Source: Solwaraspora sp. WMMD406
Lineage (GTDB): Bacteria; Actinomycetota; Actinomycetes; Mycobacteriales; Micromonosporaceae
DNA length: 64,000 nucleotides
Direction of reading: 5' to 3'
NCBI RefSeq assembly: GCF_029626025.1
Contig: NZ_JARUBF010000001.1
Coordinates: forward strand, 6,232,001 to 6,296,000
This document shows positions 1 through 64,000 of the stretch, piece after piece. The notes under the pieces were generated by a model that was given only the letters and a program-made list of their open reading frames with translations, searched no databases and was not told the origin of the DNA. Every line of letters begins with the position of its first letter. Position 1 is the stretch's first letter. Made by a program: the position numbers and the translations under genes.

Positions 1-265
1 TCGCCGGTCCGACCGGACTCGAGCCGACCGGGGTCGGCCGGGCCGAGGTCGGGCCCATCGGATTCGGGGTGGGAAGTACGGAGGCGATCGCCGCCTGGGC
101 GTCGCGTCGACGGCGGCTCCAGGCTCCGCGATCGCCGTCGAAGTAGCCCTGGCGGTAGCCGAACCGGTAGCCGATCCGATAACTGAGCTGGCCGTGCAGG
201 CGGCCGGCGGCATAGCTGGACGAGGCGAGCAACAGCACCAGGAAGACGGCGAAGAACGGGCTCAT
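1..265 (-). CDS. Small membrane-anchored or secreted protein, 5' part only
   Basis: The gene starts at ATG 265 and runs off the left edge, so 88 codons are visible. Residues 3-18 are hydrophobic (FFAVFLVLLLASSSYA) and look like a signal peptide or membrane anchor. They are followed by a Tyr/Gly-rich segment with repeated GY pairs, a short Arg cluster and a Pro-rich tail. I do not recognise the family. It lies 22 nt downstream of the gene ending at 288. A 9-codon frame (ATG 291 to TGA 262) bridges the two genes with an ATGA overlap at each end, so translation is probably coupled. Confidence 0.6.
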   Translation of the reverse strand, partial: MSPFFAVFLVLLLASSSYAAGRLHGQLSYRIGYRFGYRQGYFDGDRGAWSRRRRDAQAAIASVLPTPNPMGPTSARPTPVGSSPVGPA

Positions 266-287
266 CCGGTGGCCTCGATCCGTATGA

Positions 288-632
288 TCATGTTTCCTCC
301 GACTCGAACGACGTCGGGTCGTCGGTGAGGAGCCGATCGATGTCGTCGGTCCGCACCTCTTCGACCAGTTCCACGCTGATCCGGCAACCACCCAGCACGA
401 CCTCCGCCACGGACGCGCGCCGGATCTCCCCGTCCGCGTCGTAGACCCGCACGCTCAACTCGGGGCAGCCCAGGTGCGCCCGCCACGCGTTCCACTCGGC
501 ACGGTCCCCGACGTTGAAGCACAGGTAGCGGCACCCTCGGGCGAGGTAGAGCCGCCAAGGAGCGCTGAGGCCCGTGGCGACCCCGGCGGCGATCAGACCG
601 AACGCCTGTGCGCGGGTCGCTACTTCAGTCAC
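288..632 (-). CDS. Hypothetical protein, first gene of a two-gene operon
   Basis: This is a 114-residue soluble protein with no recognised domain. It has an N-terminal helical part, a central segment WRLYLARGCRYLCF, and an acidic C-terminus ending ESEET. An open frame continues upstream to a GTG at 689, but that codon has no ribosome-binding site. GTG 632 is preceded by GGAG at an 8-nt spacing, and choosing it leaves both copies of the GTCAC-type operator (644-660, 706-722) outside the coding sequence. A -10 hexamer TACTCT lies at 702-697. The gene is divergent from the HTH regulator at 778 and is probably its target. Confidence 0.6.
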   Translation of the reverse strand: MTEVATRAQAFGLIAAGVATGLSAPWRLYLARGCRYLCFNVGDRAEWNAWRAHLGCPELSVRVYDADGEIRRASVAEVVLGGCRISVELVEEVRTDDIDRLLTDDPTSFESEET

Positions 633-643
633 CGTACCGTCTC

Positions 644-722
644 CGTCACGTGCAAGCGACAACTCCACGTCACTCAGCGTCTCAGGCACGTGACGTAGAG
701 TAAAGCGTCACGCGCAAGTGAC
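644..722. promoter_or_regulatory. Paired inverted-repeat operator between divergent genes
   Basis: Two 17-bp sites, CGTCACGTGCAAGCGAC (644-660) and CGTCACGCGCAAGTGAC (706-722), share the layout GTCAC-N6-G(T/C)GAC; the downstream copy is a perfect inverted repeat. The 706-722 site lies just upstream of the minus-strand -10 (702-697) and the other lies in the leader. That arrangement would suit repression or autoregulation by the HTH protein encoded at 778. The sequence shows the repeats; the regulator assignment is inferred from position. Confidence 0.6.
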
Positions 723-777
723 AGCATCGTCTTTTCGGGTGATTAGCGCGGCCTCACTCAACTCCTAGACTGCCCCC

Positions 778-1338
778 GTGACACCCCTCTTTACAAGGGA
801 TGATTTCCCGACAGAGATTCACAAAGCTCTGTCACATACGCAGTACGGCAGACTTCCCGGCCCTCGGAAAAGCAGGGAATCGCCGTACCGTCGGCCGGTG
901 CCGGACTCCTCCGCCGGGCGAAAGATCGCCTTCGCCGCCTTCGTTCGCAAGGCACTCGCCGACGCGCGAGCGACCCGCGCGTGGACCGGCTCGGAGGTCT
1001 CCCGACGGACCGGCGTCTCCCGACAGACCATCAACCGATGGGTACGGGGCGAATGGTCCAGCGACCCCGAGGCCGAGCGGGTGGTCGCCTTCTGCGAGGG
1101 CCTGGGGATCAATCCGATCGCGGCGTTCGGCGTACTCGGCTGGGACCGGGGTGCCGCCACCCGGCCGGCGCCGGCCGCCCCGCCGATGGACCCCGACGTC
1201 GAGGCGCTGCTGCGCCGGCTGGTCGACCCCAACGTCTCCGAAGCGGAGAAGTTTCACATCCGGGAAACCATCCGATACCTTGCCTACCGGCCGCCGTTAC
1301 CGGGCGAACCACGCAAAGGCCCCAAGCGGGCAGGGTAG
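778..1338 (+). CDS. XRE-type helix-turn-helix transcriptional regulator
   Basis: This is a cytoplasmic DNA-binding protein of 186 residues. The helix-turn-helix is at about residues 70-93 (GSEVSRRTGVSRQTINRW), and a C-terminal helical region around residues 135-175 is probably for dimerisation. The ligand is unknown. The GTG at 778 is supported by a -10 hexamer TAGACT at 766-771, ending 6 nt before it, which implies a leaderless transcript. A second in-frame GTG at 898 would trim a poorly structured N-terminus of 40 residues, so the exact start is uncertain. The upstream operator pair and the divergent small operon suggest a local regulator. Confidence 0.75.
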   Translation: MTPLFTRDDFPTEIHKALSHTQYGRLPGPRKSRESPYRRPVPDSSAGRKIAFAAFVRKALADARATRAWTGSEVSRRTGVSRQTINRWVRGEWSSDPEAERVVAFCEGLGINPIAAFGVLGWDRGAATRPAPAAPPMDPDVEALLRRLVDPNVSEAEKFHIRETIRYLAYRPPLPGEPRKGPKRAG

Positions 1339-1500
1339 TTCTCAGATGGCGAAAGAAAGCCGATCAAGCAGCCCGATTCCGTCCCACTTGCACTCTGAGT
1401 CACGATAACGTCTCTCTCCGTACTGCTTGGGCTCGTCGTCGGCGGGGGACGGGACAAGGCCGGACTCAGCCCTGCGGGACAGAAGGGGGGGTCGAAACCA

Positions 1501-1875
1501 ATGACCCTCAAATGGTCGGCAGTGGTGATCGCGGCCGTCGCGATCACACTTTGCGCCACCACGAATATCGTTGTCGCGGTTCTCCGTACCGGTGAGGTGC
1601 CGGCGGTGGTGAACATGTTCGCGATCGCCGGCGCGGCGGTCGCCACCCTGGTCGCGGTCATCGCGCACCTCAACGACCGACAGCAGGGACGGATGACCGC
1701 GCTCACCGAATTCCTCGTCGCCAGACTCAATGAGGTCGACTCGCACGTCGGCGATCGCAACGCCGGTTTCGTCGAAGGCTATTTGCTCCGACAGGGGCAG
1801 CAACACGACGCCGCCGTCGTGCACATCGCACCCCGGATGCAGAGTCGACGACTGATGACGGGCGGTGACGACTGA
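1501..1875 (+). CDS. Small two-helix membrane protein
   Basis: A 124-residue protein with two hydrophobic segments (about residues 6-27 and 36-57), separated by a short basic loop and followed by a soluble C-terminal half with helical character. No enzymatic motif is visible and the function is unknown. The start ATG 1501 follows a G-rich stretch (1486-1492) that is rather far away for a ribosome-binding site. The gene sits alone between the HTH regulator and otsB. The 160 bases before it hold no feature I can name. Confidence 0.55.
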   Translation: MTLKWSAVVIAAVAITLCATTNIVVAVLRTGEVPAVVNMFAIAGAAVATLVAVIAHLNDRQQGRMTALTEFLVARLNEVDSHVGDRNAGFVEGYLLRQGQQHDAAVVHIAPRMQSRRLMTGGDD

Positions 1876-1943
1876 CCCGGCCGGCAGGTGGCGAAGCGTA
1901 GTCACCGGGTGGGGCGTACCCGAACGTTCATCCACCGAGAGGT

Positions 1944-1972
1944 CTGGCACCAGCGATTCCAGCAGGTACGCT
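1944..1972 (+). promoter_or_regulatory. Promoter of otsB (leaderless)
   Basis: CTGGCA (1944-1949) and TACGCT (1967-1972) are separated by 17 nt. The -10 ends 7 nt before GTG 1980, so transcription probably starts at or next to the start codon. Confidence 0.55.
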
Positions 1973-1979
1973 GACGCCC

Positions 1980-2804
1980 GTGCGGCCGTTCGATGTAGGT
2001 AACCAGCGCTTGGCCCGTCCGCTGACCGCGGAGCAGGCCTGGCGAGCCACCATTGATCGTGCCGACCGGTGCGTGCTGTTCTTCGACTTCGACGGCACCC
2101 TCGCCCCGGTCGGCGACGATCCCACCTCGGTGCAACCGGCGCCAAAAGTGCTGGCGGCCATCGAGTCACTCACCAGCGTGGTGCAGCGGATCGCGATCGT
2201 CTCCGCTCGCCCGGTGGACTTCCTCCGCGCCCAGTTCGCGGAGATCGCCGAGGTCGACCTCTACGGTCTCTACGGGCTGGAGCACAGTCACGGCGCAGGG
2301 CCGACGGTGACCGAGCCGGCGGCGCTGCCCTGGGTCCCCGCCATGGAGGAGCTGGCCAGCAAGGCCCAGGCCGAGCTGCCCGCCGGCACCCTGGTCGAGT
2401 TCAAACGGCTGTCGGTCGCCCTGCACTACCGGACCGCGCCCGACCTGGCCGGCGAGGTCGAGTCCTGGGGCCAGGCCGAGGCCGAGCGGCTCGGGCTACG
2501 GGTCCAGGGCGGTCGGATGGTGCTGGAGCTGAAGCCCCCGGTCGACCGGGACAAGGGGATGGTCATCGGCGAGGCGGTGCACTCGGCGAGCTGCGCCTGG
2601 TACTTCGGCGACGACGTCTCCGACATCAAGGCCTTCGCCGCGTTGCGGGCACACGAGAGCGCCAACCCGGACTTCTTCGGGGTGTGCGTCGCGGTCGCGA
2701 ACGCGGAGACCGGGCACGAGGTGTCCGCCGCCGCCGACCTGACCATCGACTCCCCCGAAGCGTTGGGCGATTTCCTCACCTCCGCCGTACACGCGCTCGA
2801 CTGA
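1980..2804 (+). CDS. otsB: Trehalose-6-phosphate phosphatase
   Basis: OtsB dephosphorylates trehalose 6-phosphate to trehalose in the cytoplasm, the second step of the OtsA-OtsB pathway. The 274-residue protein has the HAD-superfamily motif I DFDGTL near residue 36, a Ser motif (IVSAR), a conserved Lys, and the metal-binding motif GDDVSD near residue 208. This is the usual order for T6P phosphatases. Length is typical. No otsA lies in the window. The gene is convergent with uppS, with only 20 nt between the stops. GTG 1980 is chosen because the TACGCT -10 ends 7 nt upstream and no Shine-Dalgarno is present. Confidence 0.9.
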   Translation: MRPFDVGNQRLARPLTAEQAWRATIDRADRCVLFFDFDGTLAPVGDDPTSVQPAPKVLAAIESLTSVVQRIAIVSARPVDFLRAQFAEIAEVDLYGLYGLEHSHGAGPTVTEPAALPWVPAMEELASKAQAELPAGTLVEFKRLSVALHYRTAPDLAGEVESWGQAEAERLGLRVQGGRMVLELKPPVDRDKGMVIGEAVHSASCAWYFGDDVSDIKAFAALRAHESANPDFFGVCVAVANAETGHEVSAAADLTIDSPEALGDFLTSAVHALD

Positions 2805-2824
2805 CCAGCCGGCAGGTAAGAGGA

Positions 2825-3595
2825 TCAGGCGCCGTAGCGGCGCTGTCGACTGGCGTACGACCGCAGGGCCCGCAGGAAGTCCACCCGGCGGAAGTCCGGC
2901 CAGTTGACGTCGCAGAAGTAGAACTCCGAGTGCGCCGACTGCCAGAGCAGGAACCCGGAGAGCCGTTGCTCGCCGCTGGTCCGGATGACCAGATCCGGGT
3001 CCGGCTGCCCCCGGGTGTAGAGGTGCTCGGCGATGTGGTCGACGTCGAGGACCTCGGCCAACTCCTCCAAGGTGCCGCCCGACTTGGCGTGCTCGTACAG
3101 CAGGGAACGGACCGCGTCGGCGATTTCCCGCCGCCCGCCGTAGCCGACCGCGATGTTGACCTGGGCACCGTCGCTGCGACCCTGGGTCCGTTCCTGGGCG
3201 GTCTTCAGCGCTGTCGCGGTGGCACCGGGCAGCAGGTCGAGCGCGCCGACGATCCGCAGCCGCCACGGGTTGCCCTCTTCGGCCAACTCGGTCACCAGAT
3301 CCTCGATGATCTTGAGGAGTGGGTCGAGTTCCCGGGCCGGCCGACGCAGATTGTCGGTCGCCAACAGATAGAGCGTGACGTGCCCGATGCCGGCCTGGTC
3401 ACACCAGTTCAACAGGTGCTTGATCTTCGCCGCGCCGACCCGGTGGCCGTCGTTGGGGTCGACGAAGCCCATCTCCCGTGCCCAGCGACGATTGCCGTCG
3501 CACATCACGCCCACATGGCCGGGCACCGGCTTGCCCGCCAGCCTCGCCATGAGCCGCCGCTCGTAGGCGGTGTAGAGCAGGTCCCGCAGAGTCAT
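2825..3595 (-). CDS. uppS: Isoprenyl (cis-prenyl) diphosphate synthase
   Basis: This enzyme condenses isopentenyl diphosphate onto an allylic diphosphate to make Z-prenyl carriers for cell-wall glycans. The 256-residue protein has the family motif VMCDGNRRWA near residues 29-38, with the catalytic Asp, and the C-terminal RTSGEQRLSGFLLWQ followed by a Phe/Tyr/Trp-rich tail, as in UppS and the short-chain mycobacterial homologues. Product chain length cannot be told from sequence. ATG 3595 is set by a minus-strand -10 TAGTCT (3608-3603), 7 nt upstream. The open frame continuing far upstream is rejected because it has no family homology there. Confidence 0.9.
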   Translation of the reverse strand: MTLRDLLYTAYERRLMARLAGKPVPGHVGVMCDGNRRWAREMGFVDPNDGHRVGAAKIKHLLNWCDQAGIGHVTLYLLATDNLRRPARELDPLLKIIEDLVTELAEEGNPWRLRIVGALDLLPGATATALKTAQERTQGRSDGAQVNIAVGYGGRREIADAVRSLLYEHAKSGGTLEELAEVLDVDHIAEHLYTRGQPDPDLVIRTSGEQRLSGFLLWQSAHSEFYFCDVNWPDFRRVDFLRALRSYASRQRRYGA

Positions 3596-3663
3596 CCCCT
3601 GCAGACTAGCGATTGCGCCGCCGCCGCGCGGGATCGGACCACCACGCGGACTCCCCGTCGGCC

Positions 3664-4551
3664 TCACTCCGGGTCCGTGGCCGGTGACCCGGCACCATCC
3701 GACATGGTCGTTTCGGCGCGGCCCGCGCGCCACACACCGTAGACCGCCAGCGCGCCGGCGGACACCAACGGCGTACCGTCGCGAATCAACCCGTCCACTC
3801 CGAGCAGCCACCAACACAACGGCAGATCGACCGCGACCACCGCAATCGTGAACGCGACGAGCAGCCGTCGCGCCCACCGGCTGCCCCGCAGCAGGAAGAA
3901 CGAGATCAGCAGCACGACGTAGCTCGTCGCGAACCCGACGGCGAGCCACCCCAGCACCACCGGGGTCGCGCCCAGTCTGCCGTCGACCAGCACACCGATC
4001 GACACCAACGCCGGCACCAGCATCAGCGGCGCGTAGGTGAACGCCGACACCCGCGCGACCAGCAGCCAGCCGGCGACCGGTGGCCGCCGCGGTGGTGCCG
4101 CCCGCCACGCCGGCCGGCCCCCGTCGAACACCAGCCGGGCCGGATGACGGACCAGATGCGCGCGTACGCCGGGCGAGCGGTAGAGCAGCCACACCACGGC
4201 GACGCAGAGCCCGGCCAGCAGGCCGAAGCCGAGCGCCCCGGCCAGCGGCGGTACGCCGGACCGGGGCACCACCAGCCGGCCGATGGCGAAGATGGTGGTC
4301 ACCGCCAGGATCAGGCCGAACGGTCGTGCCCCGGGCCGGCCCCGGCGCACCTGCCAGACGAGGATGACGAACCCGAGCGCCCGCAGCATCGCCCAACCAG
4401 AGCGGACCGCCATGGCGAAGTCGCGGTCCGGCGCGTACCACCAGTTGAGCAGGTCGATCGCGACGGTCGCGACGGCGGTGACCGCCAGCAGCCCGACGAG
4501 CAGCCGTACGGCGGACGGCGGACGCTGCGTCCCGGAGCTGGCTGCCACCAC
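3664..4551 (-). CDS. Multi-pass membrane protein of unknown function
   Basis: A 295-residue protein with roughly eight hydrophobic helices in two blocks, separated by a basic, Pro-rich cytoplasmic loop at about residues 130-165 (RPAWRAAPPRRPPVAG). I see no transporter signature or catalytic motif. The start GTG 4551 lies 9 nt downstream of the pckG stop, so the gene is probably co-transcribed with pckG. The downstream uppS has its own promoter. Conserved unknown membrane proteins of this kind are common in actinomycetes. The topology is seen; the function is not. Confidence 0.65.
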   Translation of the reverse strand: MVAASSGTQRPPSAVRLLVGLLAVTAVATVAIDLLNWWYAPDRDFAMAVRSGWAMLRALGFVILVWQVRRGRPGARPFGLILAVTTIFAIGRLVVPRSGVPPLAGALGFGLLAGLCVAVVWLLYRSPGVRAHLVRHPARLVFDGGRPAWRAAPPRRPPVAGWLLVARVSAFTYAPLMLVPALVSIGVLVDGRLGATPVVLGWLAVGFATSYVVLLISFFLLRGSRWARRLLVAFTIAVVAVDLPLCWWLLGVDGLIRDGTPLVSAGALAVYGVWRAGRAETTMSDGAGSPATDPE

Positions 4552-4560
4552 CGCCGCAGG

Positions 4561-6414
4561 TTATCCGGCGGCGTCCAGCCGGGCTCGCAGCGCGTCGAGT
4601 TCCGCCCAGAGCACGCCGGGCAGCTTGTCGCCGAAGCGCTCGAACCACTCGGTGATCTGCGGCAGTTCGGCTCGCCACAGCTCGGGATCAACGGCGAGGG
4701 CGGCGGCGACGTCGACCGGATCGACGTCCAGACCGGACAGATCGAGCGCGTCGACGGTCGGCACGTGACCGATCGGGGTGTCGACCGCACCGGCGGTGCC
4801 GTCGAGCCGCTCGACGATCCACTTGAGGACGCGCGAGTTCTCCCCGAACCCGGGCCACAGGAAACGCCCGGCCTCGTCGCGCCGGAACCAGTTGACGTAG
4901 AAGACCCGGGGCAGCTTCGCCGCGTCGCCGTCGACGCCCTTGCCCATCTCGATCCAGTGTCGGAAGTAGTCCCCGCCGTGGTATCCGATGAACGGCAGCA
5001 TCGCCATCGGATCCCGACGCACGACACCGACCTGACCCGCCGCCGCGGCGGTGGTCTCGGAGGAGAGGGTGGCACCCAGGTAGACCCCGTGCACCCAGTC
5101 CCGGGCCTCGGTCACCAGCGGTACGGTGGTCCGCCGTCGACCGCCGAACAGGATGGCGTCGATCGGCACGCCGCGCGGATCGTGGTACTCCTCGGCCAGG
5201 ATCGGGCACTGGGTGATCGGGGTGCAGAACCGGCTGTTCGGGTGGGCCGCCTCGGTGCCCCGGTCCGGGCTCCAGTCCTCGCCCCGCCAGTCGGTCAGGT
5301 GGGCCGGCGGCTCCCCCATCCCCTCCCACCACACGTCGCGGTCGTCGGTCAGCGCAACGTTGGTGAAGATCGAATTACCCCGATCGAGGGTACGCATGGC
5401 GTTGGGGTTGGTCTTCCAGTCGGTGCCGGGGGCGACGCCGAAGAGCCCGTACTCGGGGTTCACCGCGTACAGCCGGCCGTCGTCGCCGAAGCGCAGCCAG
5501 GCGATGTCGTCGCCGATGGTCTCGACCTTCCAGCCGGGGATCGTCGGTTCCAGCATCGCCAGGTTGGTCTTGCCGCAGGCGGACGGGAAGGCGCCGGCGA
5601 CGTAGCGGACCCGCCCGTCGGGGGCGGTGAGCTTGAGGATCAGCATGTGTTCGGCCAGCCAGCCCTGGTCCCGGGCCACGACGCTGGCGATCCGCAGCGC
5701 GTAGCACTTCTTGCCGAGCAGGGAGTTGCCGCCGTAGCCGGAGCCGTACGACCAGATTTCCCGGGTCTGCGGGAAGTGCGAGATGAACTTGGTCTCGTTG
5801 GCCGGCCACGGCACGTCGGCCTGGCCGGGCTCCAGCGGGGCACCGACCGAGTGCAGCGCGGGTACGAAATCGGCGTCGTCACCCATCGCGGCAAGCACCT
5901 CGGCACCCATCCGGGTCATGATCCGCATCGAGGCCACGACGTAGGCGCTGTCGGTGATCTCGACGCCGAACATCGGGTGCGGGGCGTCGAGCGGGCCCAT
6001 GCAGAACGGCACGACGTACATCGTGCGTCCCCGCATGCAGCCCCGGTACAGCTCGGTCATCACCCGCTTCATCTCGACCGGGTCCATCCAGTTGTTGGTG
6101 GGTCCGGCGTCGGCTTCGTCGGTCGAGCAGATGAAGGTGCGTTCCTCGACCCGGGCCACGTCGGTGGGGTCGGTACGCGCCCAGAACGAATTGGGTCGGC
6201 GTTCGCCGCCCAGCCGCACCAGCGTACCGGTGTCGACCAGTTCGTCGGTGAGTCGGTTCCATTCGGCGACGGATCCATCCGCCCAGACGACCTGGTCAGG
6301 GGTGGCCAGGGCGGCGATTTCCTGGATCCAGGTCAGGAGTCGGCGGTGCTGGGTCGGGGGTGGGCTCGAGCCGGGGCTGCTGGACGAGACGGGCGCGGTG
6401 GCCGCTGCGGTCAT
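4561..6414 (-). CDS. pckG: Phosphoenolpyruvate carboxykinase (GTP)
   Basis: PckG interconverts oxaloacetate plus GTP with phosphoenolpyruvate, CO2 and GDP, at the gluconeogenic/anaplerotic node. The 617-residue length is typical for the GTP-dependent family. Visible motifs include FGSGYGGNS-like [15 protein letters not shown], the P-loop [13 protein letters not shown] with the reactive Cys, and the metal/PEP-binding DDIAW region. ATG 6414 is preceded by GAGGAGA at good spacing. The leader carries an inverted repeat CTTGTG-N8-CACAAG next to a TATCTT -10 hexamer at 6575-6570, suggesting transcriptional control by an unidentified regulator. Confidence 0.95.
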
Positions 6415-6552
6415 GGTGGTCTCCTCGTGGTCGGCGCTGACCTCGTTCCGGGAGTGCGCGGCACCGGCGGATGGCCGGGCCAGCCGCCGGGGAAACGAAT
6501 CCGGGAGTTGGACTCAGGGTAAACCGATCGACCGTTCAGGACAGCCGGGGAG

Positions 6553-6575
6553 CTTGTGAAGAACTGCACAAGATA
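6553..6575 (-). promoter_or_regulatory. Candidate pckG promoter -10 with overlapping inverted repeat
   Basis: On the minus strand TATCTT (6575-6570) overlaps the inverted repeat CTTGTG (6553-6558) / CACAAG (6567-6572). No convincing -35 is seen at 17-18 nt. The rest of the 359-bp gap between pckG and the GtrA gene (6415-6773) holds only a long pckG leader and the promoter of the next gene. Confidence 0.45.
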
Positions 6576-6773
6576 GCGCCAAATGCAATCTGACGAGCTG
6601 TTTCTCGCTCCCATGAGCAGTTCTACGCACATTCTTCCGGCAGATCGACGCGGGAGCGTTGACTACTTTACGTAAACATCCCGGCGGCACGGGTCGGTTG
6701 GCCGAGCAGCACCACACCAGCAACTCGCGTGGTGCGGCCACGAGCCGGGGCGCCTGCCGCTAGGCTCGACGGC

Positions 6774-7310
6774 GTGCCCGCGTCCGCCACCGGCGATCCC
6801 TCCGCGACCGCCACCAGCGAGGGACTTGTTCGTCGACTTCGTGACCGTTTCGGGCAACTCATCCATGAATTCGGCAAGTTCGGCGTCGTCGGCGGCATCG
6901 CCTTCGTCATCGACATCGCCCTGTTCAACGTGGCGGCCAGCGTCTTCGACCTCGGGCCGCTGACCGCGAAGACGCTCTCGACGGTCGTCGCCGCCTCGTT
7001 CGCGTTCGTCGGCAACCGCTTCTGGACCTGGCGGCACCGAGCCCGCTCCGGACTCGCCCGCGAGTACGGGCTCTACTTCTTCTTCAACGCTGTCGGGCTG
7101 GGCATCGGGTTGGCCTGCCTGGCGATCAGTCACTACGGGCTGGGCAGCATCTGGCCGACGGTGTTCCGCACGCTGCTCGCCGACAACATCGCGGCCAACG
7201 TGATCGGTGTGATGCTGGGCACCCTGTTCCGGTTCTGGTCCTACCGGAGATTCGTGTTCATCGCTGCAGCACCGGCTGCGGTCGCCGCCGCCACGGCCGA
7301 AGGCGACTGA
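6774..7310 (+). CDS. GtrA-family membrane protein
   Basis: GtrA-like proteins are four-helix membrane proteins that help move lipid-linked sugars across the membrane during glycan modification. This 178-residue protein has a short polar N-terminus, the GtrA opening FGKFGVVGGIAFVIDI, three more hydrophobic helices, the NRFWTWR motif after helix 3, and LFRFWSYRRFVF at the end. GTG 6774 is set by a -10 TAGGCT (6761-6766), 7 nt upstream. A paralogue follows at 7380. No glycosyltransferase is adjacent, so the substrate is unknown. Confidence 0.85.
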   Translation: MPASATGDPSATATSEGLVRRLRDRFGQLIHEFGKFGVVGGIAFVIDIALFNVAASVFDLGPLTAKTLSTVVAASFAFVGNRFWTWRHRARSGLAREYGLYFFFNAVGLGIGLACLAISHYGLGSIWPTVFRTLLADNIAANVIGVMLGTLFRFWSYRRFVFIAAAPAAVAAATAEGD

Positions 7311-7379
7311 CCGCACCGATCGCCCGGCGTACTCGCCGGTCAGCCGGAACCGCCCGGTGAACTGCCGTATGGTGATCTG

Positions 7380-8081
7380 ATGCGACTACTCCGCCTTGTG
7401 CCCGATCGCTGGCAGAGGTTGGTCCGCGAGGTTCTGAAGTTCGGCACCGTCGGCGGCATCAACACGGTGATCAACTTCGCGGTCTTCAACGCGCTGGCGC
7501 TCACCATCCTCAGCGATGGCCAGCTCAAGGCGACCGTGATCGCTGCGGTGGTAGCCACCACCAGCTCGTACTTCATGAACCGGCACTGGACGTACCGCGA
7601 CCGGCCCAAATCGGCCATCCGCCGCGAGTACGTGCTGTTCTTCCTGTTCAACGCGACCGGGTTGATGATCGAAGTCGGAGTGCTGGCACTGGCCAAGTAC
7701 GGCTTCGGCATCACCGGTCTGCTCGCGCTCAACATCGTCAAGACGATCGGCCTGGTGCTCGGCACCGTGTTCCGCTTCTGGGCGTACCGGACGTTCGTGT
7801 TCCGGCCGGCGCCCCGGCCGACGGCCGCCACGCCAACGGAGGCCGCCACCCCAGCGGAGGCCGCCACGCCAACGGAGGCGAACCTCGACGACGCCGCAGC
7901 CAGGAACGGCACGAACAGCACCGCATCGGTCCAAAGCAGTACGATGAACCCGCTGGACACCGACGAGACCGCCGGGCGGATCCCGCAGCAGACGCAGCCC
8001 GCCACCAGCGACCTGTCCGACCCGATCGGTGTCGAGCTCGCGGCGGAGATCGCCGCCGCCACCCGACCGGCCCGTCGCTGA
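7380..8081 (+). CDS. GtrA-family membrane protein with repeat-containing tail
   Basis: This is a second GtrA protein (233 residues). The core of about 145 residues closely parallels its upstream neighbour: LKFGTVGGINTVINF, NRHWTYRDRP and the terminal FRFWAYRTFVF. The remaining ~85 residues are a hydrophilic tail containing three 6-residue repeats (AATPTE/AATPAE), encoded by 18-bp units at 7824-7877. The tail lacks membrane segments. ATG 7380 follows TATGGT (7368-7373) by 6 nt. Tandem duplication of gtrA is an inference from the arrangement and the shared motifs. Confidence 0.85.
   Translation: MRLLRLVPDRWQRLVREVLKFGTVGGINTVINFAVFNALALTILSDGQLKATVIAAVVATTSSYFMNRHWTYRDRPKSAIRREYVLFFLFNATGLMIEVGVLALAKYGFGITGLLALNIVKTIGLVLGTVFRFWAYRTFVFRPAPRPTAATPTEAATPAEAATPTEANLDDAAARNGTNSTASVQSSTMNPLDTDETAGRIPQQTQPATSDLSDPIGVELAAEIAAATRPARR
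7824..7877 (+). repeat. Three in-frame 18-bp tandem repeats in gtrA paralogue
   Basis: Units at 7824-7841, 7842-7859 and 7860-7877. Units one and three are identical (GCCGCCACGCCAACGGAG); the middle one differs at two bases. They encode an Ala/Thr/Pro/Glu hexapeptide. Confidence 0.85.
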
Positions 8082-8090
8082 TCGACGACC

Positions 8091-8603
8091 GTGCGGGCCG
8101 GCACCGGCGGTGACGCCGAGCTGTTCTTCGAGGATCTCGCCCCCGGCGGATCCTTCGACCTCGGCATCACCACCGTGGACGGCACCGAGATGATCGACTT
8201 CGCCGAACGGTTCGACCCGCAGTGGTACCACGTCGACACCGGTCTCGCCCGCACGAGCCGGTACGGCGGCGTGATCGCCAGCGGCTTCTTCACCGTCAGC
8301 CTCTTCATGCGGGCCTACGTCGACGCCGTGCTGTCCCGGGCGGCGGCCGACGCCTCCCCCGGGCTGGAGGAGCTGCGGTGGCTCGCCCCGGTCTACGCCG
8401 GCGACCGGCTGGCCGGTCGCCTCGACGTACTCGGCCGTAAACTCTCCGCCGCCCGCCCCGGGCTGGGCACCGTCACCCTGGTCGGATCACTGACCCGGCT
8501 GGACGTCTACGACCGGCCCGAACGGGAAGTGCTCCGGACCCGGTTCCGTGGCTGGTTCGCGCTACGGGACGGGGACCCCGGGCAGGCCACCGGGCCGGGC
8601 TGA
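8091..8603 (+). CDS. MaoC-like hot-dog dehydratase family protein
   Basis: A 170-residue single hot-dog domain of the MaoC/NodN (R-hydratase-like) family, expected to act on enoyl-thioesters or to be a non-catalytic relative. Visible features are the N-terminal FEDLAPGGSFDLG strand, MIDFAERFDPQWYHVD (a MaoC-type helix with the Asp and His of the hydratase motif), GGVIASGFFT, and PVYAGDRL. GTG 8091 lies 9 nt after the gtrA stop, so it may be the last gene of that transcription unit. The substrate is unknown. A hairpin over its stop codon separates it from the convergent PH-domain gene. Confidence 0.75.
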   Translation: MRAGTGGDAELFFEDLAPGGSFDLGITTVDGTEMIDFAERFDPQWYHVDTGLARTSRYGGVIASGFFTVSLFMRAYVDAVLSRAAADASPGLEELRWLAPVYAGDRLAGRLDVLGRKLSAARPGLGTVTLVGSLTRLDVYDRPEREVLRTRFRGWFALRDGDPGQATGPG

Positions 8604-8614
8604 GCCAGCCCGGC
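8594..8614. terminator. Hairpin over the stop codon between convergent genes
   Basis: GCCGGGCTG (8594-8602) and CAGCCCGGC (8606-8614) form a perfect 9-bp stem with a 3-nt loop. There is no T tract, as is usual in high-GC actinobacteria. It could serve both convergent genes. Confidence 0.55.
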
Positions 8615-8633
8615 GAGCCGGGGGTCGAGCGGC

Positions 8634-9209
8634 TCAGGGCGTCGCTGGTGCCTCGCCGGTCCGGTCCTGCCGAACCTCGTCGAGGATCTGCCGCATCTCG
8701 CCGTCGCCGAGGCTGTGCTCGTCGTGGTGCGCCTCCACCAACTCGTACAAGGTGGTCTGCACCCGTCCCACCCCGGGAATGTCGGTCAACACCGTCTGGC
8801 CGCGCTCGCCGGCCGACTCAATGGTCAACGTGCCGCACCCCAACAGCCGCTCGACGAACCGCTGACTCATCGTGTGATCGTTGACCCGGTTCAGCGGGAT
8901 GTCCCGCCGCTCCCGGGAGAACACACCGTGCTGCAGCACCACCCGTTCGTTCGTGAAAACGTAGTGCGTGGTACGCCACACGGTGAACGGCCAGACGGCC
9001 AGCCACACCACCAGGATCAGACCGAGACCCGCGATCGCGTAGAGCGCGACCAACCCGCCGGTGCCCGCCGGCAGGAACACGAACCCGACGACCACGGCGG
9101 CCACCGCCACGACGACGACCAAGACCGGCCGGATCAACATCTTCCAGTGCGGATGCAGGTGCAACACGACATGCTCGTCGTCGGTGAGCATGTCCTCGGG
9201 AAACGCCAC
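8634..9209 (-). CDS. PH-domain (bPH2/DUF304-like) membrane protein
   Basis: A 191-residue membrane protein. A short cytoplasmic N-terminus (FPEDMLTDDEHVVLHLHPHW) is followed by two adjacent transmembrane helices at about residues 28-75, then a bacterial PH-like domain (THYVFTNERVVLQHGVFSRERRDIPL, with the typical NRV after it) and an acidic tail. Proteins of this kind commonly sit beside birA in actinobacteria. GTG 9209 has GAGGAGG 6-7 nt upstream; the longer frame is not supported. The role is unknown, possibly protein scaffolding at the membrane. Confidence 0.8.
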   Translation of the reverse strand: MAFPEDMLTDDEHVVLHLHPHWKMLIRPVLVVVVAVAAVVVGFVFLPAGTGGLVALYAIAGLGLILVVWLAVWPFTVWRTTHYVFTNERVVLQHGVFSRERRDIPLNRVNDHTMSQRFVERLLGCGTLTIESAGERGQTVLTDIPGVGRVQTTLYELVEAHHDEHSLGDGEMRQILDEVRQDRTGEAPATP

Positions 9210-9303
9210 GCCAACCTCCTCACCCGGTGCCAGGCGATCGTCCGCCCGGCGTTCCACACCGGGTCGCCGGGGTGACCGTAGCGGCTTACCGCCGTCCACG
9301 CGG

Positions 9304-10296
9304 TCAACCGTGCGTACCGTTTCCCGGCGCGTCGCCCGGACGCACGTGCAGCACGTCCCCGGCGGCGACCGTGAGATCGCCGTCCGCGTCGCGCACCACG
9401 AGGCGGCCGTCGTCGTCGACACCGACGGCCACGCCGGCCCGTACCGCCCCGGTAGGCAAAGAGACCCGCACCCGGCGGTCGACCGTCACGCAGTGCCGCA
9501 GGAACGCCGTACGCAGCCCGGCGGCGGAGGCGTCGCCACCGGCGGCACGCCAGCGGCCGTACCAGCTCTCCAGGCCACGCAGCAGGGCCCGGAGAAGGGG
9601 ATCACGGTCGGCCGCGGCGGCGCCGGCGAGCCGCAGCGACGTCGCCGGAAGCCCGGTGCCGGCCGCCGACGGAAGCTCGTCGGCCCGTACCGTCACGTTG
9701 AGCCCGATGCCGAGCACCACGGCCGGCGCCGCCCCACCCGGCACCGCCCCACCAGACGCCGTCTCGCCCGATGCCGTCTCGCCCGGCACGGTCTCGCCCG
9801 GCACGGTCTCGCCCGGCACGGTCTCGCCCGGCACGGTCTCGGCGAGAATGCCGGCGCATTTGGCCTCACCGATCAACAGATCGTTGGGCCACTTCAAGCC
9901 GGCCGGCACCTCCGCCAGCCGCAGCACCGCCTCGGCCAGCGCCACCCCCGCCAGCAACGGCAGCCAGCCGTACCGGGCCGGCGACACGGCCGGCCAACCC
10001 CGCTCAGGCCGTGGCAGTCCGGGCCGCAGCAGCAGGCTGACCGCGAGCCCGGCCCGTGGCGGCGACACCCAGTCTCGGCCCAGCCGGCCACGACCGGCGG
10101 TCTGCTGCTCGGCGGTCACGACCAGACCTTCGGCAGCCCCGGTGCGGGCAGCGGCGATCACGTCGGCATTGGTGGAACCGGTTCGGGACAGGACCCGCAC
10201 CTCGGTCCAGAGACCGTCCGGGGTGAGCAGGGCGCGGCGCAGGGCCGACCCGTTCAGCGGGGGACGGTCCAGATCGGTGTACGGCGAGCCAGCCAT
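9304..10296 (-). CDS. birA: Biotin-[acetyl-CoA-carboxylase] ligase
   Basis: BirA makes biotinyl-AMP and transfers biotin to the BCCP lysine, here probably the AccA protein encoded at 24517. The 330-residue protein is a class I ligase without an N-terminal DNA-binding domain. It has TGSTNADV, the biotin-binding GRGRLGRDWVSP, KWPNDLL with the catalytic Lys, and a C-terminal SH3-like domain. A low-complexity insert of about 30 residues (ETVPG/ETASG repeats) lies just after the KWPND region. ATG 10296 follows TACGCT (10308-10303) by 6 nt. It is close to the divergent carboxyltransferase gene, as in other actinomycetes. Confidence 0.92.
   Translation of the reverse strand: MAGSPYTDLDRPPLNGSALRRALLTPDGLWTEVRVLSRTGSTNADVIAAARTGAAEGLVVTAEQQTAGRGRLGRDWVSPPRAGLAVSLLLRPGLPRPERGWPAVSPARYGWLPLLAGVALAEAVLRLAEVPAGLKWPNDLLIGEAKCAGILAETVPGETVPGETVPGETVPGETASGETASGGAVPGGAAPAVVLGIGLNVTVRADELPSAAGTGLPATSLRLAGAAAADRDPLLRALLRGLESWYGRWRAAGGDASAAGLRTAFLRHCVTVDRRVRVSLPTGAVRAGVAVGVDDDGRLVVRDADGDLTVAAGDVLHVRPGDAPGNGTHG
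9751..9840 (-). repeat. Six 15-bp in-frame tandem repeats inside birA
   Basis: Four identical 15-bp units (9781-9840) and two diverged units (9751-9780) encode ETVPG x4 and ETASG x2 in the ligase domain. The repeat keeps the frame and lies between conserved motifs, so it is a surface-loop expansion that probably varies in copy number. Confidence 0.9.
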
Positions 10297-10317
10297 CCCG
10301 CCAGCGTACGGCTGGCC

Positions 10318-11106
10318 TCAGTCGCGATGGTGGCGGCCGGCCCACGCCGGCACTGGCTCCCGCAGCGGCGCTGGCACTGGCACTGGCTCCGGCGCTGGCT
10401 CCGGCTCGGCGGTGACCCGGCCCCGGATCAGCGGCACCCTGATCGCACCAGCGGCCAGTGCCGCGCTGACCGGATCCCGGACCAGCGGCACTCGCACCAC
10501 ACCACGGTACGGTCGGCCGGCGACCGTCGTTCCCACCACCGGTACGGCGACCGACGCCTGGGCCGACGGCACGTACCCGGGCCGATCGAACCAGTCGAAC
10601 TCCTCGGTGGTGTCGCCGTAATCGTCGTGACCCGGCCGACGTGGGCTGACCGGCAGATAGACCGTGCCGCGCGACCGGACCCGATCCGGCCGGTGACGGT
10701 CGGGACCGGCCGGTAGCCGCTGCTGGGGAACCGTCACCGGCCCAGGCACGGGCTCGGGAACAGGTACGGCGATGGCAACCGCAGCAGGACCGGGAGGCGG
10801 CGTGGCGCGCCGTCCTGATGCCGCGACCGCCTGACGCCGCAGGATCCCGACTCGACCCGCCCGACGCCGACCACGGCGACAGCCACGTCTTCCCGCCGCG
10901 TTCGAGGGCCACAGCGTGCCGCGCATGGCGAGCAGCACCCCCACCCCGGACACGATCAGCGCGATTCCCAAGACCGCCACGGTGGAGGTAACGAACCGGG
11001 GAACACACAGGAAACGTCGTACGGTTTGCCGACTCGTCGCAGGGCCGACCTGTCGCAGGGCGACGCGTCGAAGGGCCGGACGCGTCGGGGCCCGCTGCCG
11101 ACCCAC
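10318..11106 (-). CDS. Single-pass membrane protein with Pro/Val-rich tail
   Basis: About 262 residues from GTG 11106. A basic N-terminus is followed by one transmembrane helix ([22 protein letters not shown]) at about residues 35-56, an Arg-rich patch, then a Pro/Val/Ala-rich hydrophilic region with an acidic spot ([20 protein letters not shown]) and repeated VPLVR/VPLIR strands. No domain is recognised. The start is uncertain: the frame stays open upstream, but the divergent accD promoter and start (11139-11151) limit how far it can extend. The gene ends 21 nt before birA and is probably co-transcribed with it. Confidence 0.5.
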
Positions 11107-11150
11107 CCGGCGGGACACGCCGCGGTTCGAGGCGTCGATACCATCCGCGT

Positions 11151-12749
11151 GTGGGCGTGACGAGCGAACAACCCGAGACCGAGATCGACATCCATGGCAC
11201 CGCCGGGAAGTTGGCGGACCTGGAACGCCGGGTGGACGAGGCGGTGCACGCCGGCTCGGCCCGGGCGGTAGAGAAGCAGCACGCCCGAGGCAAGAAGACC
11301 GCCCGGGAGCGGATCGCCATGCTGCTCGACGAGGGCTCCTTCGTCGAGCTGGACGAATTGGCACGGCACCGCTCCACCAACTTCGGGCTGGAACGCACCC
11401 GCCCGTACGGCGACGGCGTGATCACCGGGTACGGCACCGTCGACGGCCGTCAGGTGTGCGTCTTCGCGCAGGACTTCACCGTCTTCGGTGGATCCCTGGG
11501 CGAGGTGTTCGGCGAGAAAATCGTCAAGGTGATGGACCTGGCGATGAAGACCGGCTGCCCGGTGATCGGCATCAACGACTCCGGCGGGGCCCGGATCCAG
11601 GAAGGCGTGGTCAGCCTCGGCCTGTACGGCGAGATCTTCTTCCGCAACGTCCGGGCGTCCGGGGTGCTCCCGCAGATCTCCCTGGTGATGGGGCCGTGCG
11701 CGGGCGGGGCGGTCTACTCCCCCGCCGTCACCGACTTCACCGTCATGGTGGACCAGACCTCGCACATGTTCATCACCGGCCCGGACGTGATCAAGACGGT
11801 CACCGGCGAGGACGTCGGGATGGAAGAGCTCGGTGGTGCCCGTACCCACAACACCACCAGCGGCAACGCCCACTACCTCGCCAGCGACGAGCAGGACGCG
11901 ATCGACTACGTCAAGGCGCTGCTGGCGTACCTGCCGAGCAACAACCTGGACGACCCGCCGGCGCTGCCGGTCGACGCCGAACCCGCCGTGACCGAGACCG
12001 ACCGGGAACTCGACACCCTCATCCCGGACTCGGCCAACCATCCGTACGACATGCACCGGGTGATCGAGCACGTCGTCGACGACGGCGAGTTCCTCGAGGT
12101 CCAGCCGTTGTACGCGCGCAACATCATCGTCGGGTTCGGCCGGGTCGAGGGCCGGCCGGTCGGCGTGGTGGCCAACCAGCCGATGCACTTCGCCGGCTGC
12201 CTGGACATCGGCGCCTCGGAGAAGGCGGCCCGGTTCGTCCGTACCTGCGACGCGTTCAACATCCCGGTGCTCACCTTCGTCGACGTACCCGGTTTCCTGC
12301 CCGGCACCGACCAGGAGTGGGACGGCATCATCCGGCGCGGCGCGAAGCTGATCTACGCGTACGCCGAGGCGACCGTGCCGAAGGTCACCGTCATCACCCG
12401 CAAGGCCTACGGTGGCGCGTACGACGTGATGGGCTCGAAGCACCTCGGCGCGGATCTCAACTTCGCCTGGCCGACCGCGCAGATCGCGGTGATGGGCGCG
12501 CAGGGTGCGGTGAACATCCTCTACCGGTCCGAGTTGGCCGCCGCCGACGATCCGGTGGCCGTCCGCGCCCAACGGATCGCCGAGTACGAGGACCGGCTGG
12601 CCAACCCTTACGTCGCGGCCGAGCGGGGCTACGTGGACGCGGTGATCGCGCCCGCGCAGACCCGGCTGCAGGTGGCCCGGGGGCTGCGGATGTTGCGCGG
12701 CAAGCGCGAGACGTTGCCGCCGAAGAAGCACGGCAACATCCCGTTGTGA
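11151..12749 (+). CDS. accD: Acyl-CoA carboxylase carboxyltransferase (beta) subunit
   Basis: This subunit transfers the carboxyl group from carboxybiotin to acetyl- or propionyl-CoA, feeding malonyl-/methylmalonyl-CoA to fatty acid and polyketide synthesis. The 532 residues match the actinobacterial AccD/PccB type. Visible are [14 protein letters not shown], the first crotonase-fold oxyanion region [23 protein letters not shown], the second-half [10 protein letters not shown] and [24 protein letters not shown] 11151 follows TACCAT (11139-11144) by 6 nt. Partners in the window are accE (16752) and accA (24517). Substrate choice between acetyl- and propionyl-CoA cannot be decided here. Confidence 0.93.
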
Positions 12750-12766
12750 GAACGGGTGCCGAGGCA

Positions 12767-13534
12767 TCAGGGTCGGCCGGCGGCAGGCAGGCCGGCGGCA
12801 GGCAGGCTGAGTTCGGGCAGCATCGGGCCGGTGAGCAACAACGCGCCGACGACCAACGCGGCGAGGTTCACCAGCCCGAAGAAGCCGACCCAGAACAGTC
12901 CGGGCACCCGGGTCAGCCAGGCCAGCTGGTCGGCGTCGGATTCCGGGGACCGACCCCGGGCGCGCAGCCGCTGCAGTTCGCCGACCGGGCGGATGCCGCC
13001 GATCAGCAGGAACCACACTCCGGTGTAGGCGAAGGCGGCCTGGACCTCAGGGCTGGCGAACCAGGAGACCGCGAAGACCACCCCGCCGGTGACCAGGATC
13101 GACACGATCCCGAACAGGTTGCGGATCATCACCAGCATGGCGAACAGCAACGCGACGGCGATCCACAGCAGGAGGGTGATCCGGTTGCCGCCGAGCAGCC
13201 AGGCACCGGCCAGGCCGACGAGCGATGGTGCGACGTACCCCACCAGCAAGGTGAGGATCATGCCGAGTCCGGTGGGTTTGCCGGCCGACAGGGTCAGACC
13301 GGAGGTGTCCGAATGCAGTCGGATGCCTCTGAGCTTGCGGCCGGTGAGCAGCGCGACGAGGGCGTGGCCGCCCTCGTGGGCGATGGTGATCGCGTTACGG
13401 GCGATCCGCCACGGCAGCCGGGTCGCCACGACGGCGAGCGCCACGGCCGCGGTGATCAACACGAGCAGCGGCGGCGGGTCGGGCTGCGCCCCGAAGAGGC
13501 GGTCCCACATCTGCGTCAGCCCGGTGATCGACAC
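12767..13534 (-). CDS. M50-like membrane zinc metallopeptidase
   Basis: A 255-residue integral membrane protein with six or so hydrophobic helices. The zinc motif HEGGH (HExxH), followed by AL, lies in a helix near residue 53; a long second half of helices includes NLFG. This is the layout of the M50B-like peptidases conserved in actinobacteria, which cut membrane proteins within the bilayer. The substrate is unknown. GTG 13534 is supported by TAGGCT (13548-13543), 8 nt upstream. The C-terminus carries a small LPAAG duplication. It is convergent with accD with only 17 nt between stops. Confidence 0.8.
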   Translation of the reverse strand: MSITGLTQMWDRLFGAQPDPPPLLVLITAAVALAVVATRLPWRIARNAITIAHEGGHALVALLTGRKLRGIRLHSDTSGLTLSAGKPTGLGMILTLLVGYVAPSLVGLAGAWLLGGNRITLLLWIAVALLFAMLVMIRNLFGIVSILVTGGVVFAVSWFASPEVQAAFAYTGVWFLLIGGIRPVGELQRLRARGRSPESDADQLAWLTRVPGLFWVGFFGLVNLAALVVGALLLTGPMLPELSLPAAGLPAAGRP

Positions 13535-13730
13535 AGCCCGCGAGCCTACTCACCCCGGGCGAGGCGCACCAGGCGCGGTGCGTGCCAGGCCGGACGAAGC
13601 AGGGCGGCGGGTGGACGGCAGCGGAGCCGGGCGGCAGCGGGATCGGCCATCGGGGTACGTCGTCGTCGATGACTGGTCCGGCTGCCGCCACCTCGCTCCG
13701 GAATCACCTCAGCGGCGCTGCGGAGCCGAC

Positions 13731-13967
13731 TCAGCTGCGGCGCCGGATCGGCACGGTCGCCGGGACTGGCGTCCGGTTGTCGCCGGCCAGGTCGCGTCCG
13801 ATCAGTTGGTACGCCCCGACCGCGGCGACGGCCACGGCCGCGACGCCACCGAGAACCAGCAGTACGGTCAACAGCCCCACGCTGGCGACCAGCAGGGCCA
13901 CGTCGGCCAGCGCGACCAGCATCCACAGTGCCACGCTGGGCTTGGCAATCCGTCGTCGGTTGCTCAT
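13731..13967 (-). CDS. Small two-helix membrane protein
   Basis: A 78-residue protein with a basic N-terminus (SNRRRIAK), two transmembrane helices at about residues 12-52, and a basic C-terminus. No function is recognised. ATG 13967 has a strong GGGAGG 6 nt upstream. It lies 60 bp downstream of the large kinase gene on the same strand and may be read through from it. The 196 bp between it and the M50 gene contain only the M50 promoter. Confidence 0.65.
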   Translation of the reverse strand: MSNRRRIAKPSVALWMLVALADVALLVASVGLLTVLLVLGGVAAVAVAAVGAYQLIGRDLAGDNRTPVPATVPIRRRS

Positions 13968-14027
13968 GTCGCACCTCCCTTCCGTCGTGCCGGGGGAGGT
14001 ACCCAGAAGATCAGCGGCCCATGCCTG

Positions 14028-16520
14028 TCAGCTGCCGGCGGGCTGGAAGCGGCTGGCCATCAGCTCGAAGTACGACAGGTCCTGCTCCCACCGTTCGGCG
14101 GTGGTGGACCAGTAGATCGAGTACGCCTGGTCGGGCGCGGTGACGAACCCACGGTTGAGCACCTGCAGCCGGTTTCCCCGGTTGCTGGTGTAGCGGAACT
14201 CCCAGTCTGCGGCGCGCAGGTAGTAGTCGACGGCGACGATCCGGACCCGTTCGTAGTCGCGGTAGCCACCGCGGCGGCTCTGCTCCTGGCTCTGCCAGTC
14301 CGCCACCGGATCGGCCTTCGGTTCGTTCGTCTGGTCGATGATGATCAGGCGGCCGAGCCCACCGCTCTCGCGGAACTCGACACGGGTGCGATCGCGGCTG
14401 ACCGACCATCCTTCGGGTACGGGCACGGCGAACCCGGTGGAGTCGCGATGCAGCCGCCACCCGGCGGGCAGGTCACCGTCTTGTTCTGGCGGGTCGACGG
14501 GGTCCGGCACGGGCGGCGGTACGTTGGGCGCGCTGGTGACCACGGATGGCGACGGCGTCACGTTCGAAGTCGGTTCGAGCGTCGGTTCGGCGCTGGGCGC
14601 GGCGGAGGTGGGTGGCGCGGCTTCGGTCGGCGCCGACGAGCTGGCCGGCCCGGTGCCGACCTGTCCGCGCCGTTCGCCTTCGCCGCCGCCGCTGAGCAGC
14701 GCGACGGTCACCAGCAACGCCAGGACGAGTACGCCGGCCACTCCACCGAGCAGCCAGGTACGGGGAATCGAGCCGGCCGTTCGGCTGACCCGGTCGACGA
14801 GCAGCGCTGGTCTGGACCAGTTCTGGTCACGGGGTGTGGCAACAGCGGCTGCGGCCGCCACCGGCGCGGCGGTGCCGGCCGACACGGGATGGGCGGCTGG
14901 CTCACTACCTGGCCCTTCCGGCTCGTTACCTGATTTTTCCGGTGCGGCCGCGGTTTCCGGGCCCTCGGCGTGGACCTTCGGTTCCAGGGTGTCGGCCGGC
15001 TCCTGCGGGCCGCCAGCGGAATCGCTGTCGTCTACCGGCGCTGCCGGTTGCTGCGCTTCACCGGTGGCGGTCGCGGCGGTGAGCGCCGCCCCGGCCAGGG
15101 CGGATCTCGGGTCGACATCGACGCCGTCCGGGGCCTTCGGGTGCGTCGCGCCAGACTTCGCCGGGCCCGTCCGGCTGGCACCACGCTTGGGCCGAGCCCG
15201 TTTGCCGGGCGTACCCGCGCCGGACCCGGTGCCCGTGTCAGCGGTCCCGGTCCCCGTCGCGCCGGCCGTCGACGTGGTCTGATCGTCAGCGGTCACAGCG
15301 TCACGGACGACGGCGGTCGCGTCGTCACGGACCACGGCGGTCGCGTCGCCGCCCTGTCCCACCGGCAGCACGCTGGTCTCAGCGGCCGGTGGCGTCACCG
15401 CTGGTCCGTCCGACTTCGGCAACACCGTCGTCTCACCGGCCGGCGGCGGTGCCGAGACGGCAGCGGTCGGATCCGCCGACGACGGCGGGGAGACCTGGCC
15501 GTACTTCGCCGGCCCGGGCACCACCGGCAACGCGGTCGGCAGCGGAGCGACCGGCGGCGGGGATCCGGGGTCCGGCGGCGGGATCGGCGTCCGGGTCGAG
15601 GCGGTACGCGGACCGGGGACGAACTCGGACCGCGACTCACGCGGACCGAACGGGCTCGGCCGGCGTACTCCGTCCAGCAGAGACCGTCCCCGACGCGGAC
15701 CGCGACCCGTGGCGCGGATCAGCAACCGCTCCGCCTCGTCGGCCCGCATCCGGGCCAACGGATCCTTACGCAGCAGACCGGCCAGGACCGGCTTGAGCGG
15801 CCCGGCGCGCCGGGCCGGTGGCGGTGGTTCGGTCGCCAACGCGGAAAGGGTGGCGATGGCGGTCGGGCGGGCGTACGGGGACTGGCCTTCGACCGCCGCG
15901 TAGAGGGTCGCGCCGAGCGACCACAGGTCACCTTCCGGTCCGGCGCTACCGGTGCGGGCGCGCTCCGGCGCGATGTAGGCGGGCGAGCCGAGCACCAGGC
16001 CGGTACGGGTGACGTTGGGGTCACCCGGCACGGTGGCCAGGCCGAAGTCGGTGAGCACCACCCGGCCGTCGTGACCGAGCAGGACGTTTCCCGGTTTGAC
16101 GTCGCGGTGCATGACGCCGGACAGATGCGCCGACCGCAACGCCCCGAGGACGCCGAGTCCGATCTCGGCGGCGCGTACGGACGAGACCGGACCGTCCGTG
16201 GCGAGCACGTCCTGCAGCGACCGGGACGGCACGTATTCCATGACGATCCACGGATCACCATCGGTCCGTAGGACGTCGAAGACCCGGACCACGTTGATGT
16301 GATTGAGTCGGGCGATCGCCCGCGCCTCCCGCAGCGACCGTTCCCGCATCTCGCGGCGTTCTTGGTTGGTCAGTCCGGGCGGTGGCACGAGTTCCTTGAT
16401 CGCCACGTCGCGGTGCAACACCTCGTCGCGGGCCTTCCAGACCCGGCCCATGCCACCTTGACCGAGCGGCTCGACCAGCCGGTAACGGTCTGCGACAAGT
16501 TGCGGGGGCACGACGGACAT
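14028..16520 (-). CDS. Transmembrane Ser/Thr protein kinase with long Pro/Ala linker
   Basis: An 830-residue receptor-like kinase. The N-terminal kinase domain (about residues 8-270) has the Gly-loop GQGGMGRVW, VAIKE with the catalytic Lys, HRDVKPGN and the DFG motif TDFGLA. An approximately 300-residue low-complexity linker rich in Pro, Ala, Thr and Ser follows, then one transmembrane helix at about residues 583-608 and an extracellular domain of about 200 residues with a conserved-looking fold (WRLHRDSTGFAVPVPEGW). The same C-terminal domain type occurs in the kinase at 44006. ATG 16520 follows TACGGT (16533-16528) by 7 nt. Targets are unknown. Confidence 0.9.
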   Translation of the reverse strand: MSVVPPQLVADRYRLVEPLGQGGMGRVWKARDEVLHRDVAIKELVPPPGLTNQERREMRERSLREARAIARLNHINVVRVFDVLRTDGDPWIVMEYVPSRSLQDVLATDGPVSSVRAAEIGLGVLGALRSAHLSGVMHRDVKPGNVLLGHDGRVVLTDFGLATVPGDPNVTRTGLVLGSPAYIAPERARTGSAGPEGDLWSLGATLYAAVEGQSPYARPTAIATLSALATEPPPPARRAGPLKPVLAGLLRKDPLARMRADEAERLLIRATGRGPRRGRSLLDGVRRPSPFGPRESRSEFVPGPRTASTRTPIPPPDPGSPPPVAPLPTALPVVPGPAKYGQVSPPSSADPTAAVSAPPPAGETTVLPKSDGPAVTPPAAETSVLPVGQGGDATAVVRDDATAVVRDAVTADDQTTSTAGATGTGTADTGTGSGAGTPGKRARPKRGASRTGPAKSGATHPKAPDGVDVDPRSALAGAALTAATATGEAQQPAAPVDDSDSAGGPQEPADTLEPKVHAEGPETAAAPEKSGNEPEGPGSEPAAHPVSAGTAAPVAAAAAVATPRDQNWSRPALLVDRVSRTAGSIPRTWLLGGVAGVLVLALLVTVALLSGGGEGERRGQVGTGPASSSAPTEAAPPTSAAPSAEPTLEPTSNVTPSPSVVTSAPNVPPPVPDPVDPPEQDGDLPAGWRLHRDSTGFAVPVPEGWSVSRDRTRVEFRESGGLGRLIIIDQTNEPKADPVADWQSQEQSRRGGYRDYERVRIVAVDYYLRAADWEFRYTSNRGNRLQVLNRGFVTAPDQAYSIYWSTTAERWEQDLSYFELMASRFQPAGS

Positions 16521-16751
16521 CCAAATGACCGTACCCGGAAGACCTGAGTGCCACACTGTCGGCACGCGGCCGGTGTGAGCCGCGCGTCATCTTGTACGAT
16601 CCGCGAACCTTTCCGCCTGGCAAAAGGTTCAGCACGACCATCTCGTACGGCTGTCACCATCGTGCACCGTACCGGCGCGATCCGACCATCGTGCCCGGCC
16701 GCCCCGACCGCGCCGGACATCCGGTGCGTCCCAGCGGCGTACGCTCGCCGG

Positions 16752-17021
16752 GTGGCCGACGTACCGCAAGAACCCCTGGCCGCCACCGCACCGGCCGCCC
16801 CGGCGGCGCAGGGTCTGGACTGGCGGATCGTCCGGGGTACGCCGAACGCCGAGGAACTCGCCGCCCTGGTCGCCGTTCTGCTCACCCGTACCCGTCCGGT
16901 TCCCGACAGCAGCCCCTCGCTGCAGGCGCCGTCACGGTGGGCCCGCAGCGCCCGCCCGGTCGCGGGCCGACTTCCCCGACCTGGGCCGCAGGCGTGGCGT
17001 GGGTCGGCGCTCCCGCGCTGA
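16752..17021 (+). CDS. accE: Acyl-CoA carboxylase epsilon subunit
   Basis: The epsilon subunit is a small actinobacteria-specific protein that stimulates and stabilises the alpha-beta acyl-CoA carboxylase. The 89-residue protein has a flexible Ala/Pro N-terminus, the core WRIVRGTPNAEELAALVAVL, and the C-terminal SRWARSAR...GPQAWRGSALPR with the W-R-S signature. GTG 16752 is fixed by TACGCT (16740-16745), 6 nt upstream. In relatives this gene directly follows accD; here about 4 kb of other genes lie between. Confidence 0.88.
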   Translation: MADVPQEPLAATAPAAPAAQGLDWRIVRGTPNAEELAALVAVLLTRTRPVPDSSPSLQAPSRWARSARPVAGRLPRPGPQAWRGSALPR

Positions 17022-17147
17022 GCGCCGGTCGTGGCGGTCGCGGCGGTCGACCCGGCCGGCACCGCCCGAATCCAACGGACGATTCGACGTGCGCGCGCCG
17101 GCTAGCCTCACCGACAGAGACCCTGCGGTCACACCTGGGGAGGTCGG

Positions 17148-17573
17148 ATGGGTCTGCTCGATGAGGATCGGCATCCACCGTCGTGGCTCGCCGACTATGG
17201 CGCGATCGAGGCGGACGTCGACGGGTTGGCGGAGTTCGCCGACTCGTTGGCGGCGGAGGTCACCGGGCACTACGCGCGGCATGTCGAACAGGTCTTCACC
17301 GACCTGCTACCGGAGGGATCAGCCGGGGTCACGGGAGTCGCCGACGCCGCTGCGGATCCGGACACGTTCCCGGAACTCGCCGGATTTCTCGGCACGCACG
17401 GGATCGCCGCCCGGGACACCGCGTATCTGATGCACTTCTACCAGACCGCCACCGGTGCCGTCGCGACGGCGGCGGCGACGGTCAGTGCGCGCTATCGCGA
17501 CGTGGACGCGCTGGCCGCCGCCCGGTTGGCGGACGTCGAAGCGGCCCTGGACCGGGTGTCGCCGGATGCGTGA
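17148..17573 (+). CDS. Small helical protein, probable type-VII-secretion-associated partner
   Basis: A 141-residue, largely helical acidic protein without signal peptide or transmembrane segment. It resembles WXG100-superfamily/ESX-associated small proteins in length and in helix-turn-helix hairpin character, but no WxG triplet is present. ATG 17148 is preceded by GGGGAGG at 5 nt; a -10 TAGCCT lies at 17103-17108. It overlaps the next gene by 8 nt, and that gene overlaps the mycosin gene, so the three form one translationally coupled operon. Assignment to type VII secretion rests on the mycosin. Confidence 0.55.
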   Translation: MGLLDEDRHPPSWLADYGAIEADVDGLAEFADSLAAEVTGHYARHVEQVFTDLLPEGSAGVTGVADAAADPDTFPELAGFLGTHGIAARDTAYLMHFYQTATGAVATAAATVSARYRDVDALAAARLADVEAALDRVSPDA

Positions 17574-18969
17574 GCCCGGCGTCGGCGGGGCGGGGACGGA
17601 CTGGCACCGCTTCGACACCGAGGCGATGTGGCGGCTGCTGGAACGACAGGACGTCGCCGGCCGGTGGCGGCAGGTGGTTGGCTGGCAACGCGCGTACGAG
17701 CTCGCCGCGACCCACCTAACTGGACTGCGTCGGCATCGGGACCGTCTCGTCGCCGTCTGGCCGCCGGATCGCAGCGGTGCGGCCGCGCTCTTCGTGAACC
17801 GGATGGATCAGCTGATCGCCAACGTCCGGTCGACGTACGAGGTGGCGGTGGCGAACCACACCGCGTTGCGCGTCGCGGTCACCACCTTGTCGAACTCGCG
17901 GTACGAGTTGCGCCGGCTGTACGAGGAGTACGTGGACCTGCGCCGGCAGCGGGCGGTCCAGGAGCAGCTCGGCGTCGCCGGCCAGCGGCCGATGCGGGCC
18001 AGACAGATCGATCCGCCCCAGGTCACCGACGCCGATCTGGCCCGGATCGACGACCGGGCCCGGGCCGTGATGCGACAGCTGAGTGACACCCTGGTGCAGG
18101 CCCGCGTCCAGATCCGTCAACCACCCGCGTACGTCATCTCCGGCACCGGCACCGGCGTCCCCGGCGCCGACGTCCCTGCCCCCGGCGCCAGCGTCGTGGG
18201 CAGCGGCGGTGCCCGCGGCGGCACCGCCCCGGTCGGCGCGGCTGGTGCGTCGAGCCGGCCGGACATCGGTACGGGCGCGGGAATCGGCCTGGCGAGCGGT
18301 CACGCCGGCACTGCGTCCGCCGCTCTCGGCACCGCTCATGTCGCCACCATCGACTCCATCACCAGCGGCGGCACCGCCGGCATCGGCCCCGCCGGCACCG
18401 ACGTGAGTCGGTCGGTCGTCAGCCTCGCAGGTGGTGCCGGTCTGGCGGCGGCCGCGATCGGGGGTGCCGCGATCGGGGCGCGAGCCAACGCAGGGGCGTC
18501 GTCGACCGCGCCGGCCGGGGCGAGTCGACCGGCGGGTACGCCACCGGCAGCGGACCGCGTCCCGGGCGGCCCCGCAACGACCGGGTACGGCTCGGTGGCC
18601 GGGCACGGGGTGTCCGGTCGGCCCGGCCAGCCGGCTGCCACGACCCACCACCGACCGCCACAGGTCGCGCTGTCCGGCGGTGTCATCACGGCGGGTGGCG
18701 GGCCGAGCCCGGCTCCGGTTCAAGGTGTCCCGCCGGCGTCAGCGGCGGTCGGTCCGGCTCGCGGCACGACACCGGCGTCACGGCTCAACCCGGTCGGCGG
18801 GGTCATCGTGCCGGCGACCGCCCGCCCGGTCACCGACCGACCGGGGCGCGAGGAGGTCGACATCGAGTTCGACGAGTCCCGGCGGACCCACCGCAGCGAT
18901 CCGGCGGTGCTCCGGCCCGCCGCCGCCCCTCGACACGATCCCGGCCCCGCCATCGAGGCACGGCGCTGA
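17566..18969 (+). CDS. PPE/WXG-like protein with long Ala/Gly-rich C-terminus
   Basis: A 467-residue protein. The N-terminal ~190 residues are predicted helical (FDTEAMWRLLERQD, WQRAYELAATHL, a coiled-coil EYVDLRRQRAVQEQL). This pattern is like PPE/WXG proteins that pass through type VII systems. The remaining ~275 residues are a Gly/Ala/Thr/Pro-rich low-complexity region with no domain. ATG 17566 lies inside the end of the preceding gene. The stop overlaps the mycosin start (TGATG). The function is not known; a cell-surface or secreted role is inferred from neighbours. Confidence 0.55.
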   Translation: MREPGVGGAGTDWHRFDTEAMWRLLERQDVAGRWRQVVGWQRAYELAATHLTGLRRHRDRLVAVWPPDRSGAAALFVNRMDQLIANVRSTYEVAVANHTALRVAVTTLSNSRYELRRLYEEYVDLRRQRAVQEQLGVAGQRPMRARQIDPPQVTDADLARIDDRARAVMRQLSDTLVQARVQIRQPPAYVISGTGTGVPGADVPAPGASVVGSGGARGGTAPVGAAGASSRPDIGTGAGIGLASGHAGTASAALGTAHVATIDSITSGGTAGIGPAGTDVSRSVVSLAGGAGLAAAAIGGAAIGARANAGASSTAPAGASRPAGTPPAADRVPGGPATTGYGSVAGHGVSGRPGQPAATTHHRPPQVALSGGVITAGGGPSPAPVQGVPPASAAVGPARGTTPASRLNPVGGVIVPATARPVTDRPGREEVDIEFDESRRTHRSDPAVLRPAAAPRHDPGPAIEARR

Positions 18970-20267
18970 TGCGTGACCTTCCAGAAGCGCTGCCGACGCA
19001 CGGCCGTCACAGCGTCCTGCCGCACGTCCTGTCGCTGGTGCTGGCGCAGGTCCTGCTGCTGGTCCTGGTCGGCGCCGTCGGTGTCGGCGCCGTCGGTGTC
19101 GGCGGTGTGGTCGCCGACCCGGCGGTCGCGGCCGCGCGGCGGCCCGATCCGGATCGTGGCCGGCAGTGGCATCTGGACTTCCTGGCGGTCTCCCGTGCAC
19201 ACCAACTGTCCCGGGGATCCGGGGTACGGGTCGCGGTCGTGGACACCGGTGTGGCCGGTCACCCTGACCTGCGGGACAACCTGACCACCGGGGTCGACCT
19301 GGTCACCAGCGACCCCGCTGCCGCCACGATCGACGACGACGGACATGGAACCTCGGTCGCGGGGCTGATCGCCGCGCACGGCCGGCCGGACGGCTCCGGC
19401 GTACTCGGGATCGCGCCACGGGCCACCCTGATCCCGGTACGGGACCGGGTCCGGTCCGGTGACGCCCTGCCCGACCAGCTCGCCGCCGGCATCGACGCCG
19501 CCGTACGCGCCGGAGCCGACGTGATCAACGTGTCCACGTCGAGCGCCCCGTCTCCGTCGCTCGCCGCTGCCGTCCAGGCGGCGTTGGCCGCCGACGTCGT
19601 CGTCGTCGCGGCAGCCGGCAACCGGCCACGAGACGTGGGCGTCGCCTTTCCCGCTTTCGTCGACGGAGTCGTGGCGGTCGGCGCGGTCGGCCGCGACGGG
19701 GAGTACGACCCGATCTCGGTCACCGGTTCCCGGATCAGCGTCACCGCGCCCGGCGTACAAATGCACAGCACAACCCCGGACGGCGGCTACCTCGCCAGCA
19801 CGGGCACCTCGACCGCGACCGCCGTGGTCTCCGGCGCCGTCGCGCTGATCCGTAGCCGCTTTCCGACCATGACGGCCCGCGAGGTGGTCGAGCGGCTGAC
19901 CGCGACGGCCGCCGACCGGGGACCACCGGGTCACGACGACCGGTACGGGCACGGCGTCGTCGATCTGGTGGCGGCGTTGACCGTCGATCCGCCGCCGACC
20001 GGCGTCCCATCGGCCGGCGAGCCGCCGCCGGACCCGGTGTCCGTCGACGAGCGGCCCGCCGGTGCACCGCCGCCGGTGGGGGCGGTAGCCGGCGGGCGGG
20101 AGGCGCGGCCGCTGGCTACCGGCGTGCTGGTGGCCGGTGTCGGTACGGTGACGCTGCTCTGCGCCGTCGGGCTGCTGCTGGTGGTCCGGCTCCGCCGCCC
20201 GGTATCGGCCCGGGTTCGCCGCCCGGCACCGGCCCGGGTGCGCGGCCGGTCGGGGCCGGTGCCGTAG
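18969..20267 (+). CDS. Mycosin-like S8 subtilisin protease
   Basis: This is a membrane-anchored subtilase of the MycP type, which stabilises and processes substrates of type VII secretion. Its 432 residues show a signal peptide (about 20-58), then QWHLDFLAVSRAHQLSRG typical of mycosins. The catalytic Asp is in VAVVDTG, His in DDDGHGTSVAG, Asn in AAAGN and Ser in GTSTATAVVSG. A Pro-rich stretch and a C-terminal transmembrane helix end in basic residues. All triad residues are present. No EccB/C/D/E genes are in the window, so the secretion channel would have to be elsewhere. Confidence 0.85.
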   Translation: MRDLPEALPTHGRHSVLPHVLSLVLAQVLLLVLVGAVGVGAVGVGGVVADPAVAAARRPDPDRGRQWHLDFLAVSRAHQLSRGSGVRVAVVDTGVAGHPDLRDNLTTGVDLVTSDPAAATIDDDGHGTSVAGLIAAHGRPDGSGVLGIAPRATLIPVRDRVRSGDALPDQLAAGIDAAVRAGADVINVSTSSAPSPSLAAAVQAALAADVVVVAAAGNRPRDVGVAFPAFVDGVVAVGAVGRDGEYDPISVTGSRISVTAPGVQMHSTTPDGGYLASTGTSTATAVVSGAVALIRSRFPTMTAREVVERLTATAADRGPPGHDDRYGHGVVDLVAALTVDPPPTGVPSAGEPPPDPVSVDERPAGAPPPVGAVAGGREARPLATGVLVAGVGTVTLLCAVGLLLVVRLRRPVSARVRRPAPARVRGRSGPVP

Positions 20268-20278
20268 CGTGACGAGTC

Positions 20279-20977
20279 GTGCGTACCTCCCTGCAGCCGC
20301 GTCTGGTGCTCGCGTCGGCGAGCCCGGCCCGGCACAAGCTGTTGCAAGCCGCCGGGATCACCCCTGAGGTGCTGGTGAGCGGGGTCGACGAATCGTCGGT
20401 GCTGCTGGACCGGGCCGACGAGCTGTGCCTGGCGCTGGCCCGGTTGAAGATGACGGCCGTCGCCGACCGGCTCCGGGGACGCGATCCCGACGCGGCGGGC
20501 GCGCTGGCGGAAGGCGACGCTGCGGCCGGCGACGCTGCGGCCGGCGACGCTGCGGACGTACTGGTGCTCGGTTGCGACTCGGTGCTCGCCTTCGACGGCG
20601 AGGTGTTCGGCAAACCCGCCGACGCCGACGACGCGACCCGGCGCTGGCGGCAGATGCGTGGCCGGTCCGGGGTGCTCTACACCGGGCACAGTCTGATCAG
20701 CCTGACCACCGGAAAACACGCCGAGGCCGCCGCCGCGACCGTGGTGCACTTCGCCGACGTCACCGACGCCGAGATCGCCGCGTACGTCGGCACCGGCGAG
20801 CCGTTGCGGGTGGCCGGCGCGTTCACGATCGACGGTCTGGGCGGGGTGTTCCTGGATCGGATCGAGGGTGACCACGGCACGGTGGTCGGGCTGTCCCTGC
20901 CGGTGCTGCGCCGGCTGGTCACCGAGATCGGCCATTCGATCACGGATCTGTGGGGCGCGGCCGACGACGGGCGGTGA
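20279..20977 (+). CDS. maf: Maf-family nucleoside triphosphate pyrophosphatase
   Basis: Maf proteins hydrolyse non-canonical or dTTP/UTP-type nucleotides to monophosphates. The 232-residue protein has the N-terminal signature LVLASASPARHKLLQAAG, LGCDSVLAFDGEVFGKP, RWRQMRGRSGVLYTGH and DGLGGVFLDRIEGDHGTVVGL. A repeat insert (GDAAAGDAAAGDAAD) near residues 79-93 precedes the catalytic Asp motif and adds length relative to typical Maf. GTG 20279 follows TAGCGT (20265-20270) by 8 nt. In actinomycetes maf lies between the carboxylase beta/epsilon and alpha genes, as here. Confidence 0.9.
   Translation: MRTSLQPRLVLASASPARHKLLQAAGITPEVLVSGVDESSVLLDRADELCLALARLKMTAVADRLRGRDPDAAGALAEGDAAAGDAAAGDAADVLVLGCDSVLAFDGEVFGKPADADDATRRWRQMRGRSGVLYTGHSLISLTTGKHAEAAAATVVHFADVTDAEIAAYVGTGEPLRVAGAFTIDGLGGVFLDRIEGDHGTVVGLSLPVLRRLVTEIGHSITDLWGAADDGR
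20513..20557 (+). repeat. Three in-frame 15-bp tandem repeats in maf
   Basis: Units at 20513-20527, 20528-20542 and 20543-20557. The first two are identical (GGCGACGCTGCGGCC); the third differs at one base. They encode GDAAA-GDAAA-GDAAD. Confidence 0.9.
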
Positions 20978-20996
20978 TCGGGCTAGCGTCTGCCCT

Positions 20997-21650
20997 ATGA
21001 CCACCAAGACCTTGCCGATGACCGACGCGCTCCAGGAGTACGTCGTGGCTCATGGCACCCCGCCGGACGAAATCGTCGGCGATCTGATCGAGGAGACCGC
21101 GACCGCGCTGCCGGACAACGCGCAGATGCAGGTCGCGCCGGAGCAGGCAGCGTTGCTGACCCTGTTGACCCGGCTGGTGAACGCCCGCCAGGCGGTCGAG
21201 GTCGGCACCTTCACCGGGCTGTCCGCGCTGGCCATCGCCCGTGGCCTCGGTCCGGACGGGCAGCTGGTCTGCCTCGACGTCTCGGAGACCTTCACCTCGG
21301 TGGCCCGCCGCTACTGGGAGCGCGCGGGCGTACAGGATCGGATCGATCTGCGGATCGGACCGGCGGCCGAATCGCTGCGGGCGCTGCCGGCCGAGCCGTA
21401 CCTCGATCTGGCCTTCATCGACGCCGACAAGATCAGCTACCCGGTGTACTGGGCCGAACTGGTGCCCCGGATGCGACCGGGCGGGCTGATCGTGGTGGAC
21501 AACGTGCTGCGGCACGGTCGGGTCCTGCAGCCGCAGAGCGAGGAGGACCGGGCAATGGTGGCGTTCAACCGCGAGGTCGCCGCCGACGACCGGGTGGACG
21601 TGGTGATGCTGGCGATCGCCGACGGGCTGACCCTGGCCCGCCGCCGCTGA
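20997..21650 (+). CDS. Class I SAM-dependent O-methyltransferase (CCoAOMT-like)
   Basis: A 217-residue enzyme of the caffeoyl-CoA/catechol O-methyltransferase type, which uses S-adenosylmethionine and a divalent metal. Motifs seen are VEVGTFTGLSALAIARGL (SAM binding), VCLDVSE, LAFIDADK with the metal-binding Asp, and LIVVDNVLRHGRV. The substrate is unknown, and nothing nearby points to a biosynthetic cluster. ATG 20997 follows TAGCGT (20984-20989) by 7 nt. It starts 19 nt after maf and may also be read from the maf promoter. A strong hairpin at 21702 ends the unit. Confidence 0.85.
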   Translation: MTTKTLPMTDALQEYVVAHGTPPDEIVGDLIEETATALPDNAQMQVAPEQAALLTLLTRLVNARQAVEVGTFTGLSALAIARGLGPDGQLVCLDVSETFTSVARRYWERAGVQDRIDLRIGPAAESLRALPAEPYLDLAFIDADKISYPVYWAELVPRMRPGGLIVVDNVLRHGRVLQPQSEEDRAMVAFNREVAADDRVDVVMLAIADGLTLARRR

Positions 21651-21701
21651 CCGCCCGGCTTCGTGCCGGCCGAGTTCACGGTCCGCCGGTAGTCTGGTGC
21701 C

Positions 21702-21738
21702 GCTGCCCTCTGTGCCGTTGCCGTGCGCAGAGGGCAGC
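21702..21738. terminator. Bidirectional hairpin terminator
   Basis: A perfect 11-bp stem, GCTGCCCTCTG (21702-21712) with CAGAGGGCAGC (21728-21738), with a 15-nt loop. It lies between the convergent O-methyltransferase and ABC permease genes. Confidence 0.7.
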
Positions 21739-21774
21739 CCGACTCCAAGGGACGAGCAAGGCAGGCCAGCCGGT

Positions 21775-22539
21775 TCAGCGGACGCTGCGGGCGAAAGCGC
21801 GAGCGGCCCAGGTGACCGCGAGGCTGGCCAGCACCAGGGTGATCAACAGCCCCTGCCAGACGGCGTCGTTGCCGAGATCGCCGGCGAACAGCGCCCGGGT
21901 GCCGTCCACCGCCCAGGCGAACGGGTTCCACTGGGCGACCCGCTGCAACCACAGCGGGGCGAACGCCAGCGGCAGCAGGATGCCGGAGAGCAGCAGCACC
22001 GGCTGGGCGACCGTGTTCATCAGCGGCGCCAGCGCGTCCTCGCTGCGCACCAGCAGCGCCACCCCGTAGGAGACCGCCGAGGTCATCAACGCGATCAGGG
22101 CCAGCAGCAGGTACGCCAGCAGCAGGTTGCCCAGGTGTACGGCGAGGCCGAACGGGATCGCCAGCGCGGTGATGATGACGGCCTGCAGCAGCAGCGACAT
22201 CACGTCGCGCAGGCTGCGGCCGAGCAGCAGCGCCAGCCGGCTGATCGGGGTGACCCGGGACCGTTCGATGACGCCGGCCCGCAGTTCGGCGATCAGGCCG
22301 AAGCCTTGGAACAGGCCACCGAAGATGGCCAGCAGCACCAGCAGACCGGGTACGAAGATCCGGTACACCTCGGCGTCACTGCTCGCCCCCATCGGGGCCA
22401 GCGCCGGCTTGAGCAGCGGCGCGAACAGCAGCAGGTACATGATCGGCTGGAACACCCCGACGAAGATCCAGACGGGGTTGCGTAGCAGCAGCAACGCCTG
22501 CCGCTGGAAGATCAGCCAGGTGTCGCGGGCGAGTTTCAT
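21775..22539 (-). CDS. ABC-2 type transporter permease (DrrB-like)
   Basis: A 254-residue membrane subunit of an ABC-2 exporter with six predicted helices. It includes the family opening RDTWLIFQRQALLLLRNPVWIFVG and the central GFGLIAELRAGVIERSRVTPISRLALLLGR coupling motif. It pairs with the ATPase encoded 54 nt upstream. DrrAB-type pumps export drugs, lipids or glycolipids; the substrate is not evident here. Start ATG 22539. The PadR gene upstream suggests that export is induced by a ligand. Confidence 0.88.
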   Translation of the reverse strand: MKLARDTWLIFQRQALLLLRNPVWIFVGVFQPIMYLLLFAPLLKPALAPMGASSDAEVYRIFVPGLLVLLAIFGGLFQGFGLIAELRAGVIERSRVTPISRLALLLGRSLRDVMSLLLQAVIITALAIPFGLAVHLGNLLLAYLLLALIALMTSAVSYGVALLVRSEDALAPLMNTVAQPVLLLSGILLPLAFAPLWLQRVAQWNPFAWAVDGTRALFAGDLGNDAVWQGLLITLVLASLAVTWAARAFARSVR

Positions 22540-22593
22540 CGTACGGGCTCCAAAATCAGCTACGGCCGGGATCAGCTACGACGGCGGACCGGG

Positions 22594-23553
22594 TCAGGAC
22601 TCGCGCAGCGAACGGCCGGTCTTGGTGAGGAAGACGTCGTCGAGGCTGGGCCGGTGCAGTTCGATCGAGCCGAGTTCGAGACCGGCGCCGTCGAGGGTAC
22701 GCAGGATCTGCGGGATCGCGGTCGCTCCGTCGTCGACGAACAGCCGCAGGCCCCCGTCGTCGGGGGTTTCCAGCTTGCTGACGTACGGCTGGGAGTCGAG
22801 CAGTTGCGCGGCGGTGGGTGCCTCGCCGGCTCGCAGGCCGACCGAGACGACCTCCCCGGCGATCTCCCGCTTCAGGGCGGCCGGGGTGCCTTCGGTGACG
22901 ATCTGGCCGTTGTCCATGATCGCGATCCGGTCGCAGAGCGCATCGGCCTCGTCGAGGTAGTGGGTGGTGATGAAGACGGTCATGCCTTCGGCGCGCAGCC
23001 GGCGGATCTCGTCCCACATGTGGGCCCGGCTCTGTGGGTCCAGGCCGGTGGTCGGTTCGTCGAGGAAGACGACGCGGGGCTCATGGATGATGCCCAGTGC
23101 GATCTCCACCCGGCGACGCTGCCCACCGGAGTAGGTCTTGCACTTGCGGTCGGCGTACTCGGTGAGCTGGAAGGCGTCCAGCGCGCGGGTGGCCCGCTGC
23201 TGCGCCTCGGCCTTGCCAATGCCGTACATCCGGGCGTGCATGACGAGTTCCTCGCGGCCGGTGACCTCGTCCCAGGTGCTGCCGCCCTGGGCCACGTAGC
23301 CGATCCGCCGGCGTACCTCGCCGGGGTTTTTCATCAGGTCGGCGCCGGCGATGACGGCTTCCCCGCCGTCGGGTTCGATGAGGGTGGCGAGCATCCGCAG
23401 GGTGGTCGTCTTGCCGGCGCCGTTGGGGCCGAGGAAGCCGAAGATCTCGCCTTCTTCGACGACCATGTCGACGCCTCGGACCGCGTCGACGGTCTTGGAT
23501 TCGCGTCCCTGCCGGGAACGGAAGGACTTGCGCAGCCCTTTGGTCTCGATCAT
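22594..23553 (-). CDS. ABC transporter ATP-binding protein (DrrA-like)
   Basis: The 319-residue ATPase of a DrrA-type exporter. It has Walker A GPNGAGKTT near residue 43, Q-loop VAQGGSTWDEVTG, signature YSGGQRRRVEIALG, Walker B VVFLDEPTTGLDP, and the H-loop His in FITTHYLDEADAL. The C-terminal ~80 residues are the usual DrrA regulatory extension. ATG 23553 has AGGAG 9 nt upstream. The mRNA leader is about 110 nt and holds two tandem 29-bp hairpin repeats. A consensus promoter lies at 23705-23676, separate from padR. Confidence 0.92.
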   Translation of the reverse strand: MIETKGLRKSFRSRQGRESKTVDAVRGVDMVVEEGEIFGFLGPNGAGKTTTLRMLATLIEPDGGEAVIAGADLMKNPGEVRRRIGYVAQGGSTWDEVTGREELVMHARMYGIGKAEAQQRATRALDAFQLTEYADRKCKTYSGGQRRRVEIALGIIHEPRVVFLDEPTTGLDPQSRAHMWDEIRRLRAEGMTVFITTHYLDEADALCDRIAIMDNGQIVTEGTPAALKREIAGEVVSVGLRAGEAPTAAQLLDSQPYVSKLETPDDGGLRLFVDDGATAIPQILRTLDGAGLELGSIELHRPSLDDVFLTKTGRSLRES

Positions 23554-23568
23554 GCCGGTGTGCTCCTG

Positions 23569-23626
23569 GCTTACCGGGCCGGTTGCCCACCGGCCGTGCT
23601 TACCGGGCCGGAAGGCAACCGGCCGT
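23569..23626 (-). repeat. Two tandem 29-bp repeats in the drrA-like leader, each able to form a hairpin
   Basis: Copies at 23569-23597 and 23598-23626 are identical except for positions 15-20. On the mRNA strand each folds locally (GGCCGG/CCGGCC, extended to GGCCGGT/ACCGGCC in the copy nearest the start). Across the two copies GGCCGGTTGCC and GGCAACCGGCC can pair instead, giving two mutually exclusive folds. Confidence 0.8.
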
Positions 23627-23675
23627 GTCCCCCGTGGGCAGGGCTCACCGTGCCGCCTTTCCCACGCTGCGTGGC

Positions 23676-23713
23676 ACGCTATCCCCGCCGACGTCGATTA
23701 GTCAATCTTGATT
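23676..23713 (-). promoter_or_regulatory. Promoter and AATC-TT-GATT palindrome upstream of the ABC operon
   Basis: On the minus strand TTGACT (23705-23700), an 18-nt spacer and TAGCGT (23681-23676) form a near-consensus promoter. The palindrome AATCTTGATT (23704-23713) overlaps the -35 and the last codons of padR. It is a plausible PadR operator; the protein-site link is inferred. Confidence 0.6.
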
Positions 23714-24364
23714 ATCGCCGGCCCGATCCCGCTCACCCCGGTCCCGTTCGTCCCGATCGAGATCAGCCTGCCAGCCCGACCAGCTCTCGTCAGCCGATTT
23801 GTCCACCGCCGAACCGGGCTGGTAAGGCACGCCGGACTCGATCAGGTCGGCCACCCGTTCACACCAGGCCACCTCCCCTTCGGCGCGGGCGATGGTCAAC
23901 TCCAGCATCCAGCCGACGTGCGCCGGCTTGTGGCGCGCCCAACCTGTGGTGAGCTCGGCCCGGGCCGCGACGTTGCCGCCCCGCAGCGCCGCCGCCCGGC
24001 CGCGCAGCGCGCTGACCGCCTCCGCCCGGGGCATCGCCGGCAGGAACGCGAACGCGCTGAGGAACGGATCGACCGGCGGCCGGCAGTCCCGCCAGTGCTG
24101 GCGCAACAGGGTCTCGAACTCGTCGATCCCGGTCGGAGTGATCTCGTAACTGGTCCGCGCCGGCCGGGCCCCGACCTGGGCGGTGCCCACCGTACGGAGC
24201 AGCCCGTCCTGCGCCAGCGTCCGCAACGCGTGATAGATCGATCCAGGTTGGATATTCGCCCAGGCGTCGGCGCCCCAGCTCAGCAGCTCCCGCCGCACGT
24301 CGTAGCCGTGCACCGGTTGCATCCACTTGACCAGGCCGAGAATCATCATCCGGGTGGCAGACAC
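23702..24364 (-). CDS. PadR-family transcriptional regulator
   Basis: A 220-residue PadR subfamily 2 protein. The N-terminal winged helix (about residues 1-85: [22 protein letters not shown], the wing [16 protein letters not shown], then TSYEITPTG) is followed by a C-terminal helical dimerisation domain and a hydrophilic Asp/Arg tail. Such proteins repress adjacent multidrug-type ABC genes until a ligand binds. GTG 24364 follows TAGGCT (24376-24371) by 6 nt. It is divergent from accA and upstream of the DrrAB-like pair it probably controls. Confidence 0.88.
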
Positions 24365-24516
24365 ACCGGCAGCCTAGTGACCAGGACACCATCGCCGGGG
24401 TACGCGACGGTCGAAACGGCGTGCTGCGCGACCGTCGAGGTCGGTGGCGGATGTCGATAGGCTCGGCGGGATCGCCGCAGCGACAATCGGCGAACGTGAG
24501 CAGAGGGAGTGCGGGC

Positions 24517-27745
<3,229 letters not shown>

Positions 27746-27756
27746 CCGCACTATCT

Positions 27757-27813
27757 TGAGCGCCGGAACAACCGGCCTCGTCCTGAGTGCCGGAACAACC
27801 GGCACTCAGGACG
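27757..27813. terminator. Duplicated hairpin after guaB1 / upstream of marR
   Basis: A perfect 15-bp stem (27779-27793 with 27799-27813, loop AACAA) is preceded by a diverged tandem copy of the same element (about 27757-27783) that retains GCCGG-AACAA-CCGGC. There is no T tract. It is a strong terminator for guaB1 and sits 35 bp before the MarR start, where it could also serve as an operator. Confidence 0.75.
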
Positions 27814-27848
27814 CCGGCGCGGACCGGTGGCGAACGGATGGAGTCGCA

Positions 27849-28361
27849 GTGGCGCCCGATCGTGAGCAGACCGTCGCCGAACTTGGGCAGGTGTTGTGGG
27901 ACTACGCGCAGCAGGCGTACCGCCTGCAGGCGGCCATCGGGGAACGGCTCGGCCTGCACGCGACCGACCTGGCGTGCCTGGCGGTGCTCAGCAGCACGCC
28001 CCGGCCGACCGCCGGTGATCTGGCCGGCCAGCTCGGGCTGACCACCGGGGCGGTGACCCGGATGGTCGACCGGCTGGCCGAGCGGGGCTACGTCCGCCGT
28101 TCGGCCGACCTGACCGACCGGCGGCGGGTGCTGATCGAGTTGACCGCCAAGGCGGTCGCCGAGGTCGGACCGGCCTACTACACCATCACCGCCGACCTTG
28201 AGCGGGCGGCGGCGCAGTGCACCGACGAGCAGCTGTGCTTCCTGCTGTCGTTCGTGCGGGACCGGGCCACGGACTGCGTGGCCGAGGCGGCCCGGATGCG
28301 GTCGGGGCAGCCGGCCGCCCGCGCTCACCGCAGTCGGGTGATCGCCACCTCGACGCCCTGA
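27849..28361 (+). CDS. MarR-family transcriptional regulator
   Basis: A 170-residue winged-helix dimer. The helical N-terminus (VLWDYAQQAYRLQAAIGERLG) is followed by the HTH PTAGDLAGQLGLTTGAVTRMVDRL, the wing ADLTDRRRVLIELT and a C-terminal dimerisation helix. GTG 27849 has GGAG 6 nt upstream; the frame open further upstream runs through the hairpin repeat and is not used. The 3' end overlaps the convergent transglutaminase gene by 37 bp. The target is unknown. The palindrome just upstream is one candidate binding site. Confidence 0.85.
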   Translation: MAPDREQTVAELGQVLWDYAQQAYRLQAAIGERLGLHATDLACLAVLSSTPRPTAGDLAGQLGLTTGAVTRMVDRLAERGYVRRSADLTDRRRVLIELTAKAVAEVGPAYYTITADLERAAAQCTDEQLCFLLSFVRDRATDCVAEAARMRSGQPAARAHRSRVIATSTP

Positions 28362-29188
28362 CCGGTGTTCGCCGGCCCGGCGTACACGCCCTTCAGCGGT
28401 GGCACGTCGCCGTACTCCCGGCCCCGGCCGACGACGACGTGCCGTTCACCGACCGGGATCCCGTTGGTCGGGTCGAACGCCGTCCACCGGCCGGCCCACC
28501 ACTCCACCCAGGCGTGGCTCTGCCCGACGACCCGGTCGTCGATCTCCGCGTCCCGGCTGGGATGCAGGTATCCGGAGACGTAGCGGGCGGGGATGCCAAT
28601 CACCCGCAGCAGACCCACCGCCAGGTGGCTGATGTCCTGGCAGACCCCTTTGCGTTGCCGCCAGGCGTGCACCGCGTCGGTCTGTACGCCGGTCGACCCG
28701 GTCGTGTAGGCGACCTCCTCGCGGACCCGTTCGCAGATCGCCAGGGCGGCCGCGTGCGGGGTGGTGGCGTCGGCGCGGGTCGCCTCGGCCAGTTCGGTCA
28801 GTTCGTCGTCGAGCGCGGTCCGTTTGGTGGGCAGTAGGAACTCGTGCCACCGGTCGACCTGGTCCGGCTCGGCCAGCCGGTTCCAGTCCGCGCCGCCGTC
28901 GGTGTCCAGCAGGTCCCCCGGCGGCAGTGTCTCCACTGTGGACGTCGCGGTGACCTCCAACGTCTCGTGCGGGGTCTGCACGTCGAAGGCGGTGACGACG
29001 GTGCCCCAGTAGTCCTCGTACCGGTAGGTGCGGGCCGGCGGGAACACCTCGATCCGTGCCTCCAGCACCGCCTGCCGGGGTTCGTTGCGCGGCGACATCC
29101 GGGCCTCGTTGAACGACGACCCGACCTTGCCCGCGTAGCTGAACCCGGTGCGGTGTTCCACCTTGAGTCGCCAACTCCGCACACTCAT
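28325..29188 (-). CDS. Transglutaminase-like cysteine protease family protein
   Basis: A 287-residue protein with an N-terminal beta domain (about 1-120, the bacterial transglutaminase-like N region: RLKVEHRTGFSYAGKVGSSF) and a transglutaminase core. The catalytic Cys is in RKGVCQDISHL, His in GQSHAWVEWW and Asp in FDPTNG. Such proteins are cytoplasmic and are encoded with alpha-E and circularly permuted ATP-grasp proteins; comparative studies of amidoligases predict peptide synthesis and trimming for these sets. ATG 29188 overlaps the upstream stop by 4 nt (ATGA), with GGAGG 7 nt upstream. Confidence 0.9.
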   Translation of the reverse strand: MSVRSWRLKVEHRTGFSYAGKVGSSFNEARMSPRNEPRQAVLEARIEVFPPARTYRYEDYWGTVVTAFDVQTPHETLEVTATSTVETLPPGDLLDTDGGADWNRLAEPDQVDRWHEFLLPTKRTALDDELTELAEATRADATTPHAAALAICERVREEVAYTTGSTGVQTDAVHAWRQRKGVCQDISHLAVGLLRVIGIPARYVSGYLHPSRDAEIDDRVVGQSHAWVEWWAGRWTAFDPTNGIPVGERHVVVGRGREYGDVPPLKGVYAGPANTGQGVEVAITRLR

Positions 29189-30135
29189 GCCACTGCCTCC
29201 GGGAGCCAGGCGACCGCCGACGTCTGGCGGAAGTAGCGCCGGGACACCGCGTCGTTGACGTGCGAACAGGTTCGTTCCAGGCTCTGCAGTACGGCGGCCA
29301 GGTCGGCGAGCAGTTCGTCGGCGCCCCGGAACTCCAGGTTGGTCCGGGCCCGCCCGACGATGCGCTGCGCGTCGGTGACCACCCCGGTACGGCCGGTCGG
29401 TCCGCCGGCGGCCGGTTCCAGCTCGGTCAGGCAGGACTCGGCGCGGCTGAGCGCGGCGAACGCCGACCGCGGGAAGAGCCGGTCCAGCAGCAGGAACTCG
29501 GCGGCGTGCTGGTCGTCGAGCGCGCCCCGGTAGGTCCGCAGGAACGTTTCCCACGCGCCGCAGGAGCGCAACAGGGTCAACCAGGACGGGATGCTGCCGC
29601 CAGCTCGGACGTGGGTGGACAGCAGCCGGGCGGTCATGTCGACCCGTTCGATGCTGCGGCCGAGGACCAGGAACAGCCAGCCTTCGTCGCGGCTCATGGT
29701 GGCGTCGGTCAGCCCGGCCATCAGCGCGCAGCGTTCCCGTACCCAGCGGAAGAAGGCGTGCACGCCCTGCTGCTCGACGCGGCGCCGGGCGTCCGGCAGG
29801 CCGTGCCAGGTGGCGTTGAGGCATTCCCACATCTCGGAGGAGATCGTTTCCCGGGCACCACGGGCGTTCTCCCGGGCGGCGGCCAGGGAGCCGACCACCG
29901 AGCTCGGGTTGTGTTCGTCGAGGCCGAGTAGTCCGACCACTCGCGACGAGGAGCACGGCTGGTCGTCGACGGCGACGCCCATGACGCCGAGCAGTGAGCG
30001 GCAGGCGGTCTCCTCGGCGACCCACGGATCGGAGATGATCCGGTGCAGGTGGACGTCGAGGATTCGGGCGGTGTCCTCGGCCCGTTCGACGTAGCGGCCG
30101 ATCCAGTAGAGCGACTCGGCGATCCGGCTCAGCAT
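29185..30135 (-). CDS. Alpha-E domain protein (DUF403)
   Basis: A 316-residue all-helical protein with the N-terminal signature MLSRIAESLYWIGRYVERAEDTAR and DDQHAAEFLLLDRLFPRSAF later on. Alpha-E proteins have no known catalytic motif. They almost always occur beside a circularly permuted ATP-grasp and a transglutaminase, as here, which points to a shared complex or pathway. ATG 30135 has GGAGGG upstream, within the last codons of the ATP-grasp gene (7-bp overlap). The three genes form one tightly coupled operon reading 31769 to 28325. Confidence 0.9.
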   Translation of the reverse strand: MLSRIAESLYWIGRYVERAEDTARILDVHLHRIISDPWVAEETACRSLLGVMGVAVDDQPCSSSRVVGLLGLDEHNPSSVVGSLAAARENARGARETISSEMWECLNATWHGLPDARRRVEQQGVHAFFRWVRERCALMAGLTDATMSRDEGWLFLVLGRSIERVDMTARLLSTHVRAGGSIPSWLTLLRSCGAWETFLRTYRGALDDQHAAEFLLLDRLFPRSAFAALSRAESCLTELEPAAGGPTGRTGVVTDAQRIVGRARTNLEFRGADELLADLAAVLQSLERTCSHVNDAVSRRYFRQTSAVAWLPEAVA

Positions 30136-31769
30136 TCGCCGCCCTCCCCGCGTACCCGTTGCTGTTGCTGTTGTTGCTCTTGTTGCTGTTGCTGTTGTTG
30201 CTGCTGGGCGGAGGTCTCGGCGGCGCCGGCGCCGGGGCCGGGGTCCGGGCTCGGCGCGGCCGTCCCGCCCGGATCACCGCCGGGCGGGGCAAGCTCGGCC
30301 AGCACCGGCGCGTCGTCCGGGTGCGGGGTGGCCTGCGGCGACGCCAGCACCCAGGTGTCCTTGGAGCCGCCGCCCTGGCTGGAGTTGACCACCAGCGCGC
30401 CTTCCGGCAACGCCACCCGGGTCAGCCCGCCGGGCAGCACCCAGACCCGGTCGCCGTCGTTGACGGCGAACGGCCGCAGATCCACGTGCCGGGCGCGCAG
30501 CCGGTTGCCGACCAGGGTCGGCACCATCGACAGCGCCACCTCCCGCTGGGCGATCCAGCCGCGCGGGTCGGCCAGGATCGCCTCGCGCACGGTGGCCAAC
30601 TCCTCGTCGCTGGCCTGCGAGCCGATCACGATGCCGGAGCCACCGGAGCCGTCAACCGGTTTGAGCACCAGCTGGTCCAGCCGGTCCAGCACATGATCGA
30701 GCACATCCGGGCCGTCATCCAGGCGGTACGTCTCGACGTTCGGCAGGATCGGATCCTCGCCGAGGTAGTAGCGGATCAGCTCCGGCACGTACGTGTAGAG
30801 CAGCTTGTCGTCGGCGACCCCGTTGCCGACCGCGTTGGCGATCGTCACCCGGCCGGCGCGGGCCGCGTTGAGCAGCCCCGCCACCCCGATCATCGAGTTG
30901 GCCCGAAAGTGCACCGGATCCAGGAAATCGTCGTCGATCCGCCGGTAGATGACGTCCACCCGCCGCTCACCGCCGGTGGTGCGCATCGCGACCTCGTTGC
31001 CGACGCAGACCAGGTCACGTCCCTCGACGAGTTCGACGCCCATCTCCCGGGCCAGCAGCGCGTGTTCGAAGTACGCCGAGTTGTGCACCCCGGGGGTCAG
31101 CACGACGACGGTCGGATCGGTGACGCCGGCCGGGGCGGCGGCCCGCAACGCCCGCAGCAGTTGCGCCGGGTAGGACTCCACCGGCTGGATCCGGGTCGAG
31201 GCGAAAACCTCCGGCAGTACGTGCGCCATCGCCCGCCGGTTCTCCATCACGTAACTGACCCCGGACGGCACCCGTACGTTGTCCTCCAGGACCCGGAAGT
31301 CGCCCTGTTCGTCGCGGATCAGATCGACTCCGGCGACGTGGATCCGGACCCCGTTGTGCGGGGTGATGCCGACCGCCTCCCGGTGGAAGTGGGCGCTGGT
31401 CACCACCAGCCGGCGCGGCACCACGCCGTCGACGAACACCCGCGCCGGACCGTAGATGTCGGCCAGGAACGCCTCCAGCGCCCGCACCCGTTGGGCCACC
31501 CCGGCCGAGACGGTGCGCCACTGGTCGGCGGCGATGATCCGGGGCACGATGTCCAGCGGGAACGGCCGCTCGACGCCCTTGAGCGCGAAGGTGATGCCCT
31601 GGTCGAGGAAGGCGCGGGCGAGTACGTCGGCCCGCAGGCCGAGTTCGACGCTGGACAGCGGCTGCAGGGTGGCGTACAGCGCCTCGTAGGTCTGCCGGGG
31701 CATGCCCGGTTCACCGAACATCTCGTCCCAGCCGGGGCCCAGGCGATAGTCCTCGAACAGATCGGCCAT
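30129..31769 (-). CDS. Circularly permuted ATP-grasp protein with polyglutamine tail
   Basis: A 546-residue amide ligase-like protein (DUF404/DUF407). Visible are GITFALKGVERPFPLDIVPRI, HNGVRIHVAGVDLIRD, RVLEDNVRVPSGVSYV, the nucleotide-binding KPVDGSGGSGIVIG and RHVDLRPFAV. It is expected to form peptide-like amide bonds on an unknown substrate together with the alpha-E and transglutaminase partners. The core ends near residue 485. A Pro/Gly-rich linker follows, then 15 Gln with one Glu (30206-30159), then RVRGEGGEC. The polyQ is unusual for the family. Confidence 0.9.
   Translation of the reverse strand: MADLFEDYRLGPGWDEMFGEPGMPRQTYEALYATLQPLSSVELGLRADVLARAFLDQGITFALKGVERPFPLDIVPRIIAADQWRTVSAGVAQRVRALEAFLADIYGPARVFVDGVVPRRLVVTSAHFHREAVGITPHNGVRIHVAGVDLIRDEQGDFRVLEDNVRVPSGVSYVMENRRAMAHVLPEVFASTRIQPVESYPAQLLRALRAAAPAGVTDPTVVVLTPGVHNSAYFEHALLAREMGVELVEGRDLVCVGNEVAMRTTGGERRVDVIYRRIDDDFLDPVHFRANSMIGVAGLLNAARAGRVTIANAVGNGVADDKLLYTYVPELIRYYLGEDPILPNVETYRLDDGPDVLDHVLDRLDQLVLKPVDGSGGSGIVIGSQASDEELATVREAILADPRGWIAQREVALSMVPTLVGNRLRARHVDLRPFAVNDGDRVWVLPGGLTRVALPEGALVVNSSQGGGSKDTWVLASPQATPHPDDAPVLAELAPPGGDPGGTAAPSPDPGPGAGAAETSAQQQQQQQQQEQQQQQQRVRGEGGEC
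30159..30206 (-). repeat. Polyglutamine codon tract at the end of the ATP-grasp gene
   Basis: Sixteen codons: nine Gln, one Glu, six Gln. CAA and CAG are mixed, and the tract lies just before the stop. It is the least GC-rich coding stretch in this operon. Confidence 0.95.
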
Positions 31770-31962
31770 CCGCCCACCCCGCCCTTCGTCCTGCGGCTGC
31801 CGCCCACCGCTGCGCGTGTCCCGTACCCCCGTTGCATCACACCACGATGCGCCTCAGCCTGCATCTTCGCGATCCTCGACGGTACGTCAGCCTCGTTGCG
31901 TACGGGTAACGCGATCCATCGACAGCCGTCACCCCATCTGCCCCGCCCGCCAGCGCGGCGGC

Positions 31963-32029
31963 CATGATCAGTTGTCGTTCTGCCAGGCGGATGTCGGCGT
32001 GTCGCCCGGCAGAACGACAACTGGTCATG
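31963..32029. repeat. 67-bp palindromic element, copy 1
   Basis: Arms CATGATCAGTTGTCGTTCTGCC (31963-31984) and its complement at 32008-32029 pair over 22 bp with one G-T type mismatch; the 23-nt loop contains CGGCGTGTCGCCC. Copy 3 at 63125-63192, read on the opposite strand, has the same plan: identical outer CATGATCAGTTG, identical inner CGGCGTGTCGCCCGGC, and matched (compensatory) differences in the stem. No coding capacity. The remainder of the 349-bp gap (31770-32118) holds the duplicated ribosome-binding segment and presumably the ATP-grasp promoter. Confidence 0.8.
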
Positions 32030-32080
32030 AGCACCCATCGGCATCATCGGTGGAGAGTCGCGGGCGGCTCCCCCGCCCGG

Positions 32081-32115
32081 CGCGACCAGGAGGACCCGAC
32101 GCGACCAGGAGGACC
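32081..32115 (+). repeat. Duplicated ribosome-binding segment before the orphan gene
   Basis: CGCGACCAGGAGGACC occurs at 32081-32096 and again at 32100-32115 (19-bp period). Only the second AGGAGG (32107-32112) is correctly spaced (6 nt) from ATG 32119. The first may be an upstream docking site or simply a tandem duplication. Confidence 0.8.
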
Positions 32116-32118
32116 AGC

Positions 32119-32961
32119 ATGTCGGAACCCGGCGCCACCGCGCAGCCAGGCATCAGCCCAGCGGTAGACCGGACCGCTGGCACCATGTTCGCCGCCCTGT
32201 ATGGCGAGTTGACTCCGCATCCGTGGCGTGCCCCGAAACAGGACGCCGACGCGCTGTTCCACGACCGTTCGCTCGCGATGGGCTGGCTCGACGACCGGTC
32301 GACCGGCCAGCCGGGCAGCGCACCGGGGCTGTGGGCGGTCGACGACGCCGGATGGCACCACCCGGGCGGACTCGATAAGGGGCTGGTCGCCTGGTTTCAG
32401 GTCGAGGCCAGCGCGGTGGCCCACAATCGGCCGTTGCCGGTGCGGCCGTTCCTGGGGTGTGCGCGGGACACCGTCGGGCGAGCGGGCACGCTGCGGTTGT
32501 CCGCCGTTCAGGTCCTGTTGCCGGTGCACGGGCTGGATCCGTCGTCACGGCCGCCGTACGCGCCGGTGCCGGCGATCCGCACCACCCAGTGGTACGCCGA
32601 CACCGATTCGCACGCCCGCACACCGGTCCGGGTCAGCGTCGACGGCGGCCGGGACCGGTCTGTCGTGGCGGTCGCCGAGCAGCTGGTCGACCAGTTCACC
32701 AGCTGTGATCAAGAGGTGTTCGCCGATGCGACGCGCGATGTCGCCGGTGACGTCGCCGACTCGGACGCCGTACCGCCGCCACCGTTCGACGACAGCTTGT
32801 GGAACGGTCCGCCCGGGTACGCGGTGGCGCTACGCGGCACACTTGCCGAGTGGTCGTGCGACGCGGTCGGATGGCTGGCCGAGGTCGTCGCCGACCGCGC
32901 CGCCAACGTCGGCGTCCGCTCGCCGCTGCTGCTCACCGTCACACGTGCGGGAACGAAATGA
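32119..32961 (+). CDS. Orphan hypothetical protein between palindromic elements
   Basis: A 280-residue soluble protein without signal peptide, transmembrane segment or recognised motif. It has several Trp-rich spots (LTPHPWRAPK, GLWAVDDAGWHHPGG, TTQWYADTDSHAR) and the regular alternating pattern of a mixed alpha/beta fold. ATG 32119 has a near-perfect AGGAGG at 6 nt. It has no operon partner: a 67-bp palindrome lies 89 bp upstream and a 69-bp palindrome lies 12 bp downstream of its stop. Base composition is like that of its neighbours. I assign no function. Confidence 0.65.
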   Translation: MSEPGATAQPGISPAVDRTAGTMFAALYGELTPHPWRAPKQDADALFHDRSLAMGWLDDRSTGQPGSAPGLWAVDDAGWHHPGGLDKGLVAWFQVEASAVAHNRPLPVRPFLGCARDTVGRAGTLRLSAVQVLLPVHGLDPSSRPPYAPVPAIRTTQWYADTDSHARTPVRVSVDGGRDRSVVAVAEQLVDQFTSCDQEVFADATRDVAGDVADSDAVPPPPFDDSLWNGPPGYAVALRGTLAEWSCDAVGWLAEVVADRAANVGVRSPLLLTVTRAGTK

Positions 32962-32973
32962 GCCAACAGCAGG

Positions 32974-33042
32974 CAAGATCAATGTGAGCGCCATGGTTGT
33001 CAAGACCGCGATATGGCAACAATGGCGCTCACATTGATCTTG
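32974..33042. repeat. 69-bp palindromic element, copy 2
   Basis: Perfect 21-bp arms CAAGATCAATGTGAGCGCCAT (32974-32994) and its complement (33022-33042) enclose a 27-nt loop that can extend the stem through GTTGTC/GGCAAC. Length and the GATCA-containing tips match copies 1 and 3, but the stem sequence differs, so kinship is weaker. It may double as the terminator of the orphan gene. Confidence 0.75.
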
Positions 33043-33138
33043 TGGAGCCAGGTGTCAGCCCCGGCGGTAGGGCTCGACACAGCACCCGTCGGGCCGACGC
33101 GTCGGGCGGTGACGTCGATCAGGTCGATCGCGACGGAC

Positions 33139-33324
33139 TCAGATCGACCGCTGGCGACGGACCGCCGCAGCCGCTCGTCGTCGGTGTGCCCAGGCCAGCC
33201 GTTGGCATTCGTCGCCGGCACAGCCCAGGTGGCAGGGCCGACCGGCGGCGTGCTGGCGCAGCACGGTCGCGGCGGCGTCAGCGATATCCCGGTCGCTCAC
33301 CGGGCCGTCGTCCATCGCGGTCAC
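33139..33324 (-). CDS. Small Cys/His-containing protein, third gene of a coupled operon
   Basis: A 61-residue basic protein. GRPCHLGCAGDECQRLAWAHRR gives three Cys and two His in a short span that could bind a metal; the C-terminus is Arg-rich. GTG 33324 overlaps the upstream stop by GTGA. Similar small proteins accompany XRE regulators in Micromonospora-like genomes (recollection, not checked). The function is unknown. The 96 bp between it and palindrome 2 are featureless. Confidence 0.6.
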   Translation of the reverse strand: MTAMDDGPVSDRDIADAAATVLRQHAAGRPCHLGCAGDECQRLAWAHRRRAAAAVRRQRSI

Positions 33325-33611
33325 CGTGCCGCCACCGGGCACCGGGTCCAGGCGACGAACCGCTCGTACCACTCAGCGGGGTCGCGGACGCCGGCCTCCA
33401 CCGCAGCCGCCGGCATCAGCCCGGCCACGGGTACGGCGCGCGCGATCGGATCACCGGAATACGCCTCGGCCAGCTGCACCCGGGCCGGTGAACACGGCCA
33501 CGGCGTACCGCCCGGACACACCGCGCACCGCCACGACGGCCGGTGCGGCTCGTGCGCCGGCTCGATCGTTCCTCGCGGCTTGGCCAGTTCGCGCGACTCC
33601 GACGCGGTCAC
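33321..33611 (-). CDS. Small zinc-knuckle-like protein, second gene of a coupled operon
   Basis: A 96-residue protein with WRCAVCPGGTPWPCSPAR (CxxC...C, possible zinc site), then a helical half ending PAEWYERFVAWTR. This family recurs next to HTH regulators in actinomycetes and is often mislabelled as flavin reductase; it has no flavin-binding motif. GTG 33611 overlaps the preceding stop (GTGA), and its own stop overlaps the next start the same way. Context suggests a small accessory regulon under the XRE/TPR protein at 34022. Confidence 0.65.
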   Translation of the reverse strand: MTASESRELAKPRGTIEPAHEPHRPSWRCAVCPGGTPWPCSPARVQLAEAYSGDPIARAVPVAGLMPAAAVEAGVRDPAEWYERFVAWTRCPVAAR

Positions 33612-33796
33612 GGCAGCAGGTAGTGCCGGCCAGCGTTGCCGCCGCGCCGCTGCGCCCGATCCGTACGGGTCACCGGCCGGCGGTCCGGCGGTACCGGCCG
33701 CTCGGCGTACCGCCGCCGACCCGGCACCGGATAGACCACGTCGATCACCACGTCCTGGCGCTGAAACCACTTCCCGAGCACGATCCACTCCTCCAC
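33608..33796 (-). CDS. First gene of the coupled operon, start unresolved
   Basis: From GTG 33796 the product has 62 residues: VEEWIVLGKWFQRQDVVIDVVYP, then a basic Pro/Arg-rich tail. The coding character clearly continues upstream in the same frame (YALAWDQRGRAAQ, PAGFPRAREPGRRPAT) to a TAG at 34009-34007. No ATG, GTG or TTG exists in that extension; CTG 33910 would give 100 residues. Either a CTG start is used, or an upstream start was lost by mutation. The GTGA overlap with the next gene shows that the 3' end is right. Confidence 0.55.
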   Translation of the reverse strand: MEEWIVLGKWFQRQDVVIDVVYPVPGRRRYAERPVPPDRRPVTRTDRAQRRGGNAGRHYLLP

Positions 33797-34021
33797 GGTC
33801 GCGGGGCGGCGGCCCGGCTCGCGGGCACGGGGGAACCCGGCCGGACCGCCGCTTATCTGGGCGGCCCGGCCCCGCTGATCCCACGCGAGGGCATACGCGG
33901 GTACGGGCAGGACCGGGCCGTACGGGCGCTGCGCGGCCCGGCTCCCAACGGAGTCGCGGTCCGCAGCGCCCCTGACAGCAGGATGCGCACTACCCGATGT
34001 GACGGTCTACCCTCCGGTCCG

Positions 34022-35152
34022 TCACGCGGACGGTGCGGACAGAGCACGGACGCCTGCGGACGCCCGTGCCGCCAAGCGTTCATCGCCAGTCGCGTCCGCC
34101 ACCGTCGCAGCCTCCGCGTAGGCCGCCTCGGCTGCGCGCCGGTCGCCGACATGGGCATGCGCGTCGCCCAGATCGCAGAGGTGCGTGCCGGACCAGCCCG
34201 GCCGTCGCCGGTCCGGGGCCAACCCGGTAGCCAGCAACTCGACGGCCTGATCGGCGTAGCCGGCGTGACCCGCGTCAGCGAGGTGCAAGAACACGATCCC
34301 GCGTTGCACCAGGAAGAACTCGCCAGTGTGAAAGTAGTTCCACGCAGGCGTCGGACGCTCGCCTTGCCGAGCCGCGTACTCAGCGGACCGGTCCAGCGCG
34401 CCCAGCACCACGCCCGGCCGTTGCCCAGCGGCCGCCAGCCCTCGCGCCTCCTGACTGGCCGAGTAGGCCAGCTGCCCCGGGTGTACACCGGGCTGGTGCT
34501 GGGCGGCTTGCGACAGCGCGATCGTCGCCCCGATCTGTCCGGCCTGTTCGGCAGCCCAGCCACGGAAGCTGAGGATGGTGGCGGCGAGGTCGGTGTCCCC
34601 GATCTCCGCCGACCACCCCAGGCCGCACATCCACGTCTGCTCGGCACGGGCGCCGTCGCCACACGCCGCATGCAGCCAGCCGACGAATTGGGCCCACTGG
34701 GCGGCGACGTCGACCAGTGCGTGCCGGTGGGCGCCGGACGCGTCGGCCACCAGTCCGGTGATGATGTCGAGTTGCATCGCGGCGGCGGGCAGCACGGCCC
34801 CGGAACCGACCTCGTCGTCAAGTCGCCGCTGCGCCGCCAGGAGGTCGGCGAATGCCGCGATACCGCCGGCGGTGATCCGGCCGGTGCGCCGGGCGTCGTG
34901 AATCCGGGCCGCTCGGTCACCGTCGAGCACTGAGGCTGGTGTGTGGATCATCGCCGTGAGCGTGCCGCCGGTCTGAAGGGCCTCGTCGACACGGGCGAGC
35001 AGATCAGGACGGGGTCGCCGCCGACCCTGTTCGATGTCGTGCAGGTGCGACCGGCTGGAGTACACCATCCGGGCGAGGTCGCGCAGCGACAGTCCAGCTT
35101 GCTCACGCAGAGCCCGTAGGGTTGCTGGCAGGCCCGGGTCAACGACGCGCAT
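34022..35152 (-). CDS. XRE-family regulator with TPR-like sensor domain
   Basis: A 376-residue protein. The N-terminal HTH (about residues 8-65) reads LPATLRALREQAGLSLRDLARMVYSSRSHLHDIEQGRRRP. The rest is a series of helix pairs with TPR-like spacing (AAQWAQFVGWLHAAC, ATILSFRGWAAEQAG, QEARGLAAAGQRPGVVLGAL, DLGDAHAHVGDRRAAEAAYAEA), as in the large TPR-containing XRE regulators of streptomycetes and Micromonospora. ATG 35152 has GGGAGGG 5 nt upstream. It lies just upstream of the three small coupled genes on the same strand and is the probable regulator of them. Confidence 0.85.
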   Translation of the reverse strand: MRVVDPGLPATLRALREQAGLSLRDLARMVYSSRSHLHDIEQGRRRPRPDLLARVDEALQTGGTLTAMIHTPASVLDGDRAARIHDARRTGRITAGGIAAFADLLAAQRRLDDEVGSGAVLPAAAMQLDIITGLVADASGAHRHALVDVAAQWAQFVGWLHAACGDGARAEQTWMCGLGWSAEIGDTDLAATILSFRGWAAEQAGQIGATIALSQAAQHQPGVHPGQLAYSASQEARGLAAAGQRPGVVLGALDRSAEYAARQGERPTPAWNYFHTGEFFLVQRGIVFLHLADAGHAGYADQAVELLATGLAPDRRRPGWSGTHLCDLGDAHAHVGDRRAAEAAYAEAATVADATGDERLAARASAGVRALSAPSA

Positions 35153-35235
35153 ACATGCCCTCCCACGCGAGAGACGACGGTCCGTCGTCCGCATTGGCCG
35201 ACGCTCTACTGGCGACGGTACGCCACGGACGGCGT

Positions 35236-35673
35236 TCAGCGCGGCCGGTATCGCGGAGGGTTTCGGCGCGGATCGATGATCTCGTAGCGTTTTCTCGTGG
35301 GGTCGATCCCCGTGACGTGCACGAGGCGCTGCCCGTCCGCGTTGCTCAGGATGTCGATCACGCCCGGCATGGCGGCTACGAGGCTTCCGACGGCGATGGC
35401 AAGCCCATGCAGGCCAGGATGACGTTGGTTGTAGGAGATGCGGTGGATCCCTGACTTCTTGACCTCGCGACACTCGTCAGGATCGGCCATTTGTGCGGCG
35501 TCGTTGGTGACGATCGCCTCGTAGCCCGCTCTCCGCGCGTCGCGGTAGATCTTGTCGTCGGGCTTGCCGGACCACTTGATCAGGTGGACATGGTCGACGT
35601 CGTGACCCCGTAAGACGTGCTTGAGAACATCGACGACCTGACGAGGGACATCTTCGTCAAGAAGTATGTGCAT
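35236..35673 (-). CDS. PIN-like (DUF5615-type) ribonuclease toxin
   Basis: A 145-residue protein opening with MHILLDEDVPRQVVDVLK, the Asp-containing first strand of the DUF5615/Mut7-C PIN-like fold. Further acidic residues follow in KPDDKIYRDARRAG and IVTNDAAQMADPDE, where PIN nucleases bind metal. Such proteins act as RNA-cutting toxins paired with DUF433 antitoxins. ATG 35673 overlaps the antitoxin stop by one base (TAATG), so the pair is translationally coupled, antitoxin first. The C-terminus has a longer beta-rich extension than minimal members. Confidence 0.8.
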   Translation of the reverse strand: MHILLDEDVPRQVVDVLKHVLRGHDVDHVHLIKWSGKPDDKIYRDARRAGYEAIVTNDAAQMADPDECREVKKSGIHRISYNQRHPGLHGLAIAVGSLVAAMPGVIDILSNADGQRLVHVTGIDPTRKRYEIIDPRRNPPRYRPR

Positions 35674-36308
35674 TATGCCGATTTCCGCCTGGAGGTCCGT
35701 TCTACGTAGTCAGCGAACGAGGCGGCGTCGCGGGCCGCGGCTGCGGTGACGCCGGGATAGAAGTCCTTGACTTCTTCAGGCGGTACGCCGTCCCGGACGA
35801 GACCTGCGACCAACTCGTAGTTGACCCGGGTCCCGGCGACGACGGGATGACCACCGCGGACCGTCGGCCGCACGGAGATTCGCTGGCGAGGCCGGGTCAG
35901 GTTGGGGACCTCCATGTCTCCAAGCGGGAAGGACTGGAGCACGTCGCCAAGCTTGATCACGGTCAACTGCTGTCCCGGCTTGTCGACCAGGTCGATCGCC
36001 CCTTCACCGTCTTCTTGGACGAGCGCGATACTCCGTCGACCCTGCTCGACGAGCTTGTACCGCGAGAGGTGGTCGACCTCGACGATCTCGCGAAGGTTGT
36101 TCAGCGCCCGCCGGATGGTCTGGAGCGGTCGCTTCTCTCGCAGCAGGACGAAGGCGCGCAGGGCGATGATGTCGCGGAACGAATAGAGGATGGGTCGCTC
36201 GGCCGACACCTCGGGGACCAGGATCTGGTCTTGCCCTCGTCGCCAGTAAGACAGCTGTCCGACCGTGGCGCCGGACAGCGCGGAAGCCATGCGCGGTTCG
36301 TACGCCAT
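35673..36308 (-). CDS. DUF433 antitoxin with N-terminal MerR-like HTH
   Basis: A 211-residue protein with two parts. The N-terminal MerR-like DNA-binding region (about 10-85) includes ATVGQLSYWRRG and FRDIIALRAFVLLREK. The C-terminal DUF433 domain (about 135-200) includes VRPTVRGGHPVVAGTRVNYELVAGLVRDG, followed by VTAAAARDAASFADYV. This layout resembles VapB45-type antitoxins. It should neutralise the downstream PIN-like toxin and repress the operon. ATG 36308 is favoured over ATG 36314 because a CATTCT hexamer (36321-36316) ends 7 nt before it; TGATGTG direct repeats flank that hexamer. Confidence 0.8.
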   Translation of the reverse strand: MAYEPRMASALSGATVGQLSYWRRGQDQILVPEVSAERPILYSFRDIIALRAFVLLREKRPLQTIRRALNNLREIVEVDHLSRYKLVEQGRRSIALVQEDGEGAIDLVDKPGQQLTVIKLGDVLQSFPLGDMEVPNLTRPRQRISVRPTVRGGHPVVAGTRVNYELVAGLVRDGVPPEEVKDFYPGVTAAAARDAASFADYVERTSRRKSA

Positions 36309-36373
36309 GCACATCAGAATGTCACATCAGGCAGGGCGCGCACCTACCCAGTCACCAGCATGTCGGGTGGGGG

Positions 36374-36406
36374 CGGGCTGCCGGCACGGGACCTGCCGGC
36401 AGCCCG
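36374..36406 (-). terminator. Hairpin terminator of the lpdA-type gene
   Basis: A perfect 13-bp stem, CGGGCTGCCGGCA (36374-36386) with TGCCGGCAGCCCG (36394-36406), and a 7-nt loop, 113 bp beyond the lpdA stop and 65 bp before the antitoxin start. Confidence 0.7.
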
Positions 36407-36518
36407 GGCGCTCCGCGGCCACCGGGAACGGGGGGAAATCCGGGGGCAGCGGATGTTGCCGCGTCAACGGTACGTCGTCCTGCCTGTTCTCCGCCGCCCC
36501 GGATTCGTCTTCGGTTGG

Positions 36519-37922
36519 TCACTCTTCGTCGTTCCACATCAGCTGACGTGCGGCTTCAGCGATTGATCCGGACAGAGAAGGATAAATTGTGATTGTGTGA
36601 GCTAGCTGACTCACCGTCATGTGGTTCTCGACCGCGACCGTGATCGGCATGATCAACTCGCTGGCCTTGGGCGCCACGACCACGCCGCCGATGATCTGTC
36701 CGCTGGCCGGGCGGCAGAACAGCTTGACGAAGCCGTCGCGCAGGTCGGCCATCTTGGCCCGCGCGTTGCCGGCCAGCGGCAGCATCACCTGCCGGGCCTG
36801 CACCCGGCCGTCGTCGACCTCGTCCTGGGACACCCCGACGGTGGCCAGCTCCGGGTCGGTGAAGACGTTCGCCGCGACCGTCCGCAGCCGCAGCGGCACC
36901 ACCGCCTCGCCGAGCGCGTGCCACATAGCGATCCGGCCCTGCATCGCGGCGACGCTGGCCAGCGGCAGCACGCCAGTGCAGTCGCCGGCGGCGTAGATGC
37001 CGGGCACATTGGTCCGCGACACCCGGTCGACCGGGACGTGGCCGCTGTCGGAGACGGTCACCCCGTACTCGGCCAGACCGAGGCCGGCGGTGTTGGGCAC
37101 CGAGCCGACCGCGATCAGCGCGTGCGAGCCGGTGACCGTACGGCCGTCGCTGAGCCGCACCTCGACGGCGTCGCCGGCCCGGATGACCGCGTCGGCCCGC
37201 GAGTTGTTGAGGATGGTCATCCCCCGAGCCCGGAACACCTGCTCGATCGCCATCGCGGCGTCGGCGTCCTCGTGCGGCATCACCCGGTCACGGCTGGAGA
37301 CCAAGGTCACCCGTACGCCCATCGCCAGGTAGGCGCTGGCGAACTCGGCACCGGTCACGCCGGAGCCGACCACGATCAGATGCTCGGGCAGCTCGGGCAG
37401 GTCGTACACCTGCCGCCAGGTCAGGATCCGTTCGCCGTCCGGTACGGCGGTAGGCAGCTTCCGGGGGGTGGCGCCGGTGGCGACCAGTACGGTCGACGCG
37501 GCGATCGCGTACTCAGCGTCACCGTCGGCCGGGGTGACCAGCACCCGGTGGGTGTGACCGAGCGTATCCTCACCGAGCCGCGCTGTGCCGGCGACGAAGG
37601 TGACGCCGGCCTTGACCAGTTTGTTGTGCACATCGGCCGACTGAGCCAGTGCGAGCCGCTTGACCCGGTCGTGCACCGCCGCCGCGTCGACGGTGACGGC
37701 TTCCAGTCCGTCCGAGTGGATCCCGAACTCCTCGGTGTCCCGATAGCCGGTGACCACCTCTGAGCTGGCGATGAACGTCTTCGACGGGACGCAGTCGGAC
37801 AGTACGCAGGCACCGCCCGCGCCGTCGGCCTCCACCACCGTGACGTCGGCCCGCAACTGCGCCGCGACCAGCGCCGCTTCGTAGCCGGCCGGGCCGCCGC
37901 CGATTATCACTATCCGCTTCAA
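36519..37922 (-). CDS. lpdA: NAD(P)H-quinone reductase of the LpdA flavoprotein type
   Basis: A 467-residue FAD-dependent pyridine nucleotide-disulfide oxidoreductase. It has the FAD site IIGGGPAGYEA, a CVLSDC motif (CxxxxC) near residues 39-44, the NAD(P)H site VVGSGVTGAEFASAYL, and GIYAAGDCTG. The C-terminal region HTITIYPSLSGS lacks the Glu of the His-Glu pair used by dihydrolipoamide dehydrogenases, which fits the quinone reductase branch (Rv3303c-like). Unlike my recollection of the mycobacterial protein, both redox cysteines are present here. Start is TTG 37922 with GGGGAGAAAG about 9 nt upstream. Confidence 0.85.
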   Translation of the reverse strand: MKRIVIIGGGPAGYEAALVAAQLRADVTVVEADGAGGACVLSDCVPSKTFIASSEVVTGYRDTEEFGIHSDGLEAVTVDAAAVHDRVKRLALAQSADVHNKLVKAGVTFVAGTARLGEDTLGHTHRVLVTPADGDAEYAIAASTVLVATGATPRKLPTAVPDGERILTWRQVYDLPELPEHLIVVGSGVTGAEFASAYLAMGVRVTLVSSRDRVMPHEDADAAMAIEQVFRARGMTILNNSRADAVIRAGDAVEVRLSDGRTVTGSHALIAVGSVPNTAGLGLAEYGVTVSDSGHVPVDRVSRTNVPGIYAAGDCTGVLPLASVAAMQGRIAMWHALGEAVVPLRLRTVAANVFTDPELATVGVSQDEVDDGRVQARQVMLPLAGNARAKMADLRDGFVKLFCRPASGQIIGGVVVAPKASELIMPITVAVENHMTVSQLAHTITIYPSLSGSIAEAARQLMWNDEE

Positions 37923-38054
37923 AACGACTTTCTCCCCAAATCTGACTTATGCTTCCTGATCGGCCGTCCGGGCTCGACGTCCGACCAACTGCCTGACACG
38001 CGACACGCTCACTCGTATTCTCCCCCACCCCTCCGGCGGGCTATCGTCATCGCC

Positions 38055-38510
38055 GTGCGTCATTACGCCGCGTATGGCTCAAACCTCGACCCCGCTCGGA
38101 TGCGTGCTTACTGTCCGCATTCGCCCATGGTGGGCACCGGCTGGCTGGAAGGCTGGCGGCTCACGTTTGCCGGCGAGGGGGTGATCGGTTGGGAAGGCGC
38201 GGTGACCACCATCGTGGAGTCGCCCGGTGACCGGGTCTTCGTCGCACTCTACGACGTCCACCCCTGGGACGCCGCCCAGCTCGACGAAGTCGAGGGTGCC
38301 CTCGCCAGCACCTACCGCCGGTTGACCGTCCGGGTGGCCACCCTGGACGGCGAGGTGACCGCCTGGGTGTACGTCTTCGACGGCTACGAGGGCGGACTGC
38401 CGACCGCCTGGTACCTGTCGGAAATCGCCAACGCGGCGGAGAAGGCCGGCGCGCCGGACGACTACGTCGCCGAGCTGCGCGCCCGACCCACCCGTACCGC
38501 CACGCCCTGA
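38055..38510 (+). CDS. Gamma-glutamylcyclotransferase-like protein
   Basis: A 151-residue GGCT/AIG2-fold protein. It opens with YAAYGSNLDPARM (the YGSNL substrate loop), has LYDVHPWDAAQLDEVEG with the expected catalytic acidic residue, and AWVYVFDGYEGGLPTAWYL. Members release 5-oxoproline from gamma-glutamyl groups; actinobacterial copies are uncharacterised. GTG 38055 follows TATCGT (38042-38047) by 7 nt. It is divergent from lpdA and convergent with the next minus-strand operon. Confidence 0.85.
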   Translation: MRHYAAYGSNLDPARMRAYCPHSPMVGTGWLEGWRLTFAGEGVIGWEGAVTTIVESPGDRVFVALYDVHPWDAAQLDEVEGALASTYRRLTVRVATLDGEVTAWVYVFDGYEGGLPTAWYLSEIANAAEKAGAPDDYVAELRARPTRTATP

Positions 38511-38549
38511 CGCCCCGGCGGGCCGCGCCGAGACGGCCGTCGCCGTCGC

Positions 38550-39284
38550 TCACCGGACGTGGTCGGCGGCTCCGTCGAGCAGGGTCACCAGTTCCTTGCG
38601 CTGCGCGGCGGTGAGCACCGTGAACGCCTGACCGGCCAGCCGGTTCGTCATCTGTTCCGCCCACACCCGGCGGCGGATCAGCGATCCCGTCGGCGGCCAC
38701 GGTGGTGCCCACCCCGCCGCGATCGCGCCGTCCGGCCCGTCCGGTCCGGTGAGGATCGCCTCCAACGGCGTCAACCCCGCCACCCGTACGGCGAGCAGAT
38801 GCACGCCCACCCGGTGTTCGACCAACAGTCGGACCACGGCGGCGGCCCGTGCGCCAGCGGAGTCGTCCGGACAGGGCGTCGCCCGCCAGGCGGCGAACAG
38901 CGGCAGGCCGGTGGCGTCGGCGCTGTCCACCACCTGGTCGGCCAACTCGGTCAGCCGTGCCACGTCCGGGTAGTCGCCGAGTCGCTCGACACCCCACCGG
39001 CAGCACTCGGCCAGGCTCATCGCGGCGACCTCCGCCGGCGTGCTGGCCGCGCGGGCGGCTTCCCAACCGTCCGCCACCGCGTCGACGGCGAGGAACCCGA
39101 GCGCGGCGGCGGCCGTCTGCGCTGACACCTCGCCCAGCACGCCGCCGCGGCCGGCGACCTGGTACGCCCAACCACCGAGGCCGAGTCGACGGCACCGCGC
39201 CAGGGCAGCGGGGCACTCGCTGTACGCCACACTCAATTCGTGCAGGCTGCGCCGGCACGCACCGGCTGCCTGATCCGGATTCAC
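38550..39284 (-). CDS. SCO6745-like hypothetical protein
   Basis: A 244-residue soluble, mostly helical protein. GLGGWAYQVAGRGGVLGEVSAQTAAAALGFLAVDAV resembles the start of SCO6745-family proteins (ALGL...YFAGRAAPLG pattern); the C-terminal half ends in helical AAQRKELVTLLDGA. The biochemical function of that family is unknown to me. GTG 39284. It is the last gene of a three-gene minus-strand set with the coiled-coil protein (39322) and MBL hydrolase (40292). Confidence 0.6.
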   Translation of the reverse strand: MNPDQAAGACRRSLHELSVAYSECPAALARCRRLGLGGWAYQVAGRGGVLGEVSAQTAAAALGFLAVDAVADGWEAARAASTPAEVAAMSLAECCRWGVERLGDYPDVARLTELADQVVDSADATGLPLFAAWRATPCPDDSAGARAAAVVRLLVEHRVGVHLLAVRVAGLTPLEAILTGPDGPDGAIAAGWAPPWPPTGSLIRRRVWAEQMTNRLAGQAFTVLTAAQRKELVTLLDGAADHVR

Positions 39285-39321
39285 CGCGATCCGCCCTTCA
39301 CCCGCCCGATCGACGTCACCG

Positions 39322-40275
39322 TCACCGGTCCGGCCCCTGTCCCGACAGGTCTTCCAACGCGGCCTGTACGTCGCCGACGTAGCGCCGGGCGGCGGTGGCC
39401 GCCCGTTCGGCCGTCTTGCGCGCCACCTTGCGGCGGGCGAGTTCCTGCTCGGCGGCGGAGCGTCGGCGCTCCCACTCAGCCACCGTCCGCTGTGCCTCGG
39501 CGACCGCTTCGGCGGCGTCGTGTTCGGCGGCGGCGGCTCGGGCGACGTCCGCCTGGGCGGCGCGCTGATCGGCCCGTGCGGTGTCGAGTTCGGCGGTGAG
39601 CCGGTCGCGGCGGCGGTCGAGTTCCCGCTGCGCGCGTTCGGCCCGCGCCTGCTCGGCCCGGGACGTGCCGGGCGGGCCCTGCTCGGCCCGGGACGTGCTG
39701 GGCGCGGCCTGCTCGGCCCGGGATCGGTCGGACGCGGCCGGTGCCGGGGCGACCTCGTCGTCCGGGCCGACCAGCCGCAGCCGGGGACGCGGCACCTCGC
39801 CGAACCCGGCGTAGTCGACGGCCCGGATCAACCGCCCGGAACGTACCTGCGCCGCGATCGACTCGTCGGCCAGGCTCGCCGACAGGGTCGCCTCGACCTC
39901 GGCCAGCGGCAGCTTGCCGGCGGCGGTCGCCGGATCCTGCTCGACCGCCAGGGTTCTCGCCTCGGCGACCAGCGCTTCGATCAACGCCCGGCGGCGGCCG
40001 GAGAGTTCTCGCAGCGCCGAGCCCTGCAGGTCGCGCTGCGCGGCCCGCAGTTCGCCGGCCAACTCCACCAGGCCACCGACCAGGTCGGCCCGGTGCCAGG
40101 CGAGCAGATTGACCAGCCAGGCGGCCACCGTCGGCTTGCGGAGTCCGGCGATCGCCCGCGCGGCGGCCGGGTCCGTGGACCGGGCGGTCGCCACCGCATC
40201 GGTACGGACCGCGACGAACCGCCCCGGTGGCAGCGTGTAAAGCTGCCGCACCACCTCCGTGGGTGCCTCCGTCAC
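39322..40275 (-). CDS. Coiled-coil hypothetical protein with 10-residue repeats
   Basis: A 317-residue actinobacterial protein. The N-terminal domain (about 1-150: LPPGRFVAVRTDAVATARS, KPTVAAWLVNLLAW) is conserved-looking. A linker carries three SRAEQ repeats (30-bp units at 39649-39738), and a long Ala/Glu/Arg coiled coil (about 195-300) leads to a short acidic end. No enzymatic motif. GTG or ATG start at 40275, 16 nt after the MBL gene stop. A scaffold or regulatory role is possible but not shown. Confidence 0.7.
   Translation of the reverse strand: MTEAPTEVVRQLYTLPPGRFVAVRTDAVATARSTDPAAARAIAGLRKPTVAAWLVNLLAWHRADLVGGLVELAGELRAAQRDLQGSALRELSGRRRALIEALVAEARTLAVEQDPATAAGKLPLAEVEATLSASLADESIAAQVRSGRLIRAVDYAGFGEVPRPRLRLVGPDDEVAPAPAASDRSRAEQAAPSTSRAEQGPPGTSRAEQARAERAQRELDRRRDRLTAELDTARADQRAAQADVARAAAAEHDAAEAVAEAQRTVAEWERRRSAAEQELARRKVARKTAERAATAARRYVGDVQAALEDLSGQGPDR
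39649..39738 (-). repeat. Three in-frame 30-bp repeats in the coiled-coil gene
   Basis: Units 39649-39678, 39679-39708 and 39709-39738 share CTGCTCGGCCCGGGA. They encode SRAEQ followed by a variable Ala/Pro/Gly/Ser pentapeptide. Confidence 0.8.
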
Positions 40276-40291
40276 GCCGTGTCGCCTCCGC

Positions 40292-40921
40292 TCAGCGCAA
40301 TGTGGTCCCGGCTGGCAGGCGAGCGTACTCGCAGCCGGCCAGTGTGGTCATGTTGCCGTCGGTCACCGTGTGTCCGGCGTCGTTGAGCAGGCCGTCGTGC
40401 AGGGCGATCGCCCGGCGGGGTGCGACGGACCGGACGAAGTCGACCGCCTCGGCGAGCTTGAGCCAGGGTGCCGACACCGGCACGAACAGGGTGTCCACCT
40501 CGGCGTCGGCCGGCACGTCGAACGAGTCCCCCGGATGGTAGACCGAATCGGCGACGAGGAATCCCAGGTTGGGCACGCGTGGAACGTCCGGGTGGATCTC
40601 GGCGTGCCAACCGCCGTACGCCCGTACCGGCATCCCGGCCGCCTCGAAGCTGTCCCCCGACTCGACCGTACGCACGACGTCGCCGAAGGACTCCAGCTTG
40701 GACCGTACGGCCGGATGGGTGTGGATGGTCACGGCGGGCCGGCGGGCCAGCGCGTCGGCGAGCTGGTCGACGTCGAGGTGGTCGAAGTGTTCGTGGGTGA
40801 CGAGGACGGCGTCGACGCCGTCGAGCGCGGCCGGTTCGCTGAACGCGCCGGGATCGATCACCAGTACGGCACCGTCGTTTTCCAGCCGTACGCAGGAATG
40901 GCCGAACTTGGTCAATCGCAT
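40292..40921 (-). CDS. MBL-fold metal-dependent hydrolase
   Basis: A 209-residue metallo-beta-lactamase-fold protein of the UlaG-like single-domain type. It has THEHFDHLD (HxHxDH) near residue 43, the later metal ligands in YHPGDSFD (His, Asp) and a final His in ALHDGLL. The substrate is unknown. ATG 40921 has AAGGAG 6 nt upstream; the longer frame is not supported. It is divergent from the DUF4349 lipoprotein gene across 121 bp and heads the operon that includes the coiled-coil gene. Confidence 0.85.
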   Translation of the reverse strand: MRLTKFGHSCVRLENDGAVLVIDPGAFSEPAALDGVDAVLVTHEHFDHLDVDQLADALARRPAVTIHTHPAVRSKLESFGDVVRTVESGDSFEAAGMPVRAYGGWHAEIHPDVPRVPNLGFLVADSVYHPGDSFDVPADAEVDTLFVPVSAPWLKLAEAVDFVRSVAPRRAIALHDGLLNDAGHTVTDGNMTTLAGCEYARLPAGTTLR

Positions 40922-41042
40922 CGTGACTCCTTGACAACCGAATCGTGATCCGCCGGTTCGCAGTCTGCCGGAACCGCTGACCGCGCGCCGCGCGTCTGAG
41001 CGACAACGGGCGGCAACGTGAAACGAACGCGAGGAGAACCCT

Positions 41043-42131
41043 TTGATAGCGAACGGTAGGCAACGACGTCGGCAGGGCCACGGACGGCTCGCCGGCACCG
41101 TGACGGTGGCGGCGCTCGTCGGACTACTGACGGTGGCCGGATGCTCGGCGACGGATCAGTCCGGTGGCGACTCGGGTGAGATGGCGTCGCAGGCGGACGC
41201 CCCGGCGGCGGCCCCCTTCGCGGAGGGCCGTCCGGCCCAGGAAGAGGCGGGCGGCGGTGGTGAGGACGCCGCCAGGGAGGGCGCCGCAGCGCAGCCGGAC
41301 GGGGCCCCGCCGGTCGATCTGCTGGTCGACTCCCGGTCGATCATCTACGCCGGGTCGATCACCGTACGGGTCGAGGACGTGACGGCGAAGGCCGGCGAGG
41401 CGGCGACGATCGCCAGCTCCGTCGGCGGTTTCGTCGGCCGCGACCAGCGATCGGAGTACGACTCGCACGCCCGCGCGACGCTGGAGCTGCGGGTGCCGGC
41501 GGCCGAGTTCGACGCGGTGATCGACCGGCTGTCCCGGCTGGGCGAGGAGGAACACCGGGAGCTGAGCACCCAGGACGTCACCGAGGAGGTGATCGACCTG
41601 GACGCCCGGATCGCCACCCAGGAGGCGCGGGTACGCAGTGGTCGCGCCCTGCTGGCCCGCGCCGAAACCCTCGCCGACCTGGTGATGCTGGAAAGTGAAC
41701 TGGCCAAGCGGGAGGCGGACCTGGCGTCGCTGGAGGCGAAGAAGCGGCACCTGGCCGATCTCACCGCGCTGTCCCGGGTGACCGTCGAACTCGTCGGCCC
41801 GGACACCCCTCCGGCCGACGACGAGCCGGGGCTCGGTTTCCTGGCTGGTCTGGCCGCCGGCTGGGACGCGTTCGTCGCCTCGTTGCGGGTGCTGGTCACG
41901 GTGCTCGGGGCGCTGCTGCCCTGGCTGGTCGCGCTCGGCGTACCGGTGCTGGTGGTGGTGTGGCTGTTGCGCCGGTCCACCGGGCGGTCGCGCCGGGCCG
42001 AGCCGGCGCTGTCCGCCACCGCGCGGACCGATCCGGCACCGGCACCGGCACCGGCACCGGCACCGGCACCGGCGACACCTACGCCGCGTGAACCGACCGA
42101 CGCGGAAAGCAAGGACCCGCAGACGCGGTGA
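41043..42131 (+). CDS. DUF4349 lipoprotein
   Basis: A 362-residue lipoprotein. The signal peptide ends in the lipobox LTVAGC (Cys about 35), followed by a Gly/Ala/Glu-rich spacer. The DUF4349 domain (about 98-262: SIIYAGSITVRVEDV, GGFVGRDQRS, LSRLGEEEHRELSTQDVTEEVIDLDARI and a coiled coil) precedes a transmembrane helix and a tail of Ala-Pro repeats. Such proteins are cell-surface and of unknown function. Start TTG 41043 has GAGGAG 7-8 nt upstream. The stop codon lies inside a 17-bp tandem duplication. Confidence 0.85.
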   Translation: MIANGRQRRRQGHGRLAGTVTVAALVGLLTVAGCSATDQSGGDSGEMASQADAPAAAPFAEGRPAQEEAGGGGEDAAREGAAAQPDGAPPVDLLVDSRSIIYAGSITVRVEDVTAKAGEAATIASSVGGFVGRDQRSEYDSHARATLELRVPAAEFDAVIDRLSRLGEEEHRELSTQDVTEEVIDLDARIATQEARVRSGRALLARAETLADLVMLESELAKREADLASLEAKKRHLADLTALSRVTVELVGPDTPPADDEPGLGFLAGLAAGWDAFVASLRVLVTVLGALLPWLVALGVPVLVVVWLLRRSTGRSRRAEPALSATARTDPAPAPAPAPAPAPATPTPREPTDAESKDPQTR

Positions 42132-42150
42132 CGCCGCAGACGCGGTGACG
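42117..42150 (+). repeat. 17-bp tandem duplication over the DUF4349 stop codon
   Basis: CCGCAGACGCGGTGACG at 42117-42133 and 42134-42150. The stop TGA (42129-42131) is in the first copy, so the duplication left the protein unchanged. Confidence 0.85.
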
Positions 42151-42228
42151 GCCGTCCGGCGGCGACGGTCGTTACGGGGGCGGGCCGAGCGCGGTCCGCC
42201 CCCTGCGTGCGCGGCTCTCGACGAGAGT

Positions 42229-43488
42229 TCAGTCCGCCTCGGCGGCCTGCAGCACGGTGTGCACGAGCAGTCGTGCGCCGACCGCGATCGCCCGCTCGTC
42301 CACGTCGAACGAGGCCCGGTGCAGGTCGCTGCCGGGTTCGGACCGACCGACGCCGAGACGCGCCAGGGCACCCGGCACGTACTCCAGATACCAGGAGAAG
42401 TCTTCGCCGCCCATGCTCTGCGGGGTGTCGGCGACAGCGGCGGTTCCCAGGGCTGCGCTGGTGGCGGCGGTGAGTACGCCGATCGCCGCCGCGTCGTTGA
42501 TCACCGGCGGCCGGCCGCGCAGATATTCGATGTCGACGGTGGCCCCGGTCGGGGCGACCACCTCGCGGATGATCTGGGTGACGATCTCCGGTGCCGCGTT
42601 CCAGGTGGGGCGGTCCAGTACCCGCAGGGTGCCGGCGGCGCTGGCCTCGTTGGGGATCACGTTGTACTGGGTGCCGGCGGACGCCTGCCCGAAGACCAGC
42701 AGCAACCCGGAGTTGGCCGGGACCCGGCGGTTGACCAGGGCGGGGACCTCGGTGACGAGGCGGCCGAGGGCGTTGACCAGGTCGACGGTCAGGTGGGGGC
42801 GGGCGGTGTGTCCGCCGGGTCCGGACAGCCGCACGCTGATGTTGTCCGCCGCCGCGGTGATCGGTCCGACCCGCAGACCGACCTGGCCAACCGGCAGGTT
42901 GGGGTCACAGTGCAGGGCGAAGATCTGCGTGACGTCCTCCAGTCCGCCGGCGGCGATCACCTCCAGGGAGCCGCAGGGCAGGATTTCCTCGGCCGGCTGG
43001 AAGATGAGCCGGACCCGCTGGCGGAGCTCGCCACGGGCGGCGAGTTCGGCGAGCAGCATGCCGGTGCCGAGCAGTACGGTCGTGTGCACATCGTGCCCGC
43101 ACGCGTGACAGACTCCCGCGACGGTCGACCGGTACGGCACGTCCTTGACGTCGGTCAGCGGCAGCGCGTCGATGTCGGCGCGCAGCGCGAGTACGGGTCC
43201 GTGCGCCATGCCGGCGTCGATGTCGCAGATGACGCCGTTGCCCTTGGGCAGGAGTCGGGCGGTGAGTCCCATGGCGGAGAGTTGGTGGGCGACGTAGGCG
43301 GCGGTCTCGAACTCGTGGCCGGACAGTTCCGGGTGGGCGTGCAGGTGTCGCCGGATCGCGGTCAGTTCTGGGCTGCGAGCGTCGAGCAACTTGTCCAGCC
43401 CGACTGGCAGGGGTTGGGTACCTGGCAGCGGATCGGGCCAGGACGACGCCATCTCGCTGCCGGTAGGCAACGTCAACGCACTCGTCAC
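42229..43488 (-). CDS. M20D-family amidohydrolase
   Basis: A 419-residue zinc peptidase-like hydrolase of the aminoacylase/IAA-amino-acid hydrolase group, cleaving N-acyl amino acids or similar amides. Visible are RRHLHAHPELSGHE, the metal motif CHACGHDVHTT with the Cys ligand typical of M20D, QPAEE with the catalytic acid, a dimerisation-domain GHTARPH, and SMGGEDFSWYL near the C-terminus. GTG 43488 is the likely start (MTSALTLPTG); ATG 42 bases further in is an alternative. It is divergent from the kinase at 44006. Confidence 0.9.
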   Translation of the reverse strand: MTSALTLPTGSEMASSWPDPLPGTQPLPVGLDKLLDARSPELTAIRRHLHAHPELSGHEFETAAYVAHQLSAMGLTARLLPKGNGVICDIDAGMAHGPVLALRADIDALPLTDVKDVPYRSTVAGVCHACGHDVHTTVLLGTGMLLAELAARGELRQRVRLIFQPAEEILPCGSLEVIAAGGLEDVTQIFALHCDPNLPVGQVGLRVGPITAAADNISVRLSGPGGHTARPHLTVDLVNALGRLVTEVPALVNRRVPANSGLLLVFGQASAGTQYNVIPNEASAAGTLRVLDRPTWNAAPEIVTQIIREVVAPTGATVDIEYLRGRPPVINDAAAIGVLTAATSAALGTAAVADTPQSMGGEDFSWYLEYVPGALARLGVGRSEPGSDLHRASFDVDERAIAVGARLLVHTVLQAAEAD

Positions 43489-44005
43489 GTCAGATTCTCG
43501 ATCACTGTGGATGGGATGGGACCCCGACAGCGTAGACCGGGGACGGTAACGCTGCGCAACATCATTCGGGTAGTGACCGCATCGCGTATTGTCATGGAAT
43601 GCCTGGTAGAGGCGTTCAGACCGCTGCGGTCCGCCCCGATTGTCACTATCGAAGGCAGCCATGGGTCCCACACCTCCTACGGGGGGTAACGGTCGACGCG
43701 GCCAGCCGGTTGTCGGTTCGACCGAGAACTGACAGATATCCGACTCTTGATCTTCGTACCACCGGAGCCTGCGATCGTCGCGCGCGCGGACCACGACCCG
43801 GCGTCGGACCGCACGCCCGAAAGACGTTCCGGCACGGTGAGTGGTTCGGTACCGAGAGTCCGATCCGATGTACATTGGGCTATCACACAACCACACAGAG
43901 TGGACTTCTGACCAACCTCGGCCCGTGGCTTTCGTTCGGGCGGAGGACCCAGCAAGATAGAGGGGTTGCTTCCCCGGCCCCTCAATTCTCTCGGCGGCAT
44001 TTCCT
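43489..44005. other. 517-bp intergenic region without genes
   Basis: Divergent promoters of the M20 hydrolase and the kinase operon must lie here. I see TACGCT on the minus strand near 43530 as one -10 candidate, and no other convincing element, hairpin or conserved small frame. Confidence 0.5.
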
Positions 44006-46108
44006 GTGACTCAGATTCCGACGTGGAGTGGCGGACCAGTTAGCTCTACCAGCGCACGAGCCGCACCCGGCACCACCATCGGTGGCCGGTATTCGCTACG
44101 TGCCGCTGTCGGGCACGGTGGCATGGGCACCGTCTGGCGAGCCTCCGACACCCTGCTCAGGCGCGACGTGGCGGTCAAGGAGGTCGTCCTTCCCCCGGGA
44201 CTGGCCCCCTCCGACCGTGACGCGATGTACGAACGCACCCTGCGCGAGGCCCGCGCGGCCGCCGCGCTGCAGCACCCGGCCGTGGTCCAGGTCTACGACG
44301 TGGTGACCGAAGCCGGGCGCCCGTGGATCGTGATGGAACTGCTGGACGCCCGCAGCCTGGCGGACATGGTGATCGAGGACGGGCCGATCGCGCAGCGCGC
44401 CGTCGCCAAGATCGGCATCGCGTTGCTCGGCGCGCTGGAGGTCGCCCACGCGGTCGGCGTGCTGCACCGCGACGTCAAGCCGGCCAACGTCCTGATCTGC
44501 TCCGACGGTCGCTGCGTGCTCACCGACTTCGGCGTCGCCCGGATGCCCACCGACGTGCAGCTCACCACGCCCGGGATGGTGCTCGGCTCCCCGCACTTCA
44601 TCTCCCCGGAGCGGGCGATGGGCCAGGACTTCGGACCACCGAGCGACCTGTTCTCCCTCGGCGTGACGCTCTACACCGCCGTGGAAGGTCGGCCCCCGTT
44701 CGACAAGGGCGACCCGATCGAGACCATGCACGCCGTCGTCGAGGATCCCCCGGCGGCGCCGGTCCGCTCCGGCCCACTCACCGAGGTGCTGTTCGGCCTG
44801 CTGGAGAAGGACCCGGCCCGGCGGTTCGACGTACCGACCGCCCGCAGCATGCTGCGCGAACTGCTCGCCGGCCCGCTGGCCAGCAAGGCGCCGGCCAACC
44901 TGGTGACCGATCCGTACGCCGTGGTCGCGGTCCAGCGCCCGCCGAGCTGGCAGCAGCAGGCCCCACCGGCACCGGCACCGGCCGCGCCGCAGCCGACCGG
45001 CCAGATCGGCGGCCGGGCGATGATCGGCCCCAACGAGTCGCTCACCGACCGGCTCGCCGAGCTGCGCAAGGCTGGCCGGCAGATGCCGTCCGCCGCCCAG
45101 TGGTCGGCCGCCGGTCTCGCCAACGCCAACCCGAACCAGCAGGCCGGACCGGTCAGCCCCGCCGGACCGACCCAGCACGTCGGGCCGGTCAGCCCAGCGG
45201 GTGTGCCCGGGCCCCGGGGACAGCAGGCGCCGCACGCCCACCGACCCGGATACCCGGCCCAGCCCGGACATCCGACCAGTCCGGCCGGGCCGGCGGCGCC
45301 GACCACTCGGCACGGCGATACGGGCAGTGACGCCCTGATCACCCCGACCGGGGCGATGCCGGCTCAGCCCTGGAGCGACGGACCACCCGGCTGGTCGTCG
45401 CCACCGTCGGACCAGCCGAAGACGATCGGCACCACCGCCGGGGCGATGCTGGACCGGGCAGTGGCCGGTGCCCGACAGACCAGCACCACGATGGTCACCA
45501 CGATCAAAGGCTGGGACCGCAAGATCCAGGTCGGCGCGGCCGCCGGCGTCACCCTGCTGATCCTGCTCGCCTCGACGCTGCTGTTCAACGGCGGCGACGA
45601 GGACCCGGCCGGTCCGACCTTGTCGATACCGCAACCCACCGCCGAACCGGCACCGGCGTTCGCCACCAAGACAGTCGACGAGCGCGGCGTCAGCGTCAAC
45701 GTCCCCGAGACCTGGGAAAAGGGGTCCGGCGGGTTGTTCGTCGACTTCACCGACCCGGAAGACAAGGGCCGCCGGGTACGGATCGTGGTCGAGCCGTTCG
45801 GCTCCGGCCCGCAACGCTGGGCCGAGGTCGCCGAGAACGGTCTGAAGAACCCCAAGTCGAAATCCTGCGCACGGCCGTACGTCCAGCTCGGCATGACCGG
45901 CGAGGTCGAACTGGACGGGCGGGAGGCCGCCCAGTTCGAGTACACCTGCGGTGAAGGCGACGGAAAGCGGCACGGGGTGTGGCGGGCCATCGTCGCCAAC
46001 GGCAAGGCGTACTCGTTCTACCTGACGACGACCGACGCCAGATTCGAGGAGAGCAAACCGATCTTCGACGAGATGGTCCGGTCCTTCCAGCTCACCGACG
46101 CGGGCTGA
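44006..46108 (+). CDS. PknB-like transmembrane Ser/Thr protein kinase
   Basis: A 700-residue receptor kinase. The kinase domain (about 18-275) has GHGGMGTVW, VAVKE, HRDVKPAN and TDFGVARM. A low-complexity Pro/Gly/Gln linker (about 310-490) includes repeated GPVSPAG. A transmembrane helix is at about 508-528, and an extracellular domain of about 150 residues (KTVDERGVSVNVPETW...) is similar in layout to that of the kinase at 14028. There are no PASTA repeats. GTG 44006. It is followed after 4 nt by the phosphohexomutase gene, so the two are co-transcribed. Confidence 0.9.
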   Translation: MTQIPTWSGGPVSSTSARAAPGTTIGGRYSLRAAVGHGGMGTVWRASDTLLRRDVAVKEVVLPPGLAPSDRDAMYERTLREARAAAALQHPAVVQVYDVVTEAGRPWIVMELLDARSLADMVIEDGPIAQRAVAKIGIALLGALEVAHAVGVLHRDVKPANVLICSDGRCVLTDFGVARMPTDVQLTTPGMVLGSPHFISPERAMGQDFGPPSDLFSLGVTLYTAVEGRPPFDKGDPIETMHAVVEDPPAAPVRSGPLTEVLFGLLEKDPARRFDVPTARSMLRELLAGPLASKAPANLVTDPYAVVAVQRPPSWQQQAPPAPAPAAPQPTGQIGGRAMIGPNESLTDRLAELRKAGRQMPSAAQWSAAGLANANPNQQAGPVSPAGPTQHVGPVSPAGVPGPRGQQAPHAHRPGYPAQPGHPTSPAGPAAPTTRHGDTGSDALITPTGAMPAQPWSDGPPGWSSPPSDQPKTIGTTAGAMLDRAVAGARQTSTTMVTTIKGWDRKIQVGAAAGVTLLILLASTLLFNGGDEDPAGPTLSIPQPTAEPAPAFATKTVDERGVSVNVPETWEKGSGGLFVDFTDPEDKGRRVRIVVEPFGSGPQRWAEVAENGLKNPKSKSCARPYVQLGMTGEVELDGREAAQFEYTCGEGDGKRHGVWRAIVANGKAYSFYLTTTDARFEESKPIFDEMVRSFQLTDAG

Positions 46109-46112
46109 CACC

Positions 46113-47822
46113 ATGCCGGCGCTGGACCCCGACGCGCTGCGTACCCAGGTCGAGACCTGGCTCGCTGACGACCCGGACCCGGCGGCCCGCGCCGAGCTGC
46201 GCGAGCTGCTGGGCCGGTTGCCCGCCAGCGCCACCGAGTTGGCCGACCGGTTCGCCGGGCCGTTGACGTTCGGCACCGCCGGGCTACGGGGTCCGCTGCG
46301 GGCCGGCCCCAACGGGATGAATCTCAAGGTGGTCACCCGCGCCGCCGCCGGCCTGGTCACCTGGCTGGCCGCCGCCGGCGCGGGTGGTCCGCTGATCGTC
46401 GGCTATGACGCCCGGCACGGTTCCCGCGCGTTCGCGATCCGTACCGCCGAGGTCGCCACCGGCGCCGGACGGGACGCCTACCTGTTGCCCCGCCCACTGC
46501 CGACCCCGGTCCTGGCCCACGCGGTACGAGCCCTGGACGCCGTCGCCGGGGTGATGGTGACGGCGAGTCACAATCCGCCGCAGGACAACGGCTACAAGGT
46601 CTACCTCGGTGCGGCGCTCGGCGGCGTGGCGGGCACCGGCGCGCAGATCGTGCCCCCCGCCGATCAGGAGATCGAAGCCGCGATCCGGGCGGTCGGCACG
46701 CTCGCCGAGGTGCCGTTGGGCGGCCCGGGCAAGAGCCTCGACGAAGAGGTGCTGGCCAGTTACCTGCGAGGTGCCGCCGCCGTGGTGGAACCGACCACGG
46801 CGCGGACCTTGACCGTGGCGTACACCCCGCTGCACGGGGTCGGCGGCGAGGTGCTGCGGGCGGCGTTCGTCGGGGCCGGTTTCGCGCCGCCGCTGGTCGT
46901 GGCCGAACAGGCCGATCCCGATCCGGACTTCCCGACCGTGGCGTTCCCCAACCCGGAGGAGCCCGGCGCGATGGACCGGGTGATCGCGCTGGCCAGCGAG
47001 CACGACGCGGATCTCGCCATCGCCAACGACCCGGACGCCGACCGGTGCGCCGTCGCCGTACCGGTGCGGGCCGGGTCTGGTGCCCGGTCCGCCGACGGGT
47101 CGGGCACGGCGGCCGGGTGGCGGATGCTGCGCGGCGACGAACTCGGCGTCCTGCTCGCCGACCATCTGCTGCGCGGCGGCCGGCACGGCCGCTACGCCAC
47201 CACGATCGTCTCGTCGTCGCTGCTGCGAGCCTTGTGCGCGGCCCGCGAGGAGCCGTACGCCGAGACCCTGACCGGCTTCAAATGGATCGTGCGGGCCGGT
47301 GACGACGACGAGCGGATCCCGTTGGTCTTCGGCTACGAGGAGGCGTTGGGCTACTGCGTCGCGCCGTGGCACGTCCGGGACAAGGACGGTGTCACCGCCG
47401 CGTTGGCCGTCGCGGAACTGGCGGCGCGGCTCAAGGCCGGCGGACGTGACCTGCTCGACCGGCTGGACGAACTGGCGGCGGAGTTCGGCGTCCACCAGAC
47501 CGACCAGTTGTCGGTCCGGGTCGACGACCTCGACGAGATCGCCCGCGCGATGGCATACCTCCGGTCTCATCGACCGGCCACCCTGCTGGACGAGCCGGTG
47601 ACCTCGTTCGAGGACCTGCGGCCCGGTGCCGACGTGGTCGTCGTACGGACCGCCGCCGCCCGGGTGGTCGTCCGTCCATCAGGGACGGAGCCGAAGCTCA
47701 AGGCCTACCTGGAAGTGGTTGAGCCGGTGGTCGACGGCGACGTCGCGCAGGCGCGGGAGCGGGCCGGCGCGGCCGTACGGGCGCTGCGAACGGAGACCGC
47801 CGCCGCCCTCAACTTGTGGTGA
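46113..47822 (+). CDS. Phospho-sugar mutase (phosphoglucomutase/phosphomannomutase family)
   Basis: A 569-residue alpha-D-phosphohexomutase, interconverting hexose 1- and 6-phosphates for glycan precursors. It has FGTAGLRG near the start, the phosphoserine loop VMVTASHNPPQDNGYKVY, the metal loop ANDPDADRCAVAV, the sugar-binding GYEEALGY and the phosphate-binding RPSGTEPKLKAYLE. The length suits the bacterial phosphoglucomutase/PMM branch found in actinobacteria. ATG 46113 lies 4 nt after the kinase stop. The Stealth protein gene that follows suggests envelope polysaccharide synthesis as one use. Confidence 0.92.
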   Translation: MPALDPDALRTQVETWLADDPDPAARAELRELLGRLPASATELADRFAGPLTFGTAGLRGPLRAGPNGMNLKVVTRAAAGLVTWLAAAGAGGPLIVGYDARHGSRAFAIRTAEVATGAGRDAYLLPRPLPTPVLAHAVRALDAVAGVMVTASHNPPQDNGYKVYLGAALGGVAGTGAQIVPPADQEIEAAIRAVGTLAEVPLGGPGKSLDEEVLASYLRGAAAVVEPTTARTLTVAYTPLHGVGGEVLRAAFVGAGFAPPLVVAEQADPDPDFPTVAFPNPEEPGAMDRVIALASEHDADLAIANDPDADRCAVAVPVRAGSGARSADGSGTAAGWRMLRGDELGVLLADHLLRGGRHGRYATTIVSSSLLRALCAAREEPYAETLTGFKWIVRAGDDDERIPLVFGYEEALGYCVAPWHVRDKDGVTAALAVAELAARLKAGGRDLLDRLDELAAEFGVHQTDQLSVRVDDLDEIARAMAYLRSHRPATLLDEPVTSFEDLRPGADVVVVRTAAARVVVRPSGTEPKLKAYLEVVEPVVDGDVAQARERAGAAVRALRTETAAALNLW

Positions 47823-47834
47823 TGTCCGGATAAT

Positions 47835-47865
47835 TTGACAGGCGCGACCATACCGGATTTCTAAT
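47835..47865 (+). promoter_or_regulatory. Candidate promoter of the Stealth gene
   Basis: TTGACA (47835-47840) is a consensus -35. TTCTAA/TCTAAT at 47859-47865 is a possible -10 with 18-19 nt spacing. This short AT-rich stretch (47829-47880) stands out from the GC-rich surroundings. Confidence 0.45.
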
Positions 47866-47877
47866 CGTTGACTAGGT

Positions 47878-49908
47878 ATGCTGGCTCGCCGCTGTCTCGA
47901 ACCGTTGACCGCTACGACACAGGGCCGCCGGTACGCGCTGCTCCCGTTCCACCGGCAGGTTCCCCTGCTCCGGCTGATCCACCATCCCGGCCGGGTCACC
48001 CTCTGCTGGCTGGCCCGTACGCTGCGCCCACCACGGCATCGGACGGCCGAGCCGATCCACCGCTGGACGATCGTGGACGGTCGGGTCGTCTCGGCCGTCG
48101 TCGACGACGACGTCACCCCACTGGCCGCCCACCAACGAAACCTGCACCTGGTGACCGCAGCGCTCACCCGGGCCGGAGTCGACCACTTCGTCATCCCGGC
48201 CAGTTCCGGTCTCCGCAGTCGGGTCGGCGTACCGGACAGCGCCCGCGCCGCCGCGCTCCAGGCGCTGGACGCCACCGCCGGGCTGCTGTTCGCGCCGCCC
48301 ACGCCGGTACGGCCCGACCAGACCTACCCGGTACGGGGTCCGCGCCCGCGCCCCCGGTTGTCCCGCCGGTGGCGGCGGGCACCGGTCCTGCGGGCGTTCC
48401 AACCGGTGACCGGTTCGTCCGGCGAACTCGCCTACGGTGCCACCACCGCCTGCGACATCGAGTTCTGGTCCACCCAGGAGGGCGGGCAACTGCGTGCCCC
48501 CCGACCCAACGAGTGTGCCCGCGTGGTACCCGCCGACCCCGCCCCGGTACGGGTGGCCGAGTCCGACGTCACCGCCTTCGCGCCGGACGACCCGATCGCC
48601 CCGCACCTGACCCGGCCCGCTTTCGCGCGGCGATCCGCCCGGTGGCCGAACTTCCCGGTCGATCTGGTCTGCTGCTGGACCGACACCACCGACCCCCGCT
48701 GGCGGCTTCGGCGCCAACGCGCCCTGGCCGGGTCGGCCGGGTCGGCCGGCCCGGCCTCCGCCGCCGTACCCGGGCCGGAGCGCAGCCGGGCGGCACGCCA
48801 CCGGCCGACACCGCCGACCGTGCCGGCCATCGGCTGGACCAGCACCGAAGAGCTGCGGCATCTGCTGCGCTCCGTGCACCTGCACGCCCCCTGGATCCGG
48901 CGGATCTTCCTGGTCACCGCAGGCCAGGTACCGACCTGGCTCGATGTGGAGCATCCCCGGCTGACGGTGGTCGACCACCGCGACCTGCTCGACGGCCGCG
49001 CGGTCGCGCCCACCTTCAACCCGTACGCGATCGAGTCGACGCTGCACGACATCGACGGGCTGGCCGAACGGTTCCTCTACCTGCCCGACGGCGTCTTCTT
49101 CGGCCGGCCGGTCACTCGGGAGACCTTCTTCCACGCCAACGGAGTTCCCAAGCTCGTCCTGACCGACGACGCCGCACCGGTCACCGAGGTCTGCCGGCAG
49201 GTGATCCTCGACCAGTTCGACCGTACGGTCGACGCGCCCGCGCCGACCGATCTGCCGCTGCCGCTGCGCCGCTGCACCCTCGCCGAGATCTGCGCCAGTG
49301 TGCCGGATCTGGTGGACCGGATCCGGTGCCACCAGTTCGCCCAACCCGACGACGTGTCGCTGGTCCGTACGCTGCACCACCCGTGGTCGTTTCTGCGCGG
49401 GACCGGCGTACCCGGCGAACTCCGCCGGCTGACGGCGAACCTCGCTGATCGGGCCACGCCGCTGCGGCTGCACCGGCTGCTCGACGAGCGCGACCATGAC
49501 GCCTTCCGCCTGGTCCACCCCGAGCCGCGGGTCAGCCAGCTGGCGGACGACTTTCTGACCCGGTACCTGCCGGTCAGGTCACCGTACGAGGTTGCCGAGG
49601 AGGTCGCCGCCACCCGGGCACCGTTCACCGCCACCGAACTCGCCCAGCGGTTGCTGCGCCCGCCGGTCGGTCGTTTCCCGGCGGGCCCACTGGTCCGACT
49701 CGTCCCGGCGGAGCTCGGCCCTGCCGAACCCGCCCCGACGGAACTCGTCCCGGCGGAGCTCGCCCCGGCGGAGCTCGCCCCGGCGGAGCTCGCCCCGGCG
49801 GAGCTCGCCCCGGCAGCCGAGGTTCCGCACCAGGAGACCCGCTACCCCGATTGGCGCGAGCCGGACCTGTCCCGTCCGGAGGCACTCGCCGGCCGGCGCT
49901 GCGGCTGA
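47878..49908 (+). CDS. Stealth-family sugar-phosphotransferase, degenerate motifs
   Basis: A 676-residue protein of the Stealth (capsular polysaccharide hexose-1-phosphotransferase) family. The N-terminal ~250 residues are divergent. CR1-like NFPVDLVCCWTDTTDPRW is near residue 257; CR2-like ELRHLLRSVHLHAPWIRRIFLVT and PTFNPYAIESTLHDIDGLAERFLYLPDGVFFG at about 321-410; further conserved-looking HHPWSF later. The usual WVDG and NDDVFFG are changed to WTDT and PDGVFFG, so activity is doubtful. The C-terminus has PAELA repeats. ATG 47878 lies 55 bp after the mutase. Confidence 0.8.
   Translation: MLARRCLEPLTATTQGRRYALLPFHRQVPLLRLIHHPGRVTLCWLARTLRPPRHRTAEPIHRWTIVDGRVVSAVVDDDVTPLAAHQRNLHLVTAALTRAGVDHFVIPASSGLRSRVGVPDSARAAALQALDATAGLLFAPPTPVRPDQTYPVRGPRPRPRLSRRWRRAPVLRAFQPVTGSSGELAYGATTACDIEFWSTQEGGQLRAPRPNECARVVPADPAPVRVAESDVTAFAPDDPIAPHLTRPAFARRSARWPNFPVDLVCCWTDTTDPRWRLRRQRALAGSAGSAGPASAAVPGPERSRAARHRPTPPTVPAIGWTSTEELRHLLRSVHLHAPWIRRIFLVTAGQVPTWLDVEHPRLTVVDHRDLLDGRAVAPTFNPYAIESTLHDIDGLAERFLYLPDGVFFGRPVTRETFFHANGVPKLVLTDDAAPVTEVCRQVILDQFDRTVDAPAPTDLPLPLRRCTLAEICASVPDLVDRIRCHQFAQPDDVSLVRTLHHPWSFLRGTGVPGELRRLTANLADRATPLRLHRLLDERDHDAFRLVHPEPRVSQLADDFLTRYLPVRSPYEVAEEVAATRAPFTATELAQRLLRPPVGRFPAGPLVRLVPAELGPAEPAPTELVPAELAPAELAPAELAPAELAPAAEVPHQETRYPDWREPDLSRPEALAGRRCG
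49751..49810 (+). repeat. Four in-frame 15-bp tandem repeats in the Stealth gene
   Basis: CGGCGGAGCTCGCCC repeated at 49751, 49766, 49781 and 49796, with diverged copies just upstream. It encodes PAELA repeats near the C-terminus. Confidence 0.9.
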
Positions 49909-49952
49909 CCGGCCCGGACAGCTGCCGAATCCAGGTCACCTAGAGTGGCCAG

Positions 49953-50444
49953 GTGCAGGCGATCATCGCAACCCTGGGCTACGTACTCTCGGCAGACGGT
50001 AAGCAGGTCCTGATGCTGCGCCGAGACACCCGCCCGGACGACATCCACTACGGCTACCACAACGGGCTCGGCGGCAAGCTCGAACCCGGCGAGGACGTGG
50101 TCAGCGGGATGCGCCGCGAGGTCCGGGAGGAGTCCGGGCTGGAGTGCGAGCGGGTGGAGCTGGCCGGCACCGTCTCCTGGCCCGGCTTCGGCCGCAACGG
50201 GGAGAACTGGTTCGGCTTCCTGTTCCGGATCCCGGCCTGGTCCGGCCAGCCACACGACACCTGTCCGGAGGGGACGCTGGTCTGGAGCGACCTGGCCGAC
50301 GTACTGGCCGGTCGGGTGCCGATGTGGCCCAGCGACCGGCACTTCCTGCCGCTGGTCTTCGCCGCCGAGCCGACCGTGTTCCACGGTGTCATGCCGTTCG
50401 CCGACGGGGCCGCGACCAGCTGGAGCTGGACCGCCGCCGGTTGA
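49953..50444 (+). CDS. NUDIX hydrolase (8-oxo-dGTP diphosphatase type)
   Basis: A 163-residue MutT-like protein. The complete Nudix box GGKLEPGEDVVSGMRREVREESG (residues about 37-59, fitting Gx5Ex7REUxEExGU) is present, preceded by VLMLRR and HNGLGGK. The FGFLFRIPAWSGQ strand and a Trp-rich C-terminus resemble human MTH1-like oxidised purine hydrolases more than ADP-ribose pyrophosphatases, though the substrate is unproven. GTG 49953 follows TAGAGT (49941-49946) by 6 nt. It is convergent with upp. Confidence 0.9.
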   Translation: MQAIIATLGYVLSADGKQVLMLRRDTRPDDIHYGYHNGLGGKLEPGEDVVSGMRREVREESGLECERVELAGTVSWPGFGRNGENWFGFLFRIPAWSGQPHDTCPEGTLVWSDLADVLAGRVPMWPSDRHFLPLVFAAEPTVFHGVMPFADGAATSWSWTAAG

Positions 50445-50475
50445 GCCAGGCAATCGGCGACGGTGGCCCGTCCAC

Positions 50476-51108
50476 TCAGAACCGGGGCATGCCGCCGAAC
50501 TGGCGGTCACCGGCGTCGCCGAGTCCTGGCACGATGAACATCTTGTCGTTGAGCCGTTCGTCGATCGACGCGGTCACCAGCCGCAACGGCAACCCGGATC
50601 GCTCCAGCCGCTCGATGCCCGCCGGCGCGGCGAGCGCGCAGATCACCGTGACGTCGGTGCATCCCCGGTCGACGAGCAGCCGGCAGCAGTGCTCCAGCGA
50701 ACCGCCGGTCGCCAGCATCGGATCGAGCACCAGCACCGGGATGCCGGTCAGCTCCACCGGCAGCGACTCCAGATAGGCCCGGGGTTCGAAGGTCTCCTCG
50801 TCGCGGGCCAGCCCGACGAAGCCCATCGACGACTCCGGCAGCAACGCCAGCGCCGAGTCGGCCATGCCGAGGCCGGCGCGCAGCACCGGGACCAGCAGCG
50901 GCGGGTTGGCCAGCCGGATCCCGTCGGTCGGTGCCACCGGCGTGGTCACCGGGTAGGACTCCACCGGGAAGGAACGGGCCGCCTCGTACACCAGCATGGT
51001 GGTGAGTTCGTGCAGCGCGGCGCGGAACGCCGCCGAGTCGGTCCGGGCGTCGCGCATCGCGGTCAGCCGGGACTGGGCGAGGGGATGCTCAACTACGAGT
51101 ACGTCCAC
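50476..51108 (-). CDS. upp: Uracil phosphoribosyltransferase
   Basis: Upp salvages uracil with PRPP to UMP. The 210-residue protein shows [15 protein letters not shown], the PRPP-binding [23 protein letters not shown] and the C-terminal uracil-binding [17 protein letters not shown] 51108 follows TAGGTT (51122-51117) by 8 nt; its first 20 bases overlap the end of the glycosyltransferase gene on the same strand, which places this promoter inside that gene. deoC across the divergent region and upp both belong to nucleoside/base salvage. Confidence 0.93.
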
Positions 51109-52477
51109 GGTCGTTGAACCTACTAGCCAGTCCGGCGGCGGACGCATACACCTCACGGATCGCCTCGGCGTACCGGGCCGGGGTGTGCTCGGCGGCCCGG
51201 GCGGCGGCCGTGGCGGCCTGCCGGCGGGCCGCGTCCGGGTCGAGCAGCAGCCGCAGCACGCCGGCGGCGAGCGCGCCGGCTTCCGGGTCGGTGCGCAGCG
51301 CGGCACCGGCCAGGGCACCGTGCGCGTGCAGCGCGCGGTCGACCAGGACCACCGGTACGCCGGCCAGGCCGGCCTCCTGCAGCACCAGCGCCTGGGTATC
51401 GGTCTGGGAGGCGAACGCGAACACCTCGGCGGCGCCGTACGCGGCAGCCACCACCGCCGGGCTCTGCTGACCGGTGAGGACGATCCGGGCGGACACCCGG
51501 GGGTCGAGCTCCCGCAGCAGCCCGGCCAGCCAGCGGGGTTCGTACAGCGCGCCGACCAGCACCAGGCGGGCCGCCGGGCAGCCGGCCAGAATCCGGCCGA
51601 ACGCCGCGATCAGCAGGTCGATGCCTTTTTCCCGGTTGATCCGGCCGACGTAGAGCACCACCCGGTCGCTGGGCGCGATGCCGTGCCCGTACCGGAATGC
51701 GTTGACCTCGCGGGCGGTGGTACGCCGGGGAGCGACCCCGGTCGGCACCAGGTGCACCCGGTCGGCGGGTACCGGCAGGTGAATTCGGTCCAGCACCGCC
51801 CGGGTCGGTACGACGACCGCGTCGGCACCGCCGAGCAGCAGCGTGTTGGTGGCGTCCATGGCCGCGCGGCGGCGGGCGACCGCACCGCTGGCCAGCGGCC
51901 GGTGGTCGCGGGTGTGACCGTGGATCTTCCCGCTGCCGTGCTGATGGCTGTGCGCGGGGCCGTGGGCGTGCGCGGGGCCGTGGGCGTGCGCGGGGCCGTG
52001 GCTGGTCGCCGGTGACGGTGCCGGACGCGGTACGCCGAGTCGGCGGGCGTACAGCCGTACCCCGGCGCTGAGCGCCCGCGCCGGCACCCGATAGGCGTCG
52101 GCGTACGCGTGCAGGTCGGTGTGGTAGGTCTGCACCAGCGGCAGGCCGAGCCGGCGCGCGGTGAGGACGCCGAGCAGCCCGACCGGCCCCGGGGTGTGTA
52201 CGTGCACCACGTCCGGGGCGACCGCGGCGATCTCGGCGATCGTGCCGGTGGCGGCGGCACCGCGCAGCAGCCACGGTGACAGCCGCAGGTCGGCGACTCC
52301 GCAGGGCAGCGCACGCAGCCGCAGTACGTCCGGTTCGGCCGGCTGATCCGGGTGCCGGGGCACCACGATCAGCCCGGGATGCCCCGCGTCGGTCAACGCC
52401 GCCGCCAGAGTCCGCAGCGAGGTGACCACCCCGTCGCGGCGGGGCAGGTACGTATCGGTGAAGTGCACTGCTCGCAC
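51089..52477 (-). CDS. GT4-family glycosyltransferase with His-rich insert
   Basis: A 462-residue GT-B glycosyltransferase, similar in plan to GDP-mannose-dependent alpha-mannosyltransferases. The acceptor domain starts [21 protein letters not shown] and has [14 protein letters not shown] and [11 protein letters not shown]; the donor domain has [17 protein letters not shown] and [21 protein letters not shown]. Between residues about 158 and 192 is a His/Gly/Pro/Ala-rich insert made of 18-bp DNA repeats, which may bind metal. GTG 52477 is the likely start. It possibly acts in phosphatidylinositol mannoside-type or other envelope glycolipid synthesis. Confidence 0.85.
51951..52004 (-). repeat. 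Three 18-bp repeats coding a His-rich loop
   Basis: Units at 51951-51968, 51969-51986 and 51987-52004, on the plus strand TGCGCGGGGCCGTGGGCG (the last copy changed at two bases). They encode GPAHAH repeats within the glycosyltransferase. Confidence 0.9.
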
Positions 52478-52602
52478 GTCAGGGACGGTGGGTCACCGGG
52501 TTCAACATGATGTAACGGTAAGCCAACGGCACAGTTAAGTCTGCTCGTCTGATCGGCCGACGATCAAGATCGTCAAATGGCCGGCGACGTAGACTCACAC
52601 GC

Positions 52603-53568
52603 ATGACAGCGGTGACCACATCGACACCCGGGCGCCATGATCTGGCCGAGGTGGGACACAGCGCAGCGACCCTGCGGGCGTTTCTGCACGGTCTGCCGGG
52701 CGTCGACCAGATCGGGGCGCAGCAGCGGGCCGCCATGCTCGGCACCCGGTCGATCAAGACCACCGCCAAGGCGCAGGCGATCGACCTGGCGATCCGGATG
52801 GTCGACCTGACCACCCTGGAAGGCGCCGACACTCCGGGCAAGGTCCGGTCGCTGTGTGCCAAGGCCCGCCGCCCCGATCCGACCGACCCCGGCTGCCCGC
52901 CGGTCGCCGCCGTCTGTGTCTACCCGGCGATGGTGCCGACCGCCGCCGCCGCGCTCGCCGGCTCCGGCGTCCACCTGGCCAGCGTGGCGACCGCGTTCCC
53001 GTCCGGGCAGGCACCGCTGGCCGTCAAGCTCGCCGACACGGCCGCCGCCGTCGACGCCGGCGCCGACGAGATCGACATGGTGATCAACCGGGGGGCGTTC
53101 CTCGCCGGCCGCTACCACGAGGTGTACACCGAGATCGTCGCGGTCAAGCAGGCCTGCGGCGACGCCCACCTCAAGGTCATCCTGGAGACCGGGGAGCTGT
53201 CCACCTACGACAACGTACGCCGCGCCTCCTGGCTGGCGATGCTGGCCGGCGGCGACTTCATCAAGACCTCCACCGGCAAGGTGCCGGTCGCCGCGACCCT
53301 GCCGGTCACGTTGATCATGCTGGAGGCGGTCCGGGACTTCCACGCCGTCACCGGGCGGCGGATCGGCGTCAAACCGGCCGGCGGCATCCGCACCACCAAG
53401 GACGCGATCAAATATCTGGTCCTGGTCAACGAAACCGTCGGCGCGGACTGGCTCACCCCGGACCTGTTCCGGTTCGGCGCCTCCACCCTGCTCAACGACC
53501 TGCTGATGCAGCGGTCGAAGCTCACCACCGGGGTCTACTCCGGTCCCGACTACGTCACCCTGGACTGA
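52603..53568 (+). CDS. deoC: Deoxyribose-phosphate aldolase
   Basis: DeoC splits 2-deoxyribose 5-phosphate to acetaldehyde and glyceraldehyde 3-phosphate. The 321-residue protein has DEIDMVINRGAFLAG, the acidic EI(V)AVK region, LKVILETGEL, the Schiff-base Lys in FIKTSTGKVP, and GVKPAGGIRT with the second active-site Lys. It is longer than E. coli DeoC because of an N-terminal extension of about 65 residues. ATG 52603 follows TAGACT (52590-52595) by 7 nt. It overlaps the aldehyde dehydrogenase start (TGATG), which would remove the acetaldehyde product. Confidence 0.94.
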   Translation: MTAVTTSTPGRHDLAEVGHSAATLRAFLHGLPGVDQIGAQQRAAMLGTRSIKTTAKAQAIDLAIRMVDLTTLEGADTPGKVRSLCAKARRPDPTDPGCPPVAAVCVYPAMVPTAAAALAGSGVHLASVATAFPSGQAPLAVKLADTAAAVDAGADEIDMVINRGAFLAGRYHEVYTEIVAVKQACGDAHLKVILETGELSTYDNVRRASWLAMLAGGDFIKTSTGKVPVAATLPVTLIMLEAVRDFHAVTGRRIGVKPAGGIRTTKDAIKYLVLVNETVGADWLTPDLFRFGASTLLNDLLMQRSKLTTGVYSGPDYVTLD

Positions 53569-55004
53569 TGAGCGTGTTCGACTACGCACCCGCACCCGAA
53601 TCCCGCGCGATCGTCACCCTCCGCGAGTCGTACGGCCTGTTCATCGGCGGCGAGTTCGTCGACCCGGTCGACGGCGGCGCGTTCAAGAGCGTCAACCCGG
53701 CGACCGAGGAGGTGCTCGCCGAGGTCGCCGAGGCCGGCGCGGGCGACGTCGACCGGGCGGTGGCCGCCGCGCGTACGGCGTACCAGCGGGTCTGGGGTCC
53801 GATGCCTGGCCGCGACCGGGCCAAGTACCTGTTCCGGATCGCCCGAGCGCTCGCCGAACGCAGCCGCGAGCTGGCCGTACTCGAATCCCTGGACAACGGC
53901 AAACCGATCCGGGAGTCCCGCGACGTCGACCTGCCGCTGGCGTCGGCGCACTTCTTCTACTACGCCGGTTGGGCCGACAAACTGCCGTACGCCGGCTTCG
54001 GCCCGGACCCGCGCCCGCTCGGCGTCGCCGGCCAGGTCATCCCGTGGAACTTCCCGCTGCTGATGCTGGCCTGGAAGATCGCCCCGGCGCTGGCCGCCGG
54101 CAACACGGTGGTGCTCAAACCGGCCGAGACGACCCCGCTGACCGCGCTGTTGTTCGCCGAGATCTGCCAGCAGGCCGACCTGCCGCCCGGTGTGGTCAAC
54201 ATCGTCACCGGGGCCGGTGCCACCGGGCAGGCCGTCGTCGCCCACGCCGACATCGACAAGGTCGCCTTCACCGGCTCCACCGACGTCGGTCGGCAGATCG
54301 CCCGTGCGGTCGCCGGCAGCCGCAAGAAGCTGACCCTGGAGCTGGGCGGCAAGGCCGCCAACATCGTCTTCGACGACGCCCCGATCGATCAGGCCGTCGA
54401 AGGCATCGTCGACGGCATCTTCTTCAACCAGGGCCACGTCTGCTGCGCCGGTTCCCGGCTGCTGGTCCAGGAGTCGATCGCCGAGCCGCTGCTGGAGTCG
54501 TTGAAGCGGCGGATGGCCCGGCTGCGCGTCGGTGATCCGCTGGACAAGAACACCGACGTCGGGGCGATCAACTCGGCCGCCCAACTGGACCGGATCCGTA
54601 CCCTGACCGCCGCCGGCAGCGACGAGGGCGCGCAGGCCTGGTCGCCGCCGTGCGAGCTGCCCGAGCAGGGCTTCTGGTTCGCGCCGACCCTGTTCACCGG
54701 GGTCAGCCAGGCGCACCGGATCGCCCGCGAGGAGATCTTCGGCCCGGTGCTGTCCGTGTTGACCTTCCGCACCCCGGACGAGGCCATCGCCAAGGCCAAC
54801 AACACGCCGTACGGGTTGTCGGCCGGGATCTGGTCGGAGAAGGGTTCCCGGGTGCTGTGGGCCGCCGACCGGCTGCGCGCCGGGGTGGTGTGGGCGAACA
54901 CGTTCAACAAGTTCGACCCGACGTCGCCGTTCGGCGGCTACCAGGAGTCGGGCTACGGCCGTGAGGGCGGCCGGCACGGGTTGGAGGCGTACCTCGATGT
55001 CTGA
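53568..55004 (+). CDS. NAD(P)-dependent aldehyde dehydrogenase
   Basis: A 478-residue full-length ALDH. It has PWNFPLLMLAWKIAPALAAGN (cofactor site with the conserved Asn), KPAETTPL, FTGSTDVGRQI, the general-base Glu in LELGGK, the catalytic Cys in NQGHVCCAGSRL, EEIFGPV, and a C-terminal GYQESGYGREGG. Coupling to deoC suggests that it oxidises acetaldehyde released from deoxyribose. The stop overlaps the start of a shorter ALDH-like gene by 8 nt. This deoC-ALDH-short ALDH order is common in actinomycetes as far as I recall. Confidence 0.93.
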   Translation: MSVFDYAPAPESRAIVTLRESYGLFIGGEFVDPVDGGAFKSVNPATEEVLAEVAEAGAGDVDRAVAAARTAYQRVWGPMPGRDRAKYLFRIARALAERSRELAVLESLDNGKPIRESRDVDLPLASAHFFYYAGWADKLPYAGFGPDPRPLGVAGQVIPWNFPLLMLAWKIAPALAAGNTVVLKPAETTPLTALLFAEICQQADLPPGVVNIVTGAGATGQAVVAHADIDKVAFTGSTDVGRQIARAVAGSRKKLTLELGGKAANIVFDDAPIDQAVEGIVDGIFFNQGHVCCAGSRLLVQESIAEPLLESLKRRMARLRVGDPLDKNTDVGAINSAAQLDRIRTLTAAGSDEGAQAWSPPCELPEQGFWFAPTLFTGVSQAHRIAREEIFGPVLSVLTFRTPDEAIAKANNTPYGLSAGIWSEKGSRVLWAADRLRAGVVWANTFNKFDPTSPFGGYQESGYGREGGRHGLEAYLDV

Positions 55005-55848
55005 CAGTGCTGCCGTGGCCGCCGGGCCGGCGCGGGTTGCCGTACGCAAGACGTACAAGCTGTTCATCGGCGGGAAGTTCCCGCGCAGCGAGTCGGGACG
55101 GACATACCAGGTGCAGGACTCCAACGTGGCGCTCGCCTCGCGCAAGGACCTCCGAGACGCGGTGGTCGCCGCGCGGGCGGCGGTGAAGGGCTGGTCGGGC
55201 GCGACCGCGTACAACCGGGGTCAGATCCTCTACCGGGTCGCCGAGATGCTGGAGGGCCGCCGCGAGCAGTTCGTGGCGCTCGGCGAGCCGGCCGGTGAGG
55301 TCGACGCGGCGATCGACCGCTGGGTCTGGTACGCCGGTTGGTCGGACAAGCTTCCCCAGGCGTTCGGCGGCGCGAATCCGGTCGCCGGGCCGTACTTCAA
55401 CCTGTCGACACCGGAGCCGACCGGAGTGGTCGGGGTCGTCGCGCCGGCCGAGCCTTCGCTGCTCGGCCTGGTCAGCGTGGTCGCTCCGGTGATCGTCAGC
55501 GGCAACACGGCGGTGGTGCTGGCCTCGCCGACCGGGCCGTTGGCGGCGGTCACCTTGGCCGAGGTGCTGGCCACGTCCGACCTGCCCGGCGGAGTGGTCA
55601 ACATCCTGACCGGCGCGGTCGCCGAGACCGCGCCGTGGCTGGCCGGGCACCTGGACGTCGACGCGCTCGACTTGACCGGCGTGGCCGATCCGGAGGTGGC
55701 GACCGAGCTGGAGCGGGCCGCCGCCGGCAACCTCAAGCGGGTGCTACGCCCGGCGGCCGGTCCGATCGACTGGCTGGCCGACCCGGGTACCCGGCGGATG
55801 ACCACGTTCCTGGAGACCAAGACCGTCTGGCATCCGAAGGGCAGCTGA
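54997..55848 (+). CDS. Truncated ALDH-like protein lacking the catalytic half
   Basis: A 283-residue protein homologous to the N-terminal, cofactor-binding part of aldehyde dehydrogenases: YKLFIGGKFPRSESGRTY, RWVWYAGWSDKLPQ, GVVGVVAPAEPSLLG, SGNTAVVLASPTGPL and GGVVNILTGAV. The catalytic Glu (ELGGK) and Cys motifs are absent, and the protein ends with a different short C-terminus (FLETKTVWHPKGS). It overlaps the full-length ALDH gene and is probably made in step with it. It could form mixed oligomers with that enzyme; alternatively it is a decayed copy, though the intact frame and coupling argue against simple decay. Confidence 0.75.
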   Translation: MSDSAAVAAGPARVAVRKTYKLFIGGKFPRSESGRTYQVQDSNVALASRKDLRDAVVAARAAVKGWSGATAYNRGQILYRVAEMLEGRREQFVALGEPAGEVDAAIDRWVWYAGWSDKLPQAFGGANPVAGPYFNLSTPEPTGVVGVVAPAEPSLLGLVSVVAPVIVSGNTAVVLASPTGPLAAVTLAEVLATSDLPGGVVNILTGAVAETAPWLAGHLDVDALDLTGVADPEVATELERAAAGNLKRVLRPAAGPIDWLADPGTRRMTTFLETKTVWHPKGS

Positions 55849-55857
55849 TCCGGTTGC

Positions 55858-55926
55858 CGGTCGTCGGGCGTCGTGGGTGTCGTCGGGGTCGTCGGGCGTC
55901 GTCGGGGGTCGTCGGGTGTCGTCGGG
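55858..55926. repeat. GTCGTCGGG-type simple repeat between convergent genes
   Basis: Irregular tandem units of GTCGTCGGG with 1-4 extra bases fill the gap after the short ALDH gene. No hairpin with a clear stem is seen. Confidence 0.8.
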
Positions 55927-56118
55927 CTAGGCCGGCTCGGGCACCGGTCCGGGGCCGTCCGGATCGTCGTAGATCGGCGTCTCCGGGATCGGCTCCGGCT
56001 CGACCGGAGCCGGGGGCAGCGTGTCCGGGGTGTCCGGGGACAGCTCCCCCGGGTCGTCCGGCACCGGCTCGGTCGGGTTGATCGGCGGGTACGTCTCGGG
56101 TGCCGCTGGCTGCGTCAT
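55927..56118 (-). CDS. Small acidic proline-rich protein
   Basis: A 63-residue protein with 20-odd Pro and many Asp/Glu residues, including PVEPEPIPETPIYDDPDGPG. It has no signal peptide, no hydrophobic segment and is probably unstructured. ATG 56118 has GGGAAAAG about 7 nt upstream, reasonable for a ribosome-binding site. Biased composition makes chance open frames likely in this genome, so existence is moderately supported. No function is assigned. Confidence 0.5.
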   Translation of the reverse strand: MTQPAAPETYPPINPTEPVPDDPGELSPDTPDTLPPAPVEPEPIPETPIYDDPDGPGPVPEPA

Positions 56119-56168
56119 GCGGCTGCTTTTCCCGATTTCGCCCGACCGTAATCCTTGGCCACGGCGGG

Positions 56169-56777
56169 TCAGTCCAGGGCGAAGGAGCCGGTCGCGATCT
56201 CGCCGGCCGGCTGGTAGGTGCACATCAGCACGCCGGTGCTGGATACCGAACTGCCGACCAGCCGCAACGCCGTCGGTACCGTGCCGTCGCCGAACAGCCG
56301 CTTGCCGGGTCCGACGACGACCGGGAAGGTCCAGATCCGGAACTCGTCGACGAGGCCGTGCCGGACCAGCGTCTGCAGCAGGTCGGCGCTGCCATGCACC
56401 TGCAGCTCGGGGCCGTCGGTGCGCTTGAGCGCGGCGACACCCTCGGCCACGTCGCCGTCGATCAGCGTCGAGTTGCGCCACCGCAGGGCAGGCCGGCCGC
56501 GGGAGGCGACGTACTTGGTGGCGTCGTTGAGCGGCTTGGCGTCCTCTTCCGGGGCATTCGGCCAGTGGGCGGCGAAGATGTCGTACGTGCGGCGGCCGAG
56601 GACCATGTCGAAGGGGACGCCCATGGTCGCACCCATGGTCTGGCCCATCAGCTCGTCCCAGTAGGTGACCGACCAGCCGCCGTGGCGGAATCCGCCGTCG
56701 TCGTCCTCGCCGGGTCCGCCGGGTGCCTGCATGACGCCGTCGAGAGTGAGGAAGGTGTTGACGATGAGTCTACGCAT
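56169..56777 (-). CDS. Dihydrofolate reductase-like (RibD C-terminal domain) protein
   Basis: A 202-residue protein of the RibD_C/YyaP-like reductase family. It has the opening LIVNTFLTLDGVMQAPGGPGED, VLGRRTYDIFAAHWP, KYVASRGRPALRW, ELQVHGSADLLQTLV and PVVVGPGKRLFG. These are predicted NADPH-dependent oxidoreductases of unknown substrate. ATG 56777 is preceded by AAAGG. It is the last gene of a minus-strand trio with the SRPBCC protein and an ArsR-type regulator, a combination common in actinomycetes. Confidence 0.85.
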   Translation of the reverse strand: MRRLIVNTFLTLDGVMQAPGGPGEDDDGGFRHGGWSVTYWDELMGQTMGATMGVPFDMVLGRRTYDIFAAHWPNAPEEDAKPLNDATKYVASRGRPALRWRNSTLIDGDVAEGVAALKRTDGPELQVHGSADLLQTLVRHGLVDEFRIWTFPVVVGPGKRLFGDGTVPTALRLVGSSVSSTGVLMCTYQPAGEIATGSFALD

Positions 56778-56809
56778 CGGATGACGACCTTTCGGATGGC
56801 TGGTGGCGG

Positions 56810-57568
56810 TCACGAGGTCGGCAGCTGGTCCAGCCATCGCTGCCAGGACTGCTCGGTGTGGACCGGTTCGGCGTCGGGGTCGAAGACGTGGTGGCTGAGG
56901 AAGAGCACGTCGCCGCGTTCCTCGCCGGAGTGGACGAAGCGGTAGAGCCCACCGGCGGTGCGTACGCCGAGGAACGCCGACGGCGTACTCAGGTCGACGA
57001 CGCCGTCGATCGATGCCGCGCCGGGTACCGCGAGGCGCACCGGCGTACCTTCGGTGAGCGGGTGGGTGCCGCCGACGGCGGCGGCGACCGCCGGCCACAC
57101 CCGGTCCGGGTCGCCGGCACCGGGCCGCAGCACGGTCACCGGGATCGCCGTCCGGCCCGGGAAATACCGCAGGTACGCGGCGAGGGTGCCCAGGTAGAGG
57201 TCCCAGCCGACCGTCATCGCCTCGTACTCGGTCTCCCAGTTGTCGCCGAGTACGCCGCTCTGCACCATCCGCAGCACAGTGCTGCCCTGGTCGCGGCCTT
57301 CGATGAGGTATTCGGTGGCCATGAACGAGCCGTCGTCGGCGGTGGCGGTACGGTCGGCGAACCGCTTGCCTGGTTCCCAGCCGACGATGGTGGCCTCGTC
57401 GGTGTGCCCGGCGATGGTGAGGCGTGCCGTGCCGCCCTCCCGGGGCTCGATCTCGCTGCGGCCCATGAACCAGGAGTCGAGTCCGGGGCCGGTGGCGATG
57501 GCGTCCCACACCTGCTCCGGCGTTGCCGGCAGCTCGATTTCCTTGCGTAGCTCGAATTCGTGTCCCAT
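56810..57568 (-). CDS. SRPBCC (AHSA1-like) domain protein
   Basis: A 252-residue protein. The N-terminal START/SRPBCC domain (about 1-145) has FELRKEIELPATPEQVWDAIATGPGLDSWFM, TARLTIAGHTDEATIVGWEPGKRF and NWETEYEAMTVGWDLYLGTLAAYLRYF. A second, smaller similar region follows (GVRTAGGLYRFVHSGEERGDVLFLSHHVF). It probably binds a hydrophobic ligand. ATG 57568 lies 7 nt after the regulator stop, giving a compact operon. Its partner regulator is of the kind that usually controls AHSA1 genes. Confidence 0.85.
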   Translation of the reverse strand: MGHEFELRKEIELPATPEQVWDAIATGPGLDSWFMGRSEIEPREGGTARLTIAGHTDEATIVGWEPGKRFADRTATADDGSFMATEYLIEGRDQGSTVLRMVQSGVLGDNWETEYEAMTVGWDLYLGTLAAYLRYFPGRTAIPVTVLRPGAGDPDRVWPAVAAAVGGTHPLTEGTPVRLAVPGAASIDGVVDLSTPSAFLGVRTAGGLYRFVHSGEERGDVLFLSHHVFDPDAEPVHTEQSWQRWLDQLPTS

Positions 57569-57575
57569 CGCGGGC

Positions 57576-58184
57576 TCAGCCTTCCTGTGCGGTTCCGGTG
57601 CTCGGCGTCTCGGCGCTCGGGTGCAGGGCGACGACGAGGCGGTGCGACCGGCCACCGGGGATCGTTTCATCGTGGTATCTCGCGACCAGGGCGGTGACCG
57701 TGTTGGTCAACTCCTCGGCGAAGGCGGCCCGGTCGGCGGCCGAGGCGAAGCGGATCTCGCCGTCGACAGCGAAGGTCGCGACCCGCTTGTTCGCCCGCTC
57801 CGCGCCGGTGAGCAGTGCGCCGACGTCGCGGACCAGCCGGGCGGCGAGGGCGAGCAACCAGCGGGCGGAGAGCCGGTCGGGGGCCTGGGCTGGGTCCGGC
57901 GCGACGGCGGCGAGCGCGGCCGGCGAGATCACGTACGCTCCGGCGGTGGCCCGCATGATCCGCTCGGTGACGTTGCCCTTGCGCCGCTGCTCGACCAACT
58001 CGACCAGGCCGTGCTGCTCCAGCGCTTTCAGGTGGTAGTTGACCTTCTGTCGGGGCAGGCCGATCCGGGCGGCGAGCATGGTCGCCGAAGCAGGCTCGGC
58101 CAGCTCGGCGAGGATCCGGGCCCGGATCGGATCGAGTGAGGCCTCGGCCGCCGCTGGGTCCTCGATCACCGCTACGTCCAACAT
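57576..58184 (-). CDS. ArsR/winged-helix transcriptional regulator
   Basis: A 202-residue regulator. The winged helix at about 12-85 (LDPIRARILAELAEPASATMLAARIGLPRQKVNYHLKALEQHGLVELVEQRRKG) is followed by a helical C-terminal domain. ATG 58184 is chosen because a promoter TTGACA-N17-CAGCCT ends 7 nt before it; the TTG 36 bases upstream, which would lengthen the protein, is the -35 element itself. No metal-binding Cys is seen, so a metal sensor is unlikely. It probably autoregulates the operon with the SRPBCC and reductase genes. Confidence 0.85.
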   Translation of the reverse strand: MLDVAVIEDPAAAEASLDPIRARILAELAEPASATMLAARIGLPRQKVNYHLKALEQHGLVELVEQRRKGNVTERIMRATAGAYVISPAALAAVAPDPAQAPDRLSARWLLALAARLVRDVGALLTGAERANKRVATFAVDGEIRFASAADRAAFAEELTNTVTALVARYHDETIPGGRSHRLVVALHPSAETPSTGTAQEG

Positions 58185-58191
58185 GCGACCC

Positions 58192-58220
58192 AGGCTGCCA
58201 CCGAATAGAAATGTTGTCAA
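58192..58220 (-). promoter_or_regulatory. Consensus-like leaderless promoter of the ArsR operon
   Basis: On the minus strand TTGACA (58220-58215), 17 nt, CAGCCT (58197-58192), then 7 nt to ATG 58184. It is one of the clearest promoters in the window and it fixes the start codon. Confidence 0.7.
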
Positions 58221-58480
58221 GAACGCAAAACTGTTCGGTGAGCCCGTCGTCGGTCACTCCCCTGCTCGACTGGCTGGGCCAGGTCGCGCGGGGTGAGGCG
58301 CAGCCCGGACGCGGGCGAGGCCACCCCGTCGTCGCCGGCCGTCCAGTGGAACTGCTCGACGCCGAGCGGCGCGAACAGCTTCGCCCAGCCGTACGCCTCC
58401 AACGCCTGCCCGGTGCCGGCGGCGCTCAGCTTGCCGAGCAGCGCGGTGGCACCGCCGGGGCCAGGACCAGGCGCTCGCCC
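58217..58480 (-). pseudogene. Serine hydrolase (class C beta-lactamase-like) remnant
   Basis: The translated piece ATALLGKLSAAGTGQALEAY, GWAKLFAPLGVEQFHWTAGDDG, SGLRLTPRDLAQ matches the middle of beta-lactamase/penicillin-binding-protein-like serine hydrolases. The SxxK nucleophile region and the C-terminal third are missing; the frame ends at TGA beside the ArsR promoter and no start codon with homology lies upstream. It is a decayed fragment of perhaps a quarter of the original gene. The 90 bp up to the oxidoreductase gene hold nothing recognisable. Confidence 0.65.
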
Positions 58481-58574
58481 ATCCGACTCGTCGCCACACG
58501 CCACCCCGTCACCATCCACGAAGGATATGCCGGACCGTCGACCGCCGCGGTCCGCTCCATCTCCTGCCTGGCAA

Positions 58575-59573
58575 TCACATGGTGACGACGACCTTGGCTC
58601 GGGCGTGTTCCGTCTCGACATACCGAATCGCGTCCGGCACCTCGCTCAACCGGAACGTCCGGTCGACGACCGGGGCCACCTTGCCCGCCTCGACCAGATC
58701 CCGCAGCGTCGCCAGGTGCCCCTGGCCGGCCGTCGCCATCGGCGCGACAATGCGCTGGCGGACGAAGCCTGCCACGATCCGGGCCCGGATGAACAGCGCC
58801 AACGGCCCGAGCAGGCTGCCGCCGGTCGACACTCCGCCGCCGCACAGCACCAGCGTCCCGTCCCTGGTCAGCACCTGCCGGCAGTCAGCCAACGACCGGT
58901 TGCCGACCAGGTCGAGCAGTACGTCGTAGCGGCAGCCGGCCGCGACGGCATCGGTACGGGTGAAATCGTCCCGGGTGTAGTCGACGACGTGGTCGGCACC
59001 GAGCGACCGGACCAACTCGACGTTGCGGGTCCGGCACACCGCCGTCACCTGCGCCCCGTACGTCTTGGCCAGCTGCACCGCGAAGGTGCCGACCCCGCCG
59101 GACGCCCCGTTGACCAGGACGTGCTGCCCGGCCCGCAGGTCGGCGGCGTCCCGCAGGCAGACCAGGGCGGTGGTGGCGGCCAGCGGCACCGCCGCCGCCT
59201 GCGCGAAACTCAGGTTCGCCGGTTTCGTCTCGACCAGGTTCTCCGTCACGCAGAGGTACTCGGCGAACGCGCCGCCGGCTGGGCCGGCCTCGCCGTACAC
59301 CTCGTCACCGGGGCGGAACCGGGTCACCGCCCGGCCGACCGCCTCGACCCGGCCGGCGAAGTCCTGACCGCGCACGGCCGCGCGGGGCCGGCGCTGCCCG
59401 AACGACAACCGGGCCAGGTACGGGTCGCCGCGCATCGCGTGCCAGTCGTACGCGTTGACCGAGCTGGCGTGCACCCGCACCAGCACCTCACCATCGCCGG
59501 GGATCGGGGTGTCGACGTCGCGCCACCGCAGCACGTCGGGAGAGCCGTACCGGTCCTGAACGATCGCCTTCAT
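58575..59573 (-). CDS. Zinc-free MDR-family NADPH oxidoreductase (quinone reductase-like)
   Basis: A 332-residue medium-chain reductase. It has MKAIVQDRYGSPDVLRWRDVD, the Asn/Asp pair VNAYDWHAMRG, GQDFAGRVEAVG, the nucleotide site GASGGVGTFAVQLAK, VVDYTRDDF, DLVGNRSLADCR and a C-terminal GKVAPVVDRTFRLSEVPDAIRY. No structural zinc Cys cluster is present, as expected for the quinone/enone reductase subgroup. ATG 59573 has GAGGAG 8 nt upstream. It lies divergent from the two-component system with 193 bp between. Confidence 0.9.
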   Translation of the reverse strand: MKAIVQDRYGSPDVLRWRDVDTPIPGDGEVLVRVHASSVNAYDWHAMRGDPYLARLSFGQRRPRAAVRGQDFAGRVEAVGRAVTRFRPGDEVYGEAGPAGGAFAEYLCVTENLVETKPANLSFAQAAAVPLAATTALVCLRDAADLRAGQHVLVNGASGGVGTFAVQLAKTYGAQVTAVCRTRNVELVRSLGADHVVDYTRDDFTRTDAVAAGCRYDVLLDLVGNRSLADCRQVLTRDGTLVLCGGGVSTGGSLLGPLALFIRARIVAGFVRQRIVAPMATAGQGHLATLRDLVEAGKVAPVVDRTFRLSEVPDAIRYVETEHARAKVVVTM

Positions 59574-59766
59574 CGCTGATTCTCCTCACTGGATTCGCTG
59601 GTGGACACAGCGTGTCGGCGAAGGCCGGGGCAGTGCGTCGGTGCGGCGGCGGCACCACGACTGCGCCCGACGCGGTAGCGCGGCGACGGCCTACTCCCCC
59701 GGGCGTACGCCGGACTGCCTCCGTCGGGGCTGCCGCCCTCAATGCCGGCCGGCCTACAGTGCGGGG

Positions 59767-60963
59767 ATGAGCCGGTCGAGCCCAGATGCCGACGTGACGG
59801 CACCCGACGAGCGACCGCCGTCGCGGCCCGGACCGGGCCTGGCGGTGCTGACCGCGGTCGGGCAGCCGGTCGGCACCGCGATCGCCGCCAGCTGGCAGTC
59901 CGGCGGCGTCGGGATCATCGGGTACGCGCTGCTGGTGTTCAGCGGGCTGGCGCTGGCCGACCGGCACCGGTTCCCGCGGCGCAACTTCCTGATCGTGGTC
60001 GCCGCGACCCTGGCGTACCACCTGCTGGACCAGCCGGCCGGGGTGACGCTGCTGGCACCGATGATCGCCGCGTCGGCGGCGCGCGCTGCCGGCCACCGCT
60101 GGCTCGTCGGGGTGGCGGCGGTGACGGCGTACGGCATCTGGGTGCTGGTCGCCGGGGCGACGCCGCGGCAGGCGATGCTGGCGGTGGCGCTGATCGTCGC
60201 CGCCGGGCTGGTCACCGAGATCGGCACCCTCGTCGCCGACCGGGTCCGCGAGGGCGTCGCGGAGCAGCGCCGGCTCTCCGAGGAGCGGCAGCGCCGCCGG
60301 GCCACCGAGCAACGGCTGCGGATCGCCGCCGAGCTGCACGACGTACTCGGGCATCATCTGTCGCTGATCAACGTACGGGCCGGGGTCGGTCTGCACCTGA
60401 TGGACCGCGACCCGGAACAGGCCCGCGCGGCGTTGGAGGCGATCGCGCAGTCCAGCGCGGAGGCGTTGCGCGAGGTCCGCGCGATGCTCGACACGCTCTA
60501 CCCGCGCGGCGAGGCCGCGCCGCGTGCCCCCGCGCCGGGGCTGGACCGGCTCGGCGAGCTGACCGACGACGCGGCGGTGCCGACCCGGACGGTGATCGAC
60601 GGTACGGCCCGGCCGCTGCCGGCCGCCGTGGACCGGGCGGCGTACCGGATCGTGCAGGAGGCGTTGACCAACGTGCGGCGGCACGCCGGCCCGGGTGCCG
60701 CCGCCACCGTCACCATCGGATACCGACAGGATGCGGTGATGCTCCAGATCGATGACGACGGCGGCGGCGCCGGTGCGCCGGGGCCGGCTGCGTCCCAGGC
60801 TCCTGCTCCGGCTGGCAACGGGATCACCGGGATGCGGGAGCGGGCCGCCGCGCTGGGCGGCGAGGTGACCGCCGGTCCCGCGCCGGACGGCATCGGCGGT
60901 TGGCGGGTACGGGCCCACCTGCCGCTGGATCCTGACTCGTCGCCGGAGGAGGTTGCTTCGTGA
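59767..60963 (+). CDS. Sensor histidine kinase (NarL-partner type)
   Basis: A 398-residue membrane kinase. An N-terminal block of about five hydrophobic helices (about 20-145) is followed by a coiled coil (EQRRLSEERQRRRATEQRLR), the HisKA_3 phosphoacceptor His in ELHDVLGHHLSLI, and a HATPase domain with EALTNVRRHAG (N box) and GNGITGMRERA (G2 box). ATG 59767 follows TACAGT (59755-59760) by 6 nt. It overlaps its response regulator by GTGA. The signal is unknown; partners of this type often control adjacent transporters, but none is present. Confidence 0.9.
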   Translation: MSRSSPDADVTAPDERPPSRPGPGLAVLTAVGQPVGTAIAASWQSGGVGIIGYALLVFSGLALADRHRFPRRNFLIVVAATLAYHLLDQPAGVTLLAPMIAASAARAAGHRWLVGVAAVTAYGIWVLVAGATPRQAMLAVALIVAAGLVTEIGTLVADRVREGVAEQRRLSEERQRRRATEQRLRIAAELHDVLGHHLSLINVRAGVGLHLMDRDPEQARAALEAIAQSSAEALREVRAMLDTLYPRGEAAPRAPAPGLDRLGELTDDAAVPTRTVIDGTARPLPAAVDRAAYRIVQEALTNVRRHAGPGAAATVTIGYRQDAVMLQIDDDGGGAGAPGPAASQAPAPAGNGITGMRERAAALGGEVTAGPAPDGIGGWRVRAHLPLDPDSSPEEVAS

Positions 60964-61625
60964 TCCGGGTGCTGTTGGTCGACGATCAGGTGCTGGTCCG
61001 GGCCGGGTTCCGGGCACTGTTGGCGGCGGAGCCGGACATCGAGGTCGTCGGTGAGGCCGGCGACGGCGCGCAGGCGGTTCGGTTGGCCGGGCAGACCCGA
61101 CCTGACGTGGTCCTGATGGACATCCGGATGCCCGGGGTGGACGGGTTGACCGCCACCCGCCAGATCGCCGCCGACCCGCAGCTGGACGAGGTACGGATCA
61201 TCGTGCTGACCACGTTCGAGCTGGACGAGTACGTCGGCGAGGCGCTGCGCGCCGGGGCCGCCGGGTTCCTGGTGAAGAACACGCAGCCGGCCGAGCTGAT
61301 CCAGGGGGTACGGGTGGTGGCAGCCGGAGATGGTCTGCTGTCGCCGAGCGTGACCCGGCGGGTGATCGAGCAGTTCGCCGCCCGGACGGCCACTCCGGCC
61401 GCGCCCCGGCGGCTGGCCGAGCTGACCGACCGGGAACGGGAGGTGGTGGCGTTGGTCGGCACCGGACTGTCCAACGACGAGATCGCCGTACGGCTGGTGG
61501 TCAGTCCGGCGACGGCGAAGACGCATGTGTCGCGGGCGATGGTGAAGCTCGGTGCCCGGGACCGCGCCCAGCTGGTCGTGTTCGCGTACGAGGCCGGCCT
61601 GGTCCGCCCCGGCTGGCTACCTTGA
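60960..61625 (+). CDS. NarL/LuxR-family response regulator
   Basis: A 221-residue regulator. The receiver domain has VLLVDDQ, the phosphoacceptor Asp 54 in VVLMDIRMPG, TTFELDEYV and the conserved Lys in FLVKNT. The LuxR-type HTH at the C-terminus reads LTDREREVVALVGTGLSNDEIAVRLVVSPATAKTHVSRAMVKLG. GTG 60960 has GGAGGAGG at about 10 nt and overlaps the kinase stop (GTGA). It works with the kinase at 59767. Targets are not evident. Confidence 0.92.
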   Translation: MIRVLLVDDQVLVRAGFRALLAAEPDIEVVGEAGDGAQAVRLAGQTRPDVVLMDIRMPGVDGLTATRQIAADPQLDEVRIIVLTTFELDEYVGEALRAGAAGFLVKNTQPAELIQGVRVVAAGDGLLSPSVTRRVIEQFAARTATPAAPRRLAELTDREREVVALVGTGLSNDEIAVRLVVSPATAKTHVSRAMVKLGARDRAQLVVFAYEAGLVRPGWLP

Positions 61626-61633
61626 CCATCGCA

Positions 61634-61656
61634 CATGCTACTACTCTTGTAGCATG
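61634..61656. promoter_or_regulatory. Palindromic operator over the fic promoter
   Basis: CATGCTAC (61634-61641) and GTAGCATG (61649-61656) are perfect inverted arms around TACTCTT. The right arm contains the -10 TAGCAT (61650-61655), which ends 6 nt before ATG 61662. A bound repressor would block transcription directly. Confidence 0.65.
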
Positions 61657-61661
61657 GTGGC

Positions 61662-62792
61662 ATGATCTACGCGATGCCTCGGCTCGACGGCGCTGACCGG
61701 CAGGTCCTGCATGAGTTGGACCAGATGCGTGCCGACCTGCGGCTGCAGCTACGGTCCACCCCACGCTGGGCGGGCCAACTGCGGCGGAGCCTGTTCGCCG
61801 CCGCGATCCAGGGCTCGAACACCATCGAGCACATCACGATCAGCGGTTCGGACGCCCGAGCGCTCGTCGAGCAGGCACCCATGTCGGCGGAGACCAGCGA
61901 CGAGGTCCGCCAGGCGGTCGTCGGCTACCGCGACGCGATGACGTACGTGCAGCAGACACCTGAGTTGGACTTCTTCGAATACTCGCAGACGCTGCTCTCG
62001 GCCTTGCACTTCATGATCACCAAGTATCAGCCGGCGAAGTGGCCTGGCCGTTATCGGACCGGCGGGATCTTCGTAACCAGTGCCGACCCGCTGGAGCCCG
62101 TGTACACCGGCCCGGACGCGGAACGGGTCTCCGGGCTGATGGGCGAACTGGTCGAATGGCTCCGCCACGGCGACCTCGACGCGCCGGCGTACGCGCGAGC
62201 GGCGATGGCACACCTGAACCTGGTCAGCATCCACCCCTGGCGCGACGGCAACGGGCGCACGGCCCGCGCCCTGCACACCCTCGTGCTGGCCCGCACCGGG
62301 GAACTCGCCGCCGAGTTCTCCTCGATCGAGGAGTGGCTGGGCGAGCAGATCAACACGGTCCAGTACTACGAGGCACTGCGGTCCGCTCAGGACGGCAGCT
62401 TCCAACCTGATCGCGACGCCCACCCCTGGCTGCGATTCGTCCTGGCGGCGCATCACCGGCAGGCGCAGCGGGTGAAACGGCGCTCCGAGTGGGCAGTTCG
62501 ACTGTGGAACGATCTGGAACGCCTCACCGAGCAGAAGGGCCTGCCCGGACGGGTCGTCTCGGCGCTCTACGCCGCCGCCGCTGGCGAGCTACGGCGGACC
62601 ACTTATCAGCAGGACGAAGGTCTCAGCCGCGACCAGGCCATCCGCGACGTCCAGGCGCTGACCCGCGCCGGACTGCTGACGCCGCGCGGCAACGCGACCT
62701 CCCGGGTCTATCTGCCGGCCGGGGCGGTGGCCGAGATCGCCCAGGCGGCGACCGCAGCAGTACGCGGGCCGGGGCGCGACCCCTACCAGTGA
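61662..62792 (+). CDS. Fic-family AMP transferase-like protein
   Basis: A 376-residue Fic protein. The catalytic loop is HPWRDGNGRTARAL (His 191), matching HPFxxGNGR. The N-terminal helix carries SNTIEH (Ser 52, Glu 56), the position of the inhibitory (S/T)xxxE(G/N) motif of class II Fic proteins, with the last residue changed to His. The Fic/DUF4172-like N-region starts MIYAMPRLDG. The C-terminus (about 275-365) looks like a winged helix (SRDQAIRDVQALTRAGLLTPRG), so it may bind DNA and regulate itself. The 3' end forms half of a 22-bp hairpin. Confidence 0.88.
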   Translation: MIYAMPRLDGADRQVLHELDQMRADLRLQLRSTPRWAGQLRRSLFAAAIQGSNTIEHITISGSDARALVEQAPMSAETSDEVRQAVVGYRDAMTYVQQTPELDFFEYSQTLLSALHFMITKYQPAKWPGRYRTGGIFVTSADPLEPVYTGPDAERVSGLMGELVEWLRHGDLDAPAYARAAMAHLNLVSIHPWRDGNGRTARALHTLVLARTGELAAEFSSIEEWLGEQINTVQYYEALRSAQDGSFQPDRDAHPWLRFVLAAHHRQAQRVKRRSEWAVRLWNDLERLTEQKGLPGRVVSALYAAAAGELRRTTYQQDEGLSRDQAIRDVQALTRAGLLTPRGNATSRVYLPAGAVAEIAQAATAAVRGPGRDPYQ

Positions 62793-62819
62793 GCGCCCGC
62801 CCCGGCCCGCGTACTGCTG
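62755..62819. terminator. 22-bp perfect hairpin spanning the end of fic
   Basis: Arms at 62755-62776 and 62798-62819 are exact complements over 22 bp; the 21-nt loop includes the fic stop codon (62790-62792). The left arm codes for the last residues of Fic. It lies between the convergent fic and ribbon-helix-helix genes and probably terminates both. Confidence 0.75.
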
Positions 62820-62837
62820 TGAGAACGCCTGCTGGGG

Positions 62838-63044
62838 CTACCGTGCAAGGTTGAATTCCGCGAACGCCGCAGCCTCCTCGCCGGTGAGGGAGGCGTGCCA
62901 GGCAGCAGCGGCGTCGACGGCACGACGGTCGAGGTGTTCGCGGATCGCCTGAGCGACCAGAGCCGACCGGTTGCCACCAGCGACGGCGGCGACAAGATCC
63001 TCGCCGAGATCGTCGTCAAGGGTGATCGAGATGCTCATGGTCAT
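62838..63044 (-). CDS. Orphan ribbon-helix-helix (CopG-like) protein
   Basis: A 68-residue protein with the RHH strand MSISITLDDDLGEDL and helices AAVAGGNRSALVAQAIREHLDRR, ending in an acidic tail (EEAAAFAEFN). It looks like a VapB/CopG-type antitoxin, but no toxin gene is adjacent: fic converges on it and the upstream 80 bp hold only palindrome 3. ATG 63044 (or the next ATG, 6 bases in) follows CAGTCT (63057-63052) by 7 nt. It may be a lone DNA-binding protein or a leftover antitoxin. Confidence 0.75.
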   Translation of the reverse strand: MTMSISITLDDDLGEDLVAAVAGGNRSALVAQAIREHLDRRAVDAAAAWHASLTGEEAAAFAEFNLAR

Positions 63045-63124
63045 GCCGCCAAGACTGCCAGCAATCGTGCCGGAGCAGGATCACCGATCGCATCGGCGTG
63101 TTGGGAGTCGGCTCGATCCACCGC

Positions 63125-63192
63125 CATGATCAGTTGATGCTCCGCCGGGCGACACGCCGGCAAAACTCCCGGCAGAGCATCAACTGATCATG
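63125..63192. repeat. 68-bp palindromic element, copy 3
   Basis: Perfect 18-bp arms CATGATCAGTTGATGCTC (63125-63142) and its complement (63175-63192) enclose a GC-rich loop with GGGCGACACGCCGG. Read on the opposite strand it aligns along its whole length with copy 1 (31963-32029): same tips, same inner core, paired differences in the stem. Confidence 0.8.
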
Positions 63193-63251
63193 ATGAACTG
63201 CGGCCCGTCGCCGCACCGCGTGACCCGGGACGTGCCGCGTCGAGGTGAGGT

Positions 63252-63644
63252 TCACGCCGGGCTGACCAGCTGGATGAGATTGCCGCAGGTGTCGTCGAGT
63301 ACCGCGCCGACGAACGGGCCCATCGGCGTGGGGGTCTGGATGAAGGTGACCCCGTCGGCCTGCAGCGTCCGGTAGGCCTCCTCGACGTCGTCCACGGCGA
63401 ACGAGGCCGCCGGGATGCCCTGCTCGGCGAGCGCCTGCTTGTACGCCTGGGCGGCCGGGTTCTCGTCGGGCTCCAGCAGCAGTTCGACGCCGTCCGGGGC
63501 GTCGGCACCGACCACGGTGAGCCACCGGTGTTCCCCGACCGGAAAATCGGTCTTGGGGACGAAGCCGAGTTTGTCGGTGTAGAAGGCGAGCGCCTTGGCC
63601 TGGTCGTCGACGAAGACGCTGGTCACGTAGATGCGGGCTTTCAT
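63252..63644 (-). CDS. VOC (glyoxalase/bleomycin-resistance fold) protein
   Basis: A 130-residue protein of the vicinal oxygen chelate superfamily with two beta-alpha-beta-beta-beta units: ARIYVTSVFVDDQAKALAFYTDKLGF and, in the second half, SFAVDDVEEAYRTLQADGVTFIQTPTPMGPFVGAVLDDTCGNLIQLV. The function is unknown; the ArsR partner suggests a stress-related or detoxifying role. ATG 63644 overlaps the upstream regulator stop (ATGA). Confidence 0.88.
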   Translation of the reverse strand: MKARIYVTSVFVDDQAKALAFYTDKLGFVPKTDFPVGEHRWLTVVGADAPDGVELLLEPDENPAAQAYKQALAEQGIPAASFAVDDVEEAYRTLQADGVTFIQTPTPMGPFVGAVLDDTCGNLIQLVSPA

Positions 63645-63925
63645 GTCTTCTCCTCATCGCTGAGCGGCCACCGCTCGGTGATCGAGCGCAGCGGCCGGGT
63701 GTCGAGGTAGTGGAGCTTGGTGCGGCCGACCCGTTCGGAGCGGACGAGTCCGGCCTCCTCCAGCACGGCCAGGTGCTGCGAGATCGCCTGCCGGGTGGAG
63801 GTGGTGCCGTGTTCGGTGAGCAGGCGGGTGCAGATCTCGAACAGGCTCATCCCGCCCTTGCGGGCGAGCTCGTCCATGATCCGCCGCCGGGTCGGGTCCG
63901 CGAGTGCCCGGTAAAGGACCGCCAC
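63641..63925 (-). CDS. ArsR-family transcriptional regulator
   Basis: A 94-residue winged-helix protein: LYRALADPTRRRIMDELARKGGMSLFEICTRLL, the recognition region STRQAISQHLAVLEEAGLV, then RVGRTKLHYLDTRPL. There are no metal-site Cys clusters beyond a single Cys. GTG 63925 follows TATTGT (63938-63933) by 7 nt, so the longer reading from 63943 is not needed. An inverted repeat between its -35 and -10 is a likely autoregulatory site. It controls the coupled VOC gene. Confidence 0.85.
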   Translation of the reverse strand: MAVLYRALADPTRRRIMDELARKGGMSLFEICTRLLTEHGTTSTRQAISQHLAVLEEAGLVRSERVGRTKLHYLDTRPLRSITERWPLSDEEKT

Positions 63926-63932
63926 CCGCCCC

Positions 63933-63962
63933 ACAATAGGCAAGCCTGCACTTGCATATCAA
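63933..63962 (-). promoter_or_regulatory. Promoter and ArsR operator
   Basis: On the minus strand TTGATA (63962-63957), 18 nt, TATTGT (63938-63933). The inverted repeat GCAAG-N6-CTTGC (63940-63955) fills the spacer, the classic place for an ArsR-type repressor. Confidence 0.65.
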
Positions 63963-64000
63963 GTCCGAGGGACCACAGGGTGAGGCCGGCCACCTGAGTG

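Follow-up and report, generated by a model that had tools for sequence, protein, structure and literature searches.

A probable class II fic gene with a conserved inverted repeat over its presumed promoter in Solwaraspora, a candidate for self-repression

The fic gene in the window, the 64,000-nucleotide stretch of Solwaraspora sp. WMMD406 DNA analysed here, is preceded by an inverted repeat that encloses its presumed -10 box. It is likely, with a probability of roughly 0.8 judged from sequence comparison, that the gene is repressed by the C-terminal domain of its own product. Self-repression had been put forward in the first-pass annotation of this DNA. The idea is now supported by comparison, since the exact core of the repeat is found only before fic, the types of recognition helix and operator match, the related loci have no neighbour in common, and CccR provides a precedent. 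The features are collected in Table 1.

Table 1. Features of the fic locus and its surroundings, in window coordinates.
Feature	Position	Strand	Basis or remark
NarL-type response regulator gene, upstream (context only)	60960..61625	+	in 7/7 genomes of the genus, with or without fic
Operator candidate, inverted repeat CATGCTAC-N7-GTAGCATG	61634..61656	.	conserved in A-type fic genes
-10 box TAGCAT of the presumed leaderless promoter, inside the right operator arm	61650..61655	+	position of TANNNT across loci
fic	61662..62792	+	376 aa; probable class II Fic, winged helix at the C-terminus; PF02661, PADLOC SoFic, fold match
Inhibitory motif S52-N-T-I-E56-H57	61815..61832	+	N-terminal to the Fic motif
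Catalytic Fic motif H191-PWRDGNGRTAR	62232..62267	+	His191 in 154/156 loci
Predicted winged helix-turn-helix, residues 298-352	62553..62717	+	AlphaFold2 model; SoFic alignment
Recognition helix region, residues 321-335 (LSRDQAIRDVQALTR)	62622..62666	+	type-specific residues track operator type
Perfect 22-bp inverted repeat, 5' arm, in the last fic codons	62755..62776	+	unpaired in genus orthologues L030, L031
3' arm of the inverted repeat	62798..62819	+	within the 34-bp junction 62791-62824
RHH (CopG/MazE-like) antitoxin-like gene, probable orphan	62838..63044	-	weak RHH_1 / MazE matches

PF02661 was the sole Pfam family found in the 376-residue protein (54.7 bits for a cut-off of 24, E = 1.9e-14, residues 110-209). 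The PADLOC profile for the SoFic defence system matches residues 14-351 with an E-value of 2.2e-39, any antiphage role of the protein being putative; the score with the NCBIfam equivalog NF046030 (SoFic) is 39.6 bits, below the required 550 bits. The catalytic motif at residues 191-202, HPWRDGNGRTAR, has a tryptophan in place of the phenylalanine of the HPFx(D/E)GNGRxxR-type motif, and the protein is presumably an AMP-transferase, probably toxic to the cell that makes it. Class II Fic proteins are defined by an inhibitory motif (S/T)xxxE(G/N) located N-terminal to the Fic motif (PMC9755527, excerpt). The position of the motif, Ser52 and Glu56 agree with this definition, and residue 57 is a histidine instead of Gly or Asn; that the glutamate is kept and its neighbour changed had been correctly noted beforehand. 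The comparison was extended to 156 fic loci, obtained from 200 after 18 that were short, truncated or without upstream sequence were dropped and duplicates were merged. Ser52 is present in all 156 and Glu56 in 155. Residue 57 is Gly in 130 loci, Asn in 12 and another residue in 14; in the 41 loci of type A, defined below, it is G (15), N (12), Q (5), H (4), K (3), R (1) or S (1).

The structure was predicted with AlphaFold2 on an alignment of 54 sequences (mean pLDDT 93). The C-terminal region is modelled as three helices (residues 298-307, 312-319 and 323-335) followed by a two-stranded wing (339-342 and 349-352), which bears out the earlier suggestion of a winged helix. As the model displays this fold and the whole chain aligns with SoFic and CccR, the tail is taken to be real and of a known DNA-binding type. 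The predicted order of domains, Fic domain then C-terminal winged helix, is that of SoFic, CccR and CbFic2.

The two 8-bp arms of the palindrome are separated by TACTCTT, and the right arm contains TAGCAT, so that the claim of a palindrome enclosing the -10 is confirmed. It is the only match to the pattern in the window when up to three mismatches are allowed, with at least one equally loose match arising in 9 of 100 shuffles of the window. The 21-bp core has one exact copy in the 7.16-Mb genome and one more site with two mismatches; a reversed control pattern has eight sites. A search of 354 genomes from the same family gave 13 exact copies of the core, each lying exactly 6 bp upstream of a fic start codon. 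The reversed control gave zero sites there, and about 1.2 sites in all would be expected by chance, assuming the GC content of the window's genome and 8 Mb per genome.

Among the 41 A-type loci, the window included, TGCTAC-N7-GTAGCA is found without mismatch in 19, with at most one in 31 and with at most two in 35, the last level being reached by 0.09% of shuffled upstream sequences. It is retained in A-type relatives down to about 51% protein identity; distant A-type relatives (51-56%) keep the operator of the window and B-type relatives at similar distance (50-53%) do not. Both A-type copies without the catalytic His (L052, L053) have lost the operator, compared with one (L041) of the 39 others, by a cut-off for operator loss that was set after the data were viewed. 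In L045, L049, L062 and L069 palindromes reach toward the start codon. In a first set of 98 loci, the best palindrome scored 7.4 on average versus 4.8 in shuffles; the score was below 7 in 42 of them, and a clear palindrome is not universal.

A consensus scan found no -35/-10 pair at fic. TAGCAT lies 6 bp ahead of the ATG at 61662, and the hexamer TANNNT ending at position -7 was found in 86 of the 156 loci, with about two expected per position. The start codons were assigned by script, and one of them (L033/L137) is CAG. Words resembling a Shine-Dalgarno sequence were not enriched (26 of 156 loci versus 24.5 in shuffles). A TANNNT directly ahead of the start codon is a mark of leaderless genes in actinobacteria. 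The placement of TANNNT at -7, together with the lack of Shine-Dalgarno enrichment, fits leaderless mRNAs predicted to begin at the start codon. The -10 of A-type loci coincides with the right operator arm. In many E-type loci, as judged by eye, a palindrome TTGACG..CGTCAA spans the -35 and the spacer.

Six types of recognition helix were defined by residues 321-329, each with a typical upstream repeat: type A (S/TRDQ(A/S)) with TGCTAC..GTAGCA, type B (TDDQA) with AATNATT.TATGATT, type C (SQGQA) with GAATCATC..GATGATTC, type D (GTAN) with TTGACAGAT..ATCTGTCAA, type E (LQQAQ) with TTGACGTAAT..ATTGCGTCAA, and type F (ERTAS/T) with TGTCTCTTA..TAAGAGACA. Eight loci of other type were excluded from the counts, leaving 148. 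By position-free scoring, 125 of these loci lay beyond the 99% shuffle threshold for the motif of their own type (A 35/41, B 11/13, C 12/12, D 6/6, E 46/47, F 15/29), the F-type loci being poorly explained by one motif. One passing locus (L102) appears degenerate by eye. The motifs were derived from these very loci, which leaves the cross-type counts as the sole independent control. A locus seldom passes for a motif other than that of its own type, and none outside type A does so for the A motif; D-type loci exceed the C-type threshold in five of six cases, and E-type loci the B-type threshold in seven of 47. Sixteen genomes carry fic paralogues of different helix types. Their own-type motif is present at 31 of the 35 paralogues (the exceptions are L041, L052, L076 and L115), and at every paralogue in 12 of the 16 genomes. 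As a side observation, the helices NTQQATRD (L021, L183) and SEQQAIRD (L184) have repeats of their own (ATGATA..TATCAT and TTGACAGGATGATCCTGTCA, respectively), each in one or two loci.

Helix, operator and the remaining protein have largely been inherited together. The similarity of upstream sequences has a partial rank correlation of 0.37 with the helix versus 0.11 with the rest of the protein, over pairs that are not independent. Sharing seven or eight of the nine helix residues did not raise upstream similarity in pairs with 45-50% N-terminal identity (5.3 vs 4.9, n = 46) or 35-45% (4.8 vs 5.2, n = 15). The 46 pairs consist of 15 A-A pairs and 31 that join different types, six of the 46 being A-B. 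A fixed-register profile classifier was correct in 122 of 148 loci. When training loci with at least 75% N-terminal identity were removed, 88 of 116 assignments were right (32 loci untestable), and with removal at 65% identity, 61 of 71 (77 untestable).

The palindrome is kept by A-type fic genes amid different neighbours, which argues against a separate transcription factor that would bind it and control fic, be it the adjacent NarL-type response regulator or a protein encoded elsewhere. The response regulator gene does end 36 bp ahead of fic on the same strand, but it also occurs in genomes of the genus without this fic, and it was rejected as the binder of the palindrome on genomic context. 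Any outside factor would have a single exact site per genome, at fic, and would need to change each time the helix of Fic changes; this reading is considered unlikely. Less likely still, the palindrome would be no operator at all but a promoter element, a cruciform, or the terminator of the upstream operon. The conservation of the -10 within one arm indeed needs no repressor, and the repeat starts 8 bp past the stop codon of the response regulator. The left arm, however, lies outside the -10 and is nonetheless retained, with constant spacing, among A-type loci with differing upstream genes, and unrelated repeats occupy the promoters of other fic lineages. No convincing covariation was found at position pairs outside the core over 33 A-type loci (lowest shuffle p 0.04). 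This scarcity of compensatory changes disfavours a structural hairpin, and a selected cruciform or RNA hairpin at the operator is unsupported. Quasi-palindrome repair was also considered as the origin of the operator, and is unsupported.

The remaining alternative, that the adjacent RHH gene codes for an antitoxin or regulator acting on Fic, concerns a gene that the first-pass annotation had overlooked when it stated that no antitoxin gene is adjacent. It encodes a 68-residue RHH/MazE-like protein, assigned by weak family matches, and is convergent with fic, 45 bp past the fic stop codon. A tblastn search with this protein over 125 loci returned the window's own locus and a weak match of 24 residues in L121. 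The slot in which fic lies follows a histidine kinase gene and the response regulator gene, a pair present in all seven genomes of the genus. Intact fic occupies the slot in three of them (the window, G005 and G006), and in G005 and G006 no RHH match turned up within the 9 kb surrounding fic. G001 and G004 have an RHH gene there without fic: in G004 it lies at L205:3586-3906 on the minus strand and adjoins a PemK/MazF-like gene (E = 7e-05), and in G001 a near-identical ORF of 106 aa (L208:466-786) stands in the same place. In G003, fic has a large internal deletion (L209, about 3450-3613), and both its last codons and a nearly intact operator survive; in G002, a 40-bp remnant of fic is left (L207, about 794-833). 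A copy of 60-70 bp of the 3' end of the response regulator gene was also observed beyond the RHH gene in L205 and L208. As the RHH gene adjoins a PemK/MazF-like gene in L205 and is found without fic in G001 and G004, the one in the window is probably, by this sequence comparison, an orphan of another toxin-antitoxin pair. As the antitoxin of Fic it was rejected, and a regulatory link between the two is hardly credible. The A-type loci do not share another candidate: the largest group of common neighbours covers 7 of 34 loci (ORFs of at least 60 aa within 1.5 kb, 25 largest groups listed), and no conserved cognate antitoxin gene of the kind that characterizes type II toxin-antitoxin systems was found among these 34.

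The 3' end of fic carries a hairpin of 22 perfect pairs with a 21-nt loop. RNA folding of positions 62740-62840 gave -76.4 kcal/mol (z = -8.1). It had been described as a terminator whose stem of 22 pairs uses the final codons; the stem and its use of the codons stand. No T-run is present at the hairpin to back a terminator, and both intact orthologues of the genus lack the 3' arm and the perfect pairing, leaving a conserved terminator unsupported. Homology to fic stops at 62790 and homology to the RHH segment begins at 62825. Given the orthologues without hairpin, the missing T-run and the position at a rearrangement junction, the hairpin is probably a local inverted duplication made at that junction, with quasi-palindrome repair as a possible origin. 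One result speaks for something more than a purely local event. In L049, a distant A-type relative, a perfect hairpin of 18 bp with a 3-nt loop spans the stop codon of fic, from -22 to +17, and it also uses the last fic codons, with a sequence unrelated to that in the window. In the 38 other loci among the 40 listed, perfect stems near the stop codon do not exceed 14 bp. In 424 kb of the genome (the window and 18 further stretches), 17 perfect stems of at least 16 bp were found, four of them of at least 22 bp, and the hairpin at fic is the only one to overlap a gene end according to a crude gene call.

Other hairpins were seen in passing. Near-identical long hairpins (CAAGATCAATGTGAGCG...) at 32974-33042 of the window and at L214:14350-14422, distant sites of the genome, perhaps represent a dispersed hairpin repeat. 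A second family, with CATGATCAGTTG arms, occurs at 31963-32029 and 63125-63192 of the window and, in L210 and L211, on the downstream side of fic.

In the mechanism proposed for self-repression, the C-terminal winged helix of Fic would bind the inverted repeat, presumably as a dimer. Bound Fic would obstruct RNA polymerase at the -10 that lies within the repeat, so that little of the presumably leaderless fic mRNA is transcribed. The gene would form a circuit combining toxin and repressor in one protein, with an operator that is the sole exact copy in the genome, and the inhibitory helix carrying Glu56 would act as a second brake, at the protein level. This suggests how a toxin gene may be carried without an antitoxin gene. 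A broader proposal is put forward tentatively, with the odds rather against it: actinobacterial class II Fic proteins with a winged helix-turn-helix would be one-gene toxin-repressors with private operators, at least six helix types going with six operator types, and the operator would replace the antitoxin. If true, the six pairings would constitute a natural recognition code. Occupancy of DNA would limit the putative toxin, which would be released once host DNA or the control of the promoter is lost, for instance when a phage attacks. As several operator types occur within one genome, specificity swaps can be directly designed and tested.

The Fic of the window is most probably a class II Fic, of the SoFic/CccR type. 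To our knowledge, CccR is the one experimental case of autorepression by a Fic protein. CccR of Yersinia pseudotuberculosis (PDB 7XUX) represses its own gene through its C-terminal domain, which acts on an inverted repeat in the promoter (PMC9755527, excerpt). The window has similar elements, a Fic that is probably of class II, with a C-terminal domain of DNA-binding type, and an inverted repeat located at the core promoter of the gene that encodes it. The sequence match to CccR extends over Fic residues 9-368, and the fold alignment has a Z-score of 23.8 over 334 residues with an rmsd of 8.0, reflecting a domain shift. The operators differ: the CccR boxes are AGATAATCAT-N26-ATGATAATCT (PMC9755527, excerpt), whereas the window fic has other half-sites, TGCTAC and GTAGCA, with a 7-bp spacer, over the -10 of a gene that is presumably leaderless. 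CccR is moreover described as a T6SS effector in the same excerpt.

SoFic of Shewanella oneidensis (PDB 3EQX, 3ZCN) is the best full-length fold match (Z-score 30.5, 339 residues, rmsd 3.0), with an alignment covering Fic residues 1-366; its DNA binding is stated as not shown in an excerpt of PMC10628234. EcSofic has a 47-residue antitoxin gene, AS1, downstream, and a C-terminal domain of the same kind is needed for toxicity (PMC12249575, excerpt), whereas the neighbour in the window is a convergent RHH gene, probably of another system. CbFic2 of Coxiella burnetii (PDB 8CIL) is a class II Fic that likewise has a C-terminal winged helix-turn-helix (Z-score 27.3, 322 residues, rmsd 8.6). Its activity is stimulated by DNA, in assays performed with random sequences, and the excerpt of PMC10628234 describes no operator in its own promoter, unlike the case of the window fic. 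In class I pairs such as VbhT-VbhA, which are also bacterial Fic toxins, the inhibitory helix is on a separate protein (PMC9755527, excerpt); the window Fic has it within its own chain. Hardly anything is said to be known about what class II Fic proteins do and how their activity is controlled (PMC9755527, excerpt). Among the best matches listed from open-licence full texts, none reports autorepression in an actinobacterial Fic or operator switching. The principle is already known from CccR; new are the form of the operator, the geometry of the promoter and the breadth. With about six operator types over the 156 fic loci from actinobacteria, the CccR case becomes a testable rule.
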